Part shown: piece by piece, positions 1-64,000 of the stretch
How positions within the stretch are numbered: the first letter of the stretch is position 1
Layout: every line of letters starts with the position of its first letter
From: Deltaproteobacteria bacterium
GTDB lineage: Bacteria; Desulfobacterota; Binatia; HRBIN30; JACQVA1
DNA length: 64,000 nt
Direction of reading: 5' to 3'
Assembly (NCBI GenBank): GCA_016210005.1
Contig: JACQVA010000193.1
Coordinates: 1 to 64,000, forward strand
Notes under the pieces: generated by a model
The model's input: only the letters and a program-made list of their open reading frames with translations
What the model was told of the DNA's origin: nothing
The model's database searches: none
Translations under genes and position numbers: made by a program

Positions 1-77
1 CCCTGCTGTGGCGTAGCGATACTGCCAGCCAGCTCTGCCTGACCTGCCACGACAAGGGCACCTACACCGCACCGTAA
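1..77 (+). CDS. C-terminal end of a multihaem c-type cytochrome (partial)
   Basis: Only the last 25 codons are inside the window; the 5' part lies upstream of base 1. The residues include a haem-binding CLTCH motif (codons at 36-50) and end at TAA (75-77). The tail LLWRSD..S.LCLTCHDKG.Y.AP matches almost residue for residue the end of the cytochrome encoded at 1313-2119, so the two are tandem paralogues separated by a gene on the opposite strand. The product should be a periplasmic electron carrier with covalently bound haem c. The number of haems cannot be told from this fragment. Confidence 0.8.
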   Translation, partial: LLWRSDTASQLCLTCHDKGTYTAP

Positions 78-230
78 CGCCAACCGTTGCCCGGCTTCGG
101 CGCGAGGGGAATGCGCCCGTTCCCCTCGCGCCTTCCCCCCCTGCTTGCTTGGCTCTTCCGAACCTATCCCCAAACTTGCATCCGCCGGACCTCAGCCTGC
201 GCCTTACCGCCGGCTGAGTTCCCGACGACT

Positions 231-1007
231 TCAGCTGCTGATCGCGCTTAGCCAGGCCGCGAGATTCTTGGCCAGAAGCAGATTGCCCTCTTTGAGGAAC
301 TGGTTCTGGAAGATGGCGTCGTCTCCGAAGACGACGAAGCGTCCGCGACCGAGGTTTCCGGTTACCACCACCGCGAACGACTGAACTGCGTCACCTTCAG
401 TACGCTTCGCGTCGCCGTTCAAGTCGATCCAGGCGCCTGGGCTGGTCTCGGCGACGATGGTGTCGCGCGTATTTAGCAAGGCCCAGCCGCCGAAGATGCT
501 GAACCCCTTCATGCCCCTGGTTAACTCGTGCGGCCTGAGTCGAGTGACCCGGAAGTTAGCGGGCGTGTTTTCGACGATGTTGTCCTGCTCGAAGATCACG
601 GCGTTGGATATGGACGTGTGCAAGCGGTGCAGCAAGCCGGCAACCGGCGGGCCGATGTGAAGCATGATGCAGAGCCGCCCGCCCCGCTCGACGAAGCGCG
701 TGACCGCCTCGACCTCGCGTTCCGTCAGCGGCTTGAACGCACCCGAGATCACCAGCCCGCCGGCGCCTGCCAGCTCTTGATCGGTGAGCTCCCGGCCGGT
801 GGTCGTGATCTCGAAGCGCTGATCCGCGAGCACCTGCGCGAAGCGGGATAAATCGAGCGGGCCGTCTCTCCCGGCCAGGAAACGTTGCCCGTGCGATTCG
901 TCGAATAGCGCGACGAGCCGGTTGGTCGCGTCAGCGGCTTGCACAACGGCGAGGAAGAAACCGCACCAGGCCACTATGGTGGCCCCGCCGGTCAGCTTGG
1001 TTCGCAT
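231..1007 (-). CDS. Secreted DUF4350-like protein of unknown function
   Basis: A 258-residue protein with a Sec-type signal peptide (about residues 1-24, ending near VVQAADA). The mature part begins LVALFDESHGQRF and ends with FGDDAIFQNQFL, followed by an amphipathic tail. These motifs recall DUF4350/glutamine-amidotransferase-like domains, which have a flavodoxin-like fold and often act as extracytoplasmic accessory proteins. A VISGAFKPLTEREVEAVTRFVERGG segment fits the typical strand-turn-helix of that fold. The role is unknown. It lies on the opposite strand between two paralogous cytochrome genes, so it may be an inserted neighbour rather than a functional partner. The family call rests on motif memory only. 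Confidence 0.65.
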   Translation of the reverse strand: MRTKLTGGATIVAWCGFFLAVVQAADATNRLVALFDESHGQRFLAGRDGPLDLSRFAQVLADQRFEITTTGRELTDQELAGAGGLVISGAFKPLTEREVEAVTRFVERGGRLCIMLHIGPPVAGLLHRLHTSISNAVIFEQDNIVENTPANFRVTRLRPHELTRGMKGFSIFGGWALLNTRDTIVAETSPGAWIDLNGDAKRTEGDAVQSFAVVVTGNLGRGRFVVFGDDAIFQNQFLKEGNLLLAKNLAAWLSAISS

Positions 1008-1255
1008 GCGCCGACCAGAGCCTGTTGCCCGGCCAATTGCAAGGCCTCCTCACGCTGCGGTGCAGCGCCGGGAGCACCGCTCTTGTCGAGGCTGGCGAGG
1101 CGGTGCCGCCTCGTTCTGACCCAACGCCACTGGTCACGGGCGAACCACCCGCGCTCGGCATGTTCCGGGCGTTGGCTCGGTTTTCGGCAAAAACGTGATG
1201 CGCCGGCTGCTCACCAGTTGGCGTGATCGCTCAGGCGTTTGGCCCGTTCATCTCC

Positions 1256-1272
1256 TTGGCACAGCGGTTGCC
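1256..1272 (+). promoter_or_regulatory. Candidate sigma-54 (-24/-12) promoter
   Basis: The sequence TTGGCAC-N5-TTGCC has GG and GC dinucleotides separated by exactly ten bases, the hallmark of RpoN promoters. It lies about 40 bases before the ATG at 1313, leaving room for a short leader with the GGAGGT ribosome site at 1301-1306. The rest of the 1008-1312 interval shows no gene. An activator site was not identified. Confidence 0.45.
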
Positions 1273-1312
1273 CTTAGCACGAAGCAAAGGACACCGCATG
1301 GGAGGTGAAACA

Positions 1313-2119
1313 ATGAGCGCCGTAGTGGTGCGCCTGCTGGCTGCACTCTTCTGGTTGGTGGCGACGACATCACCTGCCTGGGCACTTGCCGCCTCGGGCT
1401 CCGGCTTGGCTGGCAGCCCCCACGATTTCACCAAGCCGAGCAATAGCGCGTACCAGGGCGATCGCAAATCCGACATGTGCATCTTCTGCCACGTACCCCA
1501 CAACGGTAAGGGCGCGGCCGGCCGGTCACAATGGGATCAGATGGCAACTAGCGCCGACAACGGAACCAGTGGCCCACAGGCTTCGGCGACCTTCGACTAC
1601 CTGCCCCTGTGGAACCATGAACTCACCGGCAACTTCGCTTCCTACACGACCTACCAGAACGGTCTCGGCGCACCACAGGCCGGCGCCAAGGCGTCGCAAG
1701 CGATTGCCTCTGGCCGAACTCCGGGCAGCACCTCTCTGCTCTGCCTCAGCTGTCATGACGGCAGCGTGGCCATCAACACCTACGGCAATGGCTCGCAGCT
1801 CGGCGGGGGTGCCACGATCGCCGAGGCCTACATCATCGGCAAGGACAATTACCTGGGAAACCACCACCCGATCGGCTTCGACTACGACGCGGTGCGGTCG
1901 GGGGACAAAGAGATCAGGTCGGCGGATGCCGCCAGCCTAACGCCGACAACCACCGTTAGAGACCATCTCTATGGTCCGGGCAACGAGCGCATGGAGTGCG
2001 GCACCTGCCACTCGGTGCACAACACCGGCAACAGCGGCGAAAGCCTGCTCTGGCGCAGCGACGCGCGCAGCCGGCTCTGCCTCACCTGCCACGACAAAGG
2101 CCGCTACGCCGCGCCGTAG
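1313..2119 (+). CDS. Tetrahaem c-type cytochrome, secreted
   Basis: A 268-residue protein with a signal peptide (MSAVVVRLLAALFWLVATT...AWA) and four CXXCH haem-attachment motifs: CIFCH near the N-terminus, then CLSCH, CGTCH and CLTCH. Additional histidines (HVPHNG, SVHN) could serve as distal ligands. It probably carries electrons in the periplasm. I chose the ATG at 1313 rather than an upstream in-frame codon because GGAGGT sits seven bases before it, the signal peptide starts there, and a sigma-54-like promoter lies just upstream. The C-terminus matches the truncated cytochrome at the left edge. The repeated SLLCLSCHDGS and MECGTCHSVHN pattern is typical of doubled-CXXCH cytochromes used in respiratory chains. 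Confidence 0.9.
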   Translation: MSAVVVRLLAALFWLVATTSPAWALAASGSGLAGSPHDFTKPSNSAYQGDRKSDMCIFCHVPHNGKGAAGRSQWDQMATSADNGTSGPQASATFDYLPLWNHELTGNFASYTTYQNGLGAPQAGAKASQAIASGRTPGSTSLLCLSCHDGSVAINTYGNGSQLGGGATIAEAYIIGKDNYLGNHHPIGFDYDAVRSGDKEIRSADAASLTPTTTVRDHLYGPGNERMECGTCHSVHNTGNSGESLLWRSDARSRLCLTCHDKGRYAAP

Positions 2120-2138
2120 GTCGGCGAACAACGCAGGA

Positions 2139-2271
2139 TTACAACGAACTGAACGAATTAAACCGATTGGGCGGATTCGGAATCGAATGAGCGGCCACCA
2201 GCAATGCCGACGTCGAAGCCTCGGCTTTCTCCCATCCGTGAAATCCGTTCGATCCGTTTAATCCGTTGTAA
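2139..2271. repeat. Intergenic inverted repeat, family A copy 1 (9-bp iterated arms)
   Basis: The right arm is a run of 9-base units of the type AATCCGTTN ending in GTAA. The left arm is the imperfect reverse complement, starting TTACAACG. The element spans 133 bases between the cytochrome and the acyltransferase genes, and two related copies occur at 18397-18490 and 19861-19953. All three start TTACAA/TTAC and end GTAA. It would fold into a long imperfect hairpin. Confidence 0.75.
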
Positions 2272-2320
2272 GAATTGGCGGCCGATTGCGGCACTGCCGG
2301 GCGCGTGTTAGCTGAGAGCC

Positions 2321-3298
2321 ATGCCGCCCACGGCCCCGTTGCGCGCCCGACTCGCCCAAGCCGTACGCTTCGACGGGCTGTGGTGGCGAAGATTCGCTTA
2401 CCTCGGCTGCGTCTACGGGCCGGATTGGTGGACGCACTATTCGCCCCCGGTCATCGCGGCAATCATCTTCGCCATCGTCGGTCGCAACCGCCGCGGCGCC
2501 ATCACCAACTTGCAGCGCATACTGGACCAACCCGACCGGCGGCGCGCCGGGCTGACGGGCTTGCGTATGTTCGCCGAGTTCGCGCACTGCTTGACCGAGA
2601 CGACGCAGTACTACGGGCCGCGCCCGCGAGCGATCCGCCTGGATACTCCCCAACACGATCCACTGGCCGAGGCGCTGCGCGCTGGCCGCGGCGCGGTGGT
2701 GGTCACCGGCCACTTCGGCAACTGGGACATTGCGGCTAAGGCGCTGTGCGACTACGGGCGCCCGATCAACGTGGTTATGGCCCGCGAGGTCAATGCCACC
2801 ACCCAGGAGTACGTGCGCAGTGCCCGCGAGCAGGCCGGGGTGCGGGTCATCTTCTCGGACAGTTCGGTATTCTCGTCGCTCAACATGATTCGCGCGTTAC
2901 GTCAAAACGAGGTGGTAGCGATCCAGCTCGATCGCATGCTCGGGCCCGGCGGCGCGCGGCAGTTGCCGTTTTTCGGCGCCCTCGCCCCGTTTCCGTCCGG
3001 CCCGTTCGTGCTCGCGCGCTTGGCCGGAGCGCCGGTAATCCCGGTCTTCATTCCGCGCCTGGGGCCGCGCCATTACGCCATTCGTGTCACTGGCCGTTTT
3101 TTTCTGGCCCGCGAAGCTCGCGATGCTCACGCGCTCGATCGCGTCATGGGCGAGGTGGTGCGTGAGTTCGAGGCCATGATCCGCGAGTTTCCGACCCAGT
3201 GGTTTCAATTCGCGCCGTTCTGGCCGGCGGCGGCAGCGGCGGCGCTGCCGGCGGTCGACGAAATCGAAGCTCGCCCGCAGCGCCGCCTGCGGCGATAG
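2321..3298 (+). CDS. LpxL/HtrB-type lipid A (or lipid) acyltransferase
   Basis: A 325-residue membrane-associated acyltransferase of the lauroyl/myristoyl transferase superfamily. The catalytic HX4D motif is visible as HFGNWD with His131 and Asp136, in the usual context of a glycine-rich strand (GRGAVVVTGHFGNWD). Later segments (QLDRMLGPGGARQLPFFG and GAPVIPVFIPR) match the family's substrate-binding blocks. The N-terminus has a hydrophobic helix typical of inner-membrane anchoring. Family members transfer an acyl chain from acyl-ACP or acyl-CoA to KDO-lipid A or related glycolipids. The acceptor is not certain here because no other lipid A gene is adjacent. A PlsC-type acyltransferase is encoded convergently just downstream. 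Confidence 0.85.
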   Translation: MPPTAPLRARLAQAVRFDGLWWRRFAYLGCVYGPDWWTHYSPPVIAAIIFAIVGRNRRGAITNLQRILDQPDRRRAGLTGLRMFAEFAHCLTETTQYYGPRPRAIRLDTPQHDPLAEALRAGRGAVVVTGHFGNWDIAAKALCDYGRPINVVMAREVNATTQEYVRSAREQAGVRVIFSDSSVFSSLNMIRALRQNEVVAIQLDRMLGPGGARQLPFFGALAPFPSGPFVLARLAGAPVIPVFIPRLGPRHYAIRVTGRFFLAREARDAHALDRVMGEVVREFEAMIREFPTQWFQFAPFWPAAAAAALPAVDEIEARPQRRLRR

Positions 3299-3345
3299 CA
3301 ATGCCGGCCGGTTGCTCGCCCTGATCCGGCGAGTATCCGGTGGGC

Positions 3346-4080
3346 TTAAGCAGACAGCTCAGCGGCGATGCGCGAGCGCACCAACTCACGCAAGCGATCG
3401 CGGTCTTCGTAGGTCATGCCGGCGGTGGGAATCGGTTCGAGCACCACCAGTTCGGCCTCTCCCGGAACGATCGAGAGGTAGCCCCCCTTCGGCATGATCG
3501 CCTGGGTGCCCTTGCAGACCACGGGCACGACCGGAATGCCGAGATGAATGGCGGCGACGAACGGCCCCTTCTTGAACGGCAGCAGGTTGCCGTCACGGCT
3601 GCGCGTGCCTTCGGGAAAGATGATGGTGGAGAACCGATCGAGGTTGAGGCGGTTGAGCCGGTCGATGGCTTCGAGCGGATTATTGCGATCGATCGGGATC
3701 ATGCCCATGGTGCGCAACACCAGGCCGAGAATCGGCTCGTTGAACATCTCCTGCTTGGCCGCGAAGCGGTTGTTGCCGGGCAGGTAGCCGAGCAGTGCGG
3801 CGATGTCGAAGTGGCTCTGGTGATTGGGGGTGAACATGTACGGCCCGCCGGCAAGATGTTGCAAGCCCCGCACCTTCACGCGCACGCCGCACAGCCGGGT
3901 CAGGTTGCGCGCCTGGGCCTTGGCGAACGCCCAGGTGACGTTCTTGTCGCGGATGAGGCGATACATGACCACGGCGATCGCGCCCATGGTAAACAACATG
4001 GCGCGGAAGATGAAGCGATTGATGACCGTGCGCACCGGCGAGAGTGCCGGCGGCGATACGGTCTGAGCCTGAGTCTGCAT
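3346..4080 (-). CDS. plsC: 1-acyl-sn-glycerol-3-phosphate acyltransferase
   Basis: A 244-residue PlsC-family protein. It contains the four family blocks: NHQSHFD (HX4D catalytic motif), a middle block with GMIPIDRNN, FPEGTRSRDG (phosphate-binding) and the GIPVVPVVCKG block. An N-terminal hydrophobic stretch (about residues 25-42) would hold it at the inner membrane, where such enzymes convert lysophosphatidate to phosphatidate. It is the last gene of a minus-strand series that starts with the acyl-CoA synthetase at 8050, but a 135-base gap separates it from the hydrolase gene, so it may have its own promoter. Confidence 0.88.
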   Translation of the reverse strand: MQTQAQTVSPPALSPVRTVINRFIFRAMLFTMGAIAVVMYRLIRDKNVTWAFAKAQARNLTRLCGVRVKVRGLQHLAGGPYMFTPNHQSHFDIAALLGYLPGNNRFAAKQEMFNEPILGLVLRTMGMIPIDRNNPLEAIDRLNRLNLDRFSTIIFPEGTRSRDGNLLPFKKGPFVAAIHLGIPVVPVVCKGTQAIMPKGGYLSIVPGEAELVVLEPIPTAGMTYEDRDRLRELVRSRIAAELSA

Positions 4081-4215
4081 GGGTAAGAGGCATCACAAAA
4101 ACAAGCAAAAGGCAAAACCAAACGCGCGCCGCTGGGTAGGCGACATGTAATGTGAGTGAGGCGCGATAGGTCAGACCCGTAGCTCTCTATCCCGCGAGGC
4201 GTGTCGGAGCCCCGC

Positions 4216-5091
4216 TCACCCTTCGGGAGGTACACCCTCTAGCGCCGTTGCGATCAGCGGCAGGACGAGTTCCGGATCAGCCAGGGGGGCCGCATGACCG
4301 TTGCGCTGCGCCGGACTCACCGGCGCCACCGCTCCCATGCGCTCGATCAGTTCGCGCCGCGAACGACCGAAGAACTTCACTACCCGGTCCTCCCGAATGT
4401 CGGGCTCTTCTCCCGGCCGTTCCGTGAACAACATGACGGTGCCGGACGCAAACGACGATGCCAGGCTGCTGGCTCCGAAGATCGCCTGCTGGAAATCGCC
4501 TTCGGGAGCGAGGTCCTGAACCACCGCCGGCAACAGCGCCCGTTGGATGACGCGCTTGACCCGGTGCAGCCAGCGCAGCCCGGGCACGTCCCCCAACAGC
4601 AGCAGCAAGCGGTCGGCATCCGCATAGCAGCTGCCGCCGATCAACGGGTTAACGTAGACGGCCGTCAGCCCGCGTAGTTGGCCCTGCGGATCGCTTGCAC
4701 CGGCGTAAGCCGGCAGGAGAGCGCCGATGCTGTAGGCAACCAGAATGATCGGCGCGGGTAGCGCCAACAGCCCTTGGCGCAAGCAGCAGGAGGCGGGAGC
4801 CAGGTGCGCGGTGTCGTCGTAGAGGAATGCCGCCAGATTCGCCCGCTGGCGCAGCGCGCCTGCCAAATGAGCGAATTGTCCGGGGGCGCCACCGCCGCCG
4901 TGAATGAAGACGACCGTGGCCCGGCCGTTGATCAACGGCGATTCATGAACGATTCCGGGTCGAAACCTCCCCCGGCGCACCGCGCTGCGGTACTCGCTCC
5001 GGCCGAACTGCCAGAGCACAGGTCCGGCGGCATCGACTGTCGCCCCGGTGGTCGCGGGGCCTATCAACGACAGTCCCGCCACGACTGTCAC
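4216..5091 (-). CDS. Alpha/beta hydrolase
   Basis: A 291-residue protein with the oxyanion-loop sequence VVFIHGGGGAPGQF and a nucleophile elbow VAYSIGA (Ser near residue 119), so the usual GXSXG is AXSXG. The open frame extends upstream of the PaaK-like gene's stop codon. I chose the GTG at 5091 because it overlaps that stop as GTGA, which implies translational coupling. Its position in an operon with two adenylate-forming ligases suggests a thioesterase, transacylase or ester hydrolase acting on a product of those enzymes. The substrate is unknown. The C-terminal part contains FGRSRRELIERMG, not diagnostic to me. Confidence 0.75.
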   Translation of the reverse strand: MTVVAGLSLIGPATTGATVDAAGPVLWQFGRSEYRSAVRRGRFRPGIVHESPLINGRATVVFIHGGGGAPGQFAHLAGALRQRANLAAFLYDDTAHLAPASCCLRQGLLALPAPIILVAYSIGALLPAYAGASDPQGQLRGLTAVYVNPLIGGSCYADADRLLLLLGDVPGLRWLHRVKRVIQRALLPAVVQDLAPEGDFQQAIFGASSLASSFASGTVMLFTERPGEEPDIREDRVVKFFGRSRRELIERMGAVAPVSPAQRNGHAAPLADPELVLPLIATALEGVPPEG

Positions 5092-6482
5092 TCGCGCTCC
5101 TGGCGCAGCAGGCGGCGGCGGCGCCGGGCGTTGCGCAGCTGCCGGCCAGCGATCCCGAGCACGGTAGGCAGGTCGAAGCGCGGCCACTCGAGCAAGGCCT
5201 CCATGATGGTGATGCTCTTCTTGGATTGCCGGCGCCAGTCGCAGACCAGGCTCGGTTTGTAGATGCGCGGCGAGCGCAGCAAAGCGCTGCGGTCCAACAC
5301 CTCACCATGGCGCAGGTACTCGACCGTGATCGGGAGGTGCAAGCGCTCGCCCAGTGCCCGCTCCGCCGCGGCTTGGTCCAGCCGGGCCGGCTGCGGCGCT
5401 TCGATCAGGAAGTGTAGCCCGCGCTGGCGCACGACGATGAAGAATGTTCGCGTGCCGATCCGGTCGCTCACCTCGTAGGCAGCATCGAGCACCTCACAGG
5501 CGGAGGCCTCGCGCCCGCCGAACTCGAGCAGCTCCTCGAGCCGCCCCAGTACCGTCGCGGTCGGGCGCGGGTCCCCGCAAGGGCACGGCTCCTGGTCCAG
5601 CCGCACCAGGTCTTCGGTGTAATAGCGCACCAGCGGCATGACCTCGTGCACCAGGCTGGTGACGGTGAGCACACCGGCATCACCGGCCGGCACCGGGGCG
5701 TGAGTGTGGCGGTCGAGCACTTCGATCTCGACCAAATCCGAGCACAGATGGAGGCGGCCGTGCAGGCAGCTCAGCCCCAGGCCCATGGCCTCGTTCGAGC
5801 CGTAGAGTTCGACCACGCGCACGCCCCAATCCTGCTCGATAGCGCGCCGCAGCGCCGGCGGCAGCACCGCGCCGCCGCAGAAGATCACTTTGAGTGACTC
5901 GGCCTCGCGACCGAGGTCCAGCCCCTGCTCGCGCGCCAGCTCGCGCAACAGCATCGCCTCGAAGGGCAGGCAGGCGAGCGCGGTCACCCCCAGGCGGCGG
6001 ATGAAGCCGAGCGCGCGGGTGAACGGCACATCCCAAGTCAGGTTACCCGCCGGGATGTGGCAAGCCCCGGCGGATTGCAGCGCCTGCTCGAAGATAAACG
6101 CCGCCGGTGCAAACAGCGGGAAGCGGTTCAGCAAGATCGCGCCGGCCGACAGCTCCGGCACCATGCGGCGCAGCATCTCCGCCAGCAGCCGCACCTCGAG
6201 CAGGCCGCACCAGGTCGAGATCGGCTCGCCGGTGGTGCCGCTCGACTCGTGGTAGTGCCAGGCGGCCGCGGGCGCCACCGCCAGCATCCCGAACGGGCTG
6301 GCGTCACGCAGGTGGTGCTTGAACGTCAGCGGCAGACGGTTGAGCTCGGCCGCGCGCGTCAGATCGTGGCCGGCGAGGTGGCGAGCGTAGAACGTGCTGC
6401 GCCGCGCTCGCGCCACCGCCTGGCACAACTGCTGGTCGCGATCGTCGCTAGGAAGCGCCGCCGGCTCATGGCCTAAATGCAT
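5088..6482 (-). CDS. Phenylacetate-CoA ligase / coenzyme F390 synthetase-like adenylate-forming enzyme
   Basis: A 464-residue member of the PaaK/F390-synthetase branch of the ANL superfamily, which activates a carboxylate as an acyl-adenylate. The phosphate-binding loop YHESSGTTGEP lies near residues 76-88. The ELYGSNEAMG block corresponds to the adenine/substrate motif, and YYTEDLVRLD followed by CPCGDPRPT matches the PaaK-type Cys-rich turn. A C-terminal basic extension (RNARRRRRLLRQ) is unusual. The ATG at 6482 is preceded by GAGGGG and sits just after the synthetase stop (a GTG at 6488 overlapping that stop is the alternative). The frame overlaps the hydrolase by four bases. The physiological substrate is unknown. 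Confidence 0.82.
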   Translation of the reverse strand: MHLGHEPAALPSDDRDQQLCQAVARARRSTFYARHLAGHDLTRAAELNRLPLTFKHHLRDASPFGMLAVAPAAAWHYHESSGTTGEPISTWCGLLEVRLLAEMLRRMVPELSAGAILLNRFPLFAPAAFIFEQALQSAGACHIPAGNLTWDVPFTRALGFIRRLGVTALACLPFEAMLLRELAREQGLDLGREAESLKVIFCGGAVLPPALRRAIEQDWGVRVVELYGSNEAMGLGLSCLHGRLHLCSDLVEIEVLDRHTHAPVPAGDAGVLTVTSLVHEVMPLVRYYTEDLVRLDQEPCPCGDPRPTATVLGRLEELLEFGGREASACEVLDAAYEVSDRIGTRTFFIVVRQRGLHFLIEAPQPARLDQAAAERALGERLHLPITVEYLRHGEVLDRSALLRSPRIYKPSLVCDWRRQSKKSITIMEALLEWPRFDLPTVLGIAGRQLRNARRRRRLLRQERE

Positions 6483-6484
6483 CG

Positions 6485-8050
6485 TCACCCCTCGACCTCC
6501 AAGTGCGCAAAGCGCTGGTGCAGCTCGGCCTTGAGCACCTTGCCGGTACCCGATTGCGGTAGCGGCTGGTGCACGAAGGCGAAATGGCGGGGGCATTTGT
6601 AGCCCGCCAAGTGCCGGCGGCAGTGCGCGATCAAGTCGGGCGCGCTAAGCGTGCCGCCGGCGCGCGGCACGACCACCGCCGCCACCGCTTCGCCCCACTG
6701 CCGGTCGGGCAAGCCGATCACCGCCGCTTGGGCTACCGCCGGATGCCGGCAGAGCACGGCCTCGACCTCAGCCGCAGATACGTTCTCACCGCCGGTGATG
6801 ATCAGGTCCTTGAGGCGGCCGACGATGTGCACGAAGCCGTCGTCGTCGATGCGGCCGAGGTCCCCGGTGTGCAGCCAGCCGTCGCGCAGCGTTTGGCGGG
6901 TCTCTTCCGGGCGGCGCCAGTAGCCGAGCATGACGTTCGCGCCCCGGGCGGTGAGCTCGCCGACCTCACCCGGCGGCAGCTCCCGGCCGGCAGCATCGCA
7001 CACGCGCAGCCGAACACCCACGACCTCGCGGCCCACCGAGCCCAGACGCGAGCTGGCCGCCGGGGAATCGTAGTCCAACCACTCGAACTTCTGCGAGGCC
7101 AGCATCGGCGCCGCCTCGGTCATGCCGTAGCCCTGGCACAGGATAGGTCCGAAGCACCGCCGGGCCGCCCGCAGCAGATCCACCGGCATCGGAGCGCCGC
7201 CGAACACCAGCAAGCGGAGCGAGGCGTAGTCCGCCGCCGAAGGCCCAGGGTGATCGACCAGCAAGCCGATCATCGCCGGCACCAGCGCCGATAGGGTCAC
7301 CTTTTCGCGCCGCACGACTTCGGCGAAGGCGGCGGGCGAGAACCCGCGCATGAAGGTGTGCCGGGCACCGGCCGCGGTCAGCGCGTAACATGCCCAGGCG
7401 TCGGCAACATGAAACATGGGGGCCGCGTGCAGCCAGACATCGTCCTCGAGGAAGGGAAAGTTCATCAGCCCATGCTGGGCGTTGGCGACCACGTTGCGCT
7501 GACTGAGCATGACACCGCGCGGGCGCCCGGTGGTACCGGAGGTGTAGAAGAGATTTATCATGTCGTCTTCGCGCCAATGGCGTGCGGCGTGGGTTAGCGG
7601 CGGCGCCGGCGCCAGCAGGCGCTCGTAGGCAAGCATTCCTGCCGGCGCCTCGCCGGTCAGCGCGATTACGTGTCTGAGATCGGGCAATTCGGCACGCAGG
7701 CCGGCAACCGCTTCCACGAAATCCGCGGCCACCAGCAGCGCCGAGGCGCGCGCGTCGCGCAGGGTAAATGCGATCTCGGCGGCAGCCAGTCTGGTGTTCA
7801 ACGGCACCAGCACGGTGCCGGCGTAGTGAGAGGCGAAATATGCTTCCCAGTAACGGTGCGAGTTGCCCGCCAGCACCGCCACGTGATCGCCGGGGGTGAG
7901 CCCGAGCCCGAGCAAACCGGCTGCAAGCCGCCGCACCCGCTCGCTGGCCTCACGGTAGGTGTAGCGCGTGTCGCCGTCGGCAAGCGCGACCCGCGAGCCG
8001 TGAATCGCGACGGCGTGCTCCAGCAAATCCCCCACCAACAACGAAGTCAT
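6485..8050 (-). CDS. Long-chain-type acyl-CoA synthetase (AMP-dependent)
   Basis: A 521-residue ANL-superfamily ligase forming acyl-CoA from a carboxylic acid, ATP and CoA. It shows the P-loop YTSGTTGRPRGVMLS (about residue 168), the GYGMTEAAP substrate block, the hinge/ATP motif GWLHTGDLGRIDDDGF, the GRLKDLIITGGENVSAAEVE block, and the C-terminal catalytic lysine region PQSGTGKVLK. The start at 8050 is supported by AAGGTG four bases upstream. It is the first gene of the minus-strand operon and diverges from the radical-SAM gene at 8199. Substrate chain length cannot be read from sequence; fatty acid, aromatic acid or another carboxylate are possible. Confidence 0.88.
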   Translation of the reverse strand: MTSLLVGDLLEHAVAIHGSRVALADGDTRYTYREASERVRRLAAGLLGLGLTPGDHVAVLAGNSHRYWEAYFASHYAGTVLVPLNTRLAAAEIAFTLRDARASALLVAADFVEAVAGLRAELPDLRHVIALTGEAPAGMLAYERLLAPAPPLTHAARHWREDDMINLFYTSGTTGRPRGVMLSQRNVVANAQHGLMNFPFLEDDVWLHAAPMFHVADAWACYALTAAGARHTFMRGFSPAAFAEVVRREKVTLSALVPAMIGLLVDHPGPSAADYASLRLLVFGGAPMPVDLLRAARRCFGPILCQGYGMTEAAPMLASQKFEWLDYDSPAASSRLGSVGREVVGVRLRVCDAAGRELPPGEVGELTARGANVMLGYWRRPEETRQTLRDGWLHTGDLGRIDDDGFVHIVGRLKDLIITGGENVSAAEVEAVLCRHPAVAQAAVIGLPDRQWGEAVAAVVVPRAGGTLSAPDLIAHCRRHLAGYKCPRHFAFVHQPLPQSGTGKVLKAELHQRFAHLEVEG

Positions 8051-8198
8051 GTTCACCTTAGCCGGCGGTGACAAAACAAGATCGACAACCAAAAGTCAAA
8101 ACCGAACGCCGGCATCGTCGCGCGCATCGCCGCTTCACTCAGGCAGGTGCCCTCCTCCCAGCGTTGACTTGGAGGAGCAATGCTCGATAATCCGCGCC

Positions 8199-9551
8199 GT
8201 GCGCGTCCTGCTGATTTCACCGACTCACTACACCGCCGGCGGCTCGCTCCACAAAACCACCCGTTACTGGACCAGCGGACTCACCCTGCCCTATCTCAAG
8301 GCCCTGACCCCACCCGGGCATGAGGTGTCGCTGGTTGACGAGCTGTTCTATGACGTAGACCTGAACTGCGACACCGACCTGGTCGGCATCACCGCCATGG
8401 GACCGCAGATCAAACGGGCCTACGATCTTGCCGACCACTTCCGTGGCCGCGGCGTGCGGGTGGTGCTCGGCGGCACCTGGGTAAGCTTGACGGTGGCAGA
8501 GTCGCTGAAGCACGCCGACGCCGTCGTCGCCGGCGAAGCCGAAGAGGTGTGGCCGCAGCTGCTCGCCGATTTCTGCGAGGGGCGCAATCGCCGTATCTAC
8601 CGCAGCGAGCGCTGGCACAGCCTCGTCAACCTGCCGCGCATCGACTACACCAGCCTGCCGCTGCTCAAGTACGAGGCGTTCAAGACCAGCTGGCTCTACC
8701 GCATGTACTTCCACTGGCCGGTGGTATTTTCGCGCGGCTGCCCGCACCCGTGTGAGTACTGCGCGGTGCAGACTTACTACCAGCGTGGTTTTCGCACCCG
8801 GCCGGTGGCCGAGGTCATCGAGGATCTGCGCGCGATCAAGGCGCTCGGCGCCAGCCGCATCTTGTTTCTCGACGACAACCCGATCGGGCATCCGGACAAG
8901 GCCAAGGAGCTGTTTCGAGCGATGCTCCCGCTCAAGCTCAAGTGGGCCAGCCAGGCGACGATCAACATCGCACGTGACCCCGAGCTGCTCGATCTCGCCG
9001 CTCGTAGCGGCTGCGTGAGCCTGTCCATCGGCTTGGAGAGCATCAGCGCTGAAAGCCTGGAGTCGGTCAACAAAGGCTTCAACCTGCCGCACCGCTTCGC
9101 CCAGGACCTGGCGGCGATTCGGCGCCGGGGCATTCAGGTCATCGCGCTGCTGATGGTGGGCCTCGACGGCGACAAGGCCGACAGCTTTTCGCGTTCGCTC
9201 GATTTCTTGCTTGACAACAAGGTCTCGTTTCTAAAGCTGTTCACGCCCTGCCCGTATCCGGGCACAAAGTTTTACGACGAGATGTCCGCCGCCGGGCGAA
9301 TTCTGGTGCACGACTGGGGCCGTTACGACTACGGTAGCCCGCTGATCAGACCCGCGCACATGACGCCGGCGCAGATGATGGATGGCTTTAAGTACGTCTA
9401 CGAGGGCTTCTATTCCGTGCGCTCGATCGCCAAGCGCCTGCTACCGCCGCCGCGCGGCAGTTACCTCGAAACCCTCGCCTACTTGGTTGCCAATTTGAAG
9501 GTCAACCGTTACCTGCACACGCACGAGAACGCCTGGGCGACGATCTCGTAA
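8199..9551 (+). CDS. B12-binding-domain radical SAM protein
   Basis: A 450-residue protein with an N-terminal cobalamin-binding-like Rossmann domain (VRVLLISPT... VLGGTWVSLTVAE... ADAVVAGEAEEVWPQL) followed by a radical SAM domain. The Fe-S motif CXXXCXXC is at Cys181, Cys185 and Cys188 (RGCPHPCEYC). LFLDDNPIGHPDKAKELF and LSIGLESIS are typical barrel strands. Such enzymes catalyse methylations and other radical rearrangements, for example on lipids or cofactors. I placed the start at GTG 8199, where the B12 domain begins; the reading frame is open further upstream but that part has no recognisable domain. The divergent acyl-CoA ligase operon suggests a shared lipid or acyl substrate, which is inference. 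Confidence 0.85.
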   Translation: MRVLLISPTHYTAGGSLHKTTRYWTSGLTLPYLKALTPPGHEVSLVDELFYDVDLNCDTDLVGITAMGPQIKRAYDLADHFRGRGVRVVLGGTWVSLTVAESLKHADAVVAGEAEEVWPQLLADFCEGRNRRIYRSERWHSLVNLPRIDYTSLPLLKYEAFKTSWLYRMYFHWPVVFSRGCPHPCEYCAVQTYYQRGFRTRPVAEVIEDLRAIKALGASRILFLDDNPIGHPDKAKELFRAMLPLKLKWASQATINIARDPELLDLAARSGCVSLSIGLESISAESLESVNKGFNLPHRFAQDLAAIRRRGIQVIALLMVGLDGDKADSFSRSLDFLLDNKVSFLKLFTPCPYPGTKFYDEMSAAGRILVHDWGRYDYGSPLIRPAHMTPAQMMDGFKYVYEGFYSVRSIAKRLLPPPRGSYLETLAYLVANLKVNRYLHTHENAWATIS

Positions 9552-9754
9552 CCGGCGCGCGTCCCACCGCTTCTCGACCGGCAAGGGTGCAAGCCCGCCT
9601 TTAGTGCGACCAGCACGGATGGCTGGCCGCTAGACTGCTCGGGGGGGGCGGACTGGCGTCATCGCGGCGGCGGCTCTCCCTCAACTACCTGGCGTGTCAA
9701 CGACCCAGCGCTAACCAGTAGTGTCGGCGCGGCGGGTTTGCTACGGTGGCGCGC

Positions 9755-10741
9755 ATGACGACGACGATGCAGGCGATTCAATATGACCGATTAGGCGGGC
9801 CGGAAGTGATGCGGGTGGTGGAGCTGCCGGTGCCGGAGCCGCTGCCGGGCTTCGTGCGCGTGCGTAACCACGCCATCGCAGTCAACTTCCACGACATCAA
9901 CACCCGTCGCGGCGATGAGCCGGATGTGGCCCTGCCGGTTACCCCGGGGACGGACTTTGCCGGCGTGGTCGACGCGGTCGGCGAGGGCGTCGAACATCTC
10001 AAAGTCGGCGACCGTGTGCTGTGCATAAACACCGACGGCGCCTATGCCGAGTTCGCGCTCGCTTTCAGCGCGATCGCCGTGCCGATTCCGGACGGGCTGT
10101 CGTTTGCCCAAGCCGCGGCCTGCCCGGTGGCCGGGCTAACGGCGTACTTCCTCGCCAAACAGATCTGTCAGGTCACGCCCGACACCGTCGTACTGACCCA
10201 CGCCGCCGCCGGCAGCGTGGGTTGCTTTCTCGGGGGTTTGCTGCGGCAGATCGGCGCCACCGGTATCGGGCTGGTGAGTAGCGATGAGAAGGCCGCGGTG
10301 GCGCTGCGCGCCGGGCATACCCACGTGATCAACTACCGGCGCGAAGATCCGCTGGCGCGGGTGCGCCAACTCACCGACGGCCGCGGCGCCGATGTCGTGT
10401 ACGACTCGGTGGCCGGCCCGAACTTCCAGCGCACGGTAGATATGACCGCGACCGAGGGCACGATCGTGCTCTTCGGTCACGCCGCCGGTGATCCGCCGGC
10501 GGCGGCGATCAACTACTGGCTGCACTCGGGGCGCAACCTGGCGCTGCGCACCTACTTCCTCGGTACCACGATCCAGGCGCACATGGAGCAAATTGCGGGC
10601 GTATACGGCGCGCTCTTCGACGGCTTGATGTCCGGGGCGATCGCGCTGCCGATCGAGACAATGGCGCTGCGCGATGCCGCCAAGGCGCACGCCCGCATCG
10701 AGTCGCAGCAGACGTTCGGGAAGATCATCTTGACGCCGTAG
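9755..10741 (+). CDS. Zinc-independent MDR oxidoreductase (quinone reductase/zeta-crystallin type)
   Basis: A 328-residue medium-chain dehydrogenase/reductase. The N-terminal GroES-like domain has LPVTPGTDFAGVVDAVGEGV. The NAD(P)H-binding Rossmann domain has VLTHAAAGSVGCFLGGLLRQIGA. The GADVVYDSVAG and FGHAAGDPP blocks are typical of quinone oxidoreductases, and the cysteine cluster of zinc-binding alcohol dehydrogenases is absent. The enzyme probably reduces quinones or enoyl compounds with NADPH. The 9552-9754 intergenic region before it has a run of eight G residues at 9641-9648 and no recognisable gene. Start ATG 9755 is one of two near-adjacent candidates (9767 is the other). Confidence 0.87.
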   Translation: MTTTMQAIQYDRLGGPEVMRVVELPVPEPLPGFVRVRNHAIAVNFHDINTRRGDEPDVALPVTPGTDFAGVVDAVGEGVEHLKVGDRVLCINTDGAYAEFALAFSAIAVPIPDGLSFAQAAACPVAGLTAYFLAKQICQVTPDTVVLTHAAAGSVGCFLGGLLRQIGATGIGLVSSDEKAAVALRAGHTHVINYRREDPLARVRQLTDGRGADVVYDSVAGPNFQRTVDMTATEGTIVLFGHAAGDPPAAAINYWLHSGRNLALRTYFLGTTIQAHMEQIAGVYGALFDGLMSGAIALPIETMALRDAAKAHARIESQQTFGKIILTP

Positions 10742-10901
10742 CCCGCCGCGAGCCGGCTCGCCCGCCCGGCCGCTAAGCCTCGGCACATCTGCGGCTTCGG
10801 GAAGTAGTGGCCGGCCATTTCCTCCGGCACTCCGTCGCGCATCAATCCCCGGCGCCCACCGCTGCCCGCCAAGGCCAAAATCCCTTGACATTACGCGCGA
10901 A

Positions 10902-10917
10902 ATAGCGCTAGCGCTAT
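10902..10917. promoter_or_regulatory. Perfect 16-bp palindrome, possible operator
   Basis: ATAGCGCTAGCGCTAT is a perfect palindrome 68 bases before the ATG at 10986. A TTGACA hexamer lies at 10885-10890, but no good -10 hexamer is found at the usual spacing because the palindrome occupies that place. A repressor or activator site controlling the surface-protein gene is possible. The evidence is symmetry and position only. Confidence 0.3.
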
Positions 10918-10985
10918 GCATCATTATGCGAGGCGTCGTTACTAGGCTCGGGTGATCAGCACACAACCCATAATAGGGGGCACGA

Positions 10986-12623
10986 ATGGAGCCAGGACGT
11001 ATGTATACAAAGGTGCGTCAGGACGGAGTCGGAGCCGAACGCCTGCTCGGAAGGCGGCGGCGGCTCGCTATGCCCCTTGCTGCATTGGCGGTCGCCTGTG
11101 GGCTGGTCTTCGCTGGGCCGGCTGCGGCTGACACCTGTGTCACGATTGCTACGACGGCGAGCGGGGACGACGCACGGGCAGCATCCAATCTGCAGAGTTC
11201 GTACGGCAGCGTGGCCTTCGCCTCGTGCAGCACCGCGTTCACGACTATCACAGCGGCCCGCTCGCTGATTGGCGGCACTAATTTCTCTGTGCCCAATCTC
11301 TATTTCAAGTTCGACACCGGCGCGTCGCTACCGGATGACGCGACGGTGACCAGCGCACAGCTCGATCTCTACGTGTCCGCTGCCGCCAACACGGACGGAT
11401 TCAATCTCCAGGCAGACTGGATTGACTGGTCGGCGGGCTGTGGCGCGGCGGTCTGGACACGCGACCCGGGAAACGACGCACATAGCGGCACGGGCGTTTC
11501 GTCACTGACGACGAGCGCAGTGAATAACTTTGCGTTGGCAAATCTCACCAACGTTAGTCTGACCGGCACGACTTACCTCCGCGTCTCCGTCAGTGGTGGG
11601 CAACCGACGGGGCTGAACTTCGTGGACATTGCCGCCTGGGACGAAGTGAGCCAGCAAGAGCCGCGGTTGCAAGTGTGTTACGACGTCCCGACGCCCACGC
11701 CCACCGAGACCCCGACGACGACACCGACCGACACTCCGACGGAAACGCCGACGGAGACACCGACCGAGACGCCAACGGAGACACCAACCGCCACGCCGAC
11801 ACAAACGCCGACCGAGACACCGACTGAAACGCCCACGGCGACACCAACCGAGACGCCGACGGTTACTCCAACCAACACGCCGACGGACACGCCGACCGCG
11901 ACGCCAACTCGCACGCCGACCAGCACTCCGACGATCACCGGCACCGCGACGCCCACGTATACGCCCACCGTCACTCCAACGGCGCCGCCGCCAACGGTGG
12001 ACGATGGCGACGGCGTGTCCGGTGGCACCGAGGACGGTGCGCCGTTCGCCGGTGGTCTGCCCAGCGGTGACGGCGACGGTGATGGGACGCCGGACAAGGA
12101 TCAGGCTGACGTAACCTCGCTGCCCGGACCGCGGGGCTACATCACGTTGAAAAGCTCGTGCGATCAGAACTTGATGGTTCAAGCGCGAAGCGAGAGCACG
12201 AGTATGCCCGATCTGTCGTTCAACTATCCGTTCGGCCTGCTGAGCTTCGAGCTATGCAACGGCGGGCCGACCTGCTCGGGCTCCTGCTCCACGGCGTACG
12301 TGACCGTGATCTTCCACGGGGCTCAGGATCTCAGCAGGTTCGTTTACCGCAGACACGGGCCATCGATCTACTACAATCTGCCTACCAGTCCGCCGTACAA
12401 CACGATCATGACCGGGAACATGGCCATGTTCATGCTCACCGACGGCATTCTGGGCGACGATGATCTGACGGTGAACGGCATGATCGTGGACGAAGGGGGC
12501 CCCGCGATTCCCCGGCCTCCGGTGGCAGCCCCCGTTACATCCCCGTGGGGCTTATGGGCCCTGGCGGCAATACTGGGCGGCCTGGCCTGGCTCGCGCTGT
12601 GGCGGCGATCTCACCCGGTGTGA
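10986..12623 (+). CDS. Surface protein with Thr-Pro stalk, choice-of-anchor-U-like domain and C-terminal sorting signal
   Basis: A 545-residue protein with a signal peptide ([22 protein letters not shown]) and an N-terminal beta-rich domain about 200 residues long (carbohydrate-binding/DNRLRE-like: [28 protein letters not shown]). A Thr-Pro stalk follows (residues about 236-336), then a DGDG-rich stretch and a domain whose [19 protein letters not shown] end resembles the choice-of-anchor U domain. The C-terminus has [11 protein letters not shown], a hydrophobic helix and RR, similar to an IPTL-type exosortase/archaeosortase-style signal. I infer export and outer-surface attachment. The domain assignments are from recognition of motifs, not a search. 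The ligand is unknown. Confidence 0.8.
11691..11996 (+). repeat. Thr-Pro coding repeat (stalk)
   Basis: The DNA encodes TPTxTPTxTP-type units (TET, TDT, TAT, TVT and others) within the surface protein. The low-complexity codons ACG/CCG/ACA alternate with GAG/GCG. The region forms a long extended linker, probably O-glycosylated or cell-wall spanning, between the N-terminal and C-terminal domains. Confidence 0.85.
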
Positions 12624-12668
12624 GCAGGAACCCTTTGCCTACGTTGCCGTATTCTTGAAGAGCGGCAC

Positions 12669-13751
12669 CTAGCCGCGCAGCAACACGTCGCAGAAGAAGC
12701 GCACACGCTTGACGGCGCGGCCGAAGGCGTTGTGCTGGATGTTGCGGCGCAGCCGCAGCAGCAGCTTGCGCTGGAGTTGAAAGCGGTCGAGCGGCGGGCG
12801 CCGTGACGGGCGTAAGCCGCCGCTACGGCCGGCTGCTTCCACCGGCGCGAACAACGTGGCGCGGGGAAAGGCCCAGGTCGCCAAATCGGCATCGTCGATG
12901 GCCGCCACCATGTCGCGCACGATGTTCAGCTTACGCGCATCGCCGGCCAGCTCCGCCGCCCACTTCTCCACCGACTCGGTCACCGGCCGGGTGTGCCGGT
13001 TGACATTGACCGGGTCGCCGAGGCCTTTGGAGTCGTGCTCATGGGCGCCGTAGTCGATCATGCCGGGCTCGAACTGCAAGCCGAGGAAGTCGCACACGCG
13101 CTCCATCTCGGCTTCCGGGTTCTGCACTAGTTGTTCGTAACCGACCTGGATCAGCGGCACCGCCCGCTCGCGGATGAACCGCGCCATCGCCGGCACGTAA
13201 CGGTTCAAGATCGGGTTGAACCTCCGCGCGGCCTCGAAGTCGCCGTCGAAGAACGAGTTGGCGTACGAGCTGAACACCGCCGCCGGGTGGCGGGTGAGTA
13301 CGATGTAACGCGCCCGCGGATAGAGCTTGGTCAGAAACGGCAAGATCAGCCCGTTGGCCGGCGTCTTGTCGAGAAAGAGCGGTTTGCCCTGGCCGCGCCC
13401 CGCCAGCATGCGGCCGTAGAGCACGTCTACGTAAGCGCGGCAGGCGTCGAGGTAGTCCTGTTCGCCACCCGGCAAGTCGGCGACAAACTCACGCGTCGCC
13501 TGCGCCGCTTGCAGGTGATCGAAGGGCGCGGCGTCGACGCTGTCGTAGTAACCCAGATGCGCCAGCGGCGTCAGCAAATGCGGTTCCGGGCGGCTGTAAA
13601 TCGCCGAGTGCGAGCTGAGCATGCGCATCAGCAAGGTCGAGCCCGAGCGCGGCGGGCCGATCACGAAGAGCAGGCGCTGCTCCATCGGCTCGATCGCGCG
13701 CGGCGCAATCCGCGGTGAAACAATCGGGGATGAACTGTCACGCGGTTCCAT
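12669..13751 (-). CDS. PAPS-dependent sulfotransferase family protein
   Basis: A 360-residue protein with the 5'-phosphosulfate-binding loop PRSGSTLL (residues 34-41) and the 3'-phosphate-binding region YIVLTRHPAAVFSSY. It also shows LDKTPANGLILPFLTKLYP, common to sulfotransferases of the Sulfotransfer_3 type. It transfers sulfate from PAPS to a hydroxyl or amine. The acceptor is unknown. The gene is convergent with the surface-protein gene upstream. The initiation codon is the first ATG of the frame; ATG at residue 23 is an alternative. No PAPS synthesis gene is nearby. Confidence 0.85.
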   Translation of the reverse strand: MEPRDSSSPIVSPRIAPRAIEPMEQRLLFVIGPPRSGSTLLMRMLSSHSAIYSRPEPHLLTPLAHLGYYDSVDAAPFDHLQAAQATREFVADLPGGEQDYLDACRAYVDVLYGRMLAGRGQGKPLFLDKTPANGLILPFLTKLYPRARYIVLTRHPAAVFSSYANSFFDGDFEAARRFNPILNRYVPAMARFIRERAVPLIQVGYEQLVQNPEAEMERVCDFLGLQFEPGMIDYGAHEHDSKGLGDPVNVNRHTRPVTESVEKWAAELAGDARKLNIVRDMVAAIDDADLATWAFPRATLFAPVEAAGRSGGLRPSRRPPLDRFQLQRKLLLRLRRNIQHNAFGRAVKRVRFFCDVLLRG

Positions 13752-13808
13752 ACGCAGGCGGCACTATAGCCGAAGCGCGCGGGCAAGTGCACGCCGGCCT
13801 CGGGCGGT

Positions 13809-16800
13809 TCACGGCAGACAGCCGGCGAGGGCGCTGTTCACGGCCTGCACTAGCTCGTCCACGGTGACCGCCCCATCGTTACTGCTGTCGAACGGCGGGC
13901 AGTCGTCCAACGCCATGATCCCGAGCGCGATATTCACCCCCCGTACCAGTTCGTCGATGGTGACCTCGCCGTCGTTGGTGCAGTCGCCGACGCAGCCGCT
14001 GCCCGTGGGGATGGTGGGCGTGGGTGTGGGTGTCGGCGACGGCGTCTCACCGGGCGTGTGGATGGCGGTGAGCGTGGCCGTGAACGTCGCGGTGGGCGCG
14101 GGAGTATGCGACCCCGCCGCCGTCTCGGTGGCGGTGGCTGTGGCAGTCGCAGTGGCGGTCGCGCTGGACGTGGCGGCAAGCGTCGGTAAGGCGGTGGGTG
14201 AGCTGGTTGCTGCCGATGTGGCCGTCGCAGTGGCAGTGGCAGTGGGGGTGTCGGCAGCCGTGATCGTCGCCGTCGCACTCGGAGTGCTGGTCGGCGTCGC
14301 GGTAGCGGTGGTGGTGTAGGTATGAGTCGGGGTAGACGTCGCCGTTGCGGTTGGCGTCACTGTTGGTGTGGTGGTGGCAGTCGAGGTCGCGGTGTCGGTC
14401 GCTGTTGCGGTTGGTGTCGCAGTCGGGGTTAGCGAAGGAGTGCTGGTGGCGGTATTCGTAAAGCTTGCGGTTGCTGTCGCCGTCGGTGTGGTGGTCGCGG
14501 TGGCGGTCGGCGTCGCGGTCGGAGTGCTGCTCGGTGTGATGGTGGCAGTCGAGGTCGCGGTGTCGATCACCGTTGCGGTTGGGCTGGCGGTTGGTGTCGC
14601 CGTCGGCGTGGTGGTCGCGGTGTCGGTCGGCGTCGCGGTCGGAGTGCTGCTCGGTGTCGTGGTTGCGGTGGCGGTGAAGGTCTGAGTTGCGGTTGCCGTC
14701 ACTGTTGGTGTGGTCGTGGCAGTCGAGGTCGCGGTGTCGGTCGCTGTTGCCGTTGGGCTGGCCGACGGCGTTGTGGTCGCCGTGGCTGTGTCTGCCGGCG
14801 TCTGACTCGGTGTTGTTGTGGCGGTGAGCGTGGGCGTGGCACTGGCCGAGGCCGTTGTAGTGCTCGTGGCGGTAGTGCTCGGGCTGAAGGTTGGTGTCGA
14901 GGTCGCACTGTGCGTGGGGGTCTGCGTTGACGTCGCGGTAGCGGTCGCGGTCGCCGTGGAAGTAGGTGTTCCAGGCTCGGCCACCGCTGCGAGTGCGGCA
15001 TTGGCGTTGACCCGCCCGTAGCCGTAATACTGATTGAAGCCGCCGCCGTAGCTCACGCCACCGATCTTGTCGGCGGTATTGCGGATGGCGGTGCGGATCT
15101 GGGCGGCGGTGAGGCCGGCGTTCTTGGACAGCAACAGTCCGGCGATGCCCGCCGCCAGCGGCGTGGCGGACGAGGTACCGCCGAAGCTCGCGGTGTAGTC
15201 GCCGGCGGCGCCGACGCTGGCGTTGTAGCCGAAGACGCCGGTGCGGTCGGTGGTGGTAATGCCCGCAAAGCCGCCGTTGCTGGGAGCGACGAAATCGAGC
15301 GGGCTGCCGTACTGGCTGTAATTCGAGCGATAGTCCCAATCCGTGCTGGCGCCAACTGCGATCGTGCTCGAGAGATTGGCCGGATAGCCCACGGCGCTTT
15401 CCGTCTCCGGGACACCGCTGGCCCCGAAGTATGGACCACTGAAGCTGGAGCCGCCATTGTTAGAGACGAATACGTCGAGCTTGTCCCAATTGGCTTCACT
15501 CGACACCCAGGCGTAGAAGATCATATCGCCTGAGCCCGAGACCGTGACGGTACGCGAGCGCAAGGTTGTCGTTTGACTGTTGCCGATCGTACCGGCCTTG
15601 GCCTGGTAGCGCCCGGTACCGTAGGCATGGCTCGGGTCGTCGACCACACTCCAAGGCGCCGCACCGGAACTGCTCCACCCGCCGGGCAAACCCGGCGTGT
15701 CGAAGCGTTCGATGGCGCCATCGGGGAGCACCACCGTTGACAGCCAGACCGTGTCGTCGCCCGAACTGACGGAAGCATCCTTGGTGTAGCGCCACTCGAT
15801 GATCCAGCTACCCGCGGGAAACCCGGTCAGCACAAAGCCCTGGTATCCGGAAGCGCCGTTGCCGGAAGCGACGAAGGCCGCAGCGCCCAAGCCGCCGCGG
15901 CCACTGCTGCTGGCCCAGTCGAATGCGGTCGTCAGCGTCGAGTCGGGCGAGCCGCCACCCCAGCTGTTGTTCAGCACATCGGCGCCGCGCCAGCTACCCA
16001 GGCCATCAGCGGTGCGACCGGCGGCGTAGTAGACCGCTGAGGCAATGGCGGCGGAGCTGGCAAAGCCACCGCCATCACCAACAGTGTCCTTCGCGATCTT
16101 GAGCGGCAGGATCTTGCAGCCTTGGCACACGCCGGTGACGCCGAGGGCGTTGCTGCCCACCGCTGCGCTCACGCCCGCTACAGCCGTGCCGTGGTCGTCG
16201 TAGATAGTTGCCGGGTTGGGGTCGTTATCGCCGTCGGCGAAGTCCCAGCCGCTGCGGTCATCGACCCACCCGTTGCCGTCGTCGTCGATCAAGTTACCGG
16301 CCACCTCACCGCTGTTGACAAACATGTTCGCGGCCAGATCTGGGTGAGCGGTTTGCACCCCGTTATCAAGCACGGCGATCACCACCGCGCTGCTGCCGCT
16401 CGTCGTGGTCCAGGCCTCTGGCACGTCGGCGTCGGCATCGCTCAAGGCGCCGGTTTGTCCGCTGTTGTGCAGGTGCCACTGATCGCCGTAGAGTGGATCG
16501 TTAGTGGTGACGCGAAAGTCGTGAAAGAAGTTGGGCGAAGCCCACCACACCCCGGGCGCGTCGTGCAGGCGGTTGGCGGTCTCGATCGCCGCCACGCCGC
16601 CTTGTGCCAGGGTCGCTACGTACTGGTCCGGCGTACCCGGCAAGCGTCGGTAGCCGACGAAGTCGGGCGTGAAGAAGGCGTCCGGATTGCTACCCGGTGC
16701 CAGCGCCACCACGATCTCGTCCGTGACCCACAGGCGCGCTCCCACCCGGGCGTTGAAGAAGACGGGCCCACTCCAAGCCACCCCGGCGGCCGACGCCGCA

Positions 16801-17204
16801 CCCTTGATCATGGCTTCGGTATCGACACCCGCCGGGCCCGCCAGGCTCACAACTCGCCGCCCCAGCGCTGCCGACTGCTTGAAACCTGACAACGCGCCCG
16901 CAGGGCCGGTCAACTGTTGCGAGGTGCTCTCGGCGTCAACTGACGGCGCAACGCCCACCACCAGTTCGCCGCCAACACGCAACAGCGGCACCTTGCGACC
17001 GTCGGCCCAGTAGAAGTCGCCCGCGTCCGTCAGGCTTTCCGGTGTGGCGGGCTTAACTGCGGCCGCCGCACGCACGCGCGGCGGACCGCCGTTGAGGGCG
17101 ACGGTGTGGGTTGCGCCCTGAGCGGCGCGCAGCGGCGTCTGGGCGTTGGCCGTAGCCGCCAGCCACAACAGCGGCAGGCCCAGCAAGCACGACCGAGTCA
17201 GCAT
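13809..17204 (-). CDS. Secreted S8 (subtilisin-like) protease with Thr-rich stalk and dockerin-like tail
   Basis: An 1131-residue subtilase. The signal peptide is [21 protein letters not shown]. Its triad is readable as Asp280 (VIAVLDNG), His338 (DHGTAVAG) and Ser678 (GGTSSATP). A large insert between His and Ser contains a beta-rich [17 protein letters not shown] module, and oxyanion Asn is in NNSWGGG. A stalk of Thr-x-Thr repeats (about residues 744-1065) follows. The C-terminus has two EF-hand/dockerin-like units ([19 protein letters not shown] and [17 protein letters not shown]). The frame is open beyond 17204 into the acyl-CoA dehydrogenase, but AGGAG before ATG 17204 and the signal peptide mark the real start. 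It is likely exported and surface-anchored through the tail. Confidence 0.9.
14045..14975 (-). repeat. Thr-x-Thr repeat coding region with about 120-bp higher-order units
   Basis: Codons for T-A-T/T-P-T/T-S-T motifs are repeated many times. Blocks containing GTCGGAGTGCTGCTCGGTGT recur 120 bases apart (near 14518 and 14638), so recent tandem duplication of a longer unit is likely. On the other strand this makes Val/Gly-rich open frames that are not genes. Confidence 0.85.
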
Positions 17205-17284
17205 CCCTACTCCTGCAAAGCGGGCGTGCCGTGGCGGGGGCATGGGCGAGGTTACGGTGTGCGAAAGCGCTGCCCCTGTTTGGG

Positions 17285-18373
17285 CTACCAGCCCGCCAAG
17301 TCGGCCGCGCGTTGGCGGTGATAGTTGGCCTCGCCGAGAAAGCCGCGGTCGAAGACGGCGCGGCGAAACCACAGGTGCAAGTCGAACTCCCAGGTGAAGC
17401 CGATGCCGCCGTGGAGCTCGGTGGTGTCGCGCATGACACGGTCGTAGAGCTCGCTCAGGTGCGCCTTGGCCAGGGCGGCGTGCCGCTCGCACTGGTCCTT
17501 GATGTGGTCGAAGGCGTGCGCGGCGTACCAGTAGAGCGACAGCGACGGCTCGATCTCGGTGGCGAGATTGGCGAGCTGATGCTTGACCGCCTGGAAGGCG
17601 CCGATCTTCTGGCCGAACTGCTCCCGCTGCATGGCGTACTCGACCGTCATGTTGAGGCAGCGCCGGCAGCCGCCGTAAGCGTCGGCGGCAATCAAGATGC
17701 ACCCGGCATCAATCACGCGCTGCAGCGCCGTGGCCGCGCCGCCCAAGGGCTTTGCCGGTGTGTCACGAAAGGTGACCGACTCGACCCGACGGGTCATGTC
17801 GATCACCTTCAGCGAACTGATCTCGAGGCCCGGCGCACCGCGCTCAATCAGCCACAAACCCGGCCCCTGCTCTCCACGCGCGGCGACCACCATGAGGTCG
17901 GCAGTGCCGGCGTACGGCACCAGCGGCTTAACCCCCGACAACTTTCCCGCTTTCACCTGCGCCGTCATCTCCACCGGGCTCCAGCGACTCTCCTCCTCGC
18001 CGAATGCGACCGTGGCCAGTGCCTCACCCGAGGCCATGCGCGGCAGCCAAGCACCTGCCGGCGCCGCCGCGCCGCTCTCGATCAAGGCGACCGTGGCCAA
18101 CGCCGAGCCCAGAAACGGCCCGGGACAGGCGGCGTAGCCAAGCTCTTCAGCCACCAGCGCCAGATCGAGCAGCTCCAGCCCCGAGCCGCCGTGCTCGACC
18201 GGCACGATCAAGCCGGTCAGCCCCAGGTCGACCAGCCCTTGCCACAGCTTGGGGTCGTGCCCGCTGTCGCTCTCCATGATCGCCCGCACCCGTGGGGTTG
18301 GGCACTGCTCTTCGAGAAAGCGCTTGACGGTGTCCTTGAGCAGAACTTGATCCGCCGAGAGTCCGAAATCCAT
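17285..18373 (-). CDS. Acyl-CoA dehydrogenase family protein, likely partner subunit
   Basis: A 362-residue protein with the acyl-CoA dehydrogenase fold: [20 protein letters not shown] at the N-terminus, [27 protein letters not shown] and [20 protein letters not shown] at the C-terminus. The usual middle-domain block TEPxAGSD is missing; FGEEESRW replaces it. Such divergence is typical of one subunit of heteromeric acyl-CoA dehydrogenases (for example FadE pairs in steroid side-chain catabolism). It lies just downstream of another ACAD gene on the same strand, with only a repeat element in the gap. FAD-dependent alpha,beta-oxidation of an acyl-CoA is the expected role. The precise substrate is unknown. 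Confidence 0.85.
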
Positions 18374-18396
18374 GCGAGAACCTTTCCCGAGGCTAG

Positions 18397-18490
18397 TTAC
18401 AAGAAATTAAACAGCTTAGACGGATTCGCAAAAGGAGCCGCTCCCGCCATCCGCGTCCGAAATCTGCCTAATCCGAGTAATCCGTGGTAA
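18397..18490. repeat. Intergenic inverted repeat, family A copy 2
   Basis: A 94-base element begins TTACAAGAAATTAAA and ends ATCCGTGGTAA. It sits between the two acyl-CoA dehydrogenase genes. Arms are iterations of 9-base GATT/AATC-bearing units, as in the copies at 2139 and 19861. It could form a hairpin in the transcript joining the two genes. Confidence 0.75.
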
Positions 18491-18498
18491 GCCCTCTG

Positions 18499-19725
18499 CT
18501 ATCTCTTCGTGGCCGCATCGCGCGGCAGGCCGAGGCCGCGCTCGCCGATGACGTTGCGCTGGATGTTGGCGGCGCCGCCGGCGATCAGCATGCCGAGCGA
18601 CCACATGTAGGCAGTGAGGAACATGCCCATTGCCGGCGCGCTGCCCTCGCCGGGGGCGAGCAAGCCGCGATCGGCTAGAATGTCCATTGCTAGGCGGCCG
18701 ATCTCGTAGTTGAGGGTCGTGCCGTAGAGCTTGAGCACCAGGCCGGCGAGGCCGGGCTCCTCATCGCGGATACCCATCGTCAACATACGATACTGGTGGT
18801 ACTCCAGCGCCAGCAGTTTCGACTCGATTTCGACCAGACGGTTGCGGATCACCGGGTTCTTGCTGGCGGGCTGCCCGCGCAGCGGCACCGCTTGCGCCAG
18901 CATCAGCAGCCCATCGAAGGTGCGGCGGTGAATCATCGAGCCGCCGATCAACGCGCGCTCGTGCTTCAAGGTGGAGCGGCTGACATGCCAGCCCTGCCCG
19001 CGCTTGCCGACCAGGTTGCTGAGCGGAACCCGCACGTTGTCGAAGAAGACTTCATCGAAATCGGCATCTCCGGTCATCTGCCGCAGCGGGCGCGCCTCGA
19101 TGCCCGGCGTCTTCATGTCGATCAAGATGTAGCTGATGCCCTCGTGCTTGGAGGCCTCGGGCTCGGTGCGCACCAGACAAAACATCCACTGCGAGGTGCG
19201 CGCGTTCGAGGTCCAGATCTTCTGGCCGTTGATCACCCAATGATCACCTTCGAGCACGCCGCGGGTACGCAACGAGGCCAGATCGCTGCCGGCGTTGGGC
19301 TCGCTGTAGCCCTGGCACCACATGATCTTGCCGAGCAGGGTGTCACGGATGAAGAACTGCTTCTGTTCCTCGGTGCCGTGCTCGACCAAGGTCGGCACCA
19401 GCATGCTCGGGCCCTGGCCGACGACCTCGTGCGGGGCGCGCACCTTGCGGAACTCCTCGGCGACGATCTGCGCTTTGAGCGCGTCGGGTGGCTGCTCGCT
19501 GCCGCCGTAACGTTTGGGGACGTGACGATAGAGATAGCCGCGGGCGATGGCCTTGAGGCGAAACTGCGTGGCGCGCTCATCGGTGCGCACCACCGCCCCC
19601 AGCAGCGCGGCCGCGCTGTCGGGCGGCGGGGCGGCGGCGGCGTCCTCAGCCGTCCAGTTCTCCCGCAAGAACTGCCGCACTTCATCGCGATAGCTTTCGT
19701 ACTCGGCGCCGTAGCTCAGGTCCAT
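18499..19725 (-). CDS. Acyl-CoA dehydrogenase
   Basis: A 408-residue enzyme with the classical ACAD blocks. QGYSEPNAGSDLASLRT is the FAD/substrate loop. INGQKIWTSNARTSQWMFCLVRT and MTGDADFDEVFFDNVRVPLSNLVGKRGQGW form the beta-sheet domain. The C-terminal helices end in GAANIQRNVIGERGLGLPR, the family's usual end. It oxidises an acyl-CoA to the 2-enoyl-CoA using FAD. With the divergent ACAD at 17285-18373 it may form a heteromeric complex. Copies of the family A repeat flank this gene on both sides. No electron-transfer flavoprotein gene is in the window. Confidence 0.9.
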   Translation of the reverse strand: MDLSYGAEYESYRDEVRQFLRENWTAEDAAAAPPPDSAAALLGAVVRTDERATQFRLKAIARGYLYRHVPKRYGGSEQPPDALKAQIVAEEFRKVRAPHEVVGQGPSMLVPTLVEHGTEEQKQFFIRDTLLGKIMWCQGYSEPNAGSDLASLRTRGVLEGDHWVINGQKIWTSNARTSQWMFCLVRTEPEASKHEGISYILIDMKTPGIEARPLRQMTGDADFDEVFFDNVRVPLSNLVGKRGQGWHVSRSTLKHERALIGGSMIHRRTFDGLLMLAQAVPLRGQPASKNPVIRNRLVEIESKLLALEYHQYRMLTMGIRDEEPGLAGLVLKLYGTTLNYEIGRLAMDILADRGLLAPGEGSAPAMGMFLTAYMWSLGMLIAGGAANIQRNVIGERGLGLPRDAATKR

Positions 19726-19860
19726 GGCTGCATTCCTTTGCCCTCACTCTGCCGTCATCCGCGTCAGGCCCCACCACCACCGAACGCTTGTTAACTGACC
19801 CGGTGGCGGACGGCAAGTGCTATCTGCGACCCGGCGATCGGCGGCCCCAGCGCAGAGGTC

Positions 19861-19953
19861 TTACAACGGATTGAACCGATTCAACTGATTTCGGCCACGG
19901 CCGGTGCCAACCGGCTGTTTCCGAATCCGCTCAATCAGTTGAATCGGTTGTAA
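19861..19953. repeat. Intergenic inverted repeat, family A copy 3
   Basis: A 93-base element starts TTACAACGGATTGAACCGAT and ends GAATCGGTTGTAA. Its arms are nearly perfect inverted 9-base iterations (CGGATTGAA, CCGATTCAA). This is the best-conserved hairpin of the family. The rest of the 19726-20051 interval shows no gene. Confidence 0.85.
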
Positions 19954-20051
19954 GCGATTCCGCAAGGGCGCCGGCGGGCACGTGACCTGCCAAAGCGCTC
20001 GTATCGTGGCCGCGGTTGAGGTAGCAACGAGAACATCATGGAGCGCCGCCA

Positions 20052-21257
20052 GTGATTCTGCCGCTGGGTGATCAGCCCAACCCGCGCGGGGTGCCGTTTG
20101 TGACCTACGCGCTGATTGCCGCCAACGTCGCGGTGTACGCCTTGATCGCGCTGCCGTTGAGCTTCACCGCTCCCGATCCCAACGACCCGGCGCTGCTGGA
20201 ATACGTGCGGGTGGTGACGCGCAACCTGGCGCGTCCGCTGCCGCTGCGGCAAGTGCTCGAACAGGTGTCGGCCTACGATCTGTTCGTCTTTCACTACGGC
20301 TTTCGGCCGGTGGCGCCGAGCCTGGTGGCGCTGTTCACCTCGCTGTTCTTGCACGCCGGCTTCCTGCACTTGTTCGGCAACATGCTCTTTCTCTGGATTT
20401 ACGGCGACAACGTCGAGCATCGCCTGGGGCGGTTGCCGTTCTTGCTCTCGTACCTACTCACCGGCGTGCTCGCCACGCTCTTCCACACCGTCTTCGCCCT
20501 CAGCTCGGCGCTGCCGCTGGTGGGGGCGTCGGGGGCGATTTCGGGTGTGCTCGGCTTTTACTTCCTCTGGTTTCCGCGCAATCAGGTGCGCCTGCTGGTG
20601 TTCTTCTTTCCGCTGCTGATGAACGTGATCACTGTGCCCGCCCGGATCGTGCTCGGGCTTTATCTCCTGGCCGACAACCTGCTGCCGTTCCTGATCGCGC
20701 AGGAGTTCGGCAGCGGCGCTGGCGGCGTGGCTTACGGTGCGCACATCGGTGGCTTCGCCGGTGGGCTGGCGGTGGCGTGGTTCATGGACCGGCGCGAGGT
20801 AGTCGGCCGGCCGGCGGAGTTCCGCGCGACGCCGGCGGCTGCCGGTGCGTATGCGCCGCTCGCTGCGGCCTTGGAGGATGGCCGCTTGGCCGAGGCCGCT
20901 ACTACTTACTTTGCCCTGCCGCCTGAAGCGACCCGTGGGTTACTGGCGCCACAGCACTCACTGGCGCTGGCCGGTTGGCTGCGTCACAACGGCCACGCCA
21001 AGGCGGCGCTAGTCGTCTACCGGCGCCACTTGCGCGACTATCCGCGCGGCGCCGGCGCCGCCGCCGCCCATCTCGGCGCCGGGCTGGTGCAACTCGAAGA
21101 CCTCGGGCAGGTGGCACCGGCCTACCAACATTTTCTCGATGCCCTCGAACTCGAGCCCTCACCGGAGATAGCGGAGCAAGCGCGTGCCGCTCTCGCGGCC
21201 ATTACCCGGCTGCAGAAACGCCAGCTCGGGCGGCTGGCCGGCCGCCCGCGGGAATGA
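20052..21257 (+). CDS. Rhomboid-family intramembrane serine protease with C-terminal TPR-like part
   Basis: A 401-residue protein. The rhomboid core has about six transmembrane helices, HAGFLHLFGNMLFLWIYGDNVE (the family's conserved H...N block), catalytic Ser160 in GASGAISG and His231 in YGAHIGGFAGG. The region after about residue 255 is Ala-rich and helical (LVVYRRHLRDYPRGAGAAAAHLG), resembling TPR repeats. The protein cleaves membrane proteins within the bilayer; substrates are unknown. A GTG start at 20052 is preceded by GGAG at about nine bases. The following zinc-ribbon gene starts 9 bases after the stop. Confidence 0.88.
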   Translation: MILPLGDQPNPRGVPFVTYALIAANVAVYALIALPLSFTAPDPNDPALLEYVRVVTRNLARPLPLRQVLEQVSAYDLFVFHYGFRPVAPSLVALFTSLFLHAGFLHLFGNMLFLWIYGDNVEHRLGRLPFLLSYLLTGVLATLFHTVFALSSALPLVGASGAISGVLGFYFLWFPRNQVRLLVFFFPLLMNVITVPARIVLGLYLLADNLLPFLIAQEFGSGAGGVAYGAHIGGFAGGLAVAWFMDRREVVGRPAEFRATPAAAGAYAPLAAALEDGRLAEAATTYFALPPEATRGLLAPQHSLALAGWLRHNGHAKAALVVYRRHLRDYPRGAGAAAAHLGAGLVQLEDLGQVAPAYQHFLDALELEPSPEIAEQARAALAAITRLQKRQLGRLAGRPRE

Positions 21258-21266
21258 AGTGCCGGC

Positions 21267-21545
21267 ATGCCTCTCGCCCAGCATTTCGACTGCCCCGAGT
21301 GCGGCGAGCGCTTGCTGCGCAAACCCGGCGGGCACTGCCCGCACTGCGGCGCCGATGTGCGCGAGCACGTCGCCGGCGAGCGCAAGCACGAAACCCGTAT
21401 CGAGCGAATCATCGCCGTCATCAGCACGCTCTTGGTGCTCGGCGTTTCCATCTTCGCCGGCGGTTGTAATCTGATCGAGGGCATCCTCATCTATGCTGGC
21501 GCCGGTGCCCTGATCTGGTTCGTGGCGAAGCGGACGTTCCGGTAA
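21267..21545 (+). CDS. Small zinc-ribbon membrane protein
   Basis: A 92-residue protein. The N-terminus has two CPxC knuckles (CPECGERLL and CPHCGADV) forming a zinc ribbon. The C-terminal half holds two hydrophobic helices (IIAVISTLLVLGVSIFAGG and IEGILIYAGAGALIWFVA). It likely sits in the inner membrane with the ribbon in the cytoplasm. It is probably co-transcribed with the rhomboid gene, given the 9-base spacing, and may be an accessory factor. No functional assignment is made. Confidence 0.75.
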   Translation: MPLAQHFDCPECGERLLRKPGGHCPHCGADVREHVAGERKHETRIERIIAVISTLLVLGVSIFAGGCNLIEGILIYAGAGALIWFVAKRTFR

Positions 21546-21575
21546 GCACAACGCCCCGCGCACCGGCACCGCCTG

Positions 21576-22493
21576 TCATTCCCGCAGATAGGGCTGCCCG
21601 AGTGCGGCCGGGGCGCGGCTCTTGCCGGCGGAGACCGACAGCGCGAGCAGCGTCATCACATACGGCAGCATGAGAAAGAACTGATACGGCACCGCCAGCC
21701 CCAGCGCCTGGAAGTGAAACTGCAAGGCGGTGGCGAGGCCGAAGAGCAGGGCGGCGACGAGGATGCCCACCGGCGACCAGCGGCCGAAGATGACGATGGC
21801 CAGCGCGATGAAGCCGCGGCCGGCCGACATGCCCTCGATGAACGTGCGCGCGTAAACCACCGCCAGATAAGCGCCCGCCATGCCCGCCAGAGCACCGCAG
21901 GCGAGCAACGCCAGCGTCCGCACGCGCGCGACCGCTACGCCCTGGGCCGCAGCCGCCTGCGGGTTCTCGCCCACCATGCGCAATTCGAGGCCAGGCACGG
22001 TGCCGAAAAGCAGGAAGGCAGACGCCGGCACCAAGGCCAAGGCGAGATATCCCAGCGGCGTCTGCGCGAACAACGCCTCGCCGACGACCGGCAGTCGCGC
22101 GAGGCCGCCGATGGCGATCGGGGCGATGCCGGCAACGGTCAGGGCCGCGCCGGTGATGCCGAACACCGCGCGATAGGCGACCCCGGTGAGGCCGGCAGCC
22201 AGCAGATTCAGCGCCACCCCGGTCACCACCTGGTTGGCGTTGCGGTACACCACCACCAGCGCGAACAAGCCGCCGAGGATCGCCCCGCTGGCGCTCGCGG
22301 CAATCACACCCAGTGTGGGCGAGCCGCTGGCGTAAGTCGTCACCATCGCCGCAAAGGCCCCGCTCAGCATCATTCCCTCGAGCCCGATGTTGATGACGCC
22401 CGCACGCTCCACCAGCAATTCCCCCAGTGCCGCCAGCAACAGCGGCACCGCCATGGTCAGGGTGGATGCTAGTAAGGCCGTGGCCAGATCCAT
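21576..22493 (-). CDS. BMP/nucleoside-type ABC transporter permease (YufQ-like)
   Basis: A 305-residue multi-pass inner-membrane permease of the branched-chain/sugar-type family. The block GELLVERAGVINIGLEGMMLSGAF is diagnostic of permeases paired with BMP-type lipoproteins. A second block, PVGILVAALLFGLATALQF, is also conserved. The gene is the last in the operon BMP lipoprotein > ATPase > permease 1 > permease 2. Related systems import purine nucleosides, and the substrate here is inferred only from the family. Confidence 0.88.
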   Translation of the reverse strand: MDLATALLASTLTMAVPLLLAALGELLVERAGVINIGLEGMMLSGAFAAMVTTYASGSPTLGVIAASASGAILGGLFALVVVYRNANQVVTGVALNLLAAGLTGVAYRAVFGITGAALTVAGIAPIAIGGLARLPVVGEALFAQTPLGYLALALVPASAFLLFGTVPGLELRMVGENPQAAAAQGVAVARVRTLALLACGALAGMAGAYLAVVYARTFIEGMSAGRGFIALAIVIFGRWSPVGILVAALLFGLATALQFHFQALGLAVPYQFFLMLPYVMTLLALSVSAGKSRAPAALGQPYLRE

Positions 22494-22499
22494 GGCCGC

Positions 22500-23534
22500 T
22501 CACTGCGCGCTCGGCGCCGGGCGCTGGGGCAGCCAGCGCCCGTGCTCGACGGCAACCAAGAAGAGAATTACGATCGCCTGAATGATCGAAACCAAAACCG
22601 CCGAGACACCGGCTTCCCGTTGCATCGCGTTCGAGCCGGCCTCGAGCGCACCGAAGAGCAGCGCCGCCGCCAGCACGCCGGCAGGCGCCAGCCGCCCGAG
22701 CAGACCGACCGCGATTGCGGTGAAGCCGTAGCCCGGAGAAAAGCGCTCGTAGAGCCGGAAGGTGACGGCGCAGACCTCGATGCCGCCGGCCAAGCCCGCC
22801 AGCGCCCCGCTGATGAGCATCGCCACCACCAGCCGGCGTTCAACCGGAACGCCGGCCAGCCGCGCGGCCACGGCATTGGCACCGGCAGCGCGCAGCTCGT
22901 AGCCCAGCACCGTGCGGTAGAGCAGCACGTGGAGACACAACACCGCCAGTGCAGCAACGAGCAGCCCCGCGTGCAGACGCAGCCCCGCAGCCAATCGCGG
23001 CAGCCGCAGCGCGGCTAACAGCGCATCGGTCTGCGGATAGCGCCCGCCGGCTTCCATCAACGGTCCCTGGACCAGATAGCCGATCAGCCCGAGCGCGACG
23101 AAGTTGAGCATGATCGTACCGATGACCTCGTTCACGTCGCGGGTCACTTTCAAGACGGCGGCGATTGCCGCCCAGGCCGCGCCGGCGGCGGCCGCCGCCA
23201 GCAGGAGCAGCGGCAGACCAACCGCGCCCGGTAACGGCAGGCGGCTGCCGGCCCAGGCCGCCACTAGCGCACCCATCAGCAGCTGCCCCTCTGCACCGAT
23301 GTTCCACACCCCGCTCTGGAAGGCGAGCGCCACCGCCAGCCCGCACAACAGCAGCGGGCAGGTCTTCACCAGCGTCTCGGACAGGCTGTCGGCGCTCCCG
23401 CACGCACCGTCAAACAGGGCGGCCAGTGCACGCGCCGGGCTGGCGCCGGTGAGCGCCACCACCCCGGCGCTGACCAGCAGGGCGGCAGCCAATGCCGCCA
23501 GCGACGGCAGCAGCCGCGCCGTCAGCTCGCGCAC
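22500..23534 (-). CDS. BMP/nucleoside-type ABC transporter permease (YufP-like)
   Basis: A 344-residue inner-membrane permease with about eight hydrophobic helices. GVWNIGAEGQLLMGALVAAW and NVIGTIMLNFVALGLIGYLVQGPLMEAGG-type segments (VNEVIGTIMLNFVALGL) are conserved in this subfamily. It forms a heterodimer with the other permease, whose gene starts six bases downstream. Its own start overlaps the ATPase stop by 13 bases. Confidence 0.88.
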   Translation of the reverse strand: MRELTARLLPSLAALAAALLVSAGVVALTGASPARALAALFDGACGSADSLSETLVKTCPLLLCGLAVALAFQSGVWNIGAEGQLLMGALVAAWAGSRLPLPGAVGLPLLLLAAAAAGAAWAAIAAVLKVTRDVNEVIGTIMLNFVALGLIGYLVQGPLMEAGGRYPQTDALLAALRLPRLAAGLRLHAGLLVAALAVLCLHVLLYRTVLGYELRAAGANAVAARLAGVPVERRLVVAMLISGALAGLAGGIEVCAVTFRLYERFSPGYGFTAIAVGLLGRLAPAGVLAAALLFGALEAGSNAMQREAGVSAVLVSIIQAIVILFLVAVEHGRWLPQRPAPSAQ

Positions 23535-25030
23535 GGCTCAGCTCCCGCCATCAGGCGGCCGATCGCTTCGGCGGTCACTGGTGGTGCCAGCGCCGCACTG
23601 AGGCGGCCGCCGTAGAGCACGGCGAAGCGATGACTGAGATCGAGTACTTCGTCGAGGTCGCTGGAGATCAACACCACCGCGCGGCCGCCGGCGACAAATG
23701 CCGCCAGCGCCGCGTACACCGCCTGGGCGGCGGCGATGTCGAGCCCGCGCGTCGGATCCACCGCCAGCAGCACCTCCGGCTGCGCCGCCAGCTGGCGGCC
23801 GACGATCAGCCGCTGCTGATTGCCGCCCGACAACGAGGCTACCGGCGTGGTGAGCGCGTCGGTTTGCACCGCTTGGCGCTCCACCAAGTCGCGCGCGAAT
23901 GCCAGTGCAGTACGGCGCCGCAGCCAGATCCCGTCGCGCACGCGCCCGAGCACGGCGCAATTGAGCAGCGCATTATCCGCGACACTCATGGTGAGGGCCA
24001 GCCCCTCGCGCTGGCGATCGGGGGGAATGTTGCCGATGCCGCCGGCGGCGGCCGCCGCCGGTGAAGTCAGCAACACCCGCCGGCCGTTCACCTCCACTGC
24101 ACCAGCGCTCAGCGGCCGCAGCCCGAGCAGCGCCTCGAACAGCTCCTGCTGCCCGTTGCCGGCGACGCCGGCGATGCCGAATATCTCGCCGGCACGGACC
24201 GCAAACGTGACCTGGTGCAAGGCGCGGCCGTCCGTGGCCTTGGTAGACAGCCCCGCCACTCGCAGCTGTCCCGCCGCCGGCGCCAAAGGCGCCTGGCAGG
24301 CTTGCCGCGGCGGCGCCGGCGCCCCGATCATCAGCACCGCCATTTCAGCCTCGCTGGTCTCCGACACTGCGCGCGTGGCCACCACCCGTCCCCGCCGCAT
24401 CACGGTGACACGGTCGGCGAGTTCGCCGACTTCGCGCAGCTTGTGGGTGATGAACAAGATCAGCGCACCGCCAGCGCGCAGCCGGCGCAGCAAGCCGAAC
24501 AGCTGCACGATCTCGGCCCGGGTGAGTACGGCGGTGGGCTCGTCCAATATCAGGATGCGCGCGTTGCCGGCCAGCGCCTTGACGATCTCGAGGCGTTGGC
24601 GCACGCCCACCGGCAGCTGTCCGGTGAGCGCGCGCGGATCACCGATGTCGAGCCCGAGTTTACCCGCCAGCTCGGTTGCCTGCTGCACCGCGGTGGCGGC
24701 AGAAAGCCGTAAGCGCGGCCGGTCCGGGTGACTGAGCGCGAGGTTCTCCGCCACCGTGAGCGCGTCGACCAGAGTGAAGTGCTGGTGCACCATGCCGATG
24801 CCGGCGCGGCGCGCCGCCACTGGCGAGCGGAAGTGCACCGCTTGGCGGTCGAGATAAATGGCGCCGGCGTCGGGCCGATACAAGCCCGACAAGACGTGCA
24901 TGAGGGTCGATTTTCCGGCACCGTTCTCGCCCAGCACGGCGTGGATTTCGCCCGGCGGGAATTCGAGCGTAACCGCGTCCAGCGCCTGAACCCGACCGAA
25001 ACGCTTGCTGATGGCGGTGAGGCTGAGCAT
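23522..25030 (-). CDS. Double-domain ABC transporter ATPase
   Basis: A 502-residue protein with two nucleotide-binding domains, as in sugar/nucleoside importers. Domain 1 has Walker A GENGAGKST (34-42), a degenerate signature LPVGVRQRLEI and Walker B ILILDEPTAVL. Domain 2 has a degenerate Walker A (GVAGNGQQEL) and signature SGGNQQRLIVGRQL with VDPTRGLD. This asymmetry is normal for the RbsA/MglA/YufO type. It drives the two adjacent permeases. Confidence 0.92.
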   Translation of the reverse strand: MLSLTAISKRFGRVQALDAVTLEFPPGEIHAVLGENGAGKSTLMHVLSGLYRPDAGAIYLDRQAVHFRSPVAARRAGIGMVHQHFTLVDALTVAENLALSHPDRPRLRLSAATAVQQATELAGKLGLDIGDPRALTGQLPVGVRQRLEIVKALAGNARILILDEPTAVLTRAEIVQLFGLLRRLRAGGALILFITHKLREVGELADRVTVMRRGRVVATRAVSETSEAEMAVLMIGAPAPPRQACQAPLAPAAGQLRVAGLSTKATDGRALHQVTFAVRAGEIFGIAGVAGNGQQELFEALLGLRPLSAGAVEVNGRRVLLTSPAAAAAGGIGNIPPDRQREGLALTMSVADNALLNCAVLGRVRDGIWLRRRTALAFARDLVERQAVQTDALTTPVASLSGGNQQRLIVGRQLAAQPEVLLAVDPTRGLDIAAAQAVYAALAAFVAGGRAVVLISSDLDEVLDLSHRFAVLYGGRLSAALAPPVTAEAIGRLMAGAEPCAS

Positions 25031-25116
25031 GGCTTGGCGGACCGCTTATGGCCTATGCCACGCCGCCCGGCAACCGTGCGAGCAATCCGTTGCTCTGGGC
25101 GCGGCGAGCCGGCGCC

Positions 25117-26109
25117 TCAGAACTCGGCCGTCGGCACTTGCAGTGTGCCGGCCAGAACGGCGGCGCGGGCTTGCTCGATCCGTTCCTTGGCTGCGCCAGG
25201 AATTCGGCCGGCCAGCCGCGGATTGAGCTCGAACGCCACCACGCCGTCCTTCATGCCCAGACGTTCGATCTTGCCGACGAACGATCTCTGCTGCACTTCT
25301 TTGGCCACGCTGAGAAAGCCGCGGGGGATATCGGCGCTGGCGCTGGCGATGACCACATCCGGCGCCACCTCGTTCTGGTTCTTGTTGCTGCCGAAGGCGT
25401 AGACCTGGCGCTCGTGCGCGGCTTGGAAGACGCCGAGCCCGGCGGCGTCGGCGTTGTGGAACAAGAAGTCGGCCCCTTGCTGCACCAGCGCCAGCGCTGC
25501 CGCCTTCGCCGCTCCAACGTCCTCCCAGTTGCCGATGTAGGTGACCGCGACGGTGAAGTCGGGGCGCACGGACTTAGCCCCGGCCTCGAAGGCGAGGATG
25601 GTGCTCTTCACCGACGGCAGCTCGATGCCGCCGACGGCGCCGGCCTTGCCGGTTTGTGACATCAGCGCCGCCAGCATGCCCTCCAGGTAGGTCGCCTCTT
25701 CCAGCAGGAAGCGCAGCGGCGCGACGTTCTTACGCACGGTGTTGCCCGAGGTGGTAATGAATACGGTATCGGGAAAGTCCGGCGCCACCGCCGCCGCCGC
25801 GTCTTGAAACTCGAAGCCGTGGCCGATGACCAGATCGAAGCCGCGGCGGGCGTAGCTGCGGAAGCCCTCTTCGAATTCTGCCGGCGTCTTGGTTTGAATC
25901 TGGCTGATCTCGGCGCCGAGTTGATCGCGAATCAGCAGCAGCCCCTCGTATGCCAGCGCGTTCCAACCGGCGTCGCTGACCGGCCCGGGACTGAGCAAGG
26001 CAACCTTCAAGCCGGCAGCCGGCGACGCCCCCGGCGGCGTCTCCGAGGGCGAACAGGCAGTGAGCCCGAGGGCAACCACGGCCACCCAAACAAAGCACAG
26101 AATTCGCAT
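25117..26109 (-). CDS. BMP-family substrate-binding lipoprotein
   Basis: A 330-residue periplasmic-binding lipoprotein. The signal peptide ends in the lipobox LTAC with Cys19. The BMP core shows VALLSPGPVSDAGWNALAYEGL, HGFEFQDAAAAVAPDFP, FLLEEATYLEGMLAALMS and VGGIELPSVKS, the typical ligand-binding blocks. GADFLFHNADAAGLGVFQAAHERQVYAFG is a further conserved segment. The family binds nucleosides in characterised cases. The start ATG at 26109 is chosen because the signal peptide begins there. It is the first gene of the transporter operon. Confidence 0.9.
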   Translation of the reverse strand: MRILCFVWVAVVALGLTACSPSETPPGASPAAGLKVALLSPGPVSDAGWNALAYEGLLLIRDQLGAEISQIQTKTPAEFEEGFRSYARRGFDLVIGHGFEFQDAAAAVAPDFPDTVFITTSGNTVRKNVAPLRFLLEEATYLEGMLAALMSQTGKAGAVGGIELPSVKSTILAFEAGAKSVRPDFTVAVTYIGNWEDVGAAKAAALALVQQGADFLFHNADAAGLGVFQAAHERQVYAFGSNKNQNEVAPDVVIASASADIPRGFLSVAKEVQQRSFVGKIERLGMKDGVVAFELNPRLAGRIPGAAKERIEQARAAVLAGTLQVPTAEF

Positions 26110-26161
26110 TGCGCCGCCTATAGCCAAGCGGCGCCGCGGCGGCAAGGTGGCTCGGCGGCCG

Positions 26162-28978
26162 TCAGGTGGTGCGAGACCTTTCGAGGTTCACGCGCACGGC
26201 GCGATCCACCGGCGTCGGCTGCCATTGCAGCGCCCAGTAGCGTAGGTGGCCGTAGCCGCCGGCCAGGTGCAGCCACTTCACCAAGCCCGGCTCGATGTCC
26301 ATCGGCCCGCGCCAGTTGCGGAACATGTACGGCTCCCAGCCGTTGTAGACGATCACCTGACCGGGCATGACGTTGGGCGCCACCTTGGCCGGCACGAAAA
26401 ACTCGCCCATGTCGTTCCACACCCGCACTTCATCACCATCGGTGATGCCGCGGGCGCGCGCGTCGTCGCTGTTGATCACGGCGTGGGGCTGGCCGCGATG
26501 GGTGCGCAGCAGCAGCGGATTGGTGGTGTTCATCGAATGGATGCTCCAGCGATTGTGGCCGCTGGTGAGCACGAACGGATGATCGCCGCCCATCTTGGGA
26601 TTCTCTTTGTGCGCCGGCAGCGCCTCGCCGGCTTCGAGAAACCAGTCGTGCTCGATGTAGAACTGCGCCCGCCGCGTCAGCGTCGGATACGGTAGCTTCT
26701 TCTCGACGTGCCAGCGCGAGTGGGCATGGGTCTCGTCCGCCTTGAGATCGCTGGCTTGGTTGATCGCGAACGGCGAGATGCCCCAGTCGGTGAAGCGCAT
26801 GTATCCCTTCTCGCGCATCGCCTGCAAGTCGGTTCCCTCCGGGATGGTGCCGCACACCACCGTGTCGGCCAGCATCTCCTCGGAGGCGTCTTCTTCGGTA
26901 ACGAGCGCGCCGTCGAGAGTGAAGCGGCGGGTGAGGTCGCTCAGGTTGTACGACATGCCGCGCCGGCTCTGGTACTCGGTGAAGCCGCGGGCACGCGCCC
27001 GCTCGCTGATCTTGGCCGCGAGCAAGCGGGCGATCTCCCATTCCGTCTTCGACTCGCCGGCGGCTTCCGTCGCCTTGTCGGAGTAGATCAGCGTCAGCAT
27101 GTGCGGTGACGGGATGTGAAACCGCGGCGCTTCGTAGTGATTGGCCACCGGCAGCACGAAGTCGGATTGCAGCGCCGTCGTGCTCATGCGGAAGTCCATG
27201 GTGACGATGGTCTTGAGCTGCGGCCAGAGGTGCTTCAGCAGCATGTTCTGGCCGCCGCGCACGCGGCGCAGCGTGTTGCCGCCGGCCTGGATCAGCACAC
27301 GTGGGGGCGTGTCTTCGAGCGGCAGCGCCACGTCTTGCCACCAGCCCTTCTCCATGGCTTCGCGCATGTAGTCGTCGAACGGGCGCGCCATGGTCGGATC
27401 GTTCCACTCTTTGCGGTTCCAGTTGTCGCGGTAGCCGCAGTGGCGGTACCAGAAGAAGGCCGGCGGAATCATCCCGCCCAGCCCGGCCATGCGGCAGACC
27501 ATTTCGATGCGGCACATCTCGTCGGTTCGGGTCGGATCTTCGGCGTGCAGGGCCGCCAGCATGCCGTCGCGCATGGCGAGGAACTCGCGCGTCGCGTCCG
27601 TGCCCGGCTGTTCCTTCTGCGCCAGCAGCATCATGCCGTCGAACATGCCGATCGACCAGCAGCCGATGCCCGTCCCCTTGCGGCCCCAGTTGCCGGTAAG
27701 CCCCAGCAGCAGCGTGATCGAGCGCACCATCAAGTCGCCGTGGAAATACTTCAGGGAGGTGCCGCCGGCCCACACGGCGGTCCGCTTGGCCGCCACCTTG
27801 CGGGCGAGCCGGCGAATCTGATCGGGATGCACGCCGCAGATCTTGGAGGCGCGCTCGGGTTCGTACGCTTGCAAGTGGGCCTTGAGCAGTTCGAACACCG
27901 GCGTCACGGCGACGCGCGCGCCGCCGGCCAGCGTCACCTCGTAGCGCCCCGAGAGAGCCGGGTCGACGTCACCCAGCGTGAGCGAGGCGCGCGGCGCTTC
28001 GGCCACCTTACCGGTGCACGTATCGAAGACGTAAAACTGCTCCTCGCTCCCGCCCGCTTTCAGATCGCTCTCGCGCAGGAAATGCCCGGTGTCGGTGCGT
28101 GCGAGGAACGGCAGATCGGTCTGCTCTTTGACGAACGCGGCGTTGTAGATGCCTTCGTCGATGATCACCTTGCACATCGAGAGCGCCCAGGCCGCGTCGG
28201 TGCCGGGGCGCACCGGCAGATGAGTATCGACCAGTTGCGTCGAGGGGCTGTTGTCCGGCGCGAAGATCACGACCTCGGCGCCGTTGTAACGCGCCTCCAC
28301 CATGTAGTGGTACGACGCCATCACCGTGTAGACCGGGTTGGCCTGGAAGACGATGATCAGCTCGCTGTGAAAGGAGTCATCGAGGCTGCTGCACAGGTTG
28401 AACTTTCCGAACGTGAGGTAGAGGCCGGGGCTGAAGTCGTTGATCTCGGCGTTGACGTCGGTGACCAGGCTGCCGATCATGCGGAACAGGCGGCCGAGGC
28501 CGACCATGTTCCACGGCACGCCTTCGGCGCCGAGCAGCTCGATGATCGACTCGGGGCCGTTTTCTTGGATCGCGTCGAGCACGGAGTCGGCGATGGCGGT
28601 GAGCGCGTCGTCCCAAGTGACGCGCTGCCAGCGCCCCTCGCCGCGCTCACCGGCGCGCCGCAGCGGGTAGAGCACGCGGTCGGGGGCGTCGATGGTCTGG
28701 CTCCAGCACACGCCTTTCTGGCAGCCGAGCGGGTTCATGTCGGGGACGCCCTTCTCGATCGTCGGGAAGTTTCCGGCCTGCTCCTCGCGCACGATCTTGC
28801 CGTCGCGCACGTAGACGCGCATCGGGCAGTTGCCGGGGTAGCAATCGACGGTGTGTGTGCCCCACACCACCTTGTCCCAGCGCCAGACATCACGGTAGCG
28901 ATCTTCCGTGGCCGGACGCGGCGTGCCGGTCAGCGATTTTTCGTAAGCACGAACGACAGTACGAGTAGCTTGATCCAT
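26162..28978 (-). CDS. Type II DMSO reductase-family molybdopterin oxidoreductase, catalytic alpha subunit
   Basis: A 938-residue subunit. An N-terminal Fe-S site is seen as His42, Cys46, Cys51 and Cys86 (HTVDCYPGNC ... GCQKG), the His-first form characteristic of the NarG/EbdA/selenate-reductase branch. EINDFSPGLYLTFGKFN probably holds the Asp ligand of molybdenum, and further Mo-bisPGD-binding blocks follow (GLTGNWGRKGTGIG, SGHNRWSIHSMNTTNPLLLRTHRG). No twin-arginine signal is seen, unlike most periplasmic members. The product may be an alkyl-aromatic or sterol side-chain dehydrogenase or an oxyanion reductase. The beta subunit is encoded just upstream (29081-30115), and no gamma or chaperone gene is adjacent. 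GAGGAG precedes the ATG. Confidence 0.88.
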   Translation of the reverse strand: MDQATRTVVRAYEKSLTGTPRPATEDRYRDVWRWDKVVWGTHTVDCYPGNCPMRVYVRDGKIVREEQAGNFPTIEKGVPDMNPLGCQKGVCWSQTIDAPDRVLYPLRRAGERGEGRWQRVTWDDALTAIADSVLDAIQENGPESIIELLGAEGVPWNMVGLGRLFRMIGSLVTDVNAEINDFSPGLYLTFGKFNLCSSLDDSFHSELIIVFQANPVYTVMASYHYMVEARYNGAEVVIFAPDNSPSTQLVDTHLPVRPGTDAAWALSMCKVIIDEGIYNAAFVKEQTDLPFLARTDTGHFLRESDLKAGGSEEQFYVFDTCTGKVAEAPRASLTLGDVDPALSGRYEVTLAGGARVAVTPVFELLKAHLQAYEPERASKICGVHPDQIRRLARKVAAKRTAVWAGGTSLKYFHGDLMVRSITLLLGLTGNWGRKGTGIGCWSIGMFDGMMLLAQKEQPGTDATREFLAMRDGMLAALHAEDPTRTDEMCRIEMVCRMAGLGGMIPPAFFWYRHCGYRDNWNRKEWNDPTMARPFDDYMREAMEKGWWQDVALPLEDTPPRVLIQAGGNTLRRVRGGQNMLLKHLWPQLKTIVTMDFRMSTTALQSDFVLPVANHYEAPRFHIPSPHMLTLIYSDKATEAAGESKTEWEIARLLAAKISERARARGFTEYQSRRGMSYNLSDLTRRFTLDGALVTEEDASEEMLADTVVCGTIPEGTDLQAMREKGYMRFTDWGISPFAINQASDLKADETHAHSRWHVEKKLPYPTLTRRAQFYIEHDWFLEAGEALPAHKENPKMGGDHPFVLTSGHNRWSIHSMNTTNPLLLRTHRGQPHAVINSDDARARGITDGDEVRVWNDMGEFFVPAKVAPNVMPGQVIVYNGWEPYMFRNWRGPMDIEPGLVKWLHLAGGYGHLRYWALQWQPTPVDRAVRVNLERSRTT

Positions 28979-28997
28979 AGGGAGTCTCCTCGTTGAA

Positions 28998-29070
28998 CGT
29001 AGGGCGGGCCGTGCCTGCCGCGCTTCTGTCTCAATCGCGATAAAGGCTGGCCGGCACCGCCGGCCCTACG
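28998..29070. repeat. Inverted repeat between beta and alpha subunit genes (family B)
   Basis: The arms CGTAGGGCGGGCCGTGCCTG (28998 on) and the reverse complement of GCCGGCACCGCCGGCCCTACG (ending 29070) are imperfect complements. The element lies inside the gap between the two molybdoenzyme genes and could form a strong hairpin in the joint transcript. Only one copy is in the window. Confidence 0.6.
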
Positions 29071-29080
29071 GATTCTTCCA

Positions 29081-30115
29081 TTACTTCCAGGTGATCTCCG
29101 CCGGGTCGCGGGTGAATGGGCCGAGCATTTCCTTCCACTCGTAAGCGATCAGCGTCTTGACGATCTCGGACGGCTCGCCCCGGCGGCGCTTGGCGATCTC
29201 ACCTTCGAGGGTCTGCATCGCGGTTCCAACACCCGCACCGAAGAGTGATTCGAGATAGCCGATCGGGATGCGGCGTTGGGATTCATCGAGCGAGCCGTCG
29301 GGCCGGATTCGCGGCGGCGACAGGGGCGGGATGTAGAAGACGTTGGGCTCGGTGTTCCATTCCGGATGCAGCGGCAGCGCCAACCCCCAGCGGTGCACCA
29401 GCTTGTGCACGGCGCTGTTCTGATCGTCGATGAAGCCGACGAAGACCGCGCGCCCGGCGCATTGGCGCGCGCAGGCCGGGGCCACGCCCTTCTCGATGCG
29501 CGGGAAGCAGCCGATGCAGTGCTGGCTCACGCGCCGCGTCTCGTTGAAATAGATCTTCTTGTACGGACAAGCGCGGATGCACTGCTGCGAGCCGCGGCAC
29601 TTGTCTTCGTCGCGCAAGACGAGCCCATCCTCCGGCCGCTTGTACATGGCGTCGTGCGGACAGGCTTCGACGCACGACGGCCGCGTGCAGTGATTGCAGA
29701 GGCGCGGCAGATAGAAGAAGTAGGCGTTGGGGTACTCGCCCGCGCCTTGGTCCTCATCCCAGTTCATGCCCCACTTCGGCGGTGGTCCGTTGGGATGCAA
29801 GAACTCCTGCTGGCCCGCGCCCGAGGCGTACACCTGATCGAAGTTGAACTGCCACGCGGCGCCGGTTTCCTCGGCACTCGGCAGGCGCCCGAGGGTGAGC
29901 TGCCCGGCTGCGTCGTACCCGCCGCCCATCTGCTCGTAGTCGCGCGGCGTACCGCGGCCCGGTTGGGTGTTCACGGAGCACCACCACATCGCGTCGGTCC
30001 CGTCGCCCTGCGTCCACAGGACCTTGCAGGCCACCGAGCAGGTCTGGCAGCCGATGCAGCGGTTGAGATCGACGACCCAGGCGAGCTGATGTTGTCCATT
30101 ATTCGCGGCGTTCAT
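29081..30115 (-). CDS. Type II DMSO reductase-family iron-sulfur beta subunit
   Basis: A 344-residue ferredoxin-like subunit carrying four clusters. Motif I is CIGCQTCSVACKVLW (Cys20, 23, 26, 30). Motif II is CNHCTRPSCVEACPHDAM. Motif III is CRGSQQCIRACPYKKI. Motif IV is CIGCFPRIEKGVAPACARQC. The N-terminal AWVVDLNRCIGCQTC and later LWTQGDGTDAMWWCSVNTQPGRG resemble beta subunits of ethylbenzene dehydrogenase, dimethylsulfide dehydrogenase and steroid C25 dehydrogenase. It passes electrons from the alpha subunit onward to an unseen acceptor. Start ATG 30115 follows an AGGAGG site at seven bases; the frame is open upstream but has no matching protein sequence. Here beta precedes alpha, reversing the common order. 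Confidence 0.9.
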   Translation of the reverse strand: MNAANNGQHQLAWVVDLNRCIGCQTCSVACKVLWTQGDGTDAMWWCSVNTQPGRGTPRDYEQMGGGYDAAGQLTLGRLPSAEETGAAWQFNFDQVYASGAGQQEFLHPNGPPPKWGMNWDEDQGAGEYPNAYFFYLPRLCNHCTRPSCVEACPHDAMYKRPEDGLVLRDEDKCRGSQQCIRACPYKKIYFNETRRVSQHCIGCFPRIEKGVAPACARQCAGRAVFVGFIDDQNSAVHKLVHRWGLALPLHPEWNTEPNVFYIPPLSPPRIRPDGSLDESQRRIPIGYLESLFGAGVGTAMQTLEGEIAKRRRGEPSEIVKTLIAYEWKEMLGPFTRDPAEITWK

Positions 30116-30783
30116 CTTTGCCTCCTGCGGCCAGCGACGAGCGGCGGGCGCGGCGCCCGGTGATCGCCCGCAGCCGCTGGGACCTTGTAACATATCTCCG
30201 CCCGTCTCCATCCTCGCGCGATGACGCAGGTCAAGGAAACCGATGACGAAGGAGGCGGGGGATGGCGGAACTATCGGGCGCGCTAGTTCGAGGGGACGAT
30301 ACGAGTTTGCGTCATGCAGCCCGTGATCCGAGCGGAGAATCCGGAAGCAGTACGCGATCGACGAAGCCCGTCGGCGATCTCCTTCAGAATTGGCAGCTCC
30401 TACCACGTCGATCACGCGACGCGGGCACGCCGCATGGATCCTCGCTCCCGTGAAACGGCGGACAAGTCGAGCGGTTGACGAGTGCTGAAGCTGGCTGGCG
30501 TTGTTGGTGGCGCCAGCGTCGAGGTTGACGCGGTGTGCGGTCTGTTGGAAGAAGCTCGCGGCCTGTGACGGGAACAAGGTGATCGACGGAGGGCTCGCGC
30601 CAAGGCGCCAAGCCGCGAAGGGGGATCGGGAAACTCGGCCGAGCAGGAATCGCATGAGGGGCGACACCGGGAATTGCACATCCACCACCGTTCAAGCTCC
30701 GAGGCTTCGCGCCTTGGCGGCTGGCGCGAGAGAGATTGTCCGGGGCAACTGTGGGTTCAAGACCGTGAGCCGAGGAGCGAACG
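30116..30783. other. Gene-poor interval upstream of the defence island
   Basis: About 670 bases without a convincing coding region. Short open frames on both strands have no signal peptide, domain or ribosome site that I can recognise. It contains the inverted repeat at 30594-30730. It probably carries divergent promoters for the molybdoenzyme genes (leftward) and the restriction island (rightward), but no clear hexamers stood out. Confidence 0.6.
30594..30730. repeat. Inverted repeat family C before the defence island
   Basis: Left arm CTCGCGCCAAGGCGCCAAGC (30594 on) and right arm ending GCGAG at 30730 are imperfect reverse complements (CTTCGCGCCTTGGCGGCTGG begins at 30705). The pair encloses about 85 bases. 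This resembles small non-coding repeat elements common in GC-rich environmental genomes. No second copy is in the window. Confidence 0.55.
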
Positions 30784-31005
30784 GTGACGCTGCTTGATCT
30801 GCTTAAACTGGAGTGGACCTTCTTCGGGCTGAAGGCCCCGCGCTTCGCGTGGGCCGGTGGCGGCGGTTTGCTGCTCGTCACGCTGCTTATTCTGGGCTGG
30901 CTGTGGTTCCGAGTGCTGCGCGGGACGCTGAAATCGCGGAGTATGCCGGCCGACTTCCGCGTCGGTTTCCACCTCGCTCGCTTGAAGTTGATACCGGCCC
31001 TGTGA
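30784..31005 (+). CDS. Small putative membrane protein
   Basis: A 73-residue open frame. A GTG start is preceded by GAGGA at six bases. A hydrophobic helix spans about residues 25-44 (GGGGLLLVTLLILGWLWFRVL), preceded by the basic FFGLKAPRFAW. It ends 33 bases before the modification methylase gene, so it may be part of the same operon. I recognise no family. The short length keeps the call tentative. Confidence 0.45.
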   Translation: MTLLDLLKLEWTFFGLKAPRFAWAGGGGLLLVTLLILGWLWFRVLRGTLKSRSMPADFRVGFHLARLKLIPAL

Positions 31006-31038
31006 TTTGAACCGGCCCTGGTTGATCACGGGGGCTCG

Positions 31039-34000
31039 ATGGCCAAGCAGGTGCGCAGAGTTGGTGGCAGCCGCAGGCGCCCGACGCCGACCGCGGCGGG
31101 GGACGGGCCGGTTCGCGAGTACCGCCACGACTCGAAGCGCAAGAACATTCCACCCGCGGGGTTGGCGGCGCAGGGGGTGGTGCGTGAGGCGCCGAAGTTG
31201 CACTTCGGCTACAACCCGCACCTGCCGCCGGTGCTGCGCTTCGATCCGGAGGCGGTGCCGGATCAGTTGCCGGAGCTGCTGGAGGTCGCGCGCACGCGGG
31301 CGCGCACGGCCGAGGAAGCGCGGATGCTCGCCGATGGATTGCGCCACCACGAGCCGTGGCTGGAGTGGGCGGGCAAGCGCGAGAAGAAGGGCTTCGAGGT
31401 CGAGCCGGTCGCCCTCCACATCCACGAGCGCGTCGCCACGCAGGCGATCCTGAGCGTCGCGGCGCGCCAGGACGTGCAGCGCGATTTCTTCGCCGATCCG
31501 CAGCTCGAATACCGCAAGGCGATTCAGTTCTACCAACACGACGTCGACTGGACGAACCGCATGATCCTCGGCGACTCGCTGCAAGTGATGGCCAGCCTCG
31601 CCCGCCGCGAAGACCTCGCCGGCAAGGTCCAGATGATCTACATGGACCCGCCCTACGGCATCAAGTTCGCGTCCAACTTCCAACCCGAGATCGGCAAGCG
31701 CGACGTGAAGGACAAAGCCACCGACCTCACGCGCGAGCCCGAGATGGTGAAGGCGTATCGCGACACGTGGACGCTGGGCGTACATTCCTATCTCTCGTAT
31801 TTGCGCGACCGCATGATTCTGTGCCGGGAGTTACTGGCAGATACGGGCACCATCTTCGTGCAAATCTCGGACGAGAATCTGCACCGCGTCCGCTGCGTGA
31901 TGGACGAAGTGTTCGGGCCCGCGAATCTAGTCTGCCTTATTTCATTCGCAACAAGCGGTGGCCGCGCCGCGGCTCAACTGCCCGTGACTTCGAACTACCT
32001 GCTTTGGTACGCCAGGGACATCTTGATCATGAAATTTCGACGCCTGTTTCAGGGAAAAGACCGGGGAGGAACGGGCTCTGGGGAATTCTCTTGGGTGACC
32101 CTGAAAGACGGACAGTGCAGGAGAACGACCGCAGGAGAAAATGCGGACCTTTCACTGCTTCCGACAGACTTCGAGCTGTGCATCCCAAGCGACCTCACAT
32201 CTTCTCACGAGTACATCCGAGACGAAGTCCCTTATGAGGGGCAGACGTTCCAGCCAGGCAAGAGGTATTGGTCAACCTCCGTGGCAGGCATGCTTCGACT
32301 TGGTAATGCGGGGAGACTGATCGTGCAAGGCCGCACCCTTCGCTTCAAGCGGTTGTTCTCCGATTTCCCGTATAGCGAGTACGACAACACATGGACGGAT
32401 ACCGCGGCGCGTGGTTTCTTTGAGGAGAAGATTTACACGGTACAAACCAGCGCCCGAATCATCGAGCGCTGCATGCTGATGACCACTGACCCCGGAGACC
32501 TCGTCCTTGACCCGACTTGCGGGAGCGGCACAACTGCGCACGTCGCAGAACAATGGGCGAGACGCTGGGTGACGATCGACACCAGCCGGGTGGCACTAGC
32601 ATTGGCGCGCCAGCGGCTGCTGACGGCGCGCTTCGACTACTACAAGTTGCGGCGGATCAACGGCGACGATCTGCGGCGCAACAAAGATGGCCCGTGGCTG
32701 ACGGATAACGCCGGCATCCTCAACGGCCCGTGCACGTTCGACTGCAAGACCGTTCCGCACGTCACGCTCAAGAGCATCGCGCAGAACGTTGCGCTCGATG
32801 CAATCTTCAAGCGGCATCAACCGGTCCTCGACGCGAAGTTGCATGCGCTCAACGCCGCGCTGAAGAAGACAACGCCTGAGCTGCGCTCGACGCTGAGCGC
32901 GAAGCTGGCGGCGAAAGAACGGATCGAGGGCCGGCGCGCGGTGAGCGACGCGGATCGCCGCCGCTGGCTGTTGCCGAAGACCGAGTGGCGCGAATGGGAG
33001 GTTCCGTTCGATGTCGACGAGGCGTGGCCGGCGGAGCTGAAGACGGCGCTCGCCGAGTACCGCGCGGCGTGGCGCGCGAAGATGGACGAGGTGAACGCCT
33101 GCATCGCCGCCAACGCCGAGCAGGAGGAGTTGGTCGATCAGCCGCAGATCGAGCGCGGCGTCGTGCGCGTCGCCGGTCCGTTCACGATGGAAGCCGTGAT
33201 GCCGGCCGAGGAGTCGCTCGACGAGCCGACTCCCATCGGCGGCGAACCGGAAGTGCTGCAGACGTTCGGAGCGGCTGACTCCGGCGGCGCGGCACCCGCC
33301 AACGAACCGGCGAACGCCGAAGCGTACCTCGACAAGATGTTACGCCTACTGCGCGCCGACGGCGTGCGCTTCCCGAACAACAAGGTTGCCAAGTTCAGCC
33401 GCCTCGAACCGTTTCAGGGCGAGTTCCTGCACGGCGAAGGCGACTGGAGCGCAGGAAACGGCGAGCGTCGTGTGGCGGTGTCGATCGGCCCGCAGTTCGG
33501 GCCGGTGACCGCCTACCAGGTCGAGAACGCGTTGCGGCAAGCACACCGCCGCGGCTTCGATGACCTCGTCTTCGCCGGCTTCAGCTTCGACGGCTCGGCG
33601 CAGGGCGCGATCCAAGACGATCCGGATCTGAAGGTGCGCTGTCACCTCGCGCACATCCGCCCCGACGTGAACATGGGCGATCTGCTCAAGGAGACGCCGA
33701 ACAGCCAGCTCTTCACCGTCTTCGGCATGCCGCGCACCGATTTGCGCAAGCTGAAGGACGGCATGTTCGAAATCGAGATGCAGGGCGTCGACATCTACAA
33801 CCCGGTGGAGAACACGCTGCTGCCCACCAATGCCGACAAGGTCGCCGCGTGGTTCCTCGACACCGACTACGACGGGCGCACGTTCTGCATCACGCAGGCG
33901 TTCTTCCCCGACAAGAGCGCCTGGGACAAGCTGGCGCGTGCGCTCAAAGGCGTCATCGATGAAGAGCGTTTCGCCGCGCTCAGCGGGACGGTATCGCTGC

Positions 34001-34122
34001 CATTCCCGGCCGGCGAGCATCGGCGCGTCGCGGTAAAGGTGATCGACCCGCGCGGCAACGAAGTGATGCGCGTGCATCGGCTGCCGGGCGGAAAGGGAGA
34101 GGCGCGCTATGTGGGGGAGTGA
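31039..34122 (+). CDS. mod: Type III restriction-modification DNA methyltransferase (Mod)
   Basis: A 1027-residue beta-class DNA methyltransferase: the catalytic DPPY motif (203-206) comes before the target-recognition part, and the S-adenosylmethionine-binding motif DPTCGSGTT (491-499) comes after it. An N-terminal RHDSKRKNIPPAGL block and ILGDSLQVM (before DPPY) are typical of type III Mod. Between them, residues about 295-510 are less GC-rich than the flanks and probably form a replaceable recognition domain. C-terminal residues 750-1027 are an extra region of unknown role. It should methylate adenine in a short asymmetric site and direct Res. The ATPase/protease pair and Res follow in the same direction. 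Confidence 0.92.
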   Translation: MAKQVRRVGGSRRRPTPTAAGDGPVREYRHDSKRKNIPPAGLAAQGVVREAPKLHFGYNPHLPPVLRFDPEAVPDQLPELLEVARTRARTAEEARMLADGLRHHEPWLEWAGKREKKGFEVEPVALHIHERVATQAILSVAARQDVQRDFFADPQLEYRKAIQFYQHDVDWTNRMILGDSLQVMASLARREDLAGKVQMIYMDPPYGIKFASNFQPEIGKRDVKDKATDLTREPEMVKAYRDTWTLGVHSYLSYLRDRMILCRELLADTGTIFVQISDENLHRVRCVMDEVFGPANLVCLISFATSGGRAAAQLPVTSNYLLWYARDILIMKFRRLFQGKDRGGTGSGEFSWVTLKDGQCRRTTAGENADLSLLPTDFELCIPSDLTSSHEYIRDEVPYEGQTFQPGKRYWSTSVAGMLRLGNAGRLIVQGRTLRFKRLFSDFPYSEYDNTWTDTAARGFFEEKIYTVQTSARIIERCMLMTTDPGDLVLDPTCGSGTTAHVAEQWARRWVTIDTSRVALALARQRLLTARFDYYKLRRINGDDLRRNKDGPWLTDNAGILNGPCTFDCKTVPHVTLKSIAQNVALDAIFKRHQPVLDAKLHALNAALKKTTPELRSTLSAKLAAKERIEGRRAVSDADRRRWLLPKTEWREWEVPFDVDEAWPAELKTALAEYRAAWRAKMDEVNACIAANAEQEELVDQPQIERGVVRVAGPFTMEAVMPAEESLDEPTPIGGEPEVLQTFGAADSGGAAPANEPANAEAYLDKMLRLLRADGVRFPNNKVAKFSRLEPFQGEFLHGEGDWSAGNGERRVAVSIGPQFGPVTAYQVENALRQAHRRGFDDLVFAGFSFDGSAQGAIQDDPDLKVRCHLAHIRPDVNMGDLLKETPNSQLFTVFGMPRTDLRKLKDGMFEIEMQGVDIYNPVENTLLPTNADKVAAWFLDTDYDGRTFCITQAFFPDKSAWDKLARALKGVIDEERFAALSGTVSLPFPAGEHRRVAVKVIDPRGNEVMRVHRLPGGKGEARYVGE

Positions 34123-34172
34123 AGCCATGGACGAGAGGGCGCAAGTCGGCTCGGGGCGAGGGGAGGGAACCC

Positions 34173-35168
34173 ATGGCTACCGGTAAGCTCCTTCGCCAGC
34201 TCATCAAATCAGGAGTGGAGGGCAACCTGGAGGGCTTTCGCTCCGCCTCGGAGGAAGTGATCAAAGAAGAGCGGCAGAAACAGCATCATCTGCTCGCCAA
34301 CGATTTGGAGCGGCTCCTGTACGGCCGGCCAAAGCAGATCGGTCACTCGCTCGGGGGTGCGATGGACAAGGTACCCGTCGATCGAGAGCGCAATCTGGCG
34401 CTGATCGACCTCCGTGAACCTGTGCGGCGGCGGGATGATGTCGTGCTCTCGGACGAGACAAGCTCCGCCGTCGAAGAGGTGCTTCAGGAGCAACATCACC
34501 AAGAGCGGCTCGCGAGCTATGGCCTGCGCGCCGCCGATCGCCTGCTGTTCTACGGTCCGCCGGGTTGCGGCAAGACCCTCACGGCCGAGGTGATCGCCTC
34601 TGAGCTGGGGCTGCCCCTCGCAATCGTGCGGGTGGACGCCGTGGTGTCGTCCTATCTCGGCGAGACGGCAGCCAACCTGCGCAAGGTTTTCGATTTCGCG
34701 GCGGCAAGCGCCGCCGTCGTGCTCTTCGATGAGTTCGACGCCCTGGCCAAGGAACGCGCGGACGAAGCGGAACACGGCGAACTACGGCGCGTGGTTAACG
34801 CCGTGCTCCAGATGATGGATGCCTACACCGGCCGTAGCGTGTTGATTGCCGCCACCAACCACGAACGCATGTTGGATGTGGCCGTCTGGCGGCGGTTCGA
34901 AGAGGTGCTGTTGTTCGAGCCGCCAAACCTTGAGCAACTGCGGCGGCTGCTGGCCTTGAAACTGCGTGGGGTACGGCGCGAGTTTGAGGTCGAGGATGCG
35001 GCGGCGACGGCTCTCTTTACCGGCATGGCGCATGCGGATGTGGAGCGGGTGCTCCGCCGGGCTATCAAGGACATGGTGCTGGCGGGGCATGAGTTCCTCA
35101 CGCTGCGGCATCTGGAGACCGCGGCGTGCCGCGAGCGGCCGCGGCAGGCGCGCACCGCAGGGAAGTAA
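34173..35168 (+). CDS. AAA+ ATPase (IetA-like) in a restriction operon
   Basis: A 331-residue AAA+ ATPase. Walker A is GPPGCGKT (128-135) and Walker B is VVLFDEFDAL. Sensor 1 is ATNH, and the arginine-finger region is WRRFEEVL. The N-terminal 100 residues (LLRQLIKSGVEGNLEGFRSASEEVIKEERQKQHH) are helical and may bind the partner. ATG 34173 is chosen because GGGGAGGG precedes it; an upstream in-frame ATG at 34119 overlaps the end of mod. The subtilase gene starts three bases after its stop, so both are translationally coupled. AAA+/S8 pairs are described as IetAS, an anti-phage and plasmid-stability module. Confidence 0.87.
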   Translation: MATGKLLRQLIKSGVEGNLEGFRSASEEVIKEERQKQHHLLANDLERLLYGRPKQIGHSLGGAMDKVPVDRERNLALIDLREPVRRRDDVVLSDETSSAVEEVLQEQHHQERLASYGLRAADRLLFYGPPGCGKTLTAEVIASELGLPLAIVRVDAVVSSYLGETAANLRKVFDFAAASAAVVLFDEFDALAKERADEAEHGELRRVVNAVLQMMDAYTGRSVLIAATNHERMLDVAVWRRFEEVLLFEPPNLEQLRRLLALKLRGVRREFEVEDAAATALFTGMAHADVERVLRRAIKDMVLAGHEFLTLRHLETAACRERPRQARTAGK

Positions 35169-35171
35169 GGC

Positions 35172-37505
35172 GTGCCCGAGACCTACCCCCATTTGCGACT
35201 CCTCCGCGAGCAGCCGGTCAATCCGCGACGGCCTAGGCTGGCGCCCATTCGGGTCGCGCCACCTGAGGACTCCAGGCAATTCGGCGCCAATCTCCAACGA
35301 AGCCTTCAATCGGCTCGTGAGCGCACAGCACAGGATGTCGGCGGATTCGACGACCGGCGACTCATCAAGCTAGAGCTGAGCGCGCCAATCGACCCGGCCG
35401 AGTTCCAGAAGCTCTCACGCGAAATCGAGATCGTCAGCCAGGAGGACCAGGCCGTTGTCCTTGCTTTTGCGACGGATGCGGCGCTTGCGGCGTTCGAGGC
35501 GAGGCTTGCCACGCTCGTCCGTGGTGAGATGCCCACCTATCGCAATCTGTTGTTCGCACTTAAGGGGTTCGATCATTGGACGGAGGACGACCGCACGGGC
35601 TGGGCTTTGAGGCAGGAAGGCTTTCCCGATGCGAGCCTCTTCCTCCTCGATGCCGAACTCTGGCCGGTGTCGCGAGCGACGGGACGCGACCAGAGTTGGC
35701 AGGCCTTCGAGTCATGGATGCGAGAGCAAGGCATCGAAAAGCTGGATGCCGTGAAGCAGGCGGAGCTGGTGTTATACAGGCTCCGGATCAACCGCGACCA
35801 GGCCACGCTGCTGCTGCGCCACCGTGATGTGCGCACAGTTGATCTGCCGCCACGTTACGGTCTGGGGGTTGCCCTGTTGCAAACGGACATCAAACAGCTG
35901 CCGCCCGTTCCCGCACCGGCGGCGAACGCCCCAGGCGTTGTCGTGCTCGACAGCGGTCTGGCGACGGGACATCCGCTACTCGCCCCAGCAGTGGGCGATG
36001 CGCAGAGCTTTGTGGCGGGCTTCGGATCTGATGATCAGCATGGTCATGGCACCCATGTCGCCGGCCTCGCGCTCTATGGCGACATAGAAGGCGCGTTGCG
36101 CACGGGTGCGCTGGCGCCAGCGTTGCGTTTGTTCAGCGGGCGCATCCTCGATGCGGACAATGCCAACGAGTCGAAACTGATCGAAAACCAGGTGGATGAA
36201 GCAGTCCGCTACTTCCACCGCGAGTATGGCTGCCGGGTCTTCAACCTCTCGTACGGAGACCTGCGCAAGCCGTATCTCGGGCAACATGTGCGTGGCCTTG
36301 CGGTGACACTGGACCGACTCGCGCGAGAGATGCGCGTCCTGTTCGTGGTTCCGACCGGGAATTTCGAGGGTACCGACACCGTTCCTGCGGACTGGCGCGA
36401 GGACTACCCGCGCTACCTACTCAGGGACGATGCGAGGCTTCTCGACCCAGCGCCAGCGCTCAACGTCCTGACCGTGGGCAGCATCGCGCGTTGGGACGCG
36501 ACCTTCAACGCCCAGCGGTATCAGGGCGATCCCACGGAACAGCCGATCGCCAGGCACGATCAACCGTCTCCCTTCACGCGTTCAGGACCCTCCGTGAAGA
36601 ATGCGATCAAACCGGATCTCGTCGCTTATGGTGGGAACTGGGCTGTAAACCTGCGGACGGCCAACCGCTGGATGGTGCGGCAGGGGCTGGGTGAGCTATC
36701 AACGTGCAAGGACTTCGCTCTCGGCCGTTTGCTCGCCGAGGAAGCGGGGACGAGCTTCGCTGCGCCGCACGTTGCCCACCTCGCTGCGCGTATCCTCGCT
36801 GAGCACCTCGATGCAGACCACAACCTGCTGCGCGCCCTGCTCGTCGCACACGCGCGCTGGCCCGAGCCATGCGACGGGCTGTTGCCCGACAAGGACGAGC
36901 GCATACGCGTGTGCGGCTACGGCAAGGTGGGGGAATCGGCGCTTGAGCGCTCGACGGAACAGGAAGTAACCCTGATTGCCAACGATACGATTCCCGACCG
37001 CTGCCACCACTTCTATGAGGTGCCATTGCCGGATGCCTTCTTCGAAGGCCGACAACGCAGCCGGGAAATCACGGTTGCGCTGGCGCACAGCCCGGCGGTG
37101 CGCACGACTCGGATGGCATACAAGAGCTGCGATATCGAGTTTCGCCTCGTGTGGGCCGAAGACCTTACCGCCGTCACCCGTATGTTTAACGCAGCTACCT
37201 CGCGAGAGGAGTATCAGCGCATCGCGGAGGCCCACGGGGCACGTGTCGGCTCTCGGAGGCGTGGTGCGGGCACTGTCCAGGCGGATACGTGGACCGTGCG
37301 GCGCGTGACCACTCAACGGCGAGCGCAGCGACTGTTTCTGGTGGTCACGCGCGTTGACGAAAGCTGGGGTCGCGAGTTTACCCTAAGCGAGGAACCGTAC
37401 GCGATCGACGTGGTGCTGCGTGACCGCGAGAACGTCGAGGCGAGGCTGTATGCACAAATCCAGGCACGGTTGCGCGCTCGTGCGCAGGCTCGTGTGCGCG
37501 CCTGA
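35172..37505 (+). CDS. S8 (subtilisin-like) peptidase, IetS-like
   Basis: A 777-residue cytoplasmic subtilase with no signal peptide. The triad is Asp260 (VVVLDSG), His292 (HGHGTHVAG) and Ser528 (GTSFAAP), with NLSYGD as the oxyanion-Asn block. The N-terminal 240 residues and the C-terminal 180 residues are unassigned and may contact the ATPase or a trigger. It starts GTG at 35172, three bases after the AAA+ stop. Lack of export signals and its operon place argue for a role inside the cell, with the ATPase controlling the protease. IetS-type proteases are the closest known relatives I recall. Confidence 0.88.
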   Translation: MPETYPHLRLLREQPVNPRRPRLAPIRVAPPEDSRQFGANLQRSLQSARERTAQDVGGFDDRRLIKLELSAPIDPAEFQKLSREIEIVSQEDQAVVLAFATDAALAAFEARLATLVRGEMPTYRNLLFALKGFDHWTEDDRTGWALRQEGFPDASLFLLDAELWPVSRATGRDQSWQAFESWMREQGIEKLDAVKQAELVLYRLRINRDQATLLLRHRDVRTVDLPPRYGLGVALLQTDIKQLPPVPAPAANAPGVVVLDSGLATGHPLLAPAVGDAQSFVAGFGSDDQHGHGTHVAGLALYGDIEGALRTGALAPALRLFSGRILDADNANESKLIENQVDEAVRYFHREYGCRVFNLSYGDLRKPYLGQHVRGLAVTLDRLAREMRVLFVVPTGNFEGTDTVPADWREDYPRYLLRDDARLLDPAPALNVLTVGSIARWDATFNAQRYQGDPTEQPIARHDQPSPFTRSGPSVKNAIKPDLVAYGGNWAVNLRTANRWMVRQGLGELSTCKDFALGRLLAEEAGTSFAAPHVAHLAARILAEHLDADHNLLRALLVAHARWPEPCDGLLPDKDERIRVCGYGKVGESALERSTEQEVTLIANDTIPDRCHHFYEVPLPDAFFEGRQRSREITVALAHSPAVRTTRMAYKSCDIEFRLVWAEDLTAVTRMFNAATSREEYQRIAEAHGARVGSRRRGAGTVQADTWTVRRVTTQRRAQRLFLVVTRVDESWGREFTLSEEPYAIDVVLRDRENVEARLYAQIQARLRARAQARVRA

Positions 37506-37538
37506 CTACCACCCTGACAGCGAGGAGGGGGTCGGTGC

Positions 37539-37688
37539 ATGACCAAGAAAGCAACGAAGCTGGCCGATCTACGAATAGAGCCGCCGCCGCGCGCGAGGCT
37601 CTCGGCTCAGGAACCGCTGAAGCGGATGCGCGGGTTCGACCCTCGGAAGGACGATTTCGTTGCTGCTGTTCGGGCGCGCAAGGGTTGA
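37539..37688 (+). CDS. Small basic protein in the restriction operon
   Basis: A 49-residue frame preceded by GAGGAGGGG at about nine bases. It encodes a basic protein with MTKKATKLADLRIEPPPRA and a C-terminal helix FDPRKDDFVAAVRARKG. It lies between the protease gene and the zinc-finger gene. The strong ribosome site and codon use similar to its neighbours support it. It resembles small partner proteins of toxin-antitoxin type, but I can assign no family. Confidence 0.5.
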   Translation: MTKKATKLADLRIEPPPRARLSAQEPLKRMRGFDPRKDDFVAAVRARKG

Positions 37689-37752
37689 CGTGTACTCAAC
37701 CTCTAGGGGGCACCCGGCCGAGTGGCTTGAGTTTCGACAACGGAGGTAACCG

Positions 37753-38007
37753 ATGGCTGCGTTCAAGTGCCAGGTCTGCGGTGGCGAAACCGCCAGGAGC
37801 CAGCTCGTCAGCGAAGTGTTGGATGTTGGTGGCCGGCGGGTGCTGGTAGAACACATCCCGGCGGACATCTGCGCCCGTTGCGGAAAACCAGCCTTCTCGC
37901 GCGAGACCACCGAGCGTATCCGGCAACTGGTGCATGGCGCAGGCCGCCCGGCTCGGACAGTCGCGCTCGACGTCTTCAACCTGGCACAAGGCCCCGCGCC
38001 AGCATGA
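37753..38007 (+). CDS. YgiT-type zinc-finger protein
   Basis: An 84-residue protein with a paired CxxC zinc site (Cys6, Cys9 and Cys40, Cys43: CQVC and CARC) as in the N-terminal domain of MqsA/YgiT antitoxins. There is no helix-turn-helix, so only the zinc domain is present. GGAGG lies seven bases before ATG. Its stop overlaps the restriction subunit's start as ATGA, hence translational coupling. Such proteins often accompany small toxins; here the small frame at 37539 is the only candidate partner. Confidence 0.8.
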   Translation: MAAFKCQVCGGETARSQLVSEVLDVGGRRVLVEHIPADICARCGKPAFSRETTERIRQLVHGAGRPARTVALDVFNLAQGPAPA

Positions 38008-41000
38008 AGCCGCAACAACAACCGCTTCCGGTTCAACCGGTCAACGAACCGATCATCTGCAATCCGTACGAAGAGCCGACGGCGCACTGGGTGTACTCGA
38101 CGGCGACGGGAGAGGCGCAGCGGATGTCGGGGCGCCGGCCGGCGAGCTATTGGTACAAGACGCAGCGCACTGGCAGCGCGCAACGCGACCTGTTCGCCGA
38201 AGAAGAACGCGATGACTTGCCGCTGGTGAACGCCCTGCGCGAGGACGTGAAGCGCTGGCGGCAGGCCAACTACGAAGGCGCCACGCCGGTGACGAAACAG
38301 TTGCTCGCGCACTGGACGCGCGCGGATCGGCCGCGACGCTTGTTCTTCTGCCAGCGCGAAGCGGTGGAGACCTTCGTGTACCTCGCCGAGATTCTCGCCT
38401 CGAGCAAGCGCCCGCGCTGGCGGCCGGCCCTGAGTGTCGAGGACTACCAGCGGCTCTGCGGCAACGAGCGGCCCTCCATCATGACGCATACCGCACTCGG
38501 CGTCTTCCCGAGCTTGGTCGACACGCCGAACGAACCCGGGCTGCCGCGCCTCACGCGTTACGGCTGCAAGATGGCCACCGGTAGCGGCAAGACGGTGGTG
38601 ATGGGCATGTTGGTGGCGTGGGCGTTCTGCAACCGCGGGCGAGTACCCGGCGATGAGCGCTTCCCCTCAGCCGTGCTGGTGGTCTGCCCGAACCTGACGA
38701 TCAAGGAACGCTTGCAGGTGTTGCGGCCGGAGAACGACAACAACTTTTACGCGGCCTTCGACCTCGTGCCGTCGCAGCTGATGCCCGAGATCAAGAAGGG
38801 CAAGGTGCTGGTGACCAACTGGCACCTGTTTGCCCCCGAGTCGCCACACAGCGAAGGCGGCAAGACCTACACGGTGGTAAACAAAGGCGAGGAGAGCCCG
38901 GAAGCCTTTGCGCGCCGGGTGCTGGGCGATCTGTACGAACGCGCGCCGATCATGGTGCTGAACGACGAGGCGCATCATGCGTATCGGCCAGCGCCGGTGG
39001 AAGAGGCCGCCCGGCTGTCGGCCGCCGAGAAGGCGGAGCGCGAAGAAGCCACGGTGTGGATTTCCGGGCTCGACCGGATCAACCGCGCATGCGGGATCAA
39101 ATTCTGCGCCGACCTGTCGGCCACGCCGTTCTACATCCAGGGAAGCGGCTACATCGAAGGCTCGCCCTTTCCGTGGGTGGTGAGCGACTTTGGTTTGGTC
39201 GATGCGATCGAGTCGGGCATCGTGAAAATCCCGCGCTTGCCCGTCAGCGACACGACCGGCCGCCCCGAGCCGAAGTATTTCCGCTTGTGGGAGACGATCA
39301 ACAAGGGGCTCGAACCGGGGGAGCGGCTACCCGGCGGCAAGCCGAAGCCCGAGGTCGTCTGGCGTGACGCGGAGGACGCGCTCATCACGCTCGCCAGCCA
39401 GTGGAAGGAGCGCTTCGAGTACATCCGCGACGCCGCGCCCGAGCAGGAGCACACGCCGCCCGTGCTGATCATCGTGTGTGACAACACCGACATCGCCGAG
39501 CTCTTCTACCGCAACATCTCGGGCGAAGAGAGCGTTGAGGTCATCAACGACGATGACGAAGAAGACGAGGCCACCGCGGCCAACGGCGGCGGTCGTCGCA
39601 AGAAGAAAGCGAAGACCAAAACTGTGTACGGGAACGGCAAGCTGTTCCCGGAGCTATTCTCCAATCGCGAGGGATTCCGCGCGACGCTGCGCATCGACTC
39701 GAAGCTCCTGGCGGAAGCCGAGAGCGAAGATCCGAACGCCAACCGGCGCGAGGCGGCTGAAGCGCTGCGCGAGATCGTCGCGACCGTGGGCAAGGCCGGT
39801 CAACCCGGCGAGCAGGTGCGTTGTGTCGTGTCCGTGCAGATGCTGACCGAGGGGTGGGACGCCAACAACGTCACCCACATCTTGGGTCTGCGGGCGTTCG
39901 GCAGTCAGCTCCTGTGCGAGCAGGTGGTCGGTCGCGGCTTGCGGCGGATGGATTACACGCCCGACCCGCAGACGGGTTTGCTCGCGCCCGAGTACGTCGA
40001 CGTGTACGGGATTCCGTTCTCCATCATCCCGTTCAAGGGCCGCGAGACGAAGAAGCCGGCGCCTGAGGATAAGCCCAAGAATCACGTGCGCGCGCTGGAA
40101 GAGCGCAGGCACTTCGAGATTCGCTTTCCGGTCGTCGAGGGCTACGCGTTTGCGTTGCGGCAAAACCTGATCAAGGCCGACATCGGCGATATGGAGACCC
40201 TCCAGTTGGAGCCAAACCGCAACCCGACCGCGGTGTTCGTGAAGCCGCAGGTCGGCTACCAAGTGGGGCGTCCGTCGGTCGGCGGCGGATTTGAGTTCGT
40301 CGAACAAGATCGCGAAGCGTTCTACGCCAGCACGCACCTGCAGACGATCAAGTTCGAGATCGCGCGCCAGATCGTGTGGGCGCTGAGCGAAGGTGCCGGC
40401 AACGGCAAGCCGAAGCTTCGCCTGCGCTCGCGGCATCAGCTGTTCCCGCAGGTGTTGCGGCTGGTCGACGAGTACGTGACCCGCAAGGTCGATTGGCACG
40501 GCTGCGATGCCCGCGAACTGGGGCTGGAGACGTATGTAAAGCGCATCGTCGAACGACTCATCGACGAGATCGAACCCGACGATGACCAGGGCGAGCCGCC
40601 GCTCCTCCCGATCTTGAATCGCTACAAACCGGTCGGCTCGACGGCGGATGTCGACTTCAAGACGACGCGACGCTGCGATCCAACGAGCAAGAGCCACATC
40701 AACCAAGTCGTGTCGGACACCGCGACGTGGGAGCAGTCCGCCGCGTTCCGATTGGAGCAGTCACGCCACGTGGCGTTCTACGCGCGGAACGATCACTTGG
40801 AGTGCGTGATCCCGTACGAGTATCTGGGAGTCAGTCATGCCTACCTGCCGGACTTTCTTGTGCGGCTCACCAACGGCGTGACGCTGCTGTTGGAGATCAA
40901 GGGCTACGAGGACAACCAAGATCGTGCGAAGCATCAAGCGGCGCGCCGCTGGGTGGCGGCGGTCAACAATTGGGGCTGCGAGGGGCAGTGGAATTTCCAT

Positions 41001-41075
41001 GTGTGCCGCGACCCGCAGATGCTCGGGCGGGAGCTGGAGTACCTCTGCCGCACGCCGGTCCGCGAGCATAAGTGA
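38004..41075 (+). CDS. res: Type III restriction enzyme subunit (Res)
   Basis: A 1023-residue superfamily 2 helicase/nuclease. Walker A is ATGSGKT (KMATGSGKTVVMGML). Motif II is DEAHH (VLNDEAHHAYRP). Motif III is LSATPFY, and motif VI-like residues are QVVGRGLRRMDY. The C-terminal nuclease has AYLPDFLVRL and LLLEIKGYED, the PD-(D/E)XK pattern with Asp and Glu-Ile-Lys. It hydrolyses ATP to translocate or signal along DNA and cuts after Mod recognition. The ATG at 38004 is supported by the four-base overlap with the zinc-finger gene; upstream in-frame codons overlap that gene in another frame and were rejected. All motifs look intact. Confidence 0.93.
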   Translation: MKPQQQPLPVQPVNEPIICNPYEEPTAHWVYSTATGEAQRMSGRRPASYWYKTQRTGSAQRDLFAEEERDDLPLVNALREDVKRWRQANYEGATPVTKQLLAHWTRADRPRRLFFCQREAVETFVYLAEILASSKRPRWRPALSVEDYQRLCGNERPSIMTHTALGVFPSLVDTPNEPGLPRLTRYGCKMATGSGKTVVMGMLVAWAFCNRGRVPGDERFPSAVLVVCPNLTIKERLQVLRPENDNNFYAAFDLVPSQLMPEIKKGKVLVTNWHLFAPESPHSEGGKTYTVVNKGEESPEAFARRVLGDLYERAPIMVLNDEAHHAYRPAPVEEAARLSAAEKAEREEATVWISGLDRINRACGIKFCADLSATPFYIQGSGYIEGSPFPWVVSDFGLVDAIESGIVKIPRLPVSDTTGRPEPKYFRLWETINKGLEPGERLPGGKPKPEVVWRDAEDALITLASQWKERFEYIRDAAPEQEHTPPVLIIVCDNTDIAELFYRNISGEESVEVINDDDEEDEATAANGGGRRKKKAKTKTVYGNGKLFPELFSNREGFRATLRIDSKLLAEAESEDPNANRREAAEALREIVATVGKAGQPGEQVRCVVSVQMLTEGWDANNVTHILGLRAFGSQLLCEQVVGRGLRRMDYTPDPQTGLLAPEYVDVYGIPFSIIPFKGRETKKPAPEDKPKNHVRALEERRHFEIRFPVVEGYAFALRQNLIKADIGDMETLQLEPNRNPTAVFVKPQVGYQVGRPSVGGGFEFVEQDREAFYASTHLQTIKFEIARQIVWALSEGAGNGKPKLRLRSRHQLFPQVLRLVDEYVTRKVDWHGCDARELGLETYVKRIVERLIDEIEPDDDQGEPPLLPILNRYKPVGSTADVDFKTTRRCDPTSKSHINQVVSDTATWEQSAAFRLEQSRHVAFYARNDHLECVIPYEYLGVSHAYLPDFLVRLTNGVTLLLEIKGYEDNQDRAKHQAARRWVAAVNNWGCEGQWNFHVCRDPQMLGRELEYLCRTPVREHK

Positions 41076-41085
41076 CGTCGCAGGC

Positions 41086-41315
41086 GGCGGGCGACGTTGC
41101 GGCCGGTACTGGTGACGAATGGCGACCTCACGCGGGGTGCCCGAAGAGAAGCCAGGACACGCGACATCCAGGTCGTTGACGGCGCCGATCTCTGGAAGTT
41201 ACTCGACGCCACCCCCTGCACCGCGGCTGAAGTGGAAGCCACGGCAGCGCGCCGCCTGGCGAGCATGCGCGACGTGCAGGCGGCCATCGACGCCGCGGCG
41301 GGGAGAGTATCGTGA
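41086..41315 (+). pseudogene. C-terminal remnant of an Mrr-like restriction endonuclease (copy 1)
   Basis: The frame encodes RPVLVTNGDLTRGARREARTRDIQVVDGADLWKLL and a helical tail to TGA at 41315. The N-terminal catalytic part is absent; homology starts just after the res stop. The sequence is close to the second copy at about 42290-42400 and supplies its unshifted frame. The fragment probably has no activity. Confidence 0.65.
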
Positions 41316-41399
41316 TGTTCGCCCGCAGTCGGGCGAGACGACGAGGTGGTAACGCGGTTTGTGGGCCCGGCATCGGTATGGTAGGAGAGACCATAACGA

Positions 41400-41705
41400 A
41401 TGGCGAGACGCAGTGGGGTACCTTTACGCACTCAGCGCATTGAGCGCTTGGTTTTCGCTGACGGGTCGTTTCTCGAAGGAACCATCACGCAGTTTGCGCC
41501 GTCCCAGCCCATCGGTTTCGACTACCGCCTGGTCTATCTCGCCAGCGATGGCACCGTGCTGATTCTCTATGACAACCAAGGCGGGCATGCCCCGCACCGG
41601 CACATCAAGGGAACGCGAGAACCGTATCGTTTTGTCGGGATCGATCAGCTCGTTGACGACTTCCTGAACGACGTGGAGGGCATCCGTCGGGAGGACGAAC
41701 CATGA
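41400..41705 (+). CDS. tumE: TumE-family toxin (DUF6516-like)
   Basis: A 101-residue protein. Blocks VFADGSFLEGTITQFA, FDYRLVYLASDGTVLILYDN and HAPHRHIKGTREPYRF match the TumE toxin family, which contains conserved His-rich turns. It overlaps the following regulator gene by four bases (ATGA). Its sits between two nuclease remnants. The molecular target is not known from the sequence. Confidence 0.75.
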   Translation: MARRSGVPLRTQRIERLVFADGSFLEGTITQFAPSQPIGFDYRLVYLASDGTVLILYDNQGGHAPHRHIKGTREPYRFVGIDQLVDDFLNDVEGIRREDEP

Positions 41706-42082
41706 AAGTGCGGAGAGTAGTGATGGGCATTCGCAGCGTTGACGACTGGCGCGCGGCGGTGAAACGCGAGGTGAAACGTGCGGCGGCCGGGCGGCGCGTC
41801 AGAGCGACCGAGTCGCTCACCTTCGAGAACGCCGCGGCGCTGCGCCATTTCTTCTCCGACAAACGCCTGGAGCTGCTGCGCGCGATCCGGGAGCACCGGC
41901 CACGGTCGATCAAGGCTCTGGCTGAGTGCGTCGGCCGGGACTTCAAGAACGTCAGCGCTGAGGTGCACTACCTGTCGCGGCTCGGTTTGGTGGAGCTGGG
42001 CAAGGAAACGGGCGCCGGCACCAAAGGTCGCAGAGCTCCGCGGGTCGCCTGCGACCGGATCGAGCTGCGGATTTCGCTGTAG
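41702..42082 (+). CDS. tumA: TumA-like antitoxin with winged helix-turn-helix (HVO_A0114 type)
   Basis: A 126-residue protein. The helix-turn-helix is readable in PRSIKALAECVGRDFKNVSAEVHYLSRLGLVEL, followed by a basic wing (GAGTKGRRAPRVACDRIELRI). The N-terminal half, with SLTFENAAALRHFFSDKRLELLRAI, is characteristic of HVO_A0114-type antitoxins. It overlaps TumE by four bases; toxin precedes antitoxin here. It probably represses its own operon and neutralises the toxin. Confidence 0.78.
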   Translation: MKVRRVVMGIRSVDDWRAAVKREVKRAAAGRRVRATESLTFENAAALRHFFSDKRLELLRAIREHRPRSIKALAECVGRDFKNVSAEVHYLSRLGLVELGKETGAGTKGRRAPRVACDRIELRISL

Positions 42083-42096
42083 GAGTCAGCAGTGGA

Positions 42097-42504
42097 GCAG
42101 TAATCCGTCTGCGTGTCATCTTGACCCCCCTCAGCGGCGACGACGTCATCGCAATACGCGCGCGCGAGGTCAGACTGATCCAGTGCAAGCACACGCTCTG
42201 GGATGCAAGCGTGGACGCCGACGTGATCGCGGAAGTGATCCATCCCTTCGACCGTTACCGCGCTCGCCGGCTTCGGGCCTTCCACGCGCTGGCGACCTCG
42301 CGGCCGGTACTCGTGACGAACAGAGACCTCACCCGGCGCGGTCGAAGAGAACCAAGGCTCGCGACATCCGGGTTGTTGCCGGAGCCAATCTCTGGAACAG
42401 GCGACCGACGTCGCTCGACGGGGGCCGCACGCAACCCGATCTGGCAGGAACTCCTTCGAGGGAAGGCCCCCCAGCCTGCACGCCAGCGCAAGCTTGCCCG
42501 CTAG
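42097..42504 (+). pseudogene. Frameshifted Mrr-like restriction endonuclease remnant (copy 2)
   Basis: An open frame shows GDDVIAIRAREVRLIQCKHT, the D...QxK core of an Mrr-type PD-(D/E)XK nuclease, then ALATSRPVLVTNRDLTRRGRRE as in copy 1. Compared with copy 1, one base is missing near 42352 (GAAGAGAACCAAGG versus GAAGAGAAGCCAGGA), so the frame shifts and DIRVVAGANLW continues in another frame. The N-terminus is also lacking. It is a decayed gene. Confidence 0.65.
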
Positions 42505-42640
42505 TGAGCACCAACGCGGACGCCCGCCTCAATCGAGTGGACCCCATGACGCAACGGCTATGACCTGTTCCCCCAGTACGTGGACCCCGGCAGAGATCGG
42601 GCAGTCCCGAGCCGTGCCCACACGCATTGGAGCCTCCCAC

Positions 42641-43513
42641 ATGAAAGCCATCGACGTTCATGCCCACATCTCGACCCGCGAAGGCACGGTCAGCATGCTC
42701 AAGTACCAGAAGGGCATCATGCAATATTACATGAAGATGGAGGTCTCCGACGACCAGGCGATGAGTTTCGCCAAGACCGACGAGCAGATGGCTCAGGACT
42801 TCATCGACGCCGACGTGAGGGGCATCCTGGTCGGCTGGGACGCCGAGGCCAACACCGGCCACCCGCGCGTCAGCAACGACTACCTCGCCGATGTCGTCAA
42901 CCGGTTCCCGCAAGCCTTCATCGGCGCCTTTGCCTGCGTCGACCCGTGGAAGGGGGAGATGGCGCTGCAAGAAATCGAGCACTGCATCCGCGACCTCGGC
43001 ATGATGGGCGTGAAGTTCCAGCAAGCCGCGCAGGCGTTCTATCCCAACGAACCCCGCTTCCGTCCGATGTGGGACCTGTGCGCTTCGCTGGGCGCGGTGG
43101 TCCAGTTCCACACCGGCACCACCGGCCTCGGCGCCGGCTTACCCGGCGGCATGGGCATTCATCTGAAGTACACGCGGGGGATCCCGTACATCGACGACGT
43201 CGCCGCCGACTTTCCAAGACTGCAGATCATCTGCTGTCACCCGTCGTGGCCCTGGCAGGAAGACACGATCGCCGTCGTGCTGCACAAGGGCAACGTCAAC
43301 ATCGAGCTGTCCGGCTGGTCTCCGAAATACTTCACCGACTCGCTCAAGCGCGAGATCCGCGGCCGGCTCCAGGACCGTGTGATGTTCGGCTCCGACTATC
43401 CGCTCATCCCGCACGCACGGCTGTTCCAGGACTACGAACAGGAAGGCTACCCGCCCGCGATTCTGGAGAAGGTCTACTACAAGAACGCCCAGCGGATTCT
43501 GGGGCTGAGCTGA
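42641..43513 (+). CDS. Amidohydrolase family 2 protein
   Basis: A 290-residue TIM-barrel metal-dependent hydrolase. The metal-binding HxH is at His7 and His9 (DVHAH). Other ligands are expected at VQFHTG and CCHPSWPW, and the acid Asp252 is in FGSDYP. Family members hydrate, hydrolyse or decarboxylate ring-cleavage products and related compounds. ATG 42641 is the natural start because the HxH strand begins there; the frame is open further upstream but without domain sequence. It lies just past the defence island on the same strand, with no evident partner genes. Confidence 0.88.
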   Translation: MKAIDVHAHISTREGTVSMLKYQKGIMQYYMKMEVSDDQAMSFAKTDEQMAQDFIDADVRGILVGWDAEANTGHPRVSNDYLADVVNRFPQAFIGAFACVDPWKGEMALQEIEHCIRDLGMMGVKFQQAAQAFYPNEPRFRPMWDLCASLGAVVQFHTGTTGLGAGLPGGMGIHLKYTRGIPYIDDVAADFPRLQIICCHPSWPWQEDTIAVVLHKGNVNIELSGWSPKYFTDSLKREIRGRLQDRVMFGSDYPLIPHARLFQDYEQEGYPPAILEKVYYKNAQRILGLS

Positions 43514-43662
43514 AGCGCTTCGCCCCCGGTTCGCGGTCCCGGCAATAGCTCTGCGCTGCCACCGTTGCTCAAATGCCTGAGCGTCGGCCGTTTGTGGCTC
43601 CGGCCCACCTTGCTGTAAGCTCGGCGCTGAGCCCACTTTGCGCACGCCATCTGGCATGGGGC

Positions 43663-45699
43663 GTGCTCAGGCGGAACCATTTGGTGAGGTGCGTACGAAC
43701 ACGAACGGGTTTCCTGCTGAGCTTGGTCAGTATGGCCGCGGTCGCCCTGGTCGGGCCGGGCCGGGCCGCCGCTGACGACGTGACCGAGCGTGAGCTGCTG
43801 CTCTTCGACGAGCCGCAGGTCAGCGCTGCGGCCAAGCACACCCAGCCCGTGCGCGAGGCCCCGGCGGCGGTCACGGTTATTACCAAGGACGACATCCGGC
43901 GCTTCGGTTATCGCACGCTCGCCGAGGCGCTGCGTTCGGTGCGCGGATTTTACGGCAGTTCCGACCGCAACTACGACTACATCGGCGTGCGCGGTTTCTT
44001 GCGGCCGAGCGATTACAACGATCGTATTCTGCTCTTGATCAACGGCCACACCTACAAGGATGACATCTACCAAACGGCGCAGGTCGGCACCGAGTTCGGC
44101 ATCGATCTCGAAGCGGTGGAGCGCATCGAGGTTGTGCGCGGGCCGGGCTCGGCACTCTATGGCGGCAACGCGCTGTTTGCCGTCATCAACGTGGTGACAG
44201 CCGGCGCAGGCGATCGCCGCGGTGTGTTTCCGCTGGTCGAGGCCGGCAGCTTTGGGCGCAAGCGCGGCCAAGTGACGGCCGGGCACGTGTTCGACAACGG
44301 TCTCGAGCTACTGGCCAGCGGCTCGGTGCTCGACCTCGACGGGCAGCGCCACCTTTTCTACCCCGAGTTCGCTGACCCCAGCACCAATAACGGCGTGGCC
44401 AGAGACAGCGACGCCGATCGCGCGCTTAACTTCTACGCCAGTGCCCGCCTCCACAACCTCTCCCTACAGGGCGGCAGCAACTGGCGCGACAAGCACATCC
44501 CCACCGGCGCCTTCGGCGCCAACTTCAACGACCCGGACACCAAGAGCGTCGACGAGCGCTCGTTTGCCGATTTGCTCTACACCGCCGCGCTGGCGCCCGA
44601 ACTCGCGCTCACCACGCGGGTCTTCTACGACCGCTATCGCTACCAGGGCACTTACATTTACGGCTCCGGCACCGATCGGACCAAGAACCAGGATCTGGCC
44701 CTGAGTCACTGGCTCGGCAGCGAAACTCGCGCCGAATGGACCGGGCTGCGCTCGGCTCGGCTCACCGTCGGCGCCGAGTACACCTACCACCCCGGCGCGA
44801 TGCAGGAGAACTACGACCTTCCCGGCGCCGGCCGTATTCTTGACGACAACCGCGCCTTCAACACCTGGGGCGTGTACGCGCAGGAAGAGTTCGCCGTGCT
44901 CTCGAATCTCACCCTGGTGGGCGGCTTGCGCTACGATCGCCACTACAACCGCGTCGATAACATCAGCCCGCGCGCCGCCGCGATCTGGCATCCCAGCCCC
45001 GCCACCACGCTTAAACTGCTTTACGGCCGCGCCTTCCGTCCGCCCAACTTGTTCGAGCAGTACTACGCCTACGCCAGCACCGGCACCATCAGCCTCGCCA
45101 ACGCCAAGTTGGAGCCCGAGCAGATTGCGACCTATGAGGGCGTGCTCGAGCAGGAGCTGTGGGGGCGCGTGCGCGGCGTGCTCGCCGTGTATCATTACAC
45201 CGTCAAGGATCTCATCGACCAAGTTCAGGTTCCCAGCACCGATCCGGATACGGTGGTGATCCAGTACCAGAACGTCAGTGCGGCCCGGGCCACCGGGGCG
45301 GAGTTCGAGCTGCGAGTACCGTTGCCGCTCGGGGTGATGGGCCGCGCCAGCTACAGCCTCCAGGAGACCCGCGCCGCCGGCGGCCGGCTGCTGAGCAATT
45401 CTCCCAAACACCTCGGCAATGCCGGCGTTGCTTTTCCCTTACCGGCGGGATTGTCGGGCGCCGCCGACATCAACGTGGTCGGGCCCCGGGACACGCTGCA
45501 AGGGCAGCGACTCGAGCCCGCCGTGGTGGCCAACGCGCATGTGAGCTATGCCACGCCGATTCCGCGGCTGGGCCTGACAGCCGACTGTTATAACCTGTTC
45601 GACAACATCTACGCCGATCCCGGCGGGGTCGAGCATGTGCAGGACCGCATTCCGCAAGACGGCTTCAGCTTCCGCGTGCAGCTGCACTATGGCTTCTGA
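43663..45699 (+). CDS. TonB-dependent outer-membrane receptor
   Basis: A receptor of about 678 residues. The signal peptide (GFLLSLVSMAAVALVGPGRAAA) is followed by a plug domain with APAAVTVITKDDIRRFG and the block VERIEVVRGPGSALYGGNALFAVINVVT. The C-terminal beta-barrel ends in GFSFRVQLHYGF, an aromatic terminus typical of outer-membrane proteins. It imports a ligand using TonB energy. The start is uncertain: GTG 43663, GTG 43684 and ATG 43573 are in frame. It overlaps the substrate-binding protein by 11 bases. Confidence 0.87.
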   Translation: MLRRNHLVRCVRTRTGFLLSLVSMAAVALVGPGRAAADDVTERELLLFDEPQVSAAAKHTQPVREAPAAVTVITKDDIRRFGYRTLAEALRSVRGFYGSSDRNYDYIGVRGFLRPSDYNDRILLLINGHTYKDDIYQTAQVGTEFGIDLEAVERIEVVRGPGSALYGGNALFAVINVVTAGAGDRRGVFPLVEAGSFGRKRGQVTAGHVFDNGLELLASGSVLDLDGQRHLFYPEFADPSTNNGVARDSDADRALNFYASARLHNLSLQGGSNWRDKHIPTGAFGANFNDPDTKSVDERSFADLLYTAALAPELALTTRVFYDRYRYQGTYIYGSGTDRTKNQDLALSHWLGSETRAEWTGLRSARLTVGAEYTYHPGAMQENYDLPGAGRILDDNRAFNTWGVYAQEEFAVLSNLTLVGGLRYDRHYNRVDNISPRAAAIWHPSPATTLKLLYGRAFRPPNLFEQYYAYASTGTISLANAKLEPEQIATYEGVLEQELWGRVRGVLAVYHYTVKDLIDQVQVPSTDPDTVVIQYQNVSAARATGAEFELRVPLPLGVMGRASYSLQETRAAGGRLLSNSPKHLGNAGVAFPLPAGLSGAADINVVGPRDTLQGQRLEPAVVANAHVSYATPIPRLGLTADCYNLFDNIYADPGGVEHVQDRIPQDGFSFRVQLHYGF

Positions 45700-46663
45700 A
45701 TTACCTCGCAGCGCCGCCCGCGGCCGGCAGCTCTGGCCCGGCGCGATATTCCTGGTTGGCTTGCTGGCCGCGCATCTGGCCGCCGGCGCGGTGCCGGCAC
45801 GGGTGGCGATCGTGAAGAGCAACTCGCTGACTCCGTTCGACCAAGCCAGCGATGCGATTATGGCGATTCTGACGGCTGATCCGCTGCAGCCCGAACTGCT
45901 CACCTTCGATCTCGAGGGTGAGCGCAGCAACGCTGTCGCCGTGCTCGCGGCCGTACACCGCGCCGCTCCCCGCCTGGTTATCGCCGTCGGCTCGCTGGCG
46001 ACGGCGGCGGTGCTCGATGACCCCGAGCCGCTGCCGGCGCTGTTCTCGATGGTGCTTTATCCGCGCCCGAGCGGCTTCCTCGACCGCCCCGCACGGCAAA
46101 TCTCCGGGGTCTCGCTCGACATCCCGCTCGAACTTCAGTTCTCCTACCTGCGGCGGCTGGTGCCCGCCGCACGCCGGGTCGGGGTGCTTTACAACGCGGC
46201 GGAAACCGGAGCGATCATCGAGGCGGCCCGAACCGCCGCCGCCGCTCACGGGCTGGAGTTGGTGGCCTCAGCGGTAAGCGAGCCGGCACAAGCAGTGAGC
46301 GCCCTGGGCCCGCTAATGGAGCGGGTCGAAGTGATCTGGGCGGTGGCCGACAGTCACGTCTTCAGCCCGCGCACCACCCCCGCGCTGATGCTGGCGGCGC
46401 TGCGGCGCCGCATACCGCTGATCGGCTTGTCGACCGCGCATGTACGCGCCGGGGCGGTGGCGGCGCTCTCGGTCGATTACGCCGACGTCGGAGTACAGAC
46501 CGGCGAGATGGCTCTGGCGGTGTTGCGCGGTGCCTCGATCTCGGCCCTACCCCCGGCAGCGCCGCGTAAAGTGACCCTCGCACTCAACCTGCAAACCGCG
46601 GCGCATCTCGGCTTGAGCATCGCCGCCGACCTCCAGCGTGAGGCGCGGGAGCTGGTGCAATGA
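45689..46663 (+). CDS. ABC-type substrate-binding protein (PF04392-like), secreted
   Basis: A 324-residue periplasmic protein with a signal peptide (LWPGAIFLVGLLAAHLAAGAVPA). The type I binding-protein fold shows VAIVKSNSLTPFDQASDAIMAIL, VIAVGSLATAAVLDDPEPLPALFSMVLYP and GVLYNAAETGAIIEAA. Members of this family bind aromatic and amino acids, but the ligand is unknown. No permease or ATPase gene is nearby; instead it lies between a TonB receptor and a histidine kinase, so it could act as a sensor component. Confidence 0.82.
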   Translation: MASELPRSAARGRQLWPGAIFLVGLLAAHLAAGAVPARVAIVKSNSLTPFDQASDAIMAILTADPLQPELLTFDLEGERSNAVAVLAAVHRAAPRLVIAVGSLATAAVLDDPEPLPALFSMVLYPRPSGFLDRPARQISGVSLDIPLELQFSYLRRLVPAARRVGVLYNAAETGAIIEAARTAAAAHGLELVASAVSEPAQAVSALGPLMERVEVIWAVADSHVFSPRTTPALMLAALRRRIPLIGLSTAHVRAGAVAALSVDYADVGVQTGEMALAVLRGASISALPPAAPRKVTLALNLQTAAHLGLSIAADLQREARELVQ

Positions 46664-48333
46664 CACCGCCGGCCCGGCCCGAACCGGTATCGGGACGCGC
46701 CCGCCGCCGCTGGGGCTTCGCGACCAGGTTGGCACTGGCGAACTCGCTGCTCATAGTCGTGGCCTGCTTGACCCTGGGCTGGATCATCGTGCGGCGCGAC
46801 CTCGAGGAAATCAGCCGCAGCCTAGTCGAGCGCGGCCGCACCATCAGCTTGTACTTGGCCCGCGATGCCGAGCTCAGCATCCTCACCGGCGACACACAGG
46901 CGCTCGAACAACTCGCCCACAGTGCGCACGTCCAACACGATGTCGTGTACTGCCGGTTCTTCGATCGCGGCGGCCGCCTGTTGAGCTCGGACGGCGACAC
47001 CGGCGACATCGCCGCCGCGGCCACTAGCAACGAAGGGCTGGGGGCGGTGGGACCGCTGGCGCGCACGCCGCAGGTGTGGGAATTCCAAGCCCCGGTTCTG
47101 ACGGCCGATAGCCGCCGCCAACGCGAGGAGCTCGAGTTCGGGGAGGAGCCGCCTGCACTACAGCGGCCGCAGCTGGCGGCCCAGCAACGCATCGGCACCG
47201 TCGTGATCGGGATCTCATTGGTACCGTTGCACGCGCTGCGGCAGCGAGTTTTCGTTACCGCCGCCTTCTTCGCCGCCCTGGTGACGGTGCTCGCCGTCAT
47301 CGGGGCGGTAGTGATGGCGCGGGCGATCACCCACCCGCTGCAAACCCTAGCCAAAGCCGCCGACGCCATCGCCCGCGGCGAGTGGAACAGCAGCGTCGCT
47401 ATCCATACCCGCGACGAGGTCGGCGCGCTGGCGGCTTCGTTCAACACCATGGTGCACAGTGTGGCCAGCAGCCGCGCCGCGCTGGAGGACTACAGCCGCA
47501 CCTTGGAGGAAAAGGTGCAAGCCCGCACCGAACGTCTGGAGGTGCTCAACCGCGAGCTGCAAGAAGCTAACCGGCTGAAATCCGAGTTCGTGGCCACTGT
47601 CTCACACGAGCTGCGCACGCCGTTGAACGTGATCATGGGCTACTGCGAGATGCTGATGTCGGGGGCCGGCGGCCGCATCAGCGACGAGCAGCGCACCATG
47701 CTGACTACGATCGAACGTTACTCGCAGCAGCAACTCGAGCTGGTGACCAACGTTTTGGACTTCTCGCGCCTGGCTTCGGGCAAAGTGTCGCTGCACGTCG
47801 AGCGCTTCGCCCTAGCACCGCTGCTGGCCGACATCGCCACCCCTTACCAGGCGCGCCTGGCGCAAGCCGGCATCCAGTTCAGCACCAGCGTGGCCGCCGG
47901 CGTGCCCGAGCTGCGCACCGACCGTATCAAGCTGCAAGAGGTCATCCGCAACCTGGTGGATAACGCCGTCAAACACACCGCCGCCGGCCGCATTGCCGTT
48001 GACGCCCGCGTCAGTGCCGCGAGCGCAATGCTGCTGATCGAGGTTCGCGATACCGGCCCGGGTATTCCCGCCGAGGCTTTGCCCGGCATCTTCGAGCCCT
48101 TCCACCAAGCGGTGCGCAACAGCGGCAGCGCCGCCGGCGGCGTCGGCCTGGGGCTGAGCATCGTCAAACATCTGGTGAACGTACTCGGCGGCACGGTCGC
48201 GGTCGAAAGCCGCCTCGGCGAGGGCTCCGCCTTCAGCGTCGAAATACCCGCCCGCCTCGATGGCCCGAGCGACCGCGACAGTCCTGTACCCGCACCCTCT
48301 CCGCCGGCCGCCAGCGACCTCGCTGCGCTCTAG
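46660..48333 (+). CDS. Membrane sensor histidine kinase with HAMP domain
   Basis: A 557-residue kinase. There are two transmembrane helices (about residues 24-45 and 200-220) around a periplasmic sensor region, a HAMP segment (ADAIARGEWNSSVAIHTRDEVGALAASFNTM), and a coiled coil. The H-box SHELRTPLNVIMGYCEML has phospho-acceptor His316. The ATPase has DNAVKHT, DTGPGIP and GVGLGLSIVKH. It overlaps the binding-protein gene by four bases (ATGA). No response regulator follows, so it is an orphan kinase in this window. Confidence 0.92.
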   Translation: MTPPARPEPVSGRARRRWGFATRLALANSLLIVVACLTLGWIIVRRDLEEISRSLVERGRTISLYLARDAELSILTGDTQALEQLAHSAHVQHDVVYCRFFDRGGRLLSSDGDTGDIAAAATSNEGLGAVGPLARTPQVWEFQAPVLTADSRRQREELEFGEEPPALQRPQLAAQQRIGTVVIGISLVPLHALRQRVFVTAAFFAALVTVLAVIGAVVMARAITHPLQTLAKAADAIARGEWNSSVAIHTRDEVGALAASFNTMVHSVASSRAALEDYSRTLEEKVQARTERLEVLNRELQEANRLKSEFVATVSHELRTPLNVIMGYCEMLMSGAGGRISDEQRTMLTTIERYSQQQLELVTNVLDFSRLASGKVSLHVERFALAPLLADIATPYQARLAQAGIQFSTSVAAGVPELRTDRIKLQEVIRNLVDNAVKHTAAGRIAVDARVSAASAMLLIEVRDTGPGIPAEALPGIFEPFHQAVRNSGSAAGGVGLGLSIVKHLVNVLGGTVAVESRLGEGSAFSVEIPARLDGPSDRDSPVPAPSPPAASDLAAL

Positions 48334-48401
48334 CAGCGCGTCATACGATTGTAACATCACTCGCCTTGACCAGCGCCGGTTAAGACGCAATCGTGCTCGC
48401 C

Positions 48402-49145
48402 ATGGCAACGGCGCAACGTGCGGACAAGGTCTGGAAGAGTGACGCGCTGGTGCGGATCTTCCTCCAAGGGGTGCGCGGCGGCATTCCCTTTGCCGCCGAG
48501 CAGATCGATATCATGCTGCGCGTCATCGCCGCGGGCGGCGTGCCGCTACGCCGCTTCGCCGATCTCGGCTGTGGCGGCGGCACGCTCACCCGCGCCCTGC
48601 TGGCGCGCCATCGCGGCGCGCGGCCGACGTTGGTCGACTTCTCCGAGCCGATGCTCGCCGAGGCCCGCAGCGCCTTGGCTCACTGCGACCCCGCACCCAG
48701 TTTTGTTCTGGCCGACTTGGCCGCGAGCGAGTGGCGGCACGCGCTGGCAACCGACGCGCCCTTCGACGCGGTTGTCTCGGGCTACGCCATCCACCACCTG
48801 CCGGATGAGCGCAAGCGCACGCTCTACGGCGAGATCTTCGACCTGCTGGCGCCGGGCGGGATGTTCGTCAACGTCGAGCACGTCGCCTCCAGCACGCCGT
48901 GGGTCGGGCAGGTCTCCGACGAGCTGATGATCGACTCGCTACACGCCTTCCATCAGCGCCAGGGCAGCGACAAGACCCGGGCTCAGGTGGCCGCTGAATT
49001 CGTCCATCGCCCCGACAAAGCCGCCAACATCCTGGTGGCAGTGGAACGACAGTGCGAGTGGCTACGTGCCGCCGGCTTCGCCGACGTCGACTGCTACTTC
49101 AAGGCGTTCGAGCTGGCAGTGTTCGGCGGCCGCCGCCCCGCCTGA
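48402..49145 (+). CDS. Class I SAM-dependent methyltransferase
   Basis: A 247-residue protein with motif I FADLGCGGGTLTRALL, an acidic second strand (PTLVDFSEPMLAEA), the post-I/II block FDAVVSGYAIHHLPDERK and motif III LLAPGGMFVNVEHV. This is a Methyltransf_25/11-like fold. The substrate is not identifiable. The ATG at 48402 is preferred; GTG 48393 is the alternative. The end overlaps the lytic transglycosylase gene on the opposite strand by 52 bases. Confidence 0.86.
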   Translation: MATAQRADKVWKSDALVRIFLQGVRGGIPFAAEQIDIMLRVIAAGGVPLRRFADLGCGGGTLTRALLARHRGARPTLVDFSEPMLAEARSALAHCDPAPSFVLADLAASEWRHALATDAPFDAVVSGYAIHHLPDERKRTLYGEIFDLLAPGGMFVNVEHVASSTPWVGQVSDELMIDSLHAFHQRQGSDKTRAQVAAEFVHRPDKAANILVAVERQCEWLRAAGFADVDCYFKAFELAVFGGRRPA

Positions 49146-50194
49146 GCCTGCCCGGCACCGTCCGGCTCAGGGACAGATTGCGGGCTGAAGCCTGGGATAC
49201 CCAGGCGTTGGATGTGGGTGGCGTTAGTGCCTTCTTCGTAGCGCGGTAGCTTACCGTCAGCCCGCCAGAGCCGGTATGCGAGCGCGGCGGCGAGCACGCG
49301 AATCGGGTAGTCACGGGGCAGGTGTTGCAGGTACGGCTGAATCGTCACGAAGTCGCGCGCACCGTACTGCTCCATGATCGAGCGCAGGCCGCCGTTGCGC
49401 GGCCCGATGTTGTACGCCAGCAAGCCGAGAAACAGGTCGCCGTTCATCTGTTCCAGATACCGCTGCAAGGTCGCGGCCGCCACGAAAGCGTTGTGACGCT
49501 GGTTGAGCGGATCGAGGGTCGATACCTGCAATTGCCGGCGGGCGGCGTTCAGTGCCGGCGCCGGCGGCGCCGTGATCTGGAACAGCCCGCGCCCGCCGTC
49601 GGCGCTGTCACGCGGGTAGAAGGACGACTCGGCGGCGCCCACCCCCATCAGCACTTCGGCATCGACACCGAAGGCGGCCGCGGCTTCGTGCACGGTGGCC
49701 TGGTACACCCGCGCCCGTTCGAGGAGGCGTTGCAGCTCGGCGTGATCCGCACGCCGGTAGGCGGCATACACCTGATGCGCGATCGCCTGCCGCTCGGCCT
49801 CTGCGCTGCCGCCCATCAATGTCCGCAGCCGCGTCACCTCGGTGTGGAAAAAGGGCTGGCCGGCACACCAGGCAGCACCCAGCATCAGCAGCGCGGCCAC
49901 GGCGGCCGGAGCCCACGCCAGATACCGGCTGATCCAGCGCCGCCAAGCCCGCCACAGGCGCAGAAACAGCGCGGCGGCCAGCACCAGCCCGAGCACGGTG
50001 GCCGCAAACGGCAGCAGGCTCTCCCACAAGTCAGCGCCGGCAAAGTGTTCCGCGGCAAAGCCGAGGGCCGCAATGACGCCGATGAGGCCGGCAACCAACA
50101 ACGCCGCGGCCTCGATGCCGGTACGCAGCCATACCTGCCACACCGCTTGGCGCCGGCGCCGCTTGCGCCGCTTCTTGACAGCAATATCCGCCAC
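49094..50194 (-). CDS. Membrane-anchored lytic transglycosylase (SLT/GH23 domain)
   Basis: A protein of about 366 residues with a basic N-terminus (KKRRKRRRR) and hydrophobic helices (about residues 20-45, 55-80, 90-110). The SLT domain has the catalytic Glu in GVGAAESSFYP, then GRGLFQI and LLAYNIGPRNGG. It cleaves peptidoglycan between MurNAc and GlcNAc, releasing anhydro-muropeptides. The start is uncertain; GTG 50194 was chosen because the basic segment begins just after. The 3' end overlaps the methyltransferase gene (convergent). Confidence 0.8.
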   Translation of the reverse strand: MADIAVKKRRKRRRRQAVWQVWLRTGIEAAALLVAGLIGVIAALGFAAEHFAGADLWESLLPFAATVLGLVLAAALFLRLWRAWRRWISRYLAWAPAAVAALLMLGAAWCAGQPFFHTEVTRLRTLMGGSAEAERQAIAHQVYAAYRRADHAELQRLLERARVYQATVHEAAAAFGVDAEVLMGVGAAESSFYPRDSADGGRGLFQITAPPAPALNAARRQLQVSTLDPLNQRHNAFVAAATLQRYLEQMNGDLFLGLLAYNIGPRNGGLRSIMEQYGARDFVTIQPYLQHLPRDYPIRVLAAALAYRLWRADGKLPRYEEGTNATHIQRLGIPGFSPQSVPEPDGAGQAQAGRRPPNTASSNALK

Positions 50195-50534
50195 CAACCC
50201 ATCCCAATCCGCCCGGCCATCGTAGCCTTCGCCGGTCGCGAGAAAAAGCGCAATCGTACGGTGCTTAGCGCAGGCCTTTGGAAAGGGAACCTCCGAGGCC
50301 CCTAGCACCCAGAAGAGACTCTCAGCGCCGGCTTCGCCCCTCGATGCTGGGACGTTCGACCCGTCGACGAACGCGCGGCCCCTGCCTGCACCTGCGCGCC
50401 AGGCTCCGCCACGGTGTCCTCGGTGCCTCTGTGGTTCACCCGGCCTACCCGCTTTCCATTCATTAGGACGCCCCGCTGGCGACTGTATCCGTTTCAGCTG
50501 TACGTATGGCAGAGTACGGCGAACGGAGGCCCCC
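50195..50534. other. Intergenic region without a clear gene
   Basis: About 340 bases upstream of both the transglycosylase (leftward) and methyltransferase (rightward). It contains a segment GGTGCCTCTGTGGTTCACC near 50420-50440 that resembles widespread intergenic repeats of environmental genomes, but no second copy was seen here. GGAGG at 50525 serves the methyltransferase. Confidence 0.55.
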
Positions 50535-51299
50535 ATGAGTACACCCGAAGACGCCGCCCGCCGCATTTTCAGCGAACGCGCGGCAACATACACGACCAGC
50601 GCCACCCACAGCGATCCGCAGATATTGGCGCGGGTGGTCGAGCTATGCGCGCCGCAGCCGCAGTGGTTGGCGCTGGATGTGGCCACCGGCACCGGCCACA
50701 CCGCCCTGGCACTGGCGCCCCACGTGCGCGCCGTGGTCGGCACCGACCTGACTCCGGCAATGCTCGCCGAAGCCGAGCGGCTGCGCCGCCAACGGGGCAT
50801 CGCCAACGTCAGCTTTCGCGTCGCCAACGCCCACCAGCTACCGTTTGCCGGCGGCTCGTTTCAGCTCGTGACCTGCCGGCGCGCGGCCCATCACTTCTCC
50901 CAGCTGGCGCAAGCACTCGGCGAGATGCATCGGGTGCTAGCGCCCGGCGGACGCCTGGTGATCGACGACCGCAGTGTGCCGGAGGATGACTTCGTCGACC
51001 GCTGCATGAATCAGCTCGACTGGCTGCACGACGAGTCGCACGTGCAGCAGTACCGGCCCAGTCAATGGCGGCGGCTACTGGCGGGTGCCGGCTTCAACCT
51101 CGAGCTGGTGCAACCCTACGAGCAGCACCGGCCGCTGTCGGCGCTCACGGCCGGCGTGTCGCCACAAAACGTGTCACGCATTCATGCCATATTGGACGGG
51201 CTGACGGAGGAGCAACGCGCGAAACTCAATCTCTGTGAGCGTGACGGCGCCCCCCACCTCACCCATTGGTACGTTCTGCTGGCAGCCGAGTCAGCTTGA
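50535..51299 (+). CDS. Class I SAM-dependent methyltransferase (UbiE/Methyltransf_11 type)
   Basis: A 254-residue methyltransferase. Motif I is ALDVATGTGHTALAL, then VVGTDLTPAMLAEA (acidic strand), FRVANAHQLPFAGGSFQLVTCRRAAHHF (motif II region) and LAPGGRLVIDDRS (motif III). The pattern is shared with quinone/sterol-type C- and O-methyltransferases, but the substrate is not known. GGAGG precedes the ATG. It is separate from the methyltransferase at 48402 and only distantly alike. Confidence 0.88.
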   Translation: MSTPEDAARRIFSERAATYTTSATHSDPQILARVVELCAPQPQWLALDVATGTGHTALALAPHVRAVVGTDLTPAMLAEAERLRRQRGIANVSFRVANAHQLPFAGGSFQLVTCRRAAHHFSQLAQALGEMHRVLAPGGRLVIDDRSVPEDDFVDRCMNQLDWLHDESHVQQYRPSQWRRLLAGAGFNLELVQPYEQHRPLSALTAGVSPQNVSRIHAILDGLTEEQRAKLNLCERDGAPHLTHWYVLLAAESA

Positions 51300-51314
51300 A
51301 ACCCCGGCAGCTGG

Positions 51315-51458
51315 GGTGCGCGACACATTTGGGGGTAACGTGGTTCGGTGTTATGGTCGTTTCTTTCGGCCATGGGCCTCGGCCTGACAGTACACCGTAC
51401 TGTCAGACTGGTGAGGATTTGCCCGGTCGGCTGCACGTTACCCACAGATTTGTCGCAC
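51315..51458. mobile_element. MITE-like element, copy 1, with terminal inverted repeats
   Basis: Ends are imperfect inverted repeats of about 25 bases (GTGCGCGACACATTTGGGGG at the left; the right end is the reverse complement of GTGCGACAAATCTGTGGGTA). The inside holds the palindrome CTGACAGTAC-ACC-GTACTGTCAG. A 14-base direct repeat ACCCCGGCAGCTGG flanks it at 51301-51314 and 51459-51472, as a target-site duplication would. A truncated copy in opposite orientation lies at 63726-63821. It has no coding capacity. Confidence 0.7.
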
Positions 51459-51568
51459 ACCCCGGCAGCTGGCTGGCAATCGCCGCGGTTGACAAGCCAG
51501 TGCCAAGCGGTCTAGGCAACGCTGGCACTCTAGATAGTGATTGCGGCGATTGAGGCGGGCCTCGCAAG

Positions 51569-54500
51569 ATGAGAGACACCAACAGTGTGTTGTTGGTCGT
51601 GCTGCTACTGATGTTCGGCGGCGTGGTCTACACGCAATCGCCGCCCGACTCGACCGAACAACCTGCGGCCAGCGCGGCGGCCGCGCTGACGACAGTGGCA
51701 ACCCCGGCGCCGGCAGCGGGCTCTAGCGCCACTGTTGCCCCCGACTGCGGTGAACTCGATAGCTTGCTGGTGCGGGCGGGAGCCGGCACGGCAACGACGC
51801 GCGAGTTTCTCATCGCCTTGGTACCCGATCCGCTCGACGCCCACGCCGGCTGGCTGTTCGATGCCCAGCTCGATGCCATTCAGCGCGCAATCGAGGGCGA
51901 CTACTTCATCGATCGTTACGCCATCCCCTGGCAAGTAGAAGGCAGCAAGACGGGCTGCGACGCCGCCCACAGCGGCTGCTGCGCGCCGGCGCACCAGCAA
52001 GCACCGGGCATTGTCTTGTTCCGCAGCAAAGACGGCAAACGGATGCTGGTGCTGTTCCTGGTCGGCGAGACGCCGACCTCGGGCATTCACAAGGCGGCGC
52101 TGCGGCGTGCGCTCGACGACATCCTCGAGGCCGGCTGGAAGCCGCCGCTGCGGATACTGGGCCCGACCTTCGACGGCTCAGTGCACTCGCTGCGGCTGGC
52201 GTTGCAACGCTGGTGGAGTGACGACAAAGCGGCCTTGGCCACCCGCAGCGCCGCGGCGCCGTTGCTGCGCATCATCTCGGGCGGGGTCACCAACGGCGAG
52301 AGCAAACAGCTACTGGAGACGGCGTTGGCGAGCGATGACGGCTTTGGTCCGCTCCTGACCTTCCAGACCACGGTGGCGTCGAAGACGATGATGCGCGCGG
52401 CTTTGGAGGACTACTTGGAGGAAATCGGGGTGCCGCCATCCGAACCGATCGCGGTGCTTACCGAAGGCAACACCGTTTACGGGCGTACGGTGATCGGCAA
52501 CGTCGGTCAAAGCGCGGGGCGGGAATGGCTGGTGATCAATTTCCCGATGCACATCTCGCACGTGCGCAGTGAAGCCGAGCGCGTACGCGCAGCTACCAAG
52601 AAGGCTCCGCAAACCATCGAAGACGGGCAGCGCCCGGCGCTGGAGCTGTCAATGCAAGACAGCGATCAGGCGCGCGACCTGGTGCCGGCGTTGGCCCCGA
52701 AGCTGAGCAGCCGCACCGACGAGATGCTGCTCGCCAATGTGCTGGCCAGCATCGCGCGCGAAGGCATCAGCTACGTCGGCCTGTTCGCCACCGACGTGCG
52801 CGACACCCTCTTTCTCGCCGGTCAAGTGCGCAAGTACTGCCCGGATGTCAGACTGTTCACCTTCGCTAGCGATCTGCTCTACACTCACCCGATCCACAAT
52901 CACGACCTCGAGGGCATGATCGTGGTGTCGACTTATCCGCTGTTAGGCGACAATCAGCGCTGGAGCCGCCTGCTGGCCAAGAACCGCCGGCGCCTGCAAT
53001 TCGGCAGCGATGCCGCCGAGGGGGCGTACAACGCCACCGTGGCGCTGCTGGCCAAAGACGAACGCGAGTGGCAAGTGCTGCACCAAGAACGGCAACAGCT
53101 CCTCCAACGAGGCGCGCGGACGCAGCTGGACGAGCAGGCCGCCGCCCGAGCTAACGAGCTGAAGGAGGGCGAGAGTAAGCTGGCCAAGCGCCTGATCGAC
53201 TACGCCATGCCGTTTGCCGATCGCAGCGCGGTGCGCCAGAGCCGGCCACCGATTTGGCTGAGCGCGGTGGGCCGCGGCGGGATGTGGCCGCTCGCGGTGA
53301 AGCCGGATAAGTGCCCGGAGGGGGATAAGCAGTGCGCTGCCGACTTCGTCTTTGCGGCGCCGGTACCGGCCGACGAAGACGGCGGCGCTGAGCGCAGCTT
53401 GAGCACCGAGCTGGGATACTCGGGCCTGTGGCTGTTCATGCTCACTCTCCTTTGCTTGTTCTGCGCCGCCCATGTGGCGGGCTGGCTGAAGGTGAGATTA
53501 TGGGCCACTCCCGCCGCCGAGCTGAGCAATCCGTGGCAGCTTTTCGAGATCTTTCAGCCGGCCGGCGGCCGGCCCTGGGCGTGGCGCCAGCGGTTGTTTG
53601 TCATCGTGTGTTTCACCGCGCAGGCCGCGGTCGTGGCCGTGTGGGGCTGGCCGTTGGTCGTCCTGCTGGGCGCGTGGCAATGGTGGCCGCTTAGTCTCGC
53701 AGGGGAACCGAGCGCGTTGATTCTGCGCTATGCGCGAGTAACGAACCTGGCCGCGGGTCTTTCCCCGCTACCCCCGGTGCTGTTCCTCGGCGCACTGTTC
53801 TACCTCTGGAGCGTGTGTAATTTGCGCCGGTTGCGCCTGTCGCAGGCGCACCGGGCACCCAACCCGCTGGCGGGTGGCGATGGCCTGGCGGGCGCCGGGA
53901 TGGCAACGTTGGAAGAGCGGGTGATGCGGCTGATCGACCACCCGATCACCGGCATCGGCCGGGCCATGGCGGTGATACTACTGGTCGCAAGCGTCTTGCC
54001 GGCGTCGTGGCTGTGGCTGCGTTTTCTCCCGTCGTTCGAGGGGCCGCTGTTCGATGGCCTGTTCGGCGCCGCTTTTGTCATAGGCCAACTGCTGGTGGTG
54101 TGGGCGTTTATGCGCTTCCTGATGTTGTGGCACCAGACGCGGCGCTGCCTGCGCCGCTTGGCCTGGCATCCGATGGTGGACGCTTACAACCGCTTGCCGA
54201 AACGCCTGGCGACCAAGCTACGCGGGCGCTTCTATGCCTACTTGCCGACGGCGGTCGAGCGCGAGTTGGCGGTCGAGCGCTGGCTGCAACTGGTCGAGCA
54301 GTTCAAGACCGTCGCCACCGGCCAGCGCGACGACGACATGCGCCTCTTCGGCGACGGCGGCGATGCTGCCGTTGTGGCGACCCGCTTCGCCGGCGAGCTC
54401 GAGCGCAGCGCGGCGTGCGGGACAGCGGTGGCGGCCGGGGGGAGCGATACCCAGCGCGGCCTGTCGCGGGCGGCGCAGATCGCGACCTGGCTGCTCAACG

Positions 54501-55018
54501 AGTTCTGGCGGAACGGGCCGCTGAGAAAGCCGGCGCGAACCCCGTCAAGCGCCGCGGCCGCGGCGAGTACCAAGGCAGAGGACGCCTTTCGGCGGCGCCA
54601 GGCGGCTTGGCTACTGGTGGCTGAGGACTTCGTGGTGCTGCAAGTGGTGGTGTTCATCGGCTACGTCTTCTCCCACCTGCGCATGCTCGTGCTCTTCCTC
54701 ATGGCCGGCGTGCTGCTCATGCTGGCAACCGTCAGCTCCTACCCGTTCGAGCCTCAACGGCTGCTGATGGTGTTCACTTGGGTCGTCATCCTCGCCTTCG
54801 TGCTCGCGGTGGTGGTAGTGGTGGTGCAAGTCGATCGCAACGAGCTGCTCAGCCGCCTCAGCCACACCGATGTTAATCAGGTGACCTTTGACGCCACTTT
54901 CGTCGGCCGCATCGTGACCTACGCGGTGGTGCCCATCCTCGGTCTGCTGGCGGCCAACTTTCCCGGCATGGGCGGCCTCTTCGGAGTACTCCAGCCGCTG
55001 CTGCGCATCTTCCGCTGA
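51569..55018 (+). CDS. Large unknown multi-pass membrane protein
   Basis: A 1149-residue protein. It begins with a membrane helix (SVLLVVLLLMFGGVVYT), then about 590 residues outside the membrane, rich in alpha/beta segments such as SYVGLFATDVRDTLFLAGQVRKYCPDVRLFTFASDLLY, recalling a periplasmic-binding fold. From about residue 616 a series of hydrophobic helices follows (LWLFMLTLLCLFCAAHVAGW and others), with four or more close to the end. A long helical cytoplasmic loop (residues about 860-1010) contains many Arg and Glu residues. I recognise no family. It is followed 66 bases later by the lipoprotein hydrolase gene, probably co-transcribed. Confidence 0.75.
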   Translation: MRDTNSVLLVVLLLMFGGVVYTQSPPDSTEQPAASAAAALTTVATPAPAAGSSATVAPDCGELDSLLVRAGAGTATTREFLIALVPDPLDAHAGWLFDAQLDAIQRAIEGDYFIDRYAIPWQVEGSKTGCDAAHSGCCAPAHQQAPGIVLFRSKDGKRMLVLFLVGETPTSGIHKAALRRALDDILEAGWKPPLRILGPTFDGSVHSLRLALQRWWSDDKAALATRSAAAPLLRIISGGVTNGESKQLLETALASDDGFGPLLTFQTTVASKTMMRAALEDYLEEIGVPPSEPIAVLTEGNTVYGRTVIGNVGQSAGREWLVINFPMHISHVRSEAERVRAATKKAPQTIEDGQRPALELSMQDSDQARDLVPALAPKLSSRTDEMLLANVLASIAREGISYVGLFATDVRDTLFLAGQVRKYCPDVRLFTFASDLLYTHPIHNHDLEGMIVVSTYPLLGDNQRWSRLLAKNRRRLQFGSDAAEGAYNATVALLAKDEREWQVLHQERQQLLQRGARTQLDEQAAARANELKEGESKLAKRLIDYAMPFADRSAVRQSRPPIWLSAVGRGGMWPLAVKPDKCPEGDKQCAADFVFAAPVPADEDGGAERSLSTELGYSGLWLFMLTLLCLFCAAHVAGWLKVRLWATPAAELSNPWQLFEIFQPAGGRPWAWRQRLFVIVCFTAQAAVVAVWGWPLVVLLGAWQWWPLSLAGEPSALILRYARVTNLAAGLSPLPPVLFLGALFYLWSVCNLRRLRLSQAHRAPNPLAGGDGLAGAGMATLEERVMRLIDHPITGIGRAMAVILLVASVLPASWLWLRFLPSFEGPLFDGLFGAAFVIGQLLVVWAFMRFLMLWHQTRRCLRRLAWHPMVDAYNRLPKRLATKLRGRFYAYLPTAVERELAVERWLQLVEQFKTVATGQRDDDMRLFGDGGDAAVVATRFAGELERSAACGTAVAAGGSDTQRGLSRAAQIATWLLNEFWRNGPLRKPARTPSSAAAAASTKAEDAFRRRQAAWLLVAEDFVVLQVVVFIGYVFSHLRMLVLFLMAGVLLMLATVSSYPFEPQRLLMVFTWVVILAFVLAVVVVVVQVDRNELLSRLSHTDVNQVTFDATFVGRIVTYAVVPILGLLAANFPGMGGLFGVLQPLLRIFR

Positions 55019-55084
55019 GGCCCCGGTACGCCCTTGGCAAGCGGGCGGCAAGCACGTAGAACCGCGCCACGGGAGGTACAGCAC

Positions 55085-57481
55085 GTGCGGTGTAAGTCGG
55101 TGTTGCGCTCTATGTGGCTGAGGCGGTCGGCGCTGCTGGCAGCGCTGGCGCTGGCGAGCGGCTGCGGCGGCACGGTGCCAAGTGGCGCGCCCGCAGCGCT
55201 GAGTTTCACCGCGCCGGCCGACCAGCAGCTGTCACTGGCCGGGGCGGTGTCGGTGGTGCTCAGGCTCCCGGCGAATGCAACCGCCGGCAGCCTGCAACTC
55301 AGCGTAGACGGCGTTCTCGTCAGCGGGGTCCACGTCGAGAACGGCGAGGCCCACGCCAACCTGGTCAATGTCGCCCCCGGCCATCACCAGCTCAGCGCCC
55401 AGATGCGCGCCGGCGGTGCAATGCTGCACGCCCAGGTGTCGTTCGAAACCATCTCGCTCAACCACCCCGACCAGTGCGAGGTGCTCAACGACGCCGAGTG
55501 CCTGCTGCCCTACCCTTCGGCACGCTTTCTCGCGCCCGCCGACACCCCTACCGGCTACCGTATAGATTTCCCGGCCGCCGGCATGCCGATGCAAAACGGC
55601 CGGCGCCTGCCGCCCGAGGCCTACAGCGTGCTCGACGGCTTCAGCCCCACCGTGCAGATTCTAATGCACTTCCCGGGCGGCGTTGACGTGGTTGCCTCCA
55701 ACGCCGCCCGCTTACATTCCGGCACCCGCACCTACGACCTGCGCTCACTCGACCTCGACAGCCCGACGGTGCTGCTCGACGCCGACAGCGGTGAGCGCAT
55801 CTTGCACTTCGCCGAAACGGACGCGCGCGCCGCGGACGATCCCGGCCGGCAAGTCCTCTTCCTGCGACCCGGGAAGAGCTTGACGCCCGGGCATCGTTAC
55901 CTTGTGGCCGCGCGCAACCTACGCCACCCCGACGGCTCGCCGGTGCAAGCCGAGCCGGTGTTTGCCGCCCTGCGCGATCGGCGGCCGACGGATATCGCCG
56001 CCGTCGCCTCCCGGCGCGATCACTTCGAGGAGCTGTTCGCGCTGCTGGGCAGCAACGGCATCGACCGCGCCGGCCTGGTGCTGGCCTTCGATTTCGTCGT
56101 GCAAAGCGAGCACGGCCTCACCGCCCAGATGCTGGCGATGCGCGATCAGGCCTTCGCCTGGCTCGACGGCGAGACCACCGCTGGCCATGCCACTTTCACC
56201 GTCGAAAACCTGATCGAGAACGATTGCAGTCAGCCGGGAGCGAGGGTCTGGCGCCAGGTGGAGGGGAGCTATCAGGTACCGCTGTTTCTCACTTCCGACC
56301 CGGTGGCGCATCCGGTAACACCCGGAGTGTTGAACGTATCCGCGGGCGGCACTCCGGTGGCCAACGGCTTCACCGCGCCGCCGTTCACCATCGCCATCCC
56401 GTGCGCTGCGCTGGCCGGCGGCGGCACGCCCAAACACCCGTTGATTCTCGGTCACGGCCTGTTTGGCGACGGGCGCGGTATGATCGAAGGGCTGGTCAAC
56501 GACCCGCACCTCGACGGCATCGACTACATCGCCGGCGCCACCGACTGGCGCGGCCTGTCGGCGCCCGACCTCGAAGGCTCGATGAGCAGCTTCATCGTCA
56601 GCCAGATCGTCTTCAAGCTGCAGAACATCGCCGCGCTCGCCGATCGTCTGCGCCAGGGCCAACTCAATACCCTGGTGTTAGCGCGCATGCTGAAGACGGC
56701 CGCCTTCCATGTTGACCCCGCCTTTCGCACACCGGCGGGAGTGGGCGTCTTGGCCGGGCCGGAGCAGGAGGCATACTATTTCGGGGCCAGCTTGGGCGGG
56801 ATCATGGGGCTGATGTTCGCCGCGCTGTCGCCCGATATCACCAGCGCCAATGTCGACGTGCCGGCGATCAATTTTTCCCTCCTGCTGCAACGGGCGACGC
56901 CGTTCCTCGAGTTCGAGCTGGCCTTGAAGCTCACCGGCATCACCGACCCGATGCAGACGGCGCTCGGCATCGGGTTGATTCACGAGCTGTGGGTGCGGGG
57001 TGAGTCGGCGGCCTACGCCACCCACATCACCACCAACCCGCTGCCCGGCACCAATGCCAAGAACATCTTGATGACGATGGCGTGGCTCGACCAGCAGGTG
57101 TCGAACGCCGGCACCGAGGTAGCTGCGCGCACGCTCGCGCTGCCCAATCTGGCAGGGTCGCTGATGCACGACCTGGCGCAGATTCCGGACCGCCCGGGTC
57201 CGCTGCCATCGGCGCTGGTGGTGTACGATACCGGCTCATTCGATCTGAGCAATCCCGAGCACGCCCCGTTCGTTCCGCCGCTGGCCAACTTGCAGCCGGA
57301 ACCCAATCCTTGCGACCCGCACGGCCTGCGCGGATTCATTCCGGCCTCGATCGAGCAGCTCTTGCACTTCCTGCAACCGGGCGGCGAAATCGTCAACTTC
57401 TGCGACGGCACCTGCGACGCCGGCGGCCCGCGCGAGCTGCCGTTCGGCGCCGCCGCGCCCTGTGACCCGCTGGGCTCGTAG
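55085..57481 (+). CDS. Lipoprotein with alpha/beta-hydrolase domain
   Basis: A 798-residue lipoprotein. The signal ends in ASGC with Cys27. The first third has beta-rich sequences (LQLSVDGVLVSGVHVENGEAHANL). The catalytic domain shows LILGHGLFGDGRGMIEGL, an oxyanion-type loop, and a nucleophile elbow FGASLGGIMGL (Ser569). Downstream, conserved Asp and His positions cannot be fixed by eye. It is probably a secreted esterase or depolymerase anchored in the outer membrane. GTG 55085 is chosen with GGAGG nine bases upstream; the upstream in-frame ATG is less likely because the lipoprotein signal starts at the GTG. Confidence 0.82.
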   Translation: MRCKSVLRSMWLRRSALLAALALASGCGGTVPSGAPAALSFTAPADQQLSLAGAVSVVLRLPANATAGSLQLSVDGVLVSGVHVENGEAHANLVNVAPGHHQLSAQMRAGGAMLHAQVSFETISLNHPDQCEVLNDAECLLPYPSARFLAPADTPTGYRIDFPAAGMPMQNGRRLPPEAYSVLDGFSPTVQILMHFPGGVDVVASNAARLHSGTRTYDLRSLDLDSPTVLLDADSGERILHFAETDARAADDPGRQVLFLRPGKSLTPGHRYLVAARNLRHPDGSPVQAEPVFAALRDRRPTDIAAVASRRDHFEELFALLGSNGIDRAGLVLAFDFVVQSEHGLTAQMLAMRDQAFAWLDGETTAGHATFTVENLIENDCSQPGARVWRQVEGSYQVPLFLTSDPVAHPVTPGVLNVSAGGTPVANGFTAPPFTIAIPCAALAGGGTPKHPLILGHGLFGDGRGMIEGLVNDPHLDGIDYIAGATDWRGLSAPDLEGSMSSFIVSQIVFKLQNIAALADRLRQGQLNTLVLARMLKTAAFHVDPAFRTPAGVGVLAGPEQEAYYFGASLGGIMGLMFAALSPDITSANVDVPAINFSLLLQRATPFLEFELALKLTGITDPMQTALGIGLIHELWVRGESAAYATHITTNPLPGTNAKNILMTMAWLDQQVSNAGTEVAARTLALPNLAGSLMHDLAQIPDRPGPLPSALVVYDTGSFDLSNPEHAPFVPPLANLQPEPNPCDPHGLRGFIPASIEQLLHFLQPGGEIVNFCDGTCDAGGPRELPFGAAAPCDPLGS

Positions 57482-57508
57482 CGGGAGCCCGGCGGGCACG
57501 TCGCCGGC

Positions 57509-59467
57509 CTACAATTTGTAACGCACGCCGATGAGGAAATGCGCCGGCGGTGCCGGAAACGCGATCGACTCGGCGTAGTCGCGATTGAGCAGGTTGCGGA
57601 CGCTGGCGTGCACGGTGAGGGGGGCGAGGCTTCCCGCAAAACGGTACGAGAGTGAGAGATCGGCACGGGCGTAACCGCCGATCTCGGAAGCTGCGAAACC
57701 CTGTGCCGGATCCGCGCTGGCGCGCCGGCCGACGGCATAGAGCTGCACCGTCGCACCCGCCTGATCGCCGGCGGTGAACCAGTGCTCGCGCGTACTCCGC
57801 GCGCTGACGGTGCCGCGGTGGCGCGGGCGATTGAGCAACCCGCCGGTTTGGGCGGCGAAGTTGAGGTAGGCGTAGGAGGCTGACAGCGTCAGCCAGGTCC
57901 ACGGCCGGGCCTCGGCGCTGAGTTCGAGCCCCTGAAAGCGGGCGTTGAGGTTGCGCGCACCTAGTCCTTCGGGCACTCCGGCGATCGGCCCCGGCAGTTG
58001 GTCGGCGAGCTCCTCAATGAAGTTGCTGACCTCACGGTAGAAGTAGGTCGGTTCGAGACGCAGGCGCGAATCCAACAAGTCTTGGGTCAAGCCCGCGCTG
58101 ATCTCCCAGCTCTCTTCGGCTTCCAGGTTCGGATCGCCGAGCTCGGGCTCGAACAACTCATCGAAGGTCGGCGCCCGGAAGCCCTCGGCGTAGCCGGCGC
58201 GCAAGCGCGTGCCGGTAGCGCGCAGATGGTACGCGGCGGAACCGCAAAAAGTGAGCTGATCGCCGAAATGATCATAGTGGTCGGCGCGCAGCCCGCCGGT
58301 GCCGAGCAGCGTGTCGTCAAGCAAGCGCAGCTGTTGCTGCGCGTACGCGCCGGCGTTGGAGCGGTTAGCGGCGAAGCGCTCGATCTCCTGCTCGATCTCG
58401 CCGTCTTCTTCCTCGGTCTCTTGCTTGAAGATGCGCGCCGACTGCTCGCTGAAGCTGACACCGACGGTGGTCAGGGCGAACTCACGCCAGTGGTAATCCA
58501 ACTGGGTCTCGGCGGCGAGTTGCTGCTGCGGTAGGTGGGCGATGACCACGGGCTCGATCTCGCCGTCGTCATCGACCTCGTCGTCGCGGTAACGCAGGTT
58601 GTGACGTACCAGCGAGAGTGCGGCGCGGTAGGTCAGGCTGTCATAGAGCGACTGCTCCCACTCGCCTTTGGCCAGCAGGAAGTCGGCACGGCTGCGGGCA
58701 TCGGCGTCGAGGCGTTGCTCGGCGACGTTGAACTGGCTCAAGCCGGCGCTCGTGCTCGTGTAGCGCAAGAAAGCGCGCACCGCCGCCGCCGGCAGTACTT
58801 CGGCGTCGGCGCGCCAGCCGGTCGAGAGATTGCGGTAGTCGTCGTTGACTGAACGAAAGCCGTCCGAGGCGCGGTGCGAGACGGTGCCGGAGACGGCCAG
58901 CGGCCCGCGGGCGCCGCTGACTGATACGACCTCGTAATGAGTAGCCGCGCTGCCGCCGGCGCCGTCGAGCGTCAGCCGCAGCGGTCCCTCGCCCCGCCGG
59001 CTGACCATGTTGATCACCCCGCCGACGGCCTGCGAGCCATAGAGCGCTCCGCCGCCGCCACCGCGCAGGATTTCGATGCGCTCGAGGTTGTCGGCCGGCA
59101 GATCGGCGAAATCGAACTGGCCGACGGTCGGAGTGTTGACCGCAACGCCGTCGAGAAGCACGAGCACTTGATCCGGCGCCGCGCCGCGCAGGGAGGCAAA
59201 GGCACTGCGGCCGGGAGAGCCGAACTCCGTCAGGTCGAGCCCGGGCGCGCCGCGCAGCGCCTCGGCAGCGCTGACCTGCCCGCGTTGTTCGATGTCGTCA
59301 CTGCTGATCACGGTCACGGAGGTGGTCGCGTCCTCGCGCCGCACGCGCGTGCGAGTAGCGGTGACAACCACCTCTTCTAGCTGGACGGCCTCTTCGGCGC
59401 CCGCCGGCACAGCATTTAGCAGCAACACCAGCAACGCGCCGGCGCGGATCATCTTCATCTTCATCAT
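57509..59467 (-). CDS. TonB-dependent receptor (BtuB-like)
   Basis: A receptor of about 652 residues. The signal peptide is MIRAGALLVLLLNAVPAGA. The TonB box region is QLEEVVVTATRT. The plug has SVTVISSDDIEQRGQVSAAEALRGAPGL and NLERIEILRGGGGGALYGSQAVGGVINMVS. It resembles BtuB/cobalamin and other small-ligand receptors. The C-terminus (IGVRYKL) ends without the usual terminal Phe. GGAGA precedes ATG 59467; ATG 59482 is an alternative. The gap to the divergent gene at 59562 is under 100 bases, too short for a cobalamin riboswitch. Confidence 0.88.
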   Translation of the reverse strand: MMKMKMIRAGALLVLLLNAVPAGAEEAVQLEEVVVTATRTRVRREDATTSVTVISSDDIEQRGQVSAAEALRGAPGLDLTEFGSPGRSAFASLRGAAPDQVLVLLDGVAVNTPTVGQFDFADLPADNLERIEILRGGGGGALYGSQAVGGVINMVSRRGEGPLRLTLDGAGGSAATHYEVVSVSGARGPLAVSGTVSHRASDGFRSVNDDYRNLSTGWRADAEVLPAAAVRAFLRYTSTSAGLSQFNVAEQRLDADARSRADFLLAKGEWEQSLYDSLTYRAALSLVRHNLRYRDDEVDDDGEIEPVVIAHLPQQQLAAETQLDYHWREFALTTVGVSFSEQSARIFKQETEEEDGEIEQEIERFAANRSNAGAYAQQQLRLLDDTLLGTGGLRADHYDHFGDQLTFCGSAAYHLRATGTRLRAGYAEGFRAPTFDELFEPELGDPNLEAEESWEISAGLTQDLLDSRLRLEPTYFYREVSNFIEELADQLPGPIAGVPEGLGARNLNARFQGLELSAEARPWTWLTLSASYAYLNFAAQTGGLLNRPRHRGTVSARSTREHWFTAGDQAGATVQLYAVGRRASADPAQGFAASEIGGYARADLSLSYRFAGSLAPLTVHASVRNLLNRDYAESIAFPAPPAHFLIGVRYKL

Positions 59468-59561
59468 ACCGGATTCTCCCATAGCCCCTGCCGCTTATTG
59501 ACGCCGGCTCGCGAGCGGTGATAACCGACACCTGTCACTGACACAAGCTTGGAGGTGATCC

Positions 59562-59945
59562 ATGCAGGCAGCAGCCGGCAGCTGGGCGGTCGTGATGGCG
59601 GCGAGTGTGCTGATCGCATCGGCGCCCGCACCGTCCGGGGCGAGGGACAAACTCTGCGCGCAGATTCGCAAGGCCATCACCGCGGGGCGGACCGTGGATG
59701 AGGTCGCCCGCGAATTCGATGCCGATGCGGTGCGCATCGGCGATTGCATGCAGCAGCCCGGCAAACTGCGCAAGCCGGCGAAGGAAAAGCCCGGCACCAG
59801 CAAGGCGAAGAGGGCACGCGGCCGTGCCGGCACCGTGCAACGGTCAGACGCCGGCTCGGCTGGCCACGCCGGCCGCAGCAAGGCGAAGTCGCGGCGTGCT
59901 AGCGGCAAAAAGCCGGCAAAGCAGCGCTCAGCTGCGCGCCGGTGA
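59562..59945 (+). CDS. Small exported basic protein
   Basis: A 127-residue protein. The ribosome site GGAGGTGATCC before ATG is ideal. A signal peptide (SWAVVMAASVLIASAPAPSGA) precedes a short helical domain (KLCAQIRKAITAGRTVDEVAREFDADAVRIGDCMQQ, with two Cys) and a long Lys/Arg/Ser-rich tail similar to histone-like or nucleic-acid-binding tails. It is divergent from the BtuB-like receptor. The role is unknown; an exported polycation is an inference. Confidence 0.72.
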   Translation: MQAAAGSWAVVMAASVLIASAPAPSGARDKLCAQIRKAITAGRTVDEVAREFDADAVRIGDCMQQPGKLRKPAKEKPGTSKAKRARGRAGTVQRSDAGSAGHAGRSKAKSRRASGKKPAKQRSAARR

Positions 59946-60000
59946 GAATACGTCGCCGAGCCTGTGGACCAGGGTGCTGAGCGGGAGCGCCTTAGCGTGA

Positions 60001-60543
60001 CTACTGCACCGCCACCTTGATCTGTTTCTTTTTCGCTTCTTCGGTCTTTGGCAGGCGGATCTCGAGCACACCGTCCTTGAAGGATGCCGTGACCTGATCG
60101 CTCTTGATATCCGCGGGCAGCGCCAGCGTACGGCTGAAGGCGCCGTAGGAGCGCTCGCTGCGGTAGTAGTCGTGGTCTTTGATCTCCTCGGCCTTCCTCT
60201 TCTCGCCTTTGAGCGTGAGCGCGGAGCCGGTCAGGCTCACCTCGATCTCGTCCTTGCTCATGCCGGGGAGATCGGCCTTGACCACCACGGCGTCCTTGTC
60301 CTCGTACACGTCGACCGCCGGAACCTGCATGCGCAGAGCGCGGCTCGGCCACCAGCGCTCGGGACCGAGCAACGACGGGAAGGAGAAGTGGCGGAAGTCA
60401 TCGAGCATACGATCAAAGATGCGGTCGAACTCGCTTTCCACCGGCGCTGCGGGCGGCAAGACGCGAACTGGGGTAACCGCTACGCTCTTTGCGGGTGGCT
60501 TTGCGGCTTCCGGCTTACCTGCTGCTTCAGCCTTCTTTGCCAT
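60001..60543 (-). CDS. Small heat-shock protein (Hsp20/alpha-crystallin)
   Basis: A 180-residue chaperone. The alpha-crystallin domain runs from VPAVDVYEDKDAVVVKADLPGMSKDEIEVSLTG to SDQVTASFKDGVLEIRLPKTEEAKKKQIKV, with the conserved GVLEIRLPK (A-x-x-x-G-V-L) block. An Ala/Pro/Lys-rich N-terminal extension precedes it. It holds unfolded proteins in solution during stress. ATG 60543 is preceded by GGAGC. It lies 25 bases after the CBS gene, in one operon. Confidence 0.92.
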   Translation of the reverse strand: MAKKAEAAGKPEAAKPPAKSVAVTPVRVLPPAAPVESEFDRIFDRMLDDFRHFSFPSLLGPERWWPSRALRMQVPAVDVYEDKDAVVVKADLPGMSKDEIEVSLTGSALTLKGEKRKAEEIKDHDYYRSERSYGAFSRTLALPADIKSDQVTASFKDGVLEIRLPKTEEAKKKQIKVAVQ

Positions 60544-60568
60544 GGTCAACGCTCCTTTGCACAAAGTC

Positions 60569-61021
60569 TCAAGCCCCCTCGGGTGAGAGCTTGGGGTCAG
60601 CCTCCGCCAACGCGACGAACGCATCGAGCACGTCGCTACGCGCGAGGATGCCAACTAGGCGGTCGTGATCGACCACCGGAATCGCCCCGACGCGCTCGCG
60701 CCGCATCATTCTGGCCGCCTCGACGATGTTGTCCTTCGAGGTGAGCGTGAGCACGTGCGGGGTCATTACGGCTTCAACCTGGATTTTGGCGGGGTCGCTG
60801 CCGGGGGGTTTAGGCTTGCGCCGGCCCTCGATGGGCGAATCGAACACCGACGGGAAAGCGTCTCGCAGATCACGATCCGTAATGATTCCGACCAGCTTGC
60901 CTTCAACGACCACCGGCAACTGGTTGATCCGGTGTGCTTCCATCAGTGCGCGGGCGTGGGCGATGGTATCGTGGGGCTTCACGGTGTGCACGCGGCGGCT
61001 CATCCAGGTATCGACTTGCAC
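60569..61021 (-). CDS. CBS-domain pair protein
   Basis: A 150-residue protein with two CBS domains. The first has TVKPHDTIAHARALMEAHRINQLPVVVEGKLVGIITDRDLRDAF. The second has LTSKDNIVEAARMMRRERVGAIPVVDHDRLVGILARSDVLDAFV. Such proteins bind adenine nucleotides and sense energy state. The start GTG at 61021 was chosen because GGAGGT lies seven bases before it and the fold starts there. It is first in the operon with Hsp20. Confidence 0.88.
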   Translation of the reverse strand: MQVDTWMSRRVHTVKPHDTIAHARALMEAHRINQLPVVVEGKLVGIITDRDLRDAFPSVFDSPIEGRRKPKPPGSDPAKIQVEAVMTPHVLTLTSKDNIVEAARMMRRERVGAIPVVDHDRLVGILARSDVLDAFVALAEADPKLSPEGA

Positions 61022-61247
61022 TGGCAACACCTCCGTCTCGCTACGGCCGCAAGTTTCCTGCCATACGCCATGGAAATGGCCGCGCGCCGCAACCCGCCGC
61101 GCGACTGTCAGATGCTTCTCAGTTCTGAGACGAGAGCGCCGGCAAGTTTCTGGAGCGGCGGAAAGTCCAATTTGGAGGGGCGCGTCCCGTTCCCCCACGG
61201 GTTGTGGCCGCTGCCCACAAACGCACTCAACCCGAGCCGCCCTGACC

Positions 61248-63602
61248 CTACGCCTCGCCCACCGCTAGCCGCTGGGCGGGGGCTTCGGCGGTGGCGGGCT
61301 CTACGGCCGGCTGCAGGAATCGCGGCCGCATCACTAGCGCCAAGGCTGGAATTAGGGTCAGTGTGGCCAGCGCGCTGACTGAGACTATCGTGGCCGTCAA
61401 GATGCCTAGTCGGACCCAAAGGCTGAAGCCCGAGAACGGTAGCACCAAGTAGCCCAACGCCACGGCCGAGGAGACAAAGAAGATCGCTTTGCCGGACGAG
61501 CGCAAGCTGGCGCGAATCGCCTCTTCGAGCGAGTTCGTCGCCGCCCACTCCTCGCGGATGCGGAAGATCAGGTAGATCGCAAAATCGGCGCCGATACTCA
61601 CGCCCATCGCCGTGATCGCCGCGGAGGTCATGTCGAGCCAGACCTGCCACCAGCCCATGACCCCGAGGTTGATCGCCACCGCGACGGCCAGGGGCATCAG
61701 GACGAAGAAGCCCCCAACCAGCGAGCGCAACACCAGCGCCGACAGGACGAAGATGATCGCGCTGACTTGGGCCATGTTGACGATCTTTTCGTGCACCACC
61801 ACATCGTTCATCGCCGTCTGTATGCCGATCGTGCCACCGGCGATGCCCACCGTCACCGGCAATCCTTGAAACCGCTGCGCCGCGTATGCTTGCAGCCGGT
61901 GCATGAGATCGCGGCAGTAGGCGGCGGTGTCGCTCTTGCTCAGCGCCCGGATCACCGCGCGCTGGTTGTGCGCGTCGACGAACGCGCTCAAGCCGTCCGG
62001 CCCCGCGGCGGCGCTGTACAAGAAGAGGTATTGCGCGATCAGGCGCGCGTTGTCGGGGATCGCATAGAAAGCCGGGTCCCCGTTATTCATCGCTTGGTGC
62101 ATGCGCTTGATATGGCCGACTATCGAAGTAACGCCGCCGATATTCGGATCGTCCGCCATGAAACGCTCGAAATCATCGATGGCGTTCAGCACCGCCGGTT
62201 CGAGCAGCGCATTCTCCCGCTGCCCCTCGACCAGCAGGCGGGCCGAAGCGGTGCCCGGCAGCTTCTCGTTGAGCAGGCGATCGTCCAGGCGCACTTGGGT
62301 GTTGGGTGAAAACCAGTAGCGGAAACTGCTGTCGGCACGGAGTGTGGCCGCACCGATTAGCGCCACCACCACCAGTGCCGCCGCCGCCGCCAACACCCGC
62401 CGCGGCCACTTCACCACTAAGCCGGCCAGCCCTTCTAGCGCCCCATCGAGCCAGTGCGACTGGCCCTCGCGCTGCGTCTCGCGGCGCTTGGGCGCCGGCA
62501 ATAACCCGCGGCACGCCGGCGTGAAAGTCATCTCAATCACCAGCGCACTCAAAATGCCCGAAGCCATCAGCAGCCCGAACACGCGAACGCTGGCAATCCC
62601 AAACGACATCAGCGAGGCAAAGCCCGCCGAGGCGATCAGGCCGGCGGTGAGCATCACCGGCCCGACCGCAGTCAGCGAGCGGATCACCGCCTGCTCGCTG
62701 TTGCCCACCCGGGCATACTCCTCGTAATAGCGCTTGAGAATCTGCACCGCGTGACCGGCGGCAACCGCCAGGATCACTACCGGTGTCACCGCGCTCCAGG
62801 TGTCCATCGGCTCGCCCACCGCACCCATGATTCCGAGCGCCCAGATGACGCTGAGCAAGGCGGTGACCAGCGGTAAGAACATCGCCTGCAAAGTCCGAAA
62901 CGCCTCGTAGTGAATCAGGCCGATCACTACCACCGCCAGCGGGAACAGCAGTCCAATCAAGGCGGTGTAGCGGGCCAACGCCGCGCGCAGGATCGGCGCA
63001 CCCGCCAACGCGATGTGCACGGTCTGGTCGCGCTCCGGGCCGACGATTTCATCGATCCGTTTGGCAATCGCCGGATCGGCCAGCCGATCGTCAAACTCGG
63101 CCACGATTACGGTGGCGGTTTCGTCCTGCGATACCAGGTTGCCGCGGAATAACGAGTCCCGGCGCACGCTGTCGCGAAGCTGCTCGATCTCAGCCGTCGT
63201 AGTCGGCGCCGTCTCCATCAGGGAGTGAACATCCATCATGCCGTCGGCGCCGGCGACGACCGCCTTGACGTTGGGCGCCGCCAGCCCGAACAGATTGCTT
63301 TCAATCAGCCCCGGCGTTTGCCGCAGCCCCTCGGTGATGCGGTGTACCTTGGCCAAGATCTCAGCGGTATAGACGTCGCCGTGATTGGCAATGACACCGA
63401 TGATGACGATGGCCTCGCCCCCGAATAGGTCAGAAATCCGGTTCTGGATCTGGACGTACGGATGCCCCTGGGGCATCACCGCCCGGCGGCGGATCTCCAG
63501 ATGCAGGTGGCCAAGCTGCGTTGCCAAAGCCGCCGTGGCTAGGAGTACTGCCGCAACCACTGCCAGCCGGTGGCGCACCACGAACGCGATATAGCGCTGC
63601 AT
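61248..63602 (-). CDS. MMPL/RND-family membrane transporter (exporter)
   Basis: A 784-residue RND-superfamily protein. It has two repeats, each with an N-terminal helix, a soluble domain of about 180 residues and a group of five helices, making twelve in all. SVIWALGIMGAVGEPMDTWSAVTPVVILAVAAGHAVQILKRYYEE and AITAMGVSIGADFAIYLIFRIREEW (motif GXXXD-like residues) are typical of the MMPL/HpnN branch, which moves lipids or hydrophobic compounds. It may export a lipid-type molecule. The ATG at 63602 is the natural start. No adaptor or outer-membrane factor gene is adjacent. Confidence 0.87.
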   Translation of the reverse strand: MQRYIAFVVRHRLAVVAAVLLATAALATQLGHLHLEIRRRAVMPQGHPYVQIQNRISDLFGGEAIVIIGVIANHGDVYTAEILAKVHRITEGLRQTPGLIESNLFGLAAPNVKAVVAGADGMMDVHSLMETAPTTTAEIEQLRDSVRRDSLFRGNLVSQDETATVIVAEFDDRLADPAIAKRIDEIVGPERDQTVHIALAGAPILRAALARYTALIGLLFPLAVVVIGLIHYEAFRTLQAMFLPLVTALLSVIWALGIMGAVGEPMDTWSAVTPVVILAVAAGHAVQILKRYYEEYARVGNSEQAVIRSLTAVGPVMLTAGLIASAGFASLMSFGIASVRVFGLLMASGILSALVIEMTFTPACRGLLPAPKRRETQREGQSHWLDGALEGLAGLVVKWPRRVLAAAAALVVVALIGAATLRADSSFRYWFSPNTQVRLDDRLLNEKLPGTASARLLVEGQRENALLEPAVLNAIDDFERFMADDPNIGGVTSIVGHIKRMHQAMNNGDPAFYAIPDNARLIAQYLFLYSAAAGPDGLSAFVDAHNQRAVIRALSKSDTAAYCRDLMHRLQAYAAQRFQGLPVTVGIAGGTIGIQTAMNDVVVHEKIVNMAQVSAIIFVLSALVLRSLVGGFFVLMPLAVAVAINLGVMGWWQVWLDMTSAAITAMGVSIGADFAIYLIFRIREEWAATNSLEEAIRASLRSSGKAIFFVSSAVALGYLVLPFSGFSLWVRLGILTATIVSVSALATLTLIPALALVMRPRFLQPAVEPATAEAPAQRLAVGEA

Positions 63603-63725
63603 GTTCCCCCTTTTCCAAGCCGATCCGCCCGCCGACTTTGCGCCGATCGGTGCTAATTTGGGCGCTACCTACTACGCTCGGCGCCACCAGGGCAAACGCT
63701 CCCGACGACTCACATGTAGTGGGGT

Positions 63726-63821
63726 GTGCGACAAATCTGTGGGTAACGTGCAGCCGACCGGGCAAATCCTCACCAGTCTGACAGTACTGGGTACCGTCAG
63801 GCCGAGGCCCATGGCCGAAAG
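63726..63821. mobile_element. MITE-like element, truncated copy 2
   Basis: A 96-base segment matching, in reverse complement, the right two-thirds of the element at 51315-51458: the terminal repeat GTGCGACAAATCTGTGGGTA, the inner stem around CTGACAGTACTGGGTACCGTCAG-type palindrome, and the GGCCGAGGCCCATGGCCG block. The left arm is missing. Its inner end meets the 3' end of the GIY-YIG gene. Confidence 0.7.
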
Positions 63822-63833
63822 GGACGCAATTTG

Positions 63834-64000
63834 TCATCTTCCAGGCGCGGCGCCGCTTCTTCAGCTGCTTCTCCCGCACGATTGCGGTCTCTGCGCACCC
63901 TTTCTGCGCTTCGTAGTAGACCAGCTTGTCAACGCCGTACTTGGCCGAAAAACCCTCCACTACCTTGTTCTTATGCTGCCACACCCGCGTTGCCAGCTGT
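63834..64000 (-). pseudogene. GIY-YIG endonuclease-family gene, 3' truncated and cut by the window edge
   Basis: Reading leftward from base 64000, the frame encodes QLATRVWQHKNKVVEGFSAKYGVDKL and EAQKGCAETAIVREKQLKKRRRAWKM, the family's standard C-terminal half. The usual final segment after WKM is absent and the frame runs into the repeat element sequence. The N-terminal GIY-YIG motif lies beyond the window. The fragment is probably inactive or ends in a foreign tail encoded by the element. Confidence 0.75.

Follow-up and report, generated by a model that had tools for sequence, protein, structure and literature searches.

An IetAS-type ATPase-protease pair as a probable mobile cassette in a type III restriction-modification operon

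In the 64,000-nucleotide stretch of contig JACQVA010000193.1 analysed here (the window), the two subunit genes of a type III restriction-modification (RM) operon are separated by a gene pair of the IetAS type, encoding an AAA+ ATPase and a subtilisin-like S8 protease. The account that we consider probable is that of a BPTD_3080-family type III RM operon with a variable slot occupied by a mobile IetAS cassette of the toxin-antitoxin/anti-phage kind, where the pair would act as a second line of defence and as an addiction module, and IetAS is probably not an obligate subunit of the RM system. The genes are ordered mod, ietA, ietS, a YgiT-type zinc finger gene and res (31039-41075), all on the + strand with intact frames, and these frames, together with the motifs given below, bore out the view of an earlier note on this DNA that Mod and Res are intact and that the genes run in one direction. 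The mod gene (31039..34122) encodes a type III-type DNA methyltransferase subunit of 1027 aa that matches Pfam N6_N4_Mtase and PADLOC MTase_III (PDLC03632, 568 bits) and has the beta-class motifs DPPY at 203 and DPTCGSG at 491. The res gene (38004..41075) encodes a restriction helicase-nuclease of 1023 aa with the helicase motifs ATGSGKT, DEAH, SATP and GRGLRR and a PD...EIKG nuclease motif. With Res scoring 977 bits against NF046055 (cut-off 800) and a beta-class Mod in the same operon, the system belongs to the BPTD_3080 family of type III RM. A PDB search with Mod returned weak relatives, such as EcoP15I Mod, and one with Res gave no significant match. The ietA gene ends at 35168, and its start is placed more likely at the ATG at 34173, 50 bp past the end of mod, than at the GTG at 34119 that opens the longest ORF and would make it overlap mod, since three other IetAS loci are homologous only from 34158-34173 onwards. 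The ietS gene (35172..37505, GTG start, 777 aa) follows three bases later, and the zinc finger gene (37753..38007; YgiT/MqsA-type protein of 84 aa; NCBIfam TIGR03831, 40.4 bits over cut-off) overlaps res by four bases, both spacings being as previously described. Between ietS and the zinc finger gene lies an ORF of 49 aa (37539..37688, + strand), absent from the earlier account of the operon, which had no match in Pfam, PADLOC or NCBIfam. From the gene spacing, a single transcript covering mod, IetAS and res is predicted. A short ORF of ~73 aa with one hydrophobic stretch (30785-31006) immediately precedes mod in the same direction and may be an operon member.

The AAA+ and S8 proteins were matched over nearly their full length by the PADLOC models for IetA (PDLC02196, 342 bits) and IetS (PDLC02198, 911 bits, residues 4-777), which excludes chance resemblance, and since the two genes are adjacent the earlier assignment of the pair to IetAS holds. 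The Walker motifs of IetA (GPPGCGKT and LFDEFD) are intact, and the catalytic triad of IetS is complete, with D260, H292 and S528 found at exactly the residues that had been named. The N-terminus of IetS is without a strongly hydrophobic stretch, which fits an unsecreted protein, again in line with the earlier claim. Given that the scores lie under the NCBIfam equivalog cut-offs (266 bits against 510 for IteA, and 119 against 900 for IteS), the pair represents a divergent subfamily; the PADLOC IetS subfamily model fits the window IetS fully. A PDB search with IetS returned generic subtilisins only, an AlphaFold model of IetS built from four sequences had a mean pLDDT of 35, too low for use, and no match to IetS was found among viral contigs. 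Elsewhere in the window, in an unrelated context, a second S8-domain protein is encoded at 15015-16391 on the - strand, in an open frame of ~1300 aa. The original description of IetAS was that of a toxin-antitoxin pair. In SgiAT toxicity comes from the protease and is neutralised by the ATPase, the same is cited in the SgiAT work for IetAS of pTiC58, and an IetAS-type pair of a mycoplasma has also been tested and comprises a toxic protease and a neutralising ATPase. The window pair agrees with the pairs of pTiC58 and SGI1 in gene content and gene order, and has near-full-length PADLOC matches and intact catalytic motifs, but differs in being nested between mod and res and in its scores under the NCBIfam cut-offs.

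Sequence comparison indicates that the RM backbone and IetAS have separate histories and that IetAS is an exchangeable cassette, since relatives of the RM genes lack IetAS, relatives of IetAS lie outside this RM family, and other cargo occupies about half of 41 related mod/res junctions. The nearest RM relative, G462, is from the same order and has a Res 93% identical to that of the window. By blastn, its backbone is 86-89% identical in DNA to that of the window as far as position 34101, and the alignment resumes at 37828, so that the variable cargo slot spans 34102..37827 (+ strand; comparison with L078); in this slot G462 carries, in place of IetAS, a 409-aa ORF of unrelated sequence together with a small ORF, and its zinc finger is truncated. 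At the same locus (L078:3150-9243) res is intact and mod is without about residues 46-620, an in-frame loss of the methyltransferase domain. In the further relatives G153 (Res 76%) and G047 (58%) the two subunit genes overlap and leave no gap, and IetAS is thus missing from all three nearest RM relatives. The closest IetAS pairs were found in Betaproteobacterial MAGs (IetS 74-77% protein identity). By blastn, three loci without this BPTD_3080-family RM system (L009, L010 and L011) are 73-74% identical in IetAS DNA, and the homologous region, 34158..37505 on the + strand, has bounds that coincide with the two genes ietA and ietS. Of these loci, L011 has IetAS after a DUF4011/MTES_1575 protein, L009 is a short contig, and in L010 the pair is flanked by a UvrD-PDDEXK helicase on one side and by mod and res of a different type III system on the other. 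No repeats that would mark a transposition mechanism were seen at the cassette ends. Lying between the subunit genes of one RM operon, on the same strand, and being absent from related operons, the pair is an RM-embedded cassette. The zinc finger was considered as a conserved RM part and rejected, as among the RM relatives it was found just as the truncated copy in G462; it is conserved with neither the RM genes nor IetAS.

The content of this slot was then compared over 41 BPTD_3080 loci with mod and res on one stretch. When tallied by eye, ~20 of the 41 junctions carry one or more genes in the gap, often toxin-antitoxin or Abi-like. The cargo recognised by Pfam includes HEPN (L081, L099), HicA, PIN, Fic, Gp49 with an HTH protein, DUF1016, AbiEii-type AAA, AAA_14/DUF4143, DUF4276, DUF5131, DUF4062 and Bro-N with 23S_IVP. 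On plasmids, the gap holds DUF3800 in Thermus brockianus (a named plasmid) and UPF0175 with DUF3368 on pAQ5 of Picosynechococcus PCC 7002, and no gene in those of Shinella, Mycobacterium avium and Chondrocystis. The combination of IetAS, the 49-aa ORF and the zinc finger was absent from all 41 relatives examined. In BPTD_3080 operons with res first (L118, L119, L120, L121), the gene after mod, or after mod and its cargo, encodes a UvrD-like helicase of ~650-710 aa. The many toxin-antitoxin genes in the slot, together with the clean bounds of the cassette and the stabilisation of pTiC58 and SGI1 by their IetAS pairs, would suit a pair that is passenger or addiction module only, stabilising the operon or itself from a tolerated, transcribed gap with no further immune role. 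We regard this as rather unlikely, though worth keeping in view, since internal positions are over-represented among co-located loci (see below) and IetAS is classed as anti-phage by both PADLOC and NCBIfam.

To follow IetAS beyond this operon we used surveys of 395 and 148 genomes from the window's own phylum, with plasmids added. The surveys yielded 33 IetS places besides the window, about nine of which are fragments or are cut by contig ends. In G286, whose RM genes belong to another type III family, the order is mod-IetA-IetS-res with joints of -1, 3 and 67 bp. The pair lies between hsdS and hsdR in three type I operons, as hsdM-YhcG-hsdS-IetA-IetS-hsdR in G130 (joints of 5, 3 and 1 bp) and as hsdM-hsdS-IetA-IetS-hsdR in G210 and G197; in G248 the order is hsdM-IetA-IetS-hsdS-helicase-hsdR, and in G204, of the same genus, it is hsdM-YhcG-IetA-IetS-...-hsdR, with larger gaps and hsdS not identified. 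G339 and G496 show res-mod-IetA-IetS-UvrD, and in G497 a res remnant precedes IetAS. The earlier note had asked whether the order mod-AAA-S8-zinc finger-res recurs in other genomes, and recurrence was largely borne out. None of the other genomes surveyed has all five genes, G286 being without the zinc finger; what recurs is mod-IetA-IetS-res in that genome and the nesting of IetAS in type I operons. Ten loci hold both IetAS and RM genes, and random placement of IetAS in their gaps would give 1.8 internal positions, against 6 observed (P about 0.003; 0.006 when G204 is left out); the test was post hoc, devised after the pattern had been seen, and covers ten loci of one phylum. On a 44-row tree of IetA+IetS, RM embedding is not clustered and requires 8 changes, at least 7 of them forced by supported branches, gains being indistinguishable from losses. 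Together, these data show, at the level of gene order and phylogeny, that IetAS has been embedded in type I and type III RM operons repeatedly and independently.

The same data bear on the idea that the genes came together by chance in a defence island or are the product of an assembly join. Defence genes do cluster, and res is closely followed by TumE and HTH genes; even so, this explanation is most improbable, given the recurrence in independent genomes, with several of the recurrences on large contigs, the even GC content over the whole operon (0.63-0.66) and the enrichment over local gaps. The downstream genes, at 41400-42082, encode a TumE-type toxin and, overlapping it, an HVO_A0114-type HTH protein, and form a second toxin-antitoxin-like pair. 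This pair is flanked by a 70-nt direct repeat (80% identical; 41087-41156 and 42288-42357), perhaps an insertion mark.

The earlier note had suggested one composite immune system in which DNA recognition might trigger proteolysis. In an explicit form of this model, Mod or Mod-Res sensing unmodified DNA would directly activate IetS via IetA. The identity of the pair as IetAS stood, and its nesting recurs, with IetAS found repeatedly next to the recognition and restriction subunits of two RM types, or between them, and with tight joints at several loci, G130 among them. However, the RM relatives function without IetAS in the operon, the slot accepts many unrelated cargoes, the zinc finger is not conserved, and IetAS frequently stands alone, its relatives lying elsewhere, so that we hold direct activation to be unlikely. 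None of the 13 plasmid IetAS pairs inspected is inside an RM operon, and RM embedding is therefore not needed for IetAS to persist. On three plasmids (L138, L174 and L175; pTiC58 included) a DUF6088 gene sits just upstream of ietA and is a possible third component. That DNA recognition triggers proteolysis is suggested by gene order, and none of the other analyses lent it support. Similarly doubtful, in our view, is the wider proposal that RM complexes of types I and III have more than once taken up IetAS as a protease effector coupled to them. The recognition subunits would then hold or release it, and intracellular proteolysis would be switched on when DNA is recognised or restriction is inhibited.

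An embedded toxin cassette is the simplest reading, because the tested relatives of IetAS are toxin-antitoxins and because toxin or defence cargo in RM operons has precedents in PrrC, DarTG2, TgvAB and the rlo/mlo genes. The separate parts are already known, and so is the nesting of toxins in RM operons, mostly of type I (PrrC, DarTG2 and rlo genes). The anticodon nuclease PrrC is held by the type IC RM complex EcoprrI and is released when phage T4 counters restriction. It resembles the window pair in that a lethal effector gene lies inside an RM operon, where it is proposed to act as a guard, whereas the window pair consists of a protease and a dedicated ATPase partner in a type III operon, and any contact with the RM proteins would be conjectural. 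DarTG2 of the RRDM island is likewise a toxin-antitoxin of two genes placed between those for recognition and restriction (hsdS and hsdR), but it ADP-ribosylates DNA rather than acting by proteolysis, and its type I host operon has the repressor RptR, which was not found at the window operon. The window operon in turn departs from other BPTD_3080 systems, to which its Mod and Res belong, in having the mod-res gap filled by IetAS, the 49-aa ORF and the zinc finger. In the literature searched, which does not include the 2024 preprint by Payne et al. about embedded defences, we found neither IetAS as cargo, nor the type III mod/res slot, nor repeated insertion.

For the cassette reading we propose that IetA keeps the IetS protease in check, and that infection, anti-restriction or loss of the operon would upset the balance of IetA and IetS and release IetS, which might then arrest the cell through proteolysis. 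By analogy with what is thought of PrrC and DarTG2 in type I operons, IetAS would back up restriction as a second line and also act as an addiction module for the operon, and its repeated nesting in type I and type III operons suggests a back-up kill switch. These findings extend toxin embedding to type III operons, with a protease pair as cargo and with repeated insertion in both RM types. They make it testable that RM operons may be docking sites for back-up kill switches, and that IetAS, until now regarded as a toxin-antitoxin or anti-phage pair acting on its own, may sense the failure of restriction.

Follow-up and report, generated by a model that had tools for sequence, protein, structure and literature searches.

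ISKra4 insertion sequences have GGG ends and make 9-bp target duplications, and it was this combination that prompted us to try the family as the source of a short repeat in the window (that is, the whole stretch of 64,000 nucleotides that was analysed). In the parts of PMC3942029 drawn on here, the superfamily that contains ISKra4 is described with 8-9 bp repeats, and part of the ISKra4 group is described as inserting upstream of σA promoters. Nezha and EFAR are named as bacterial MITEs in PMC3733652 (Di Nocera 2013). The sections of that paper on which we rely further describe the CGTC REPs, hairpins tagged CGTC or TGTC, with stems of 8-9 bp, loops of 4-5 bases and a CCA tail, which occur mostly as head-to-head pairs, which have Neisseria dRS3 among them and which apparently come without a dedicated transposase; the words GIY and homing are absent from the paper. 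Here we compare a short non-coding element of the window, and the family to which it belongs, with these described systems.

The window element and its borders

The earlier note on this DNA had described a MITE-like insertion at 51315-51458, flanked on both sides by a 14-bp duplication. The two ACCCCGGCAGCTGG repeats, at 51301-51314 and 51459-51472, are identical, and the claimed inverted ends were found along with the inner palindrome. The 21-base end is far beyond chance, with three matches in the window at ≤3 mismatches compared with 0.00 expected. The borders, on the other hand, move to 51314-51462 upon comparison with other copies; bounded like those copies, as GGG...CCC, the element has an exact CGGCAGCTG duplication. 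The target duplication, which had been called unusually long, has a real length of 9 bp, ordinary for the ISKra4 transposase family. A 14-bp duplication was rejected because it is not found in any other complete copy, while 9 bp recurs. The first four bases of the right-hand 14-mer, ACCC, are the element's own end, and the last G of the left-hand 14-mer is the first base of the element; the match between flank and element in these five places is coincidence. Nor do the 14 bases belong to the element elsewhere, since they are absent from 28/28 other complete copies, searched as element plus 20-base flanks. The features are as follows.

51305 to 51313, plus strand: left copy of the 9-bp target site duplication, CGGCAGCTG, an exact match to 51463-51471
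51314 to 51462, plus strand: complete MITE, very probably ISKra4-type, without cargo, 149 bp, bounded by copy comparison
51314 to 51342, plus strand: left terminal inverted repeat, GGGTGCGCGACACATTTGGGGGTAACGTG, with 2 substitutions relative to the family pattern
51384 to 51406, plus strand: internal palindrome, CTGACAGTAC-ACC-GTACTGTCAG, which recurs in many other copies, in their right half
51434 to 51462, minus strand: right terminal inverted repeat
51463 to 51471, plus strand: right copy of the 9-bp target site duplication, CGGCAGCTG, an exact match to 51305-51313
51489 to 51494, plus strand: -35-like box TTGACA, 26 bp past the right end and upstream of the ORF at 51569
63722 to 64000, minus strand: second copy of the family (L048), with remains of a GIY-YIG gene, running past the window to contig position 64159

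The inverted ends of the window element are 29 bp each, and between them there is no transposase gene, for which 149 bp would be too short. The element is placed directly past the stop codon of a methyltransferase gene and before the -35-like box of the next gene. Counterparts of the methyltransferase gene were found in three relatives (69%, 67% and 62% identity); over the stretch compared, the window's downstream gene is absent beside all three of them, and no empty site was found. The 1149-aa protein encoded downstream of the element (51569-55018) has no Pfam match at E 0.001.

A family of more than a hundred copies in one genome

The further copies that the earlier note had thought worth seeking are abundant. 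The 21-base end occurs at 273 places at ≤3 mismatches in the genome (5.9 Mb, 268 contigs), compared with 0 for the reversed control; left-type ends were found at 116 places and right-type ends at 129, and of 267 candidates from a genome search with 51301-51472, 40 were scored and yielded 52 matches. The 23-base form of the end, at ≤2 mismatches, was found in none of 147 other genomes of the class, and the family, with more than a hundred related copies, was seen in one genome only.

Examination of 80 loci for end pairing gave 29 copies with both ends; L075 was excluded from the pairing as a duplicate of L026, and L044 remained unpaired. With these complete copies bounded as GGG...CCC, exact 9-bp duplications are present in 8 of the 29, and 9-bp duplications with ≤1 mismatch in 12, compared with a shuffled mean of 0.56 and a maximum of 5 in 10,000 shuffles. 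When lengths 5 to 14 were compared in the same 29 copies, exact cases occurred at 9 only. In the other 17 copies, the bases where a 9-bp duplication would be expected agree at fewer than 8 positions, perhaps as a consequence of recombination, decay or misassembly of collapsed repeats. By manual count, 45 of the 100 right-type end matches listed start <400 bases from a contig start, so that the family is a likely cause of assembly breaks, and of much of the assembly's fragmentation.

Ends, duplications and promoter offset point to ISKra4

We then turn to the transposase that may have moved these copies. An IS256 parent was rejected, since the IS256 transposase (PF00872) has 0 matches in this genome. 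The ISKra4 transposase profile NF033572 is matched in 25 of the 143 genomes of the class (above the curated cut-off in 7), among them this one, which has three matches. The intact ISKra4 insertion sequence of this genome (L200 990-2826, contig C12) has an exact 9-bp duplication, GGTTGCTAG, and an ISKra4 remnant is located on contig C182 (L229). GGG ends together with exact 9-bp duplications were observed in three ISKra4 insertion sequences from this genome and its relatives (L200, L203 and L225).

The earlier note had envisaged a transposase with matching ends, and this holds for relatives but not for the resident element. Whereas the ends of the resident intact ISKra4 agree with the MITE ends at only 13/22 and 16/22 bases, the MITE end is identical at 22/22 bases to ISKra4 right ends in two relatives (G126:C537 and G131:C11, C285, C287). 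These right ends sit 63-64 bp past the transposase match, and the flanks beyond them differ; two places in a further genome, G130, match the MITE end at 19/22 bases. At ten loci of this genome that have a single interior end, the ~420 bases inward, viewed by eye, yielded truncated or diverged copies and no parent; one of them, L044, is complete save for one extra base inserted into the right end. The parent may be hidden in assembly gaps or in unlisted places of this genome.

The flanks of the copies display a further regularity. Ends with <80 bases of flank or with a repeated 60-base flank were dropped, and 127 were kept (66 right, 56 left and 5 unclear). In the right flanks, TTGACA boxes (≤1 mismatch) number 13 in the 20-29 bin versus ~1 per bin farther out. 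At offset 24-27, a range set after viewing this binned distribution, a TTG-type -35 is present in 22 of the 66 right flanks versus 3 of the 56 left flanks, and the background fraction in right flanks farther out is 0.021. The window copy is counted among the right ends with a -35-like box at the preferred offset; the -10 partner of its TTGACA is weak by eye, and the box may be part of an active promoter. In seven ISKra4 right flanks, no -35 box was seen by eye at offset 24-27, and the promoter offset is therefore seen for the MITE and not for these ISKra4 insertion sequences.

Because its ends, its 9-bp duplications and its promoter offset fit the ISKra4 family, we regard the element with high confidence as an ISKra4-type MITE, that is, a non-autonomous element whose movement would depend on an ISKra4-family transposase (Mutator-like DDE) supplied in trans, from whichever copy. 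The MITE-like insertion proposed earlier is borne out: there are many copies with common inverted ends and target duplications, and their ends are matched in a transposase family. Such a transposase would recognise the 29-bp ends and leave the 9-bp duplication, and insertions would often share one orientation, in which a σ70-like -35 box lies downstream of the right end, ~17 bp beyond the duplication. The window copy would then have landed past the methyltransferase stop codon, upstream of the -35 box that precedes the next gene. With its many insertions, the MITE family constitutes a dense natural data set for ISKra4 promoter targeting.

Parts of a GIY-YIG nuclease module persist in most complete copies

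The window element itself is a MITE with an ordinary 9-bp duplication; the surprising part of the family is its cargo. In 26 of the 29 complete copies, all except L009, L041 and the window copy, there are parts of a module in which CGTC-ATTCCCGC..GCGGGAAT hairpins surround a GIY-YIG gene (PF01541). Gene sequence is recognisable by tblastn in 15 of the 29, the other module-bearing copies having hairpin sequence only, and at least two hairpins are kept in 12. None of the 29 complete copies has an intact GIY-YIG gene. In five, the reading frame is uninterrupted from its start codon across the whole searched stretch and then continues into element sequence past a deletion, and the junction of this deletion is common to eight copies, which implies that defective copies were themselves amplified. 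Intact nuclease genes may be hidden in collapsed repeats, and nuclease activity in the family is putative. In this reading, the MITE has carried a GIY-YIG nuclease module with CGTC-tagged hairpins to many sites.

Genome-wide, PF01541 has 47 matches, at least one of them perhaps UvrC, and ATTCCCGC-type hairpins number 198, many of them inside the MITE family. For the 77-residue nuclease stretch, no NCBIfam or PHROGs family was found, and a sequence search of solved structures returned two matches at E up to 10, neither of them named as a GIY-YIG protein. The longest complete copy measures 1114 bp, and its extra length includes a group II intron, found in the module on the minus strand and adjoining a hairpin (L046 995-1067; Rfam RF00029, 55.9 bits).

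The window copy is cargo-free, and a search of the window for the CGTC-type hairpin gave 0 matches at ≤3 mismatches. This form could be ancestral, with the nuclease module entering later, or it could be the deletion product of a cargo-bearing copy, and we consider the question evenly poised. That both the window copy and L009 are without the module and have nearly identical junctions would favor an ancestral cargo-free form, but by eye a deletion between short runs of matching bases can also account for the junction, and an outgroup copy was not found in the 147 genomes.

Related nuclease genes in many phyla are bordered by tagged hairpins

The relatives of the nuclease allow the gene and its hairpins to be viewed outside the MITE. 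The best 80 of 559 relatives were analysed, and these span many phyla. A perfect 8-bp-arm hairpin lies within -160/+260 of 70 of the 80 genes, and hairpin density is 4.57 per kb near the nuclease genes versus 0.32 per kb farther off. YGTC-tagged hairpins were found near 63 of the 80 genes versus 3 of 32 control ORFs from the same loci (Fisher p = 7.8e-12), and a tag-anchored scan detected them at 66 of the 80 loci. Among the 43 loci with a hairpin on each side, the two carry the same arm at 29, compared with 13.2 expected, and 0 of 10,000 shuffles reach 29. Among plasmids, of which 13 of 32 matched records were taken, the strict scan found a perfect hairpin at 10/13 loci and a tagged hairpin at 5/13, and the tag-anchored scan found a tagged hairpin at 8/13. 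Of 94 rows, 93 or all 94 retain the nuclease residues Y8, Y19, R29, H33 and E66.

Hairpin variants also follow the nuclease genes. Three stem variants were counted in 23 genomes, namely this one and 22 hand-picked (not random) from the 80 loci so that all three variants were represented, after subtraction of two hairpins from each genome's own variant; the nuclease-bordering variant is the commonest of the three genome-wide in 18 of the 23, another variant is the commonest in 4, and 1 genome is without others. When a quick tree was made from the 77-residue stretch, CCCG- and CCGG-type stems (58 rows) required 3 changes, compared with a shuffled minimum of 7 in 300. Without any recognition, however, the tree and pair results could arise if gene and hairpins were inherited as one unit. 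This, together with the non-random choice of genomes, counts against a reading as hairpin recognition. Five plasmids (L252, L256, L257, L259 and L260) have more distant GIY-YIG genes (41-56% identity), which are bordered by other inverted hairpin pairs, e.g. ATCCTCGGG..CCCGAGGAT, with GTC/GAC tags; these resemble the 9-bp-stem CGTC families. Every lineage of the nuclease may thus be paired with a hairpin peculiar to it.

A search of 93 loci with related nuclease genes for MITE-like ends (29-mer, ≤7 substitutions) found none; elsewhere, therefore, the module is not tied to the MITE and the nuclease does not travel with MITE ends. This result bears on an alternative in which the family owes its mobility to its own GIY-YIG nuclease and not to a DDE transposase, with that nuclease moving the cargo-free window copy in trans. 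No protein-coding cargo other than the GIY-YIG gene was recognised in the family, and such mobility would suit the prevalence of module parts (26/29) and of gene sequence (15/29) among complete copies; yet the 9-bp duplications, the long GGG/CCC ends, the end identity with ISKra4, the promoter offset and the absence of MITE-like ends from the related loci all argue against it, and we hold it to be very improbable. Least plausible of all is a regulatory hairpin or RNA element, such as an attenuator or terminator, with incidental flanking repeats, which would accord with the intergenic position and the strong predicted fold (z -5.8 as DNA and -6.4 as RNA, run on 51315-51463, one base off the final borders) but not with more than 100 dispersed copies, with 9-bp target duplications recurring at different sites, or with the finding of no Rfam family above gathering score in 50400-52400.

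Comparison with known systems

CGTC REPs were a large repeat family left without a known enzyme in 2013, and the cargo remains point to a candidate nuclease. In our estimate it is an even call whether the GIY-YIG nuclease is dedicated to CGTC REPs (including Neisseria dRS3) and forms with its cognate hairpins a REPtron-like unit, in which case the dispersed head-to-head pairs would be gene-less remains and the unit would have hitched inside the ISKra4-type MITE to more than 100 sites, many of them just upstream of promoters. As a partner of CGTC REPs, the nuclease is thus a candidate and unproven. The nuclease genes found in many phyla, bordered by hairpins of CGTC design in matching variants, would provide a concrete enzyme and a concrete substrate. 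A literature search, conducted mostly without subscription papers and without bioRxiv preprints, found no published link between GIY-YIG proteins and MITEs, REPs, dRS3, CGTC repeats or RAYT.

The MITE family resembles ISKra4 insertion sequences (p-MULT 4, Mutator-like DDE) in its ends, identical at 22/22 bases in two relatives, and in its 9-bp duplications, and, as reported for part of the ISKra4 group, it often inserts upstream of σ70-type promoters. It differs from these insertion sequences in that the MITE measures 149 bp and has no transposase gene, and in that most complete copies hold remains of the nuclease module. With bacterial MITEs generally it shares a short, non-coding form, inverted ends, target duplications and many copies, but it is found in one genome only and has a GIY-YIG/hairpin module as recurrent cargo. 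The cargo hairpins, in turn, fit CGTC-1 as far as it is set out in the parts of PMC3733652 used here, with a CGTC/TGTC tag, an 8-bp stem starting AT, a 4-base loop, a CCA tail and an arrangement in head-to-head pairs; unlike the CGTC REPs described there, they border a GIY-YIG nuclease gene. Finally, the module is built like a REPtron (RAYT plus GTAG REPs), with a small enzyme gene between two inverted hairpins and matching hairpins dispersed in the genome, whereas its enzyme is a GIY-YIG protein and not a tyrosine HUH transposase, and its tag is CGTC and not GTAG.
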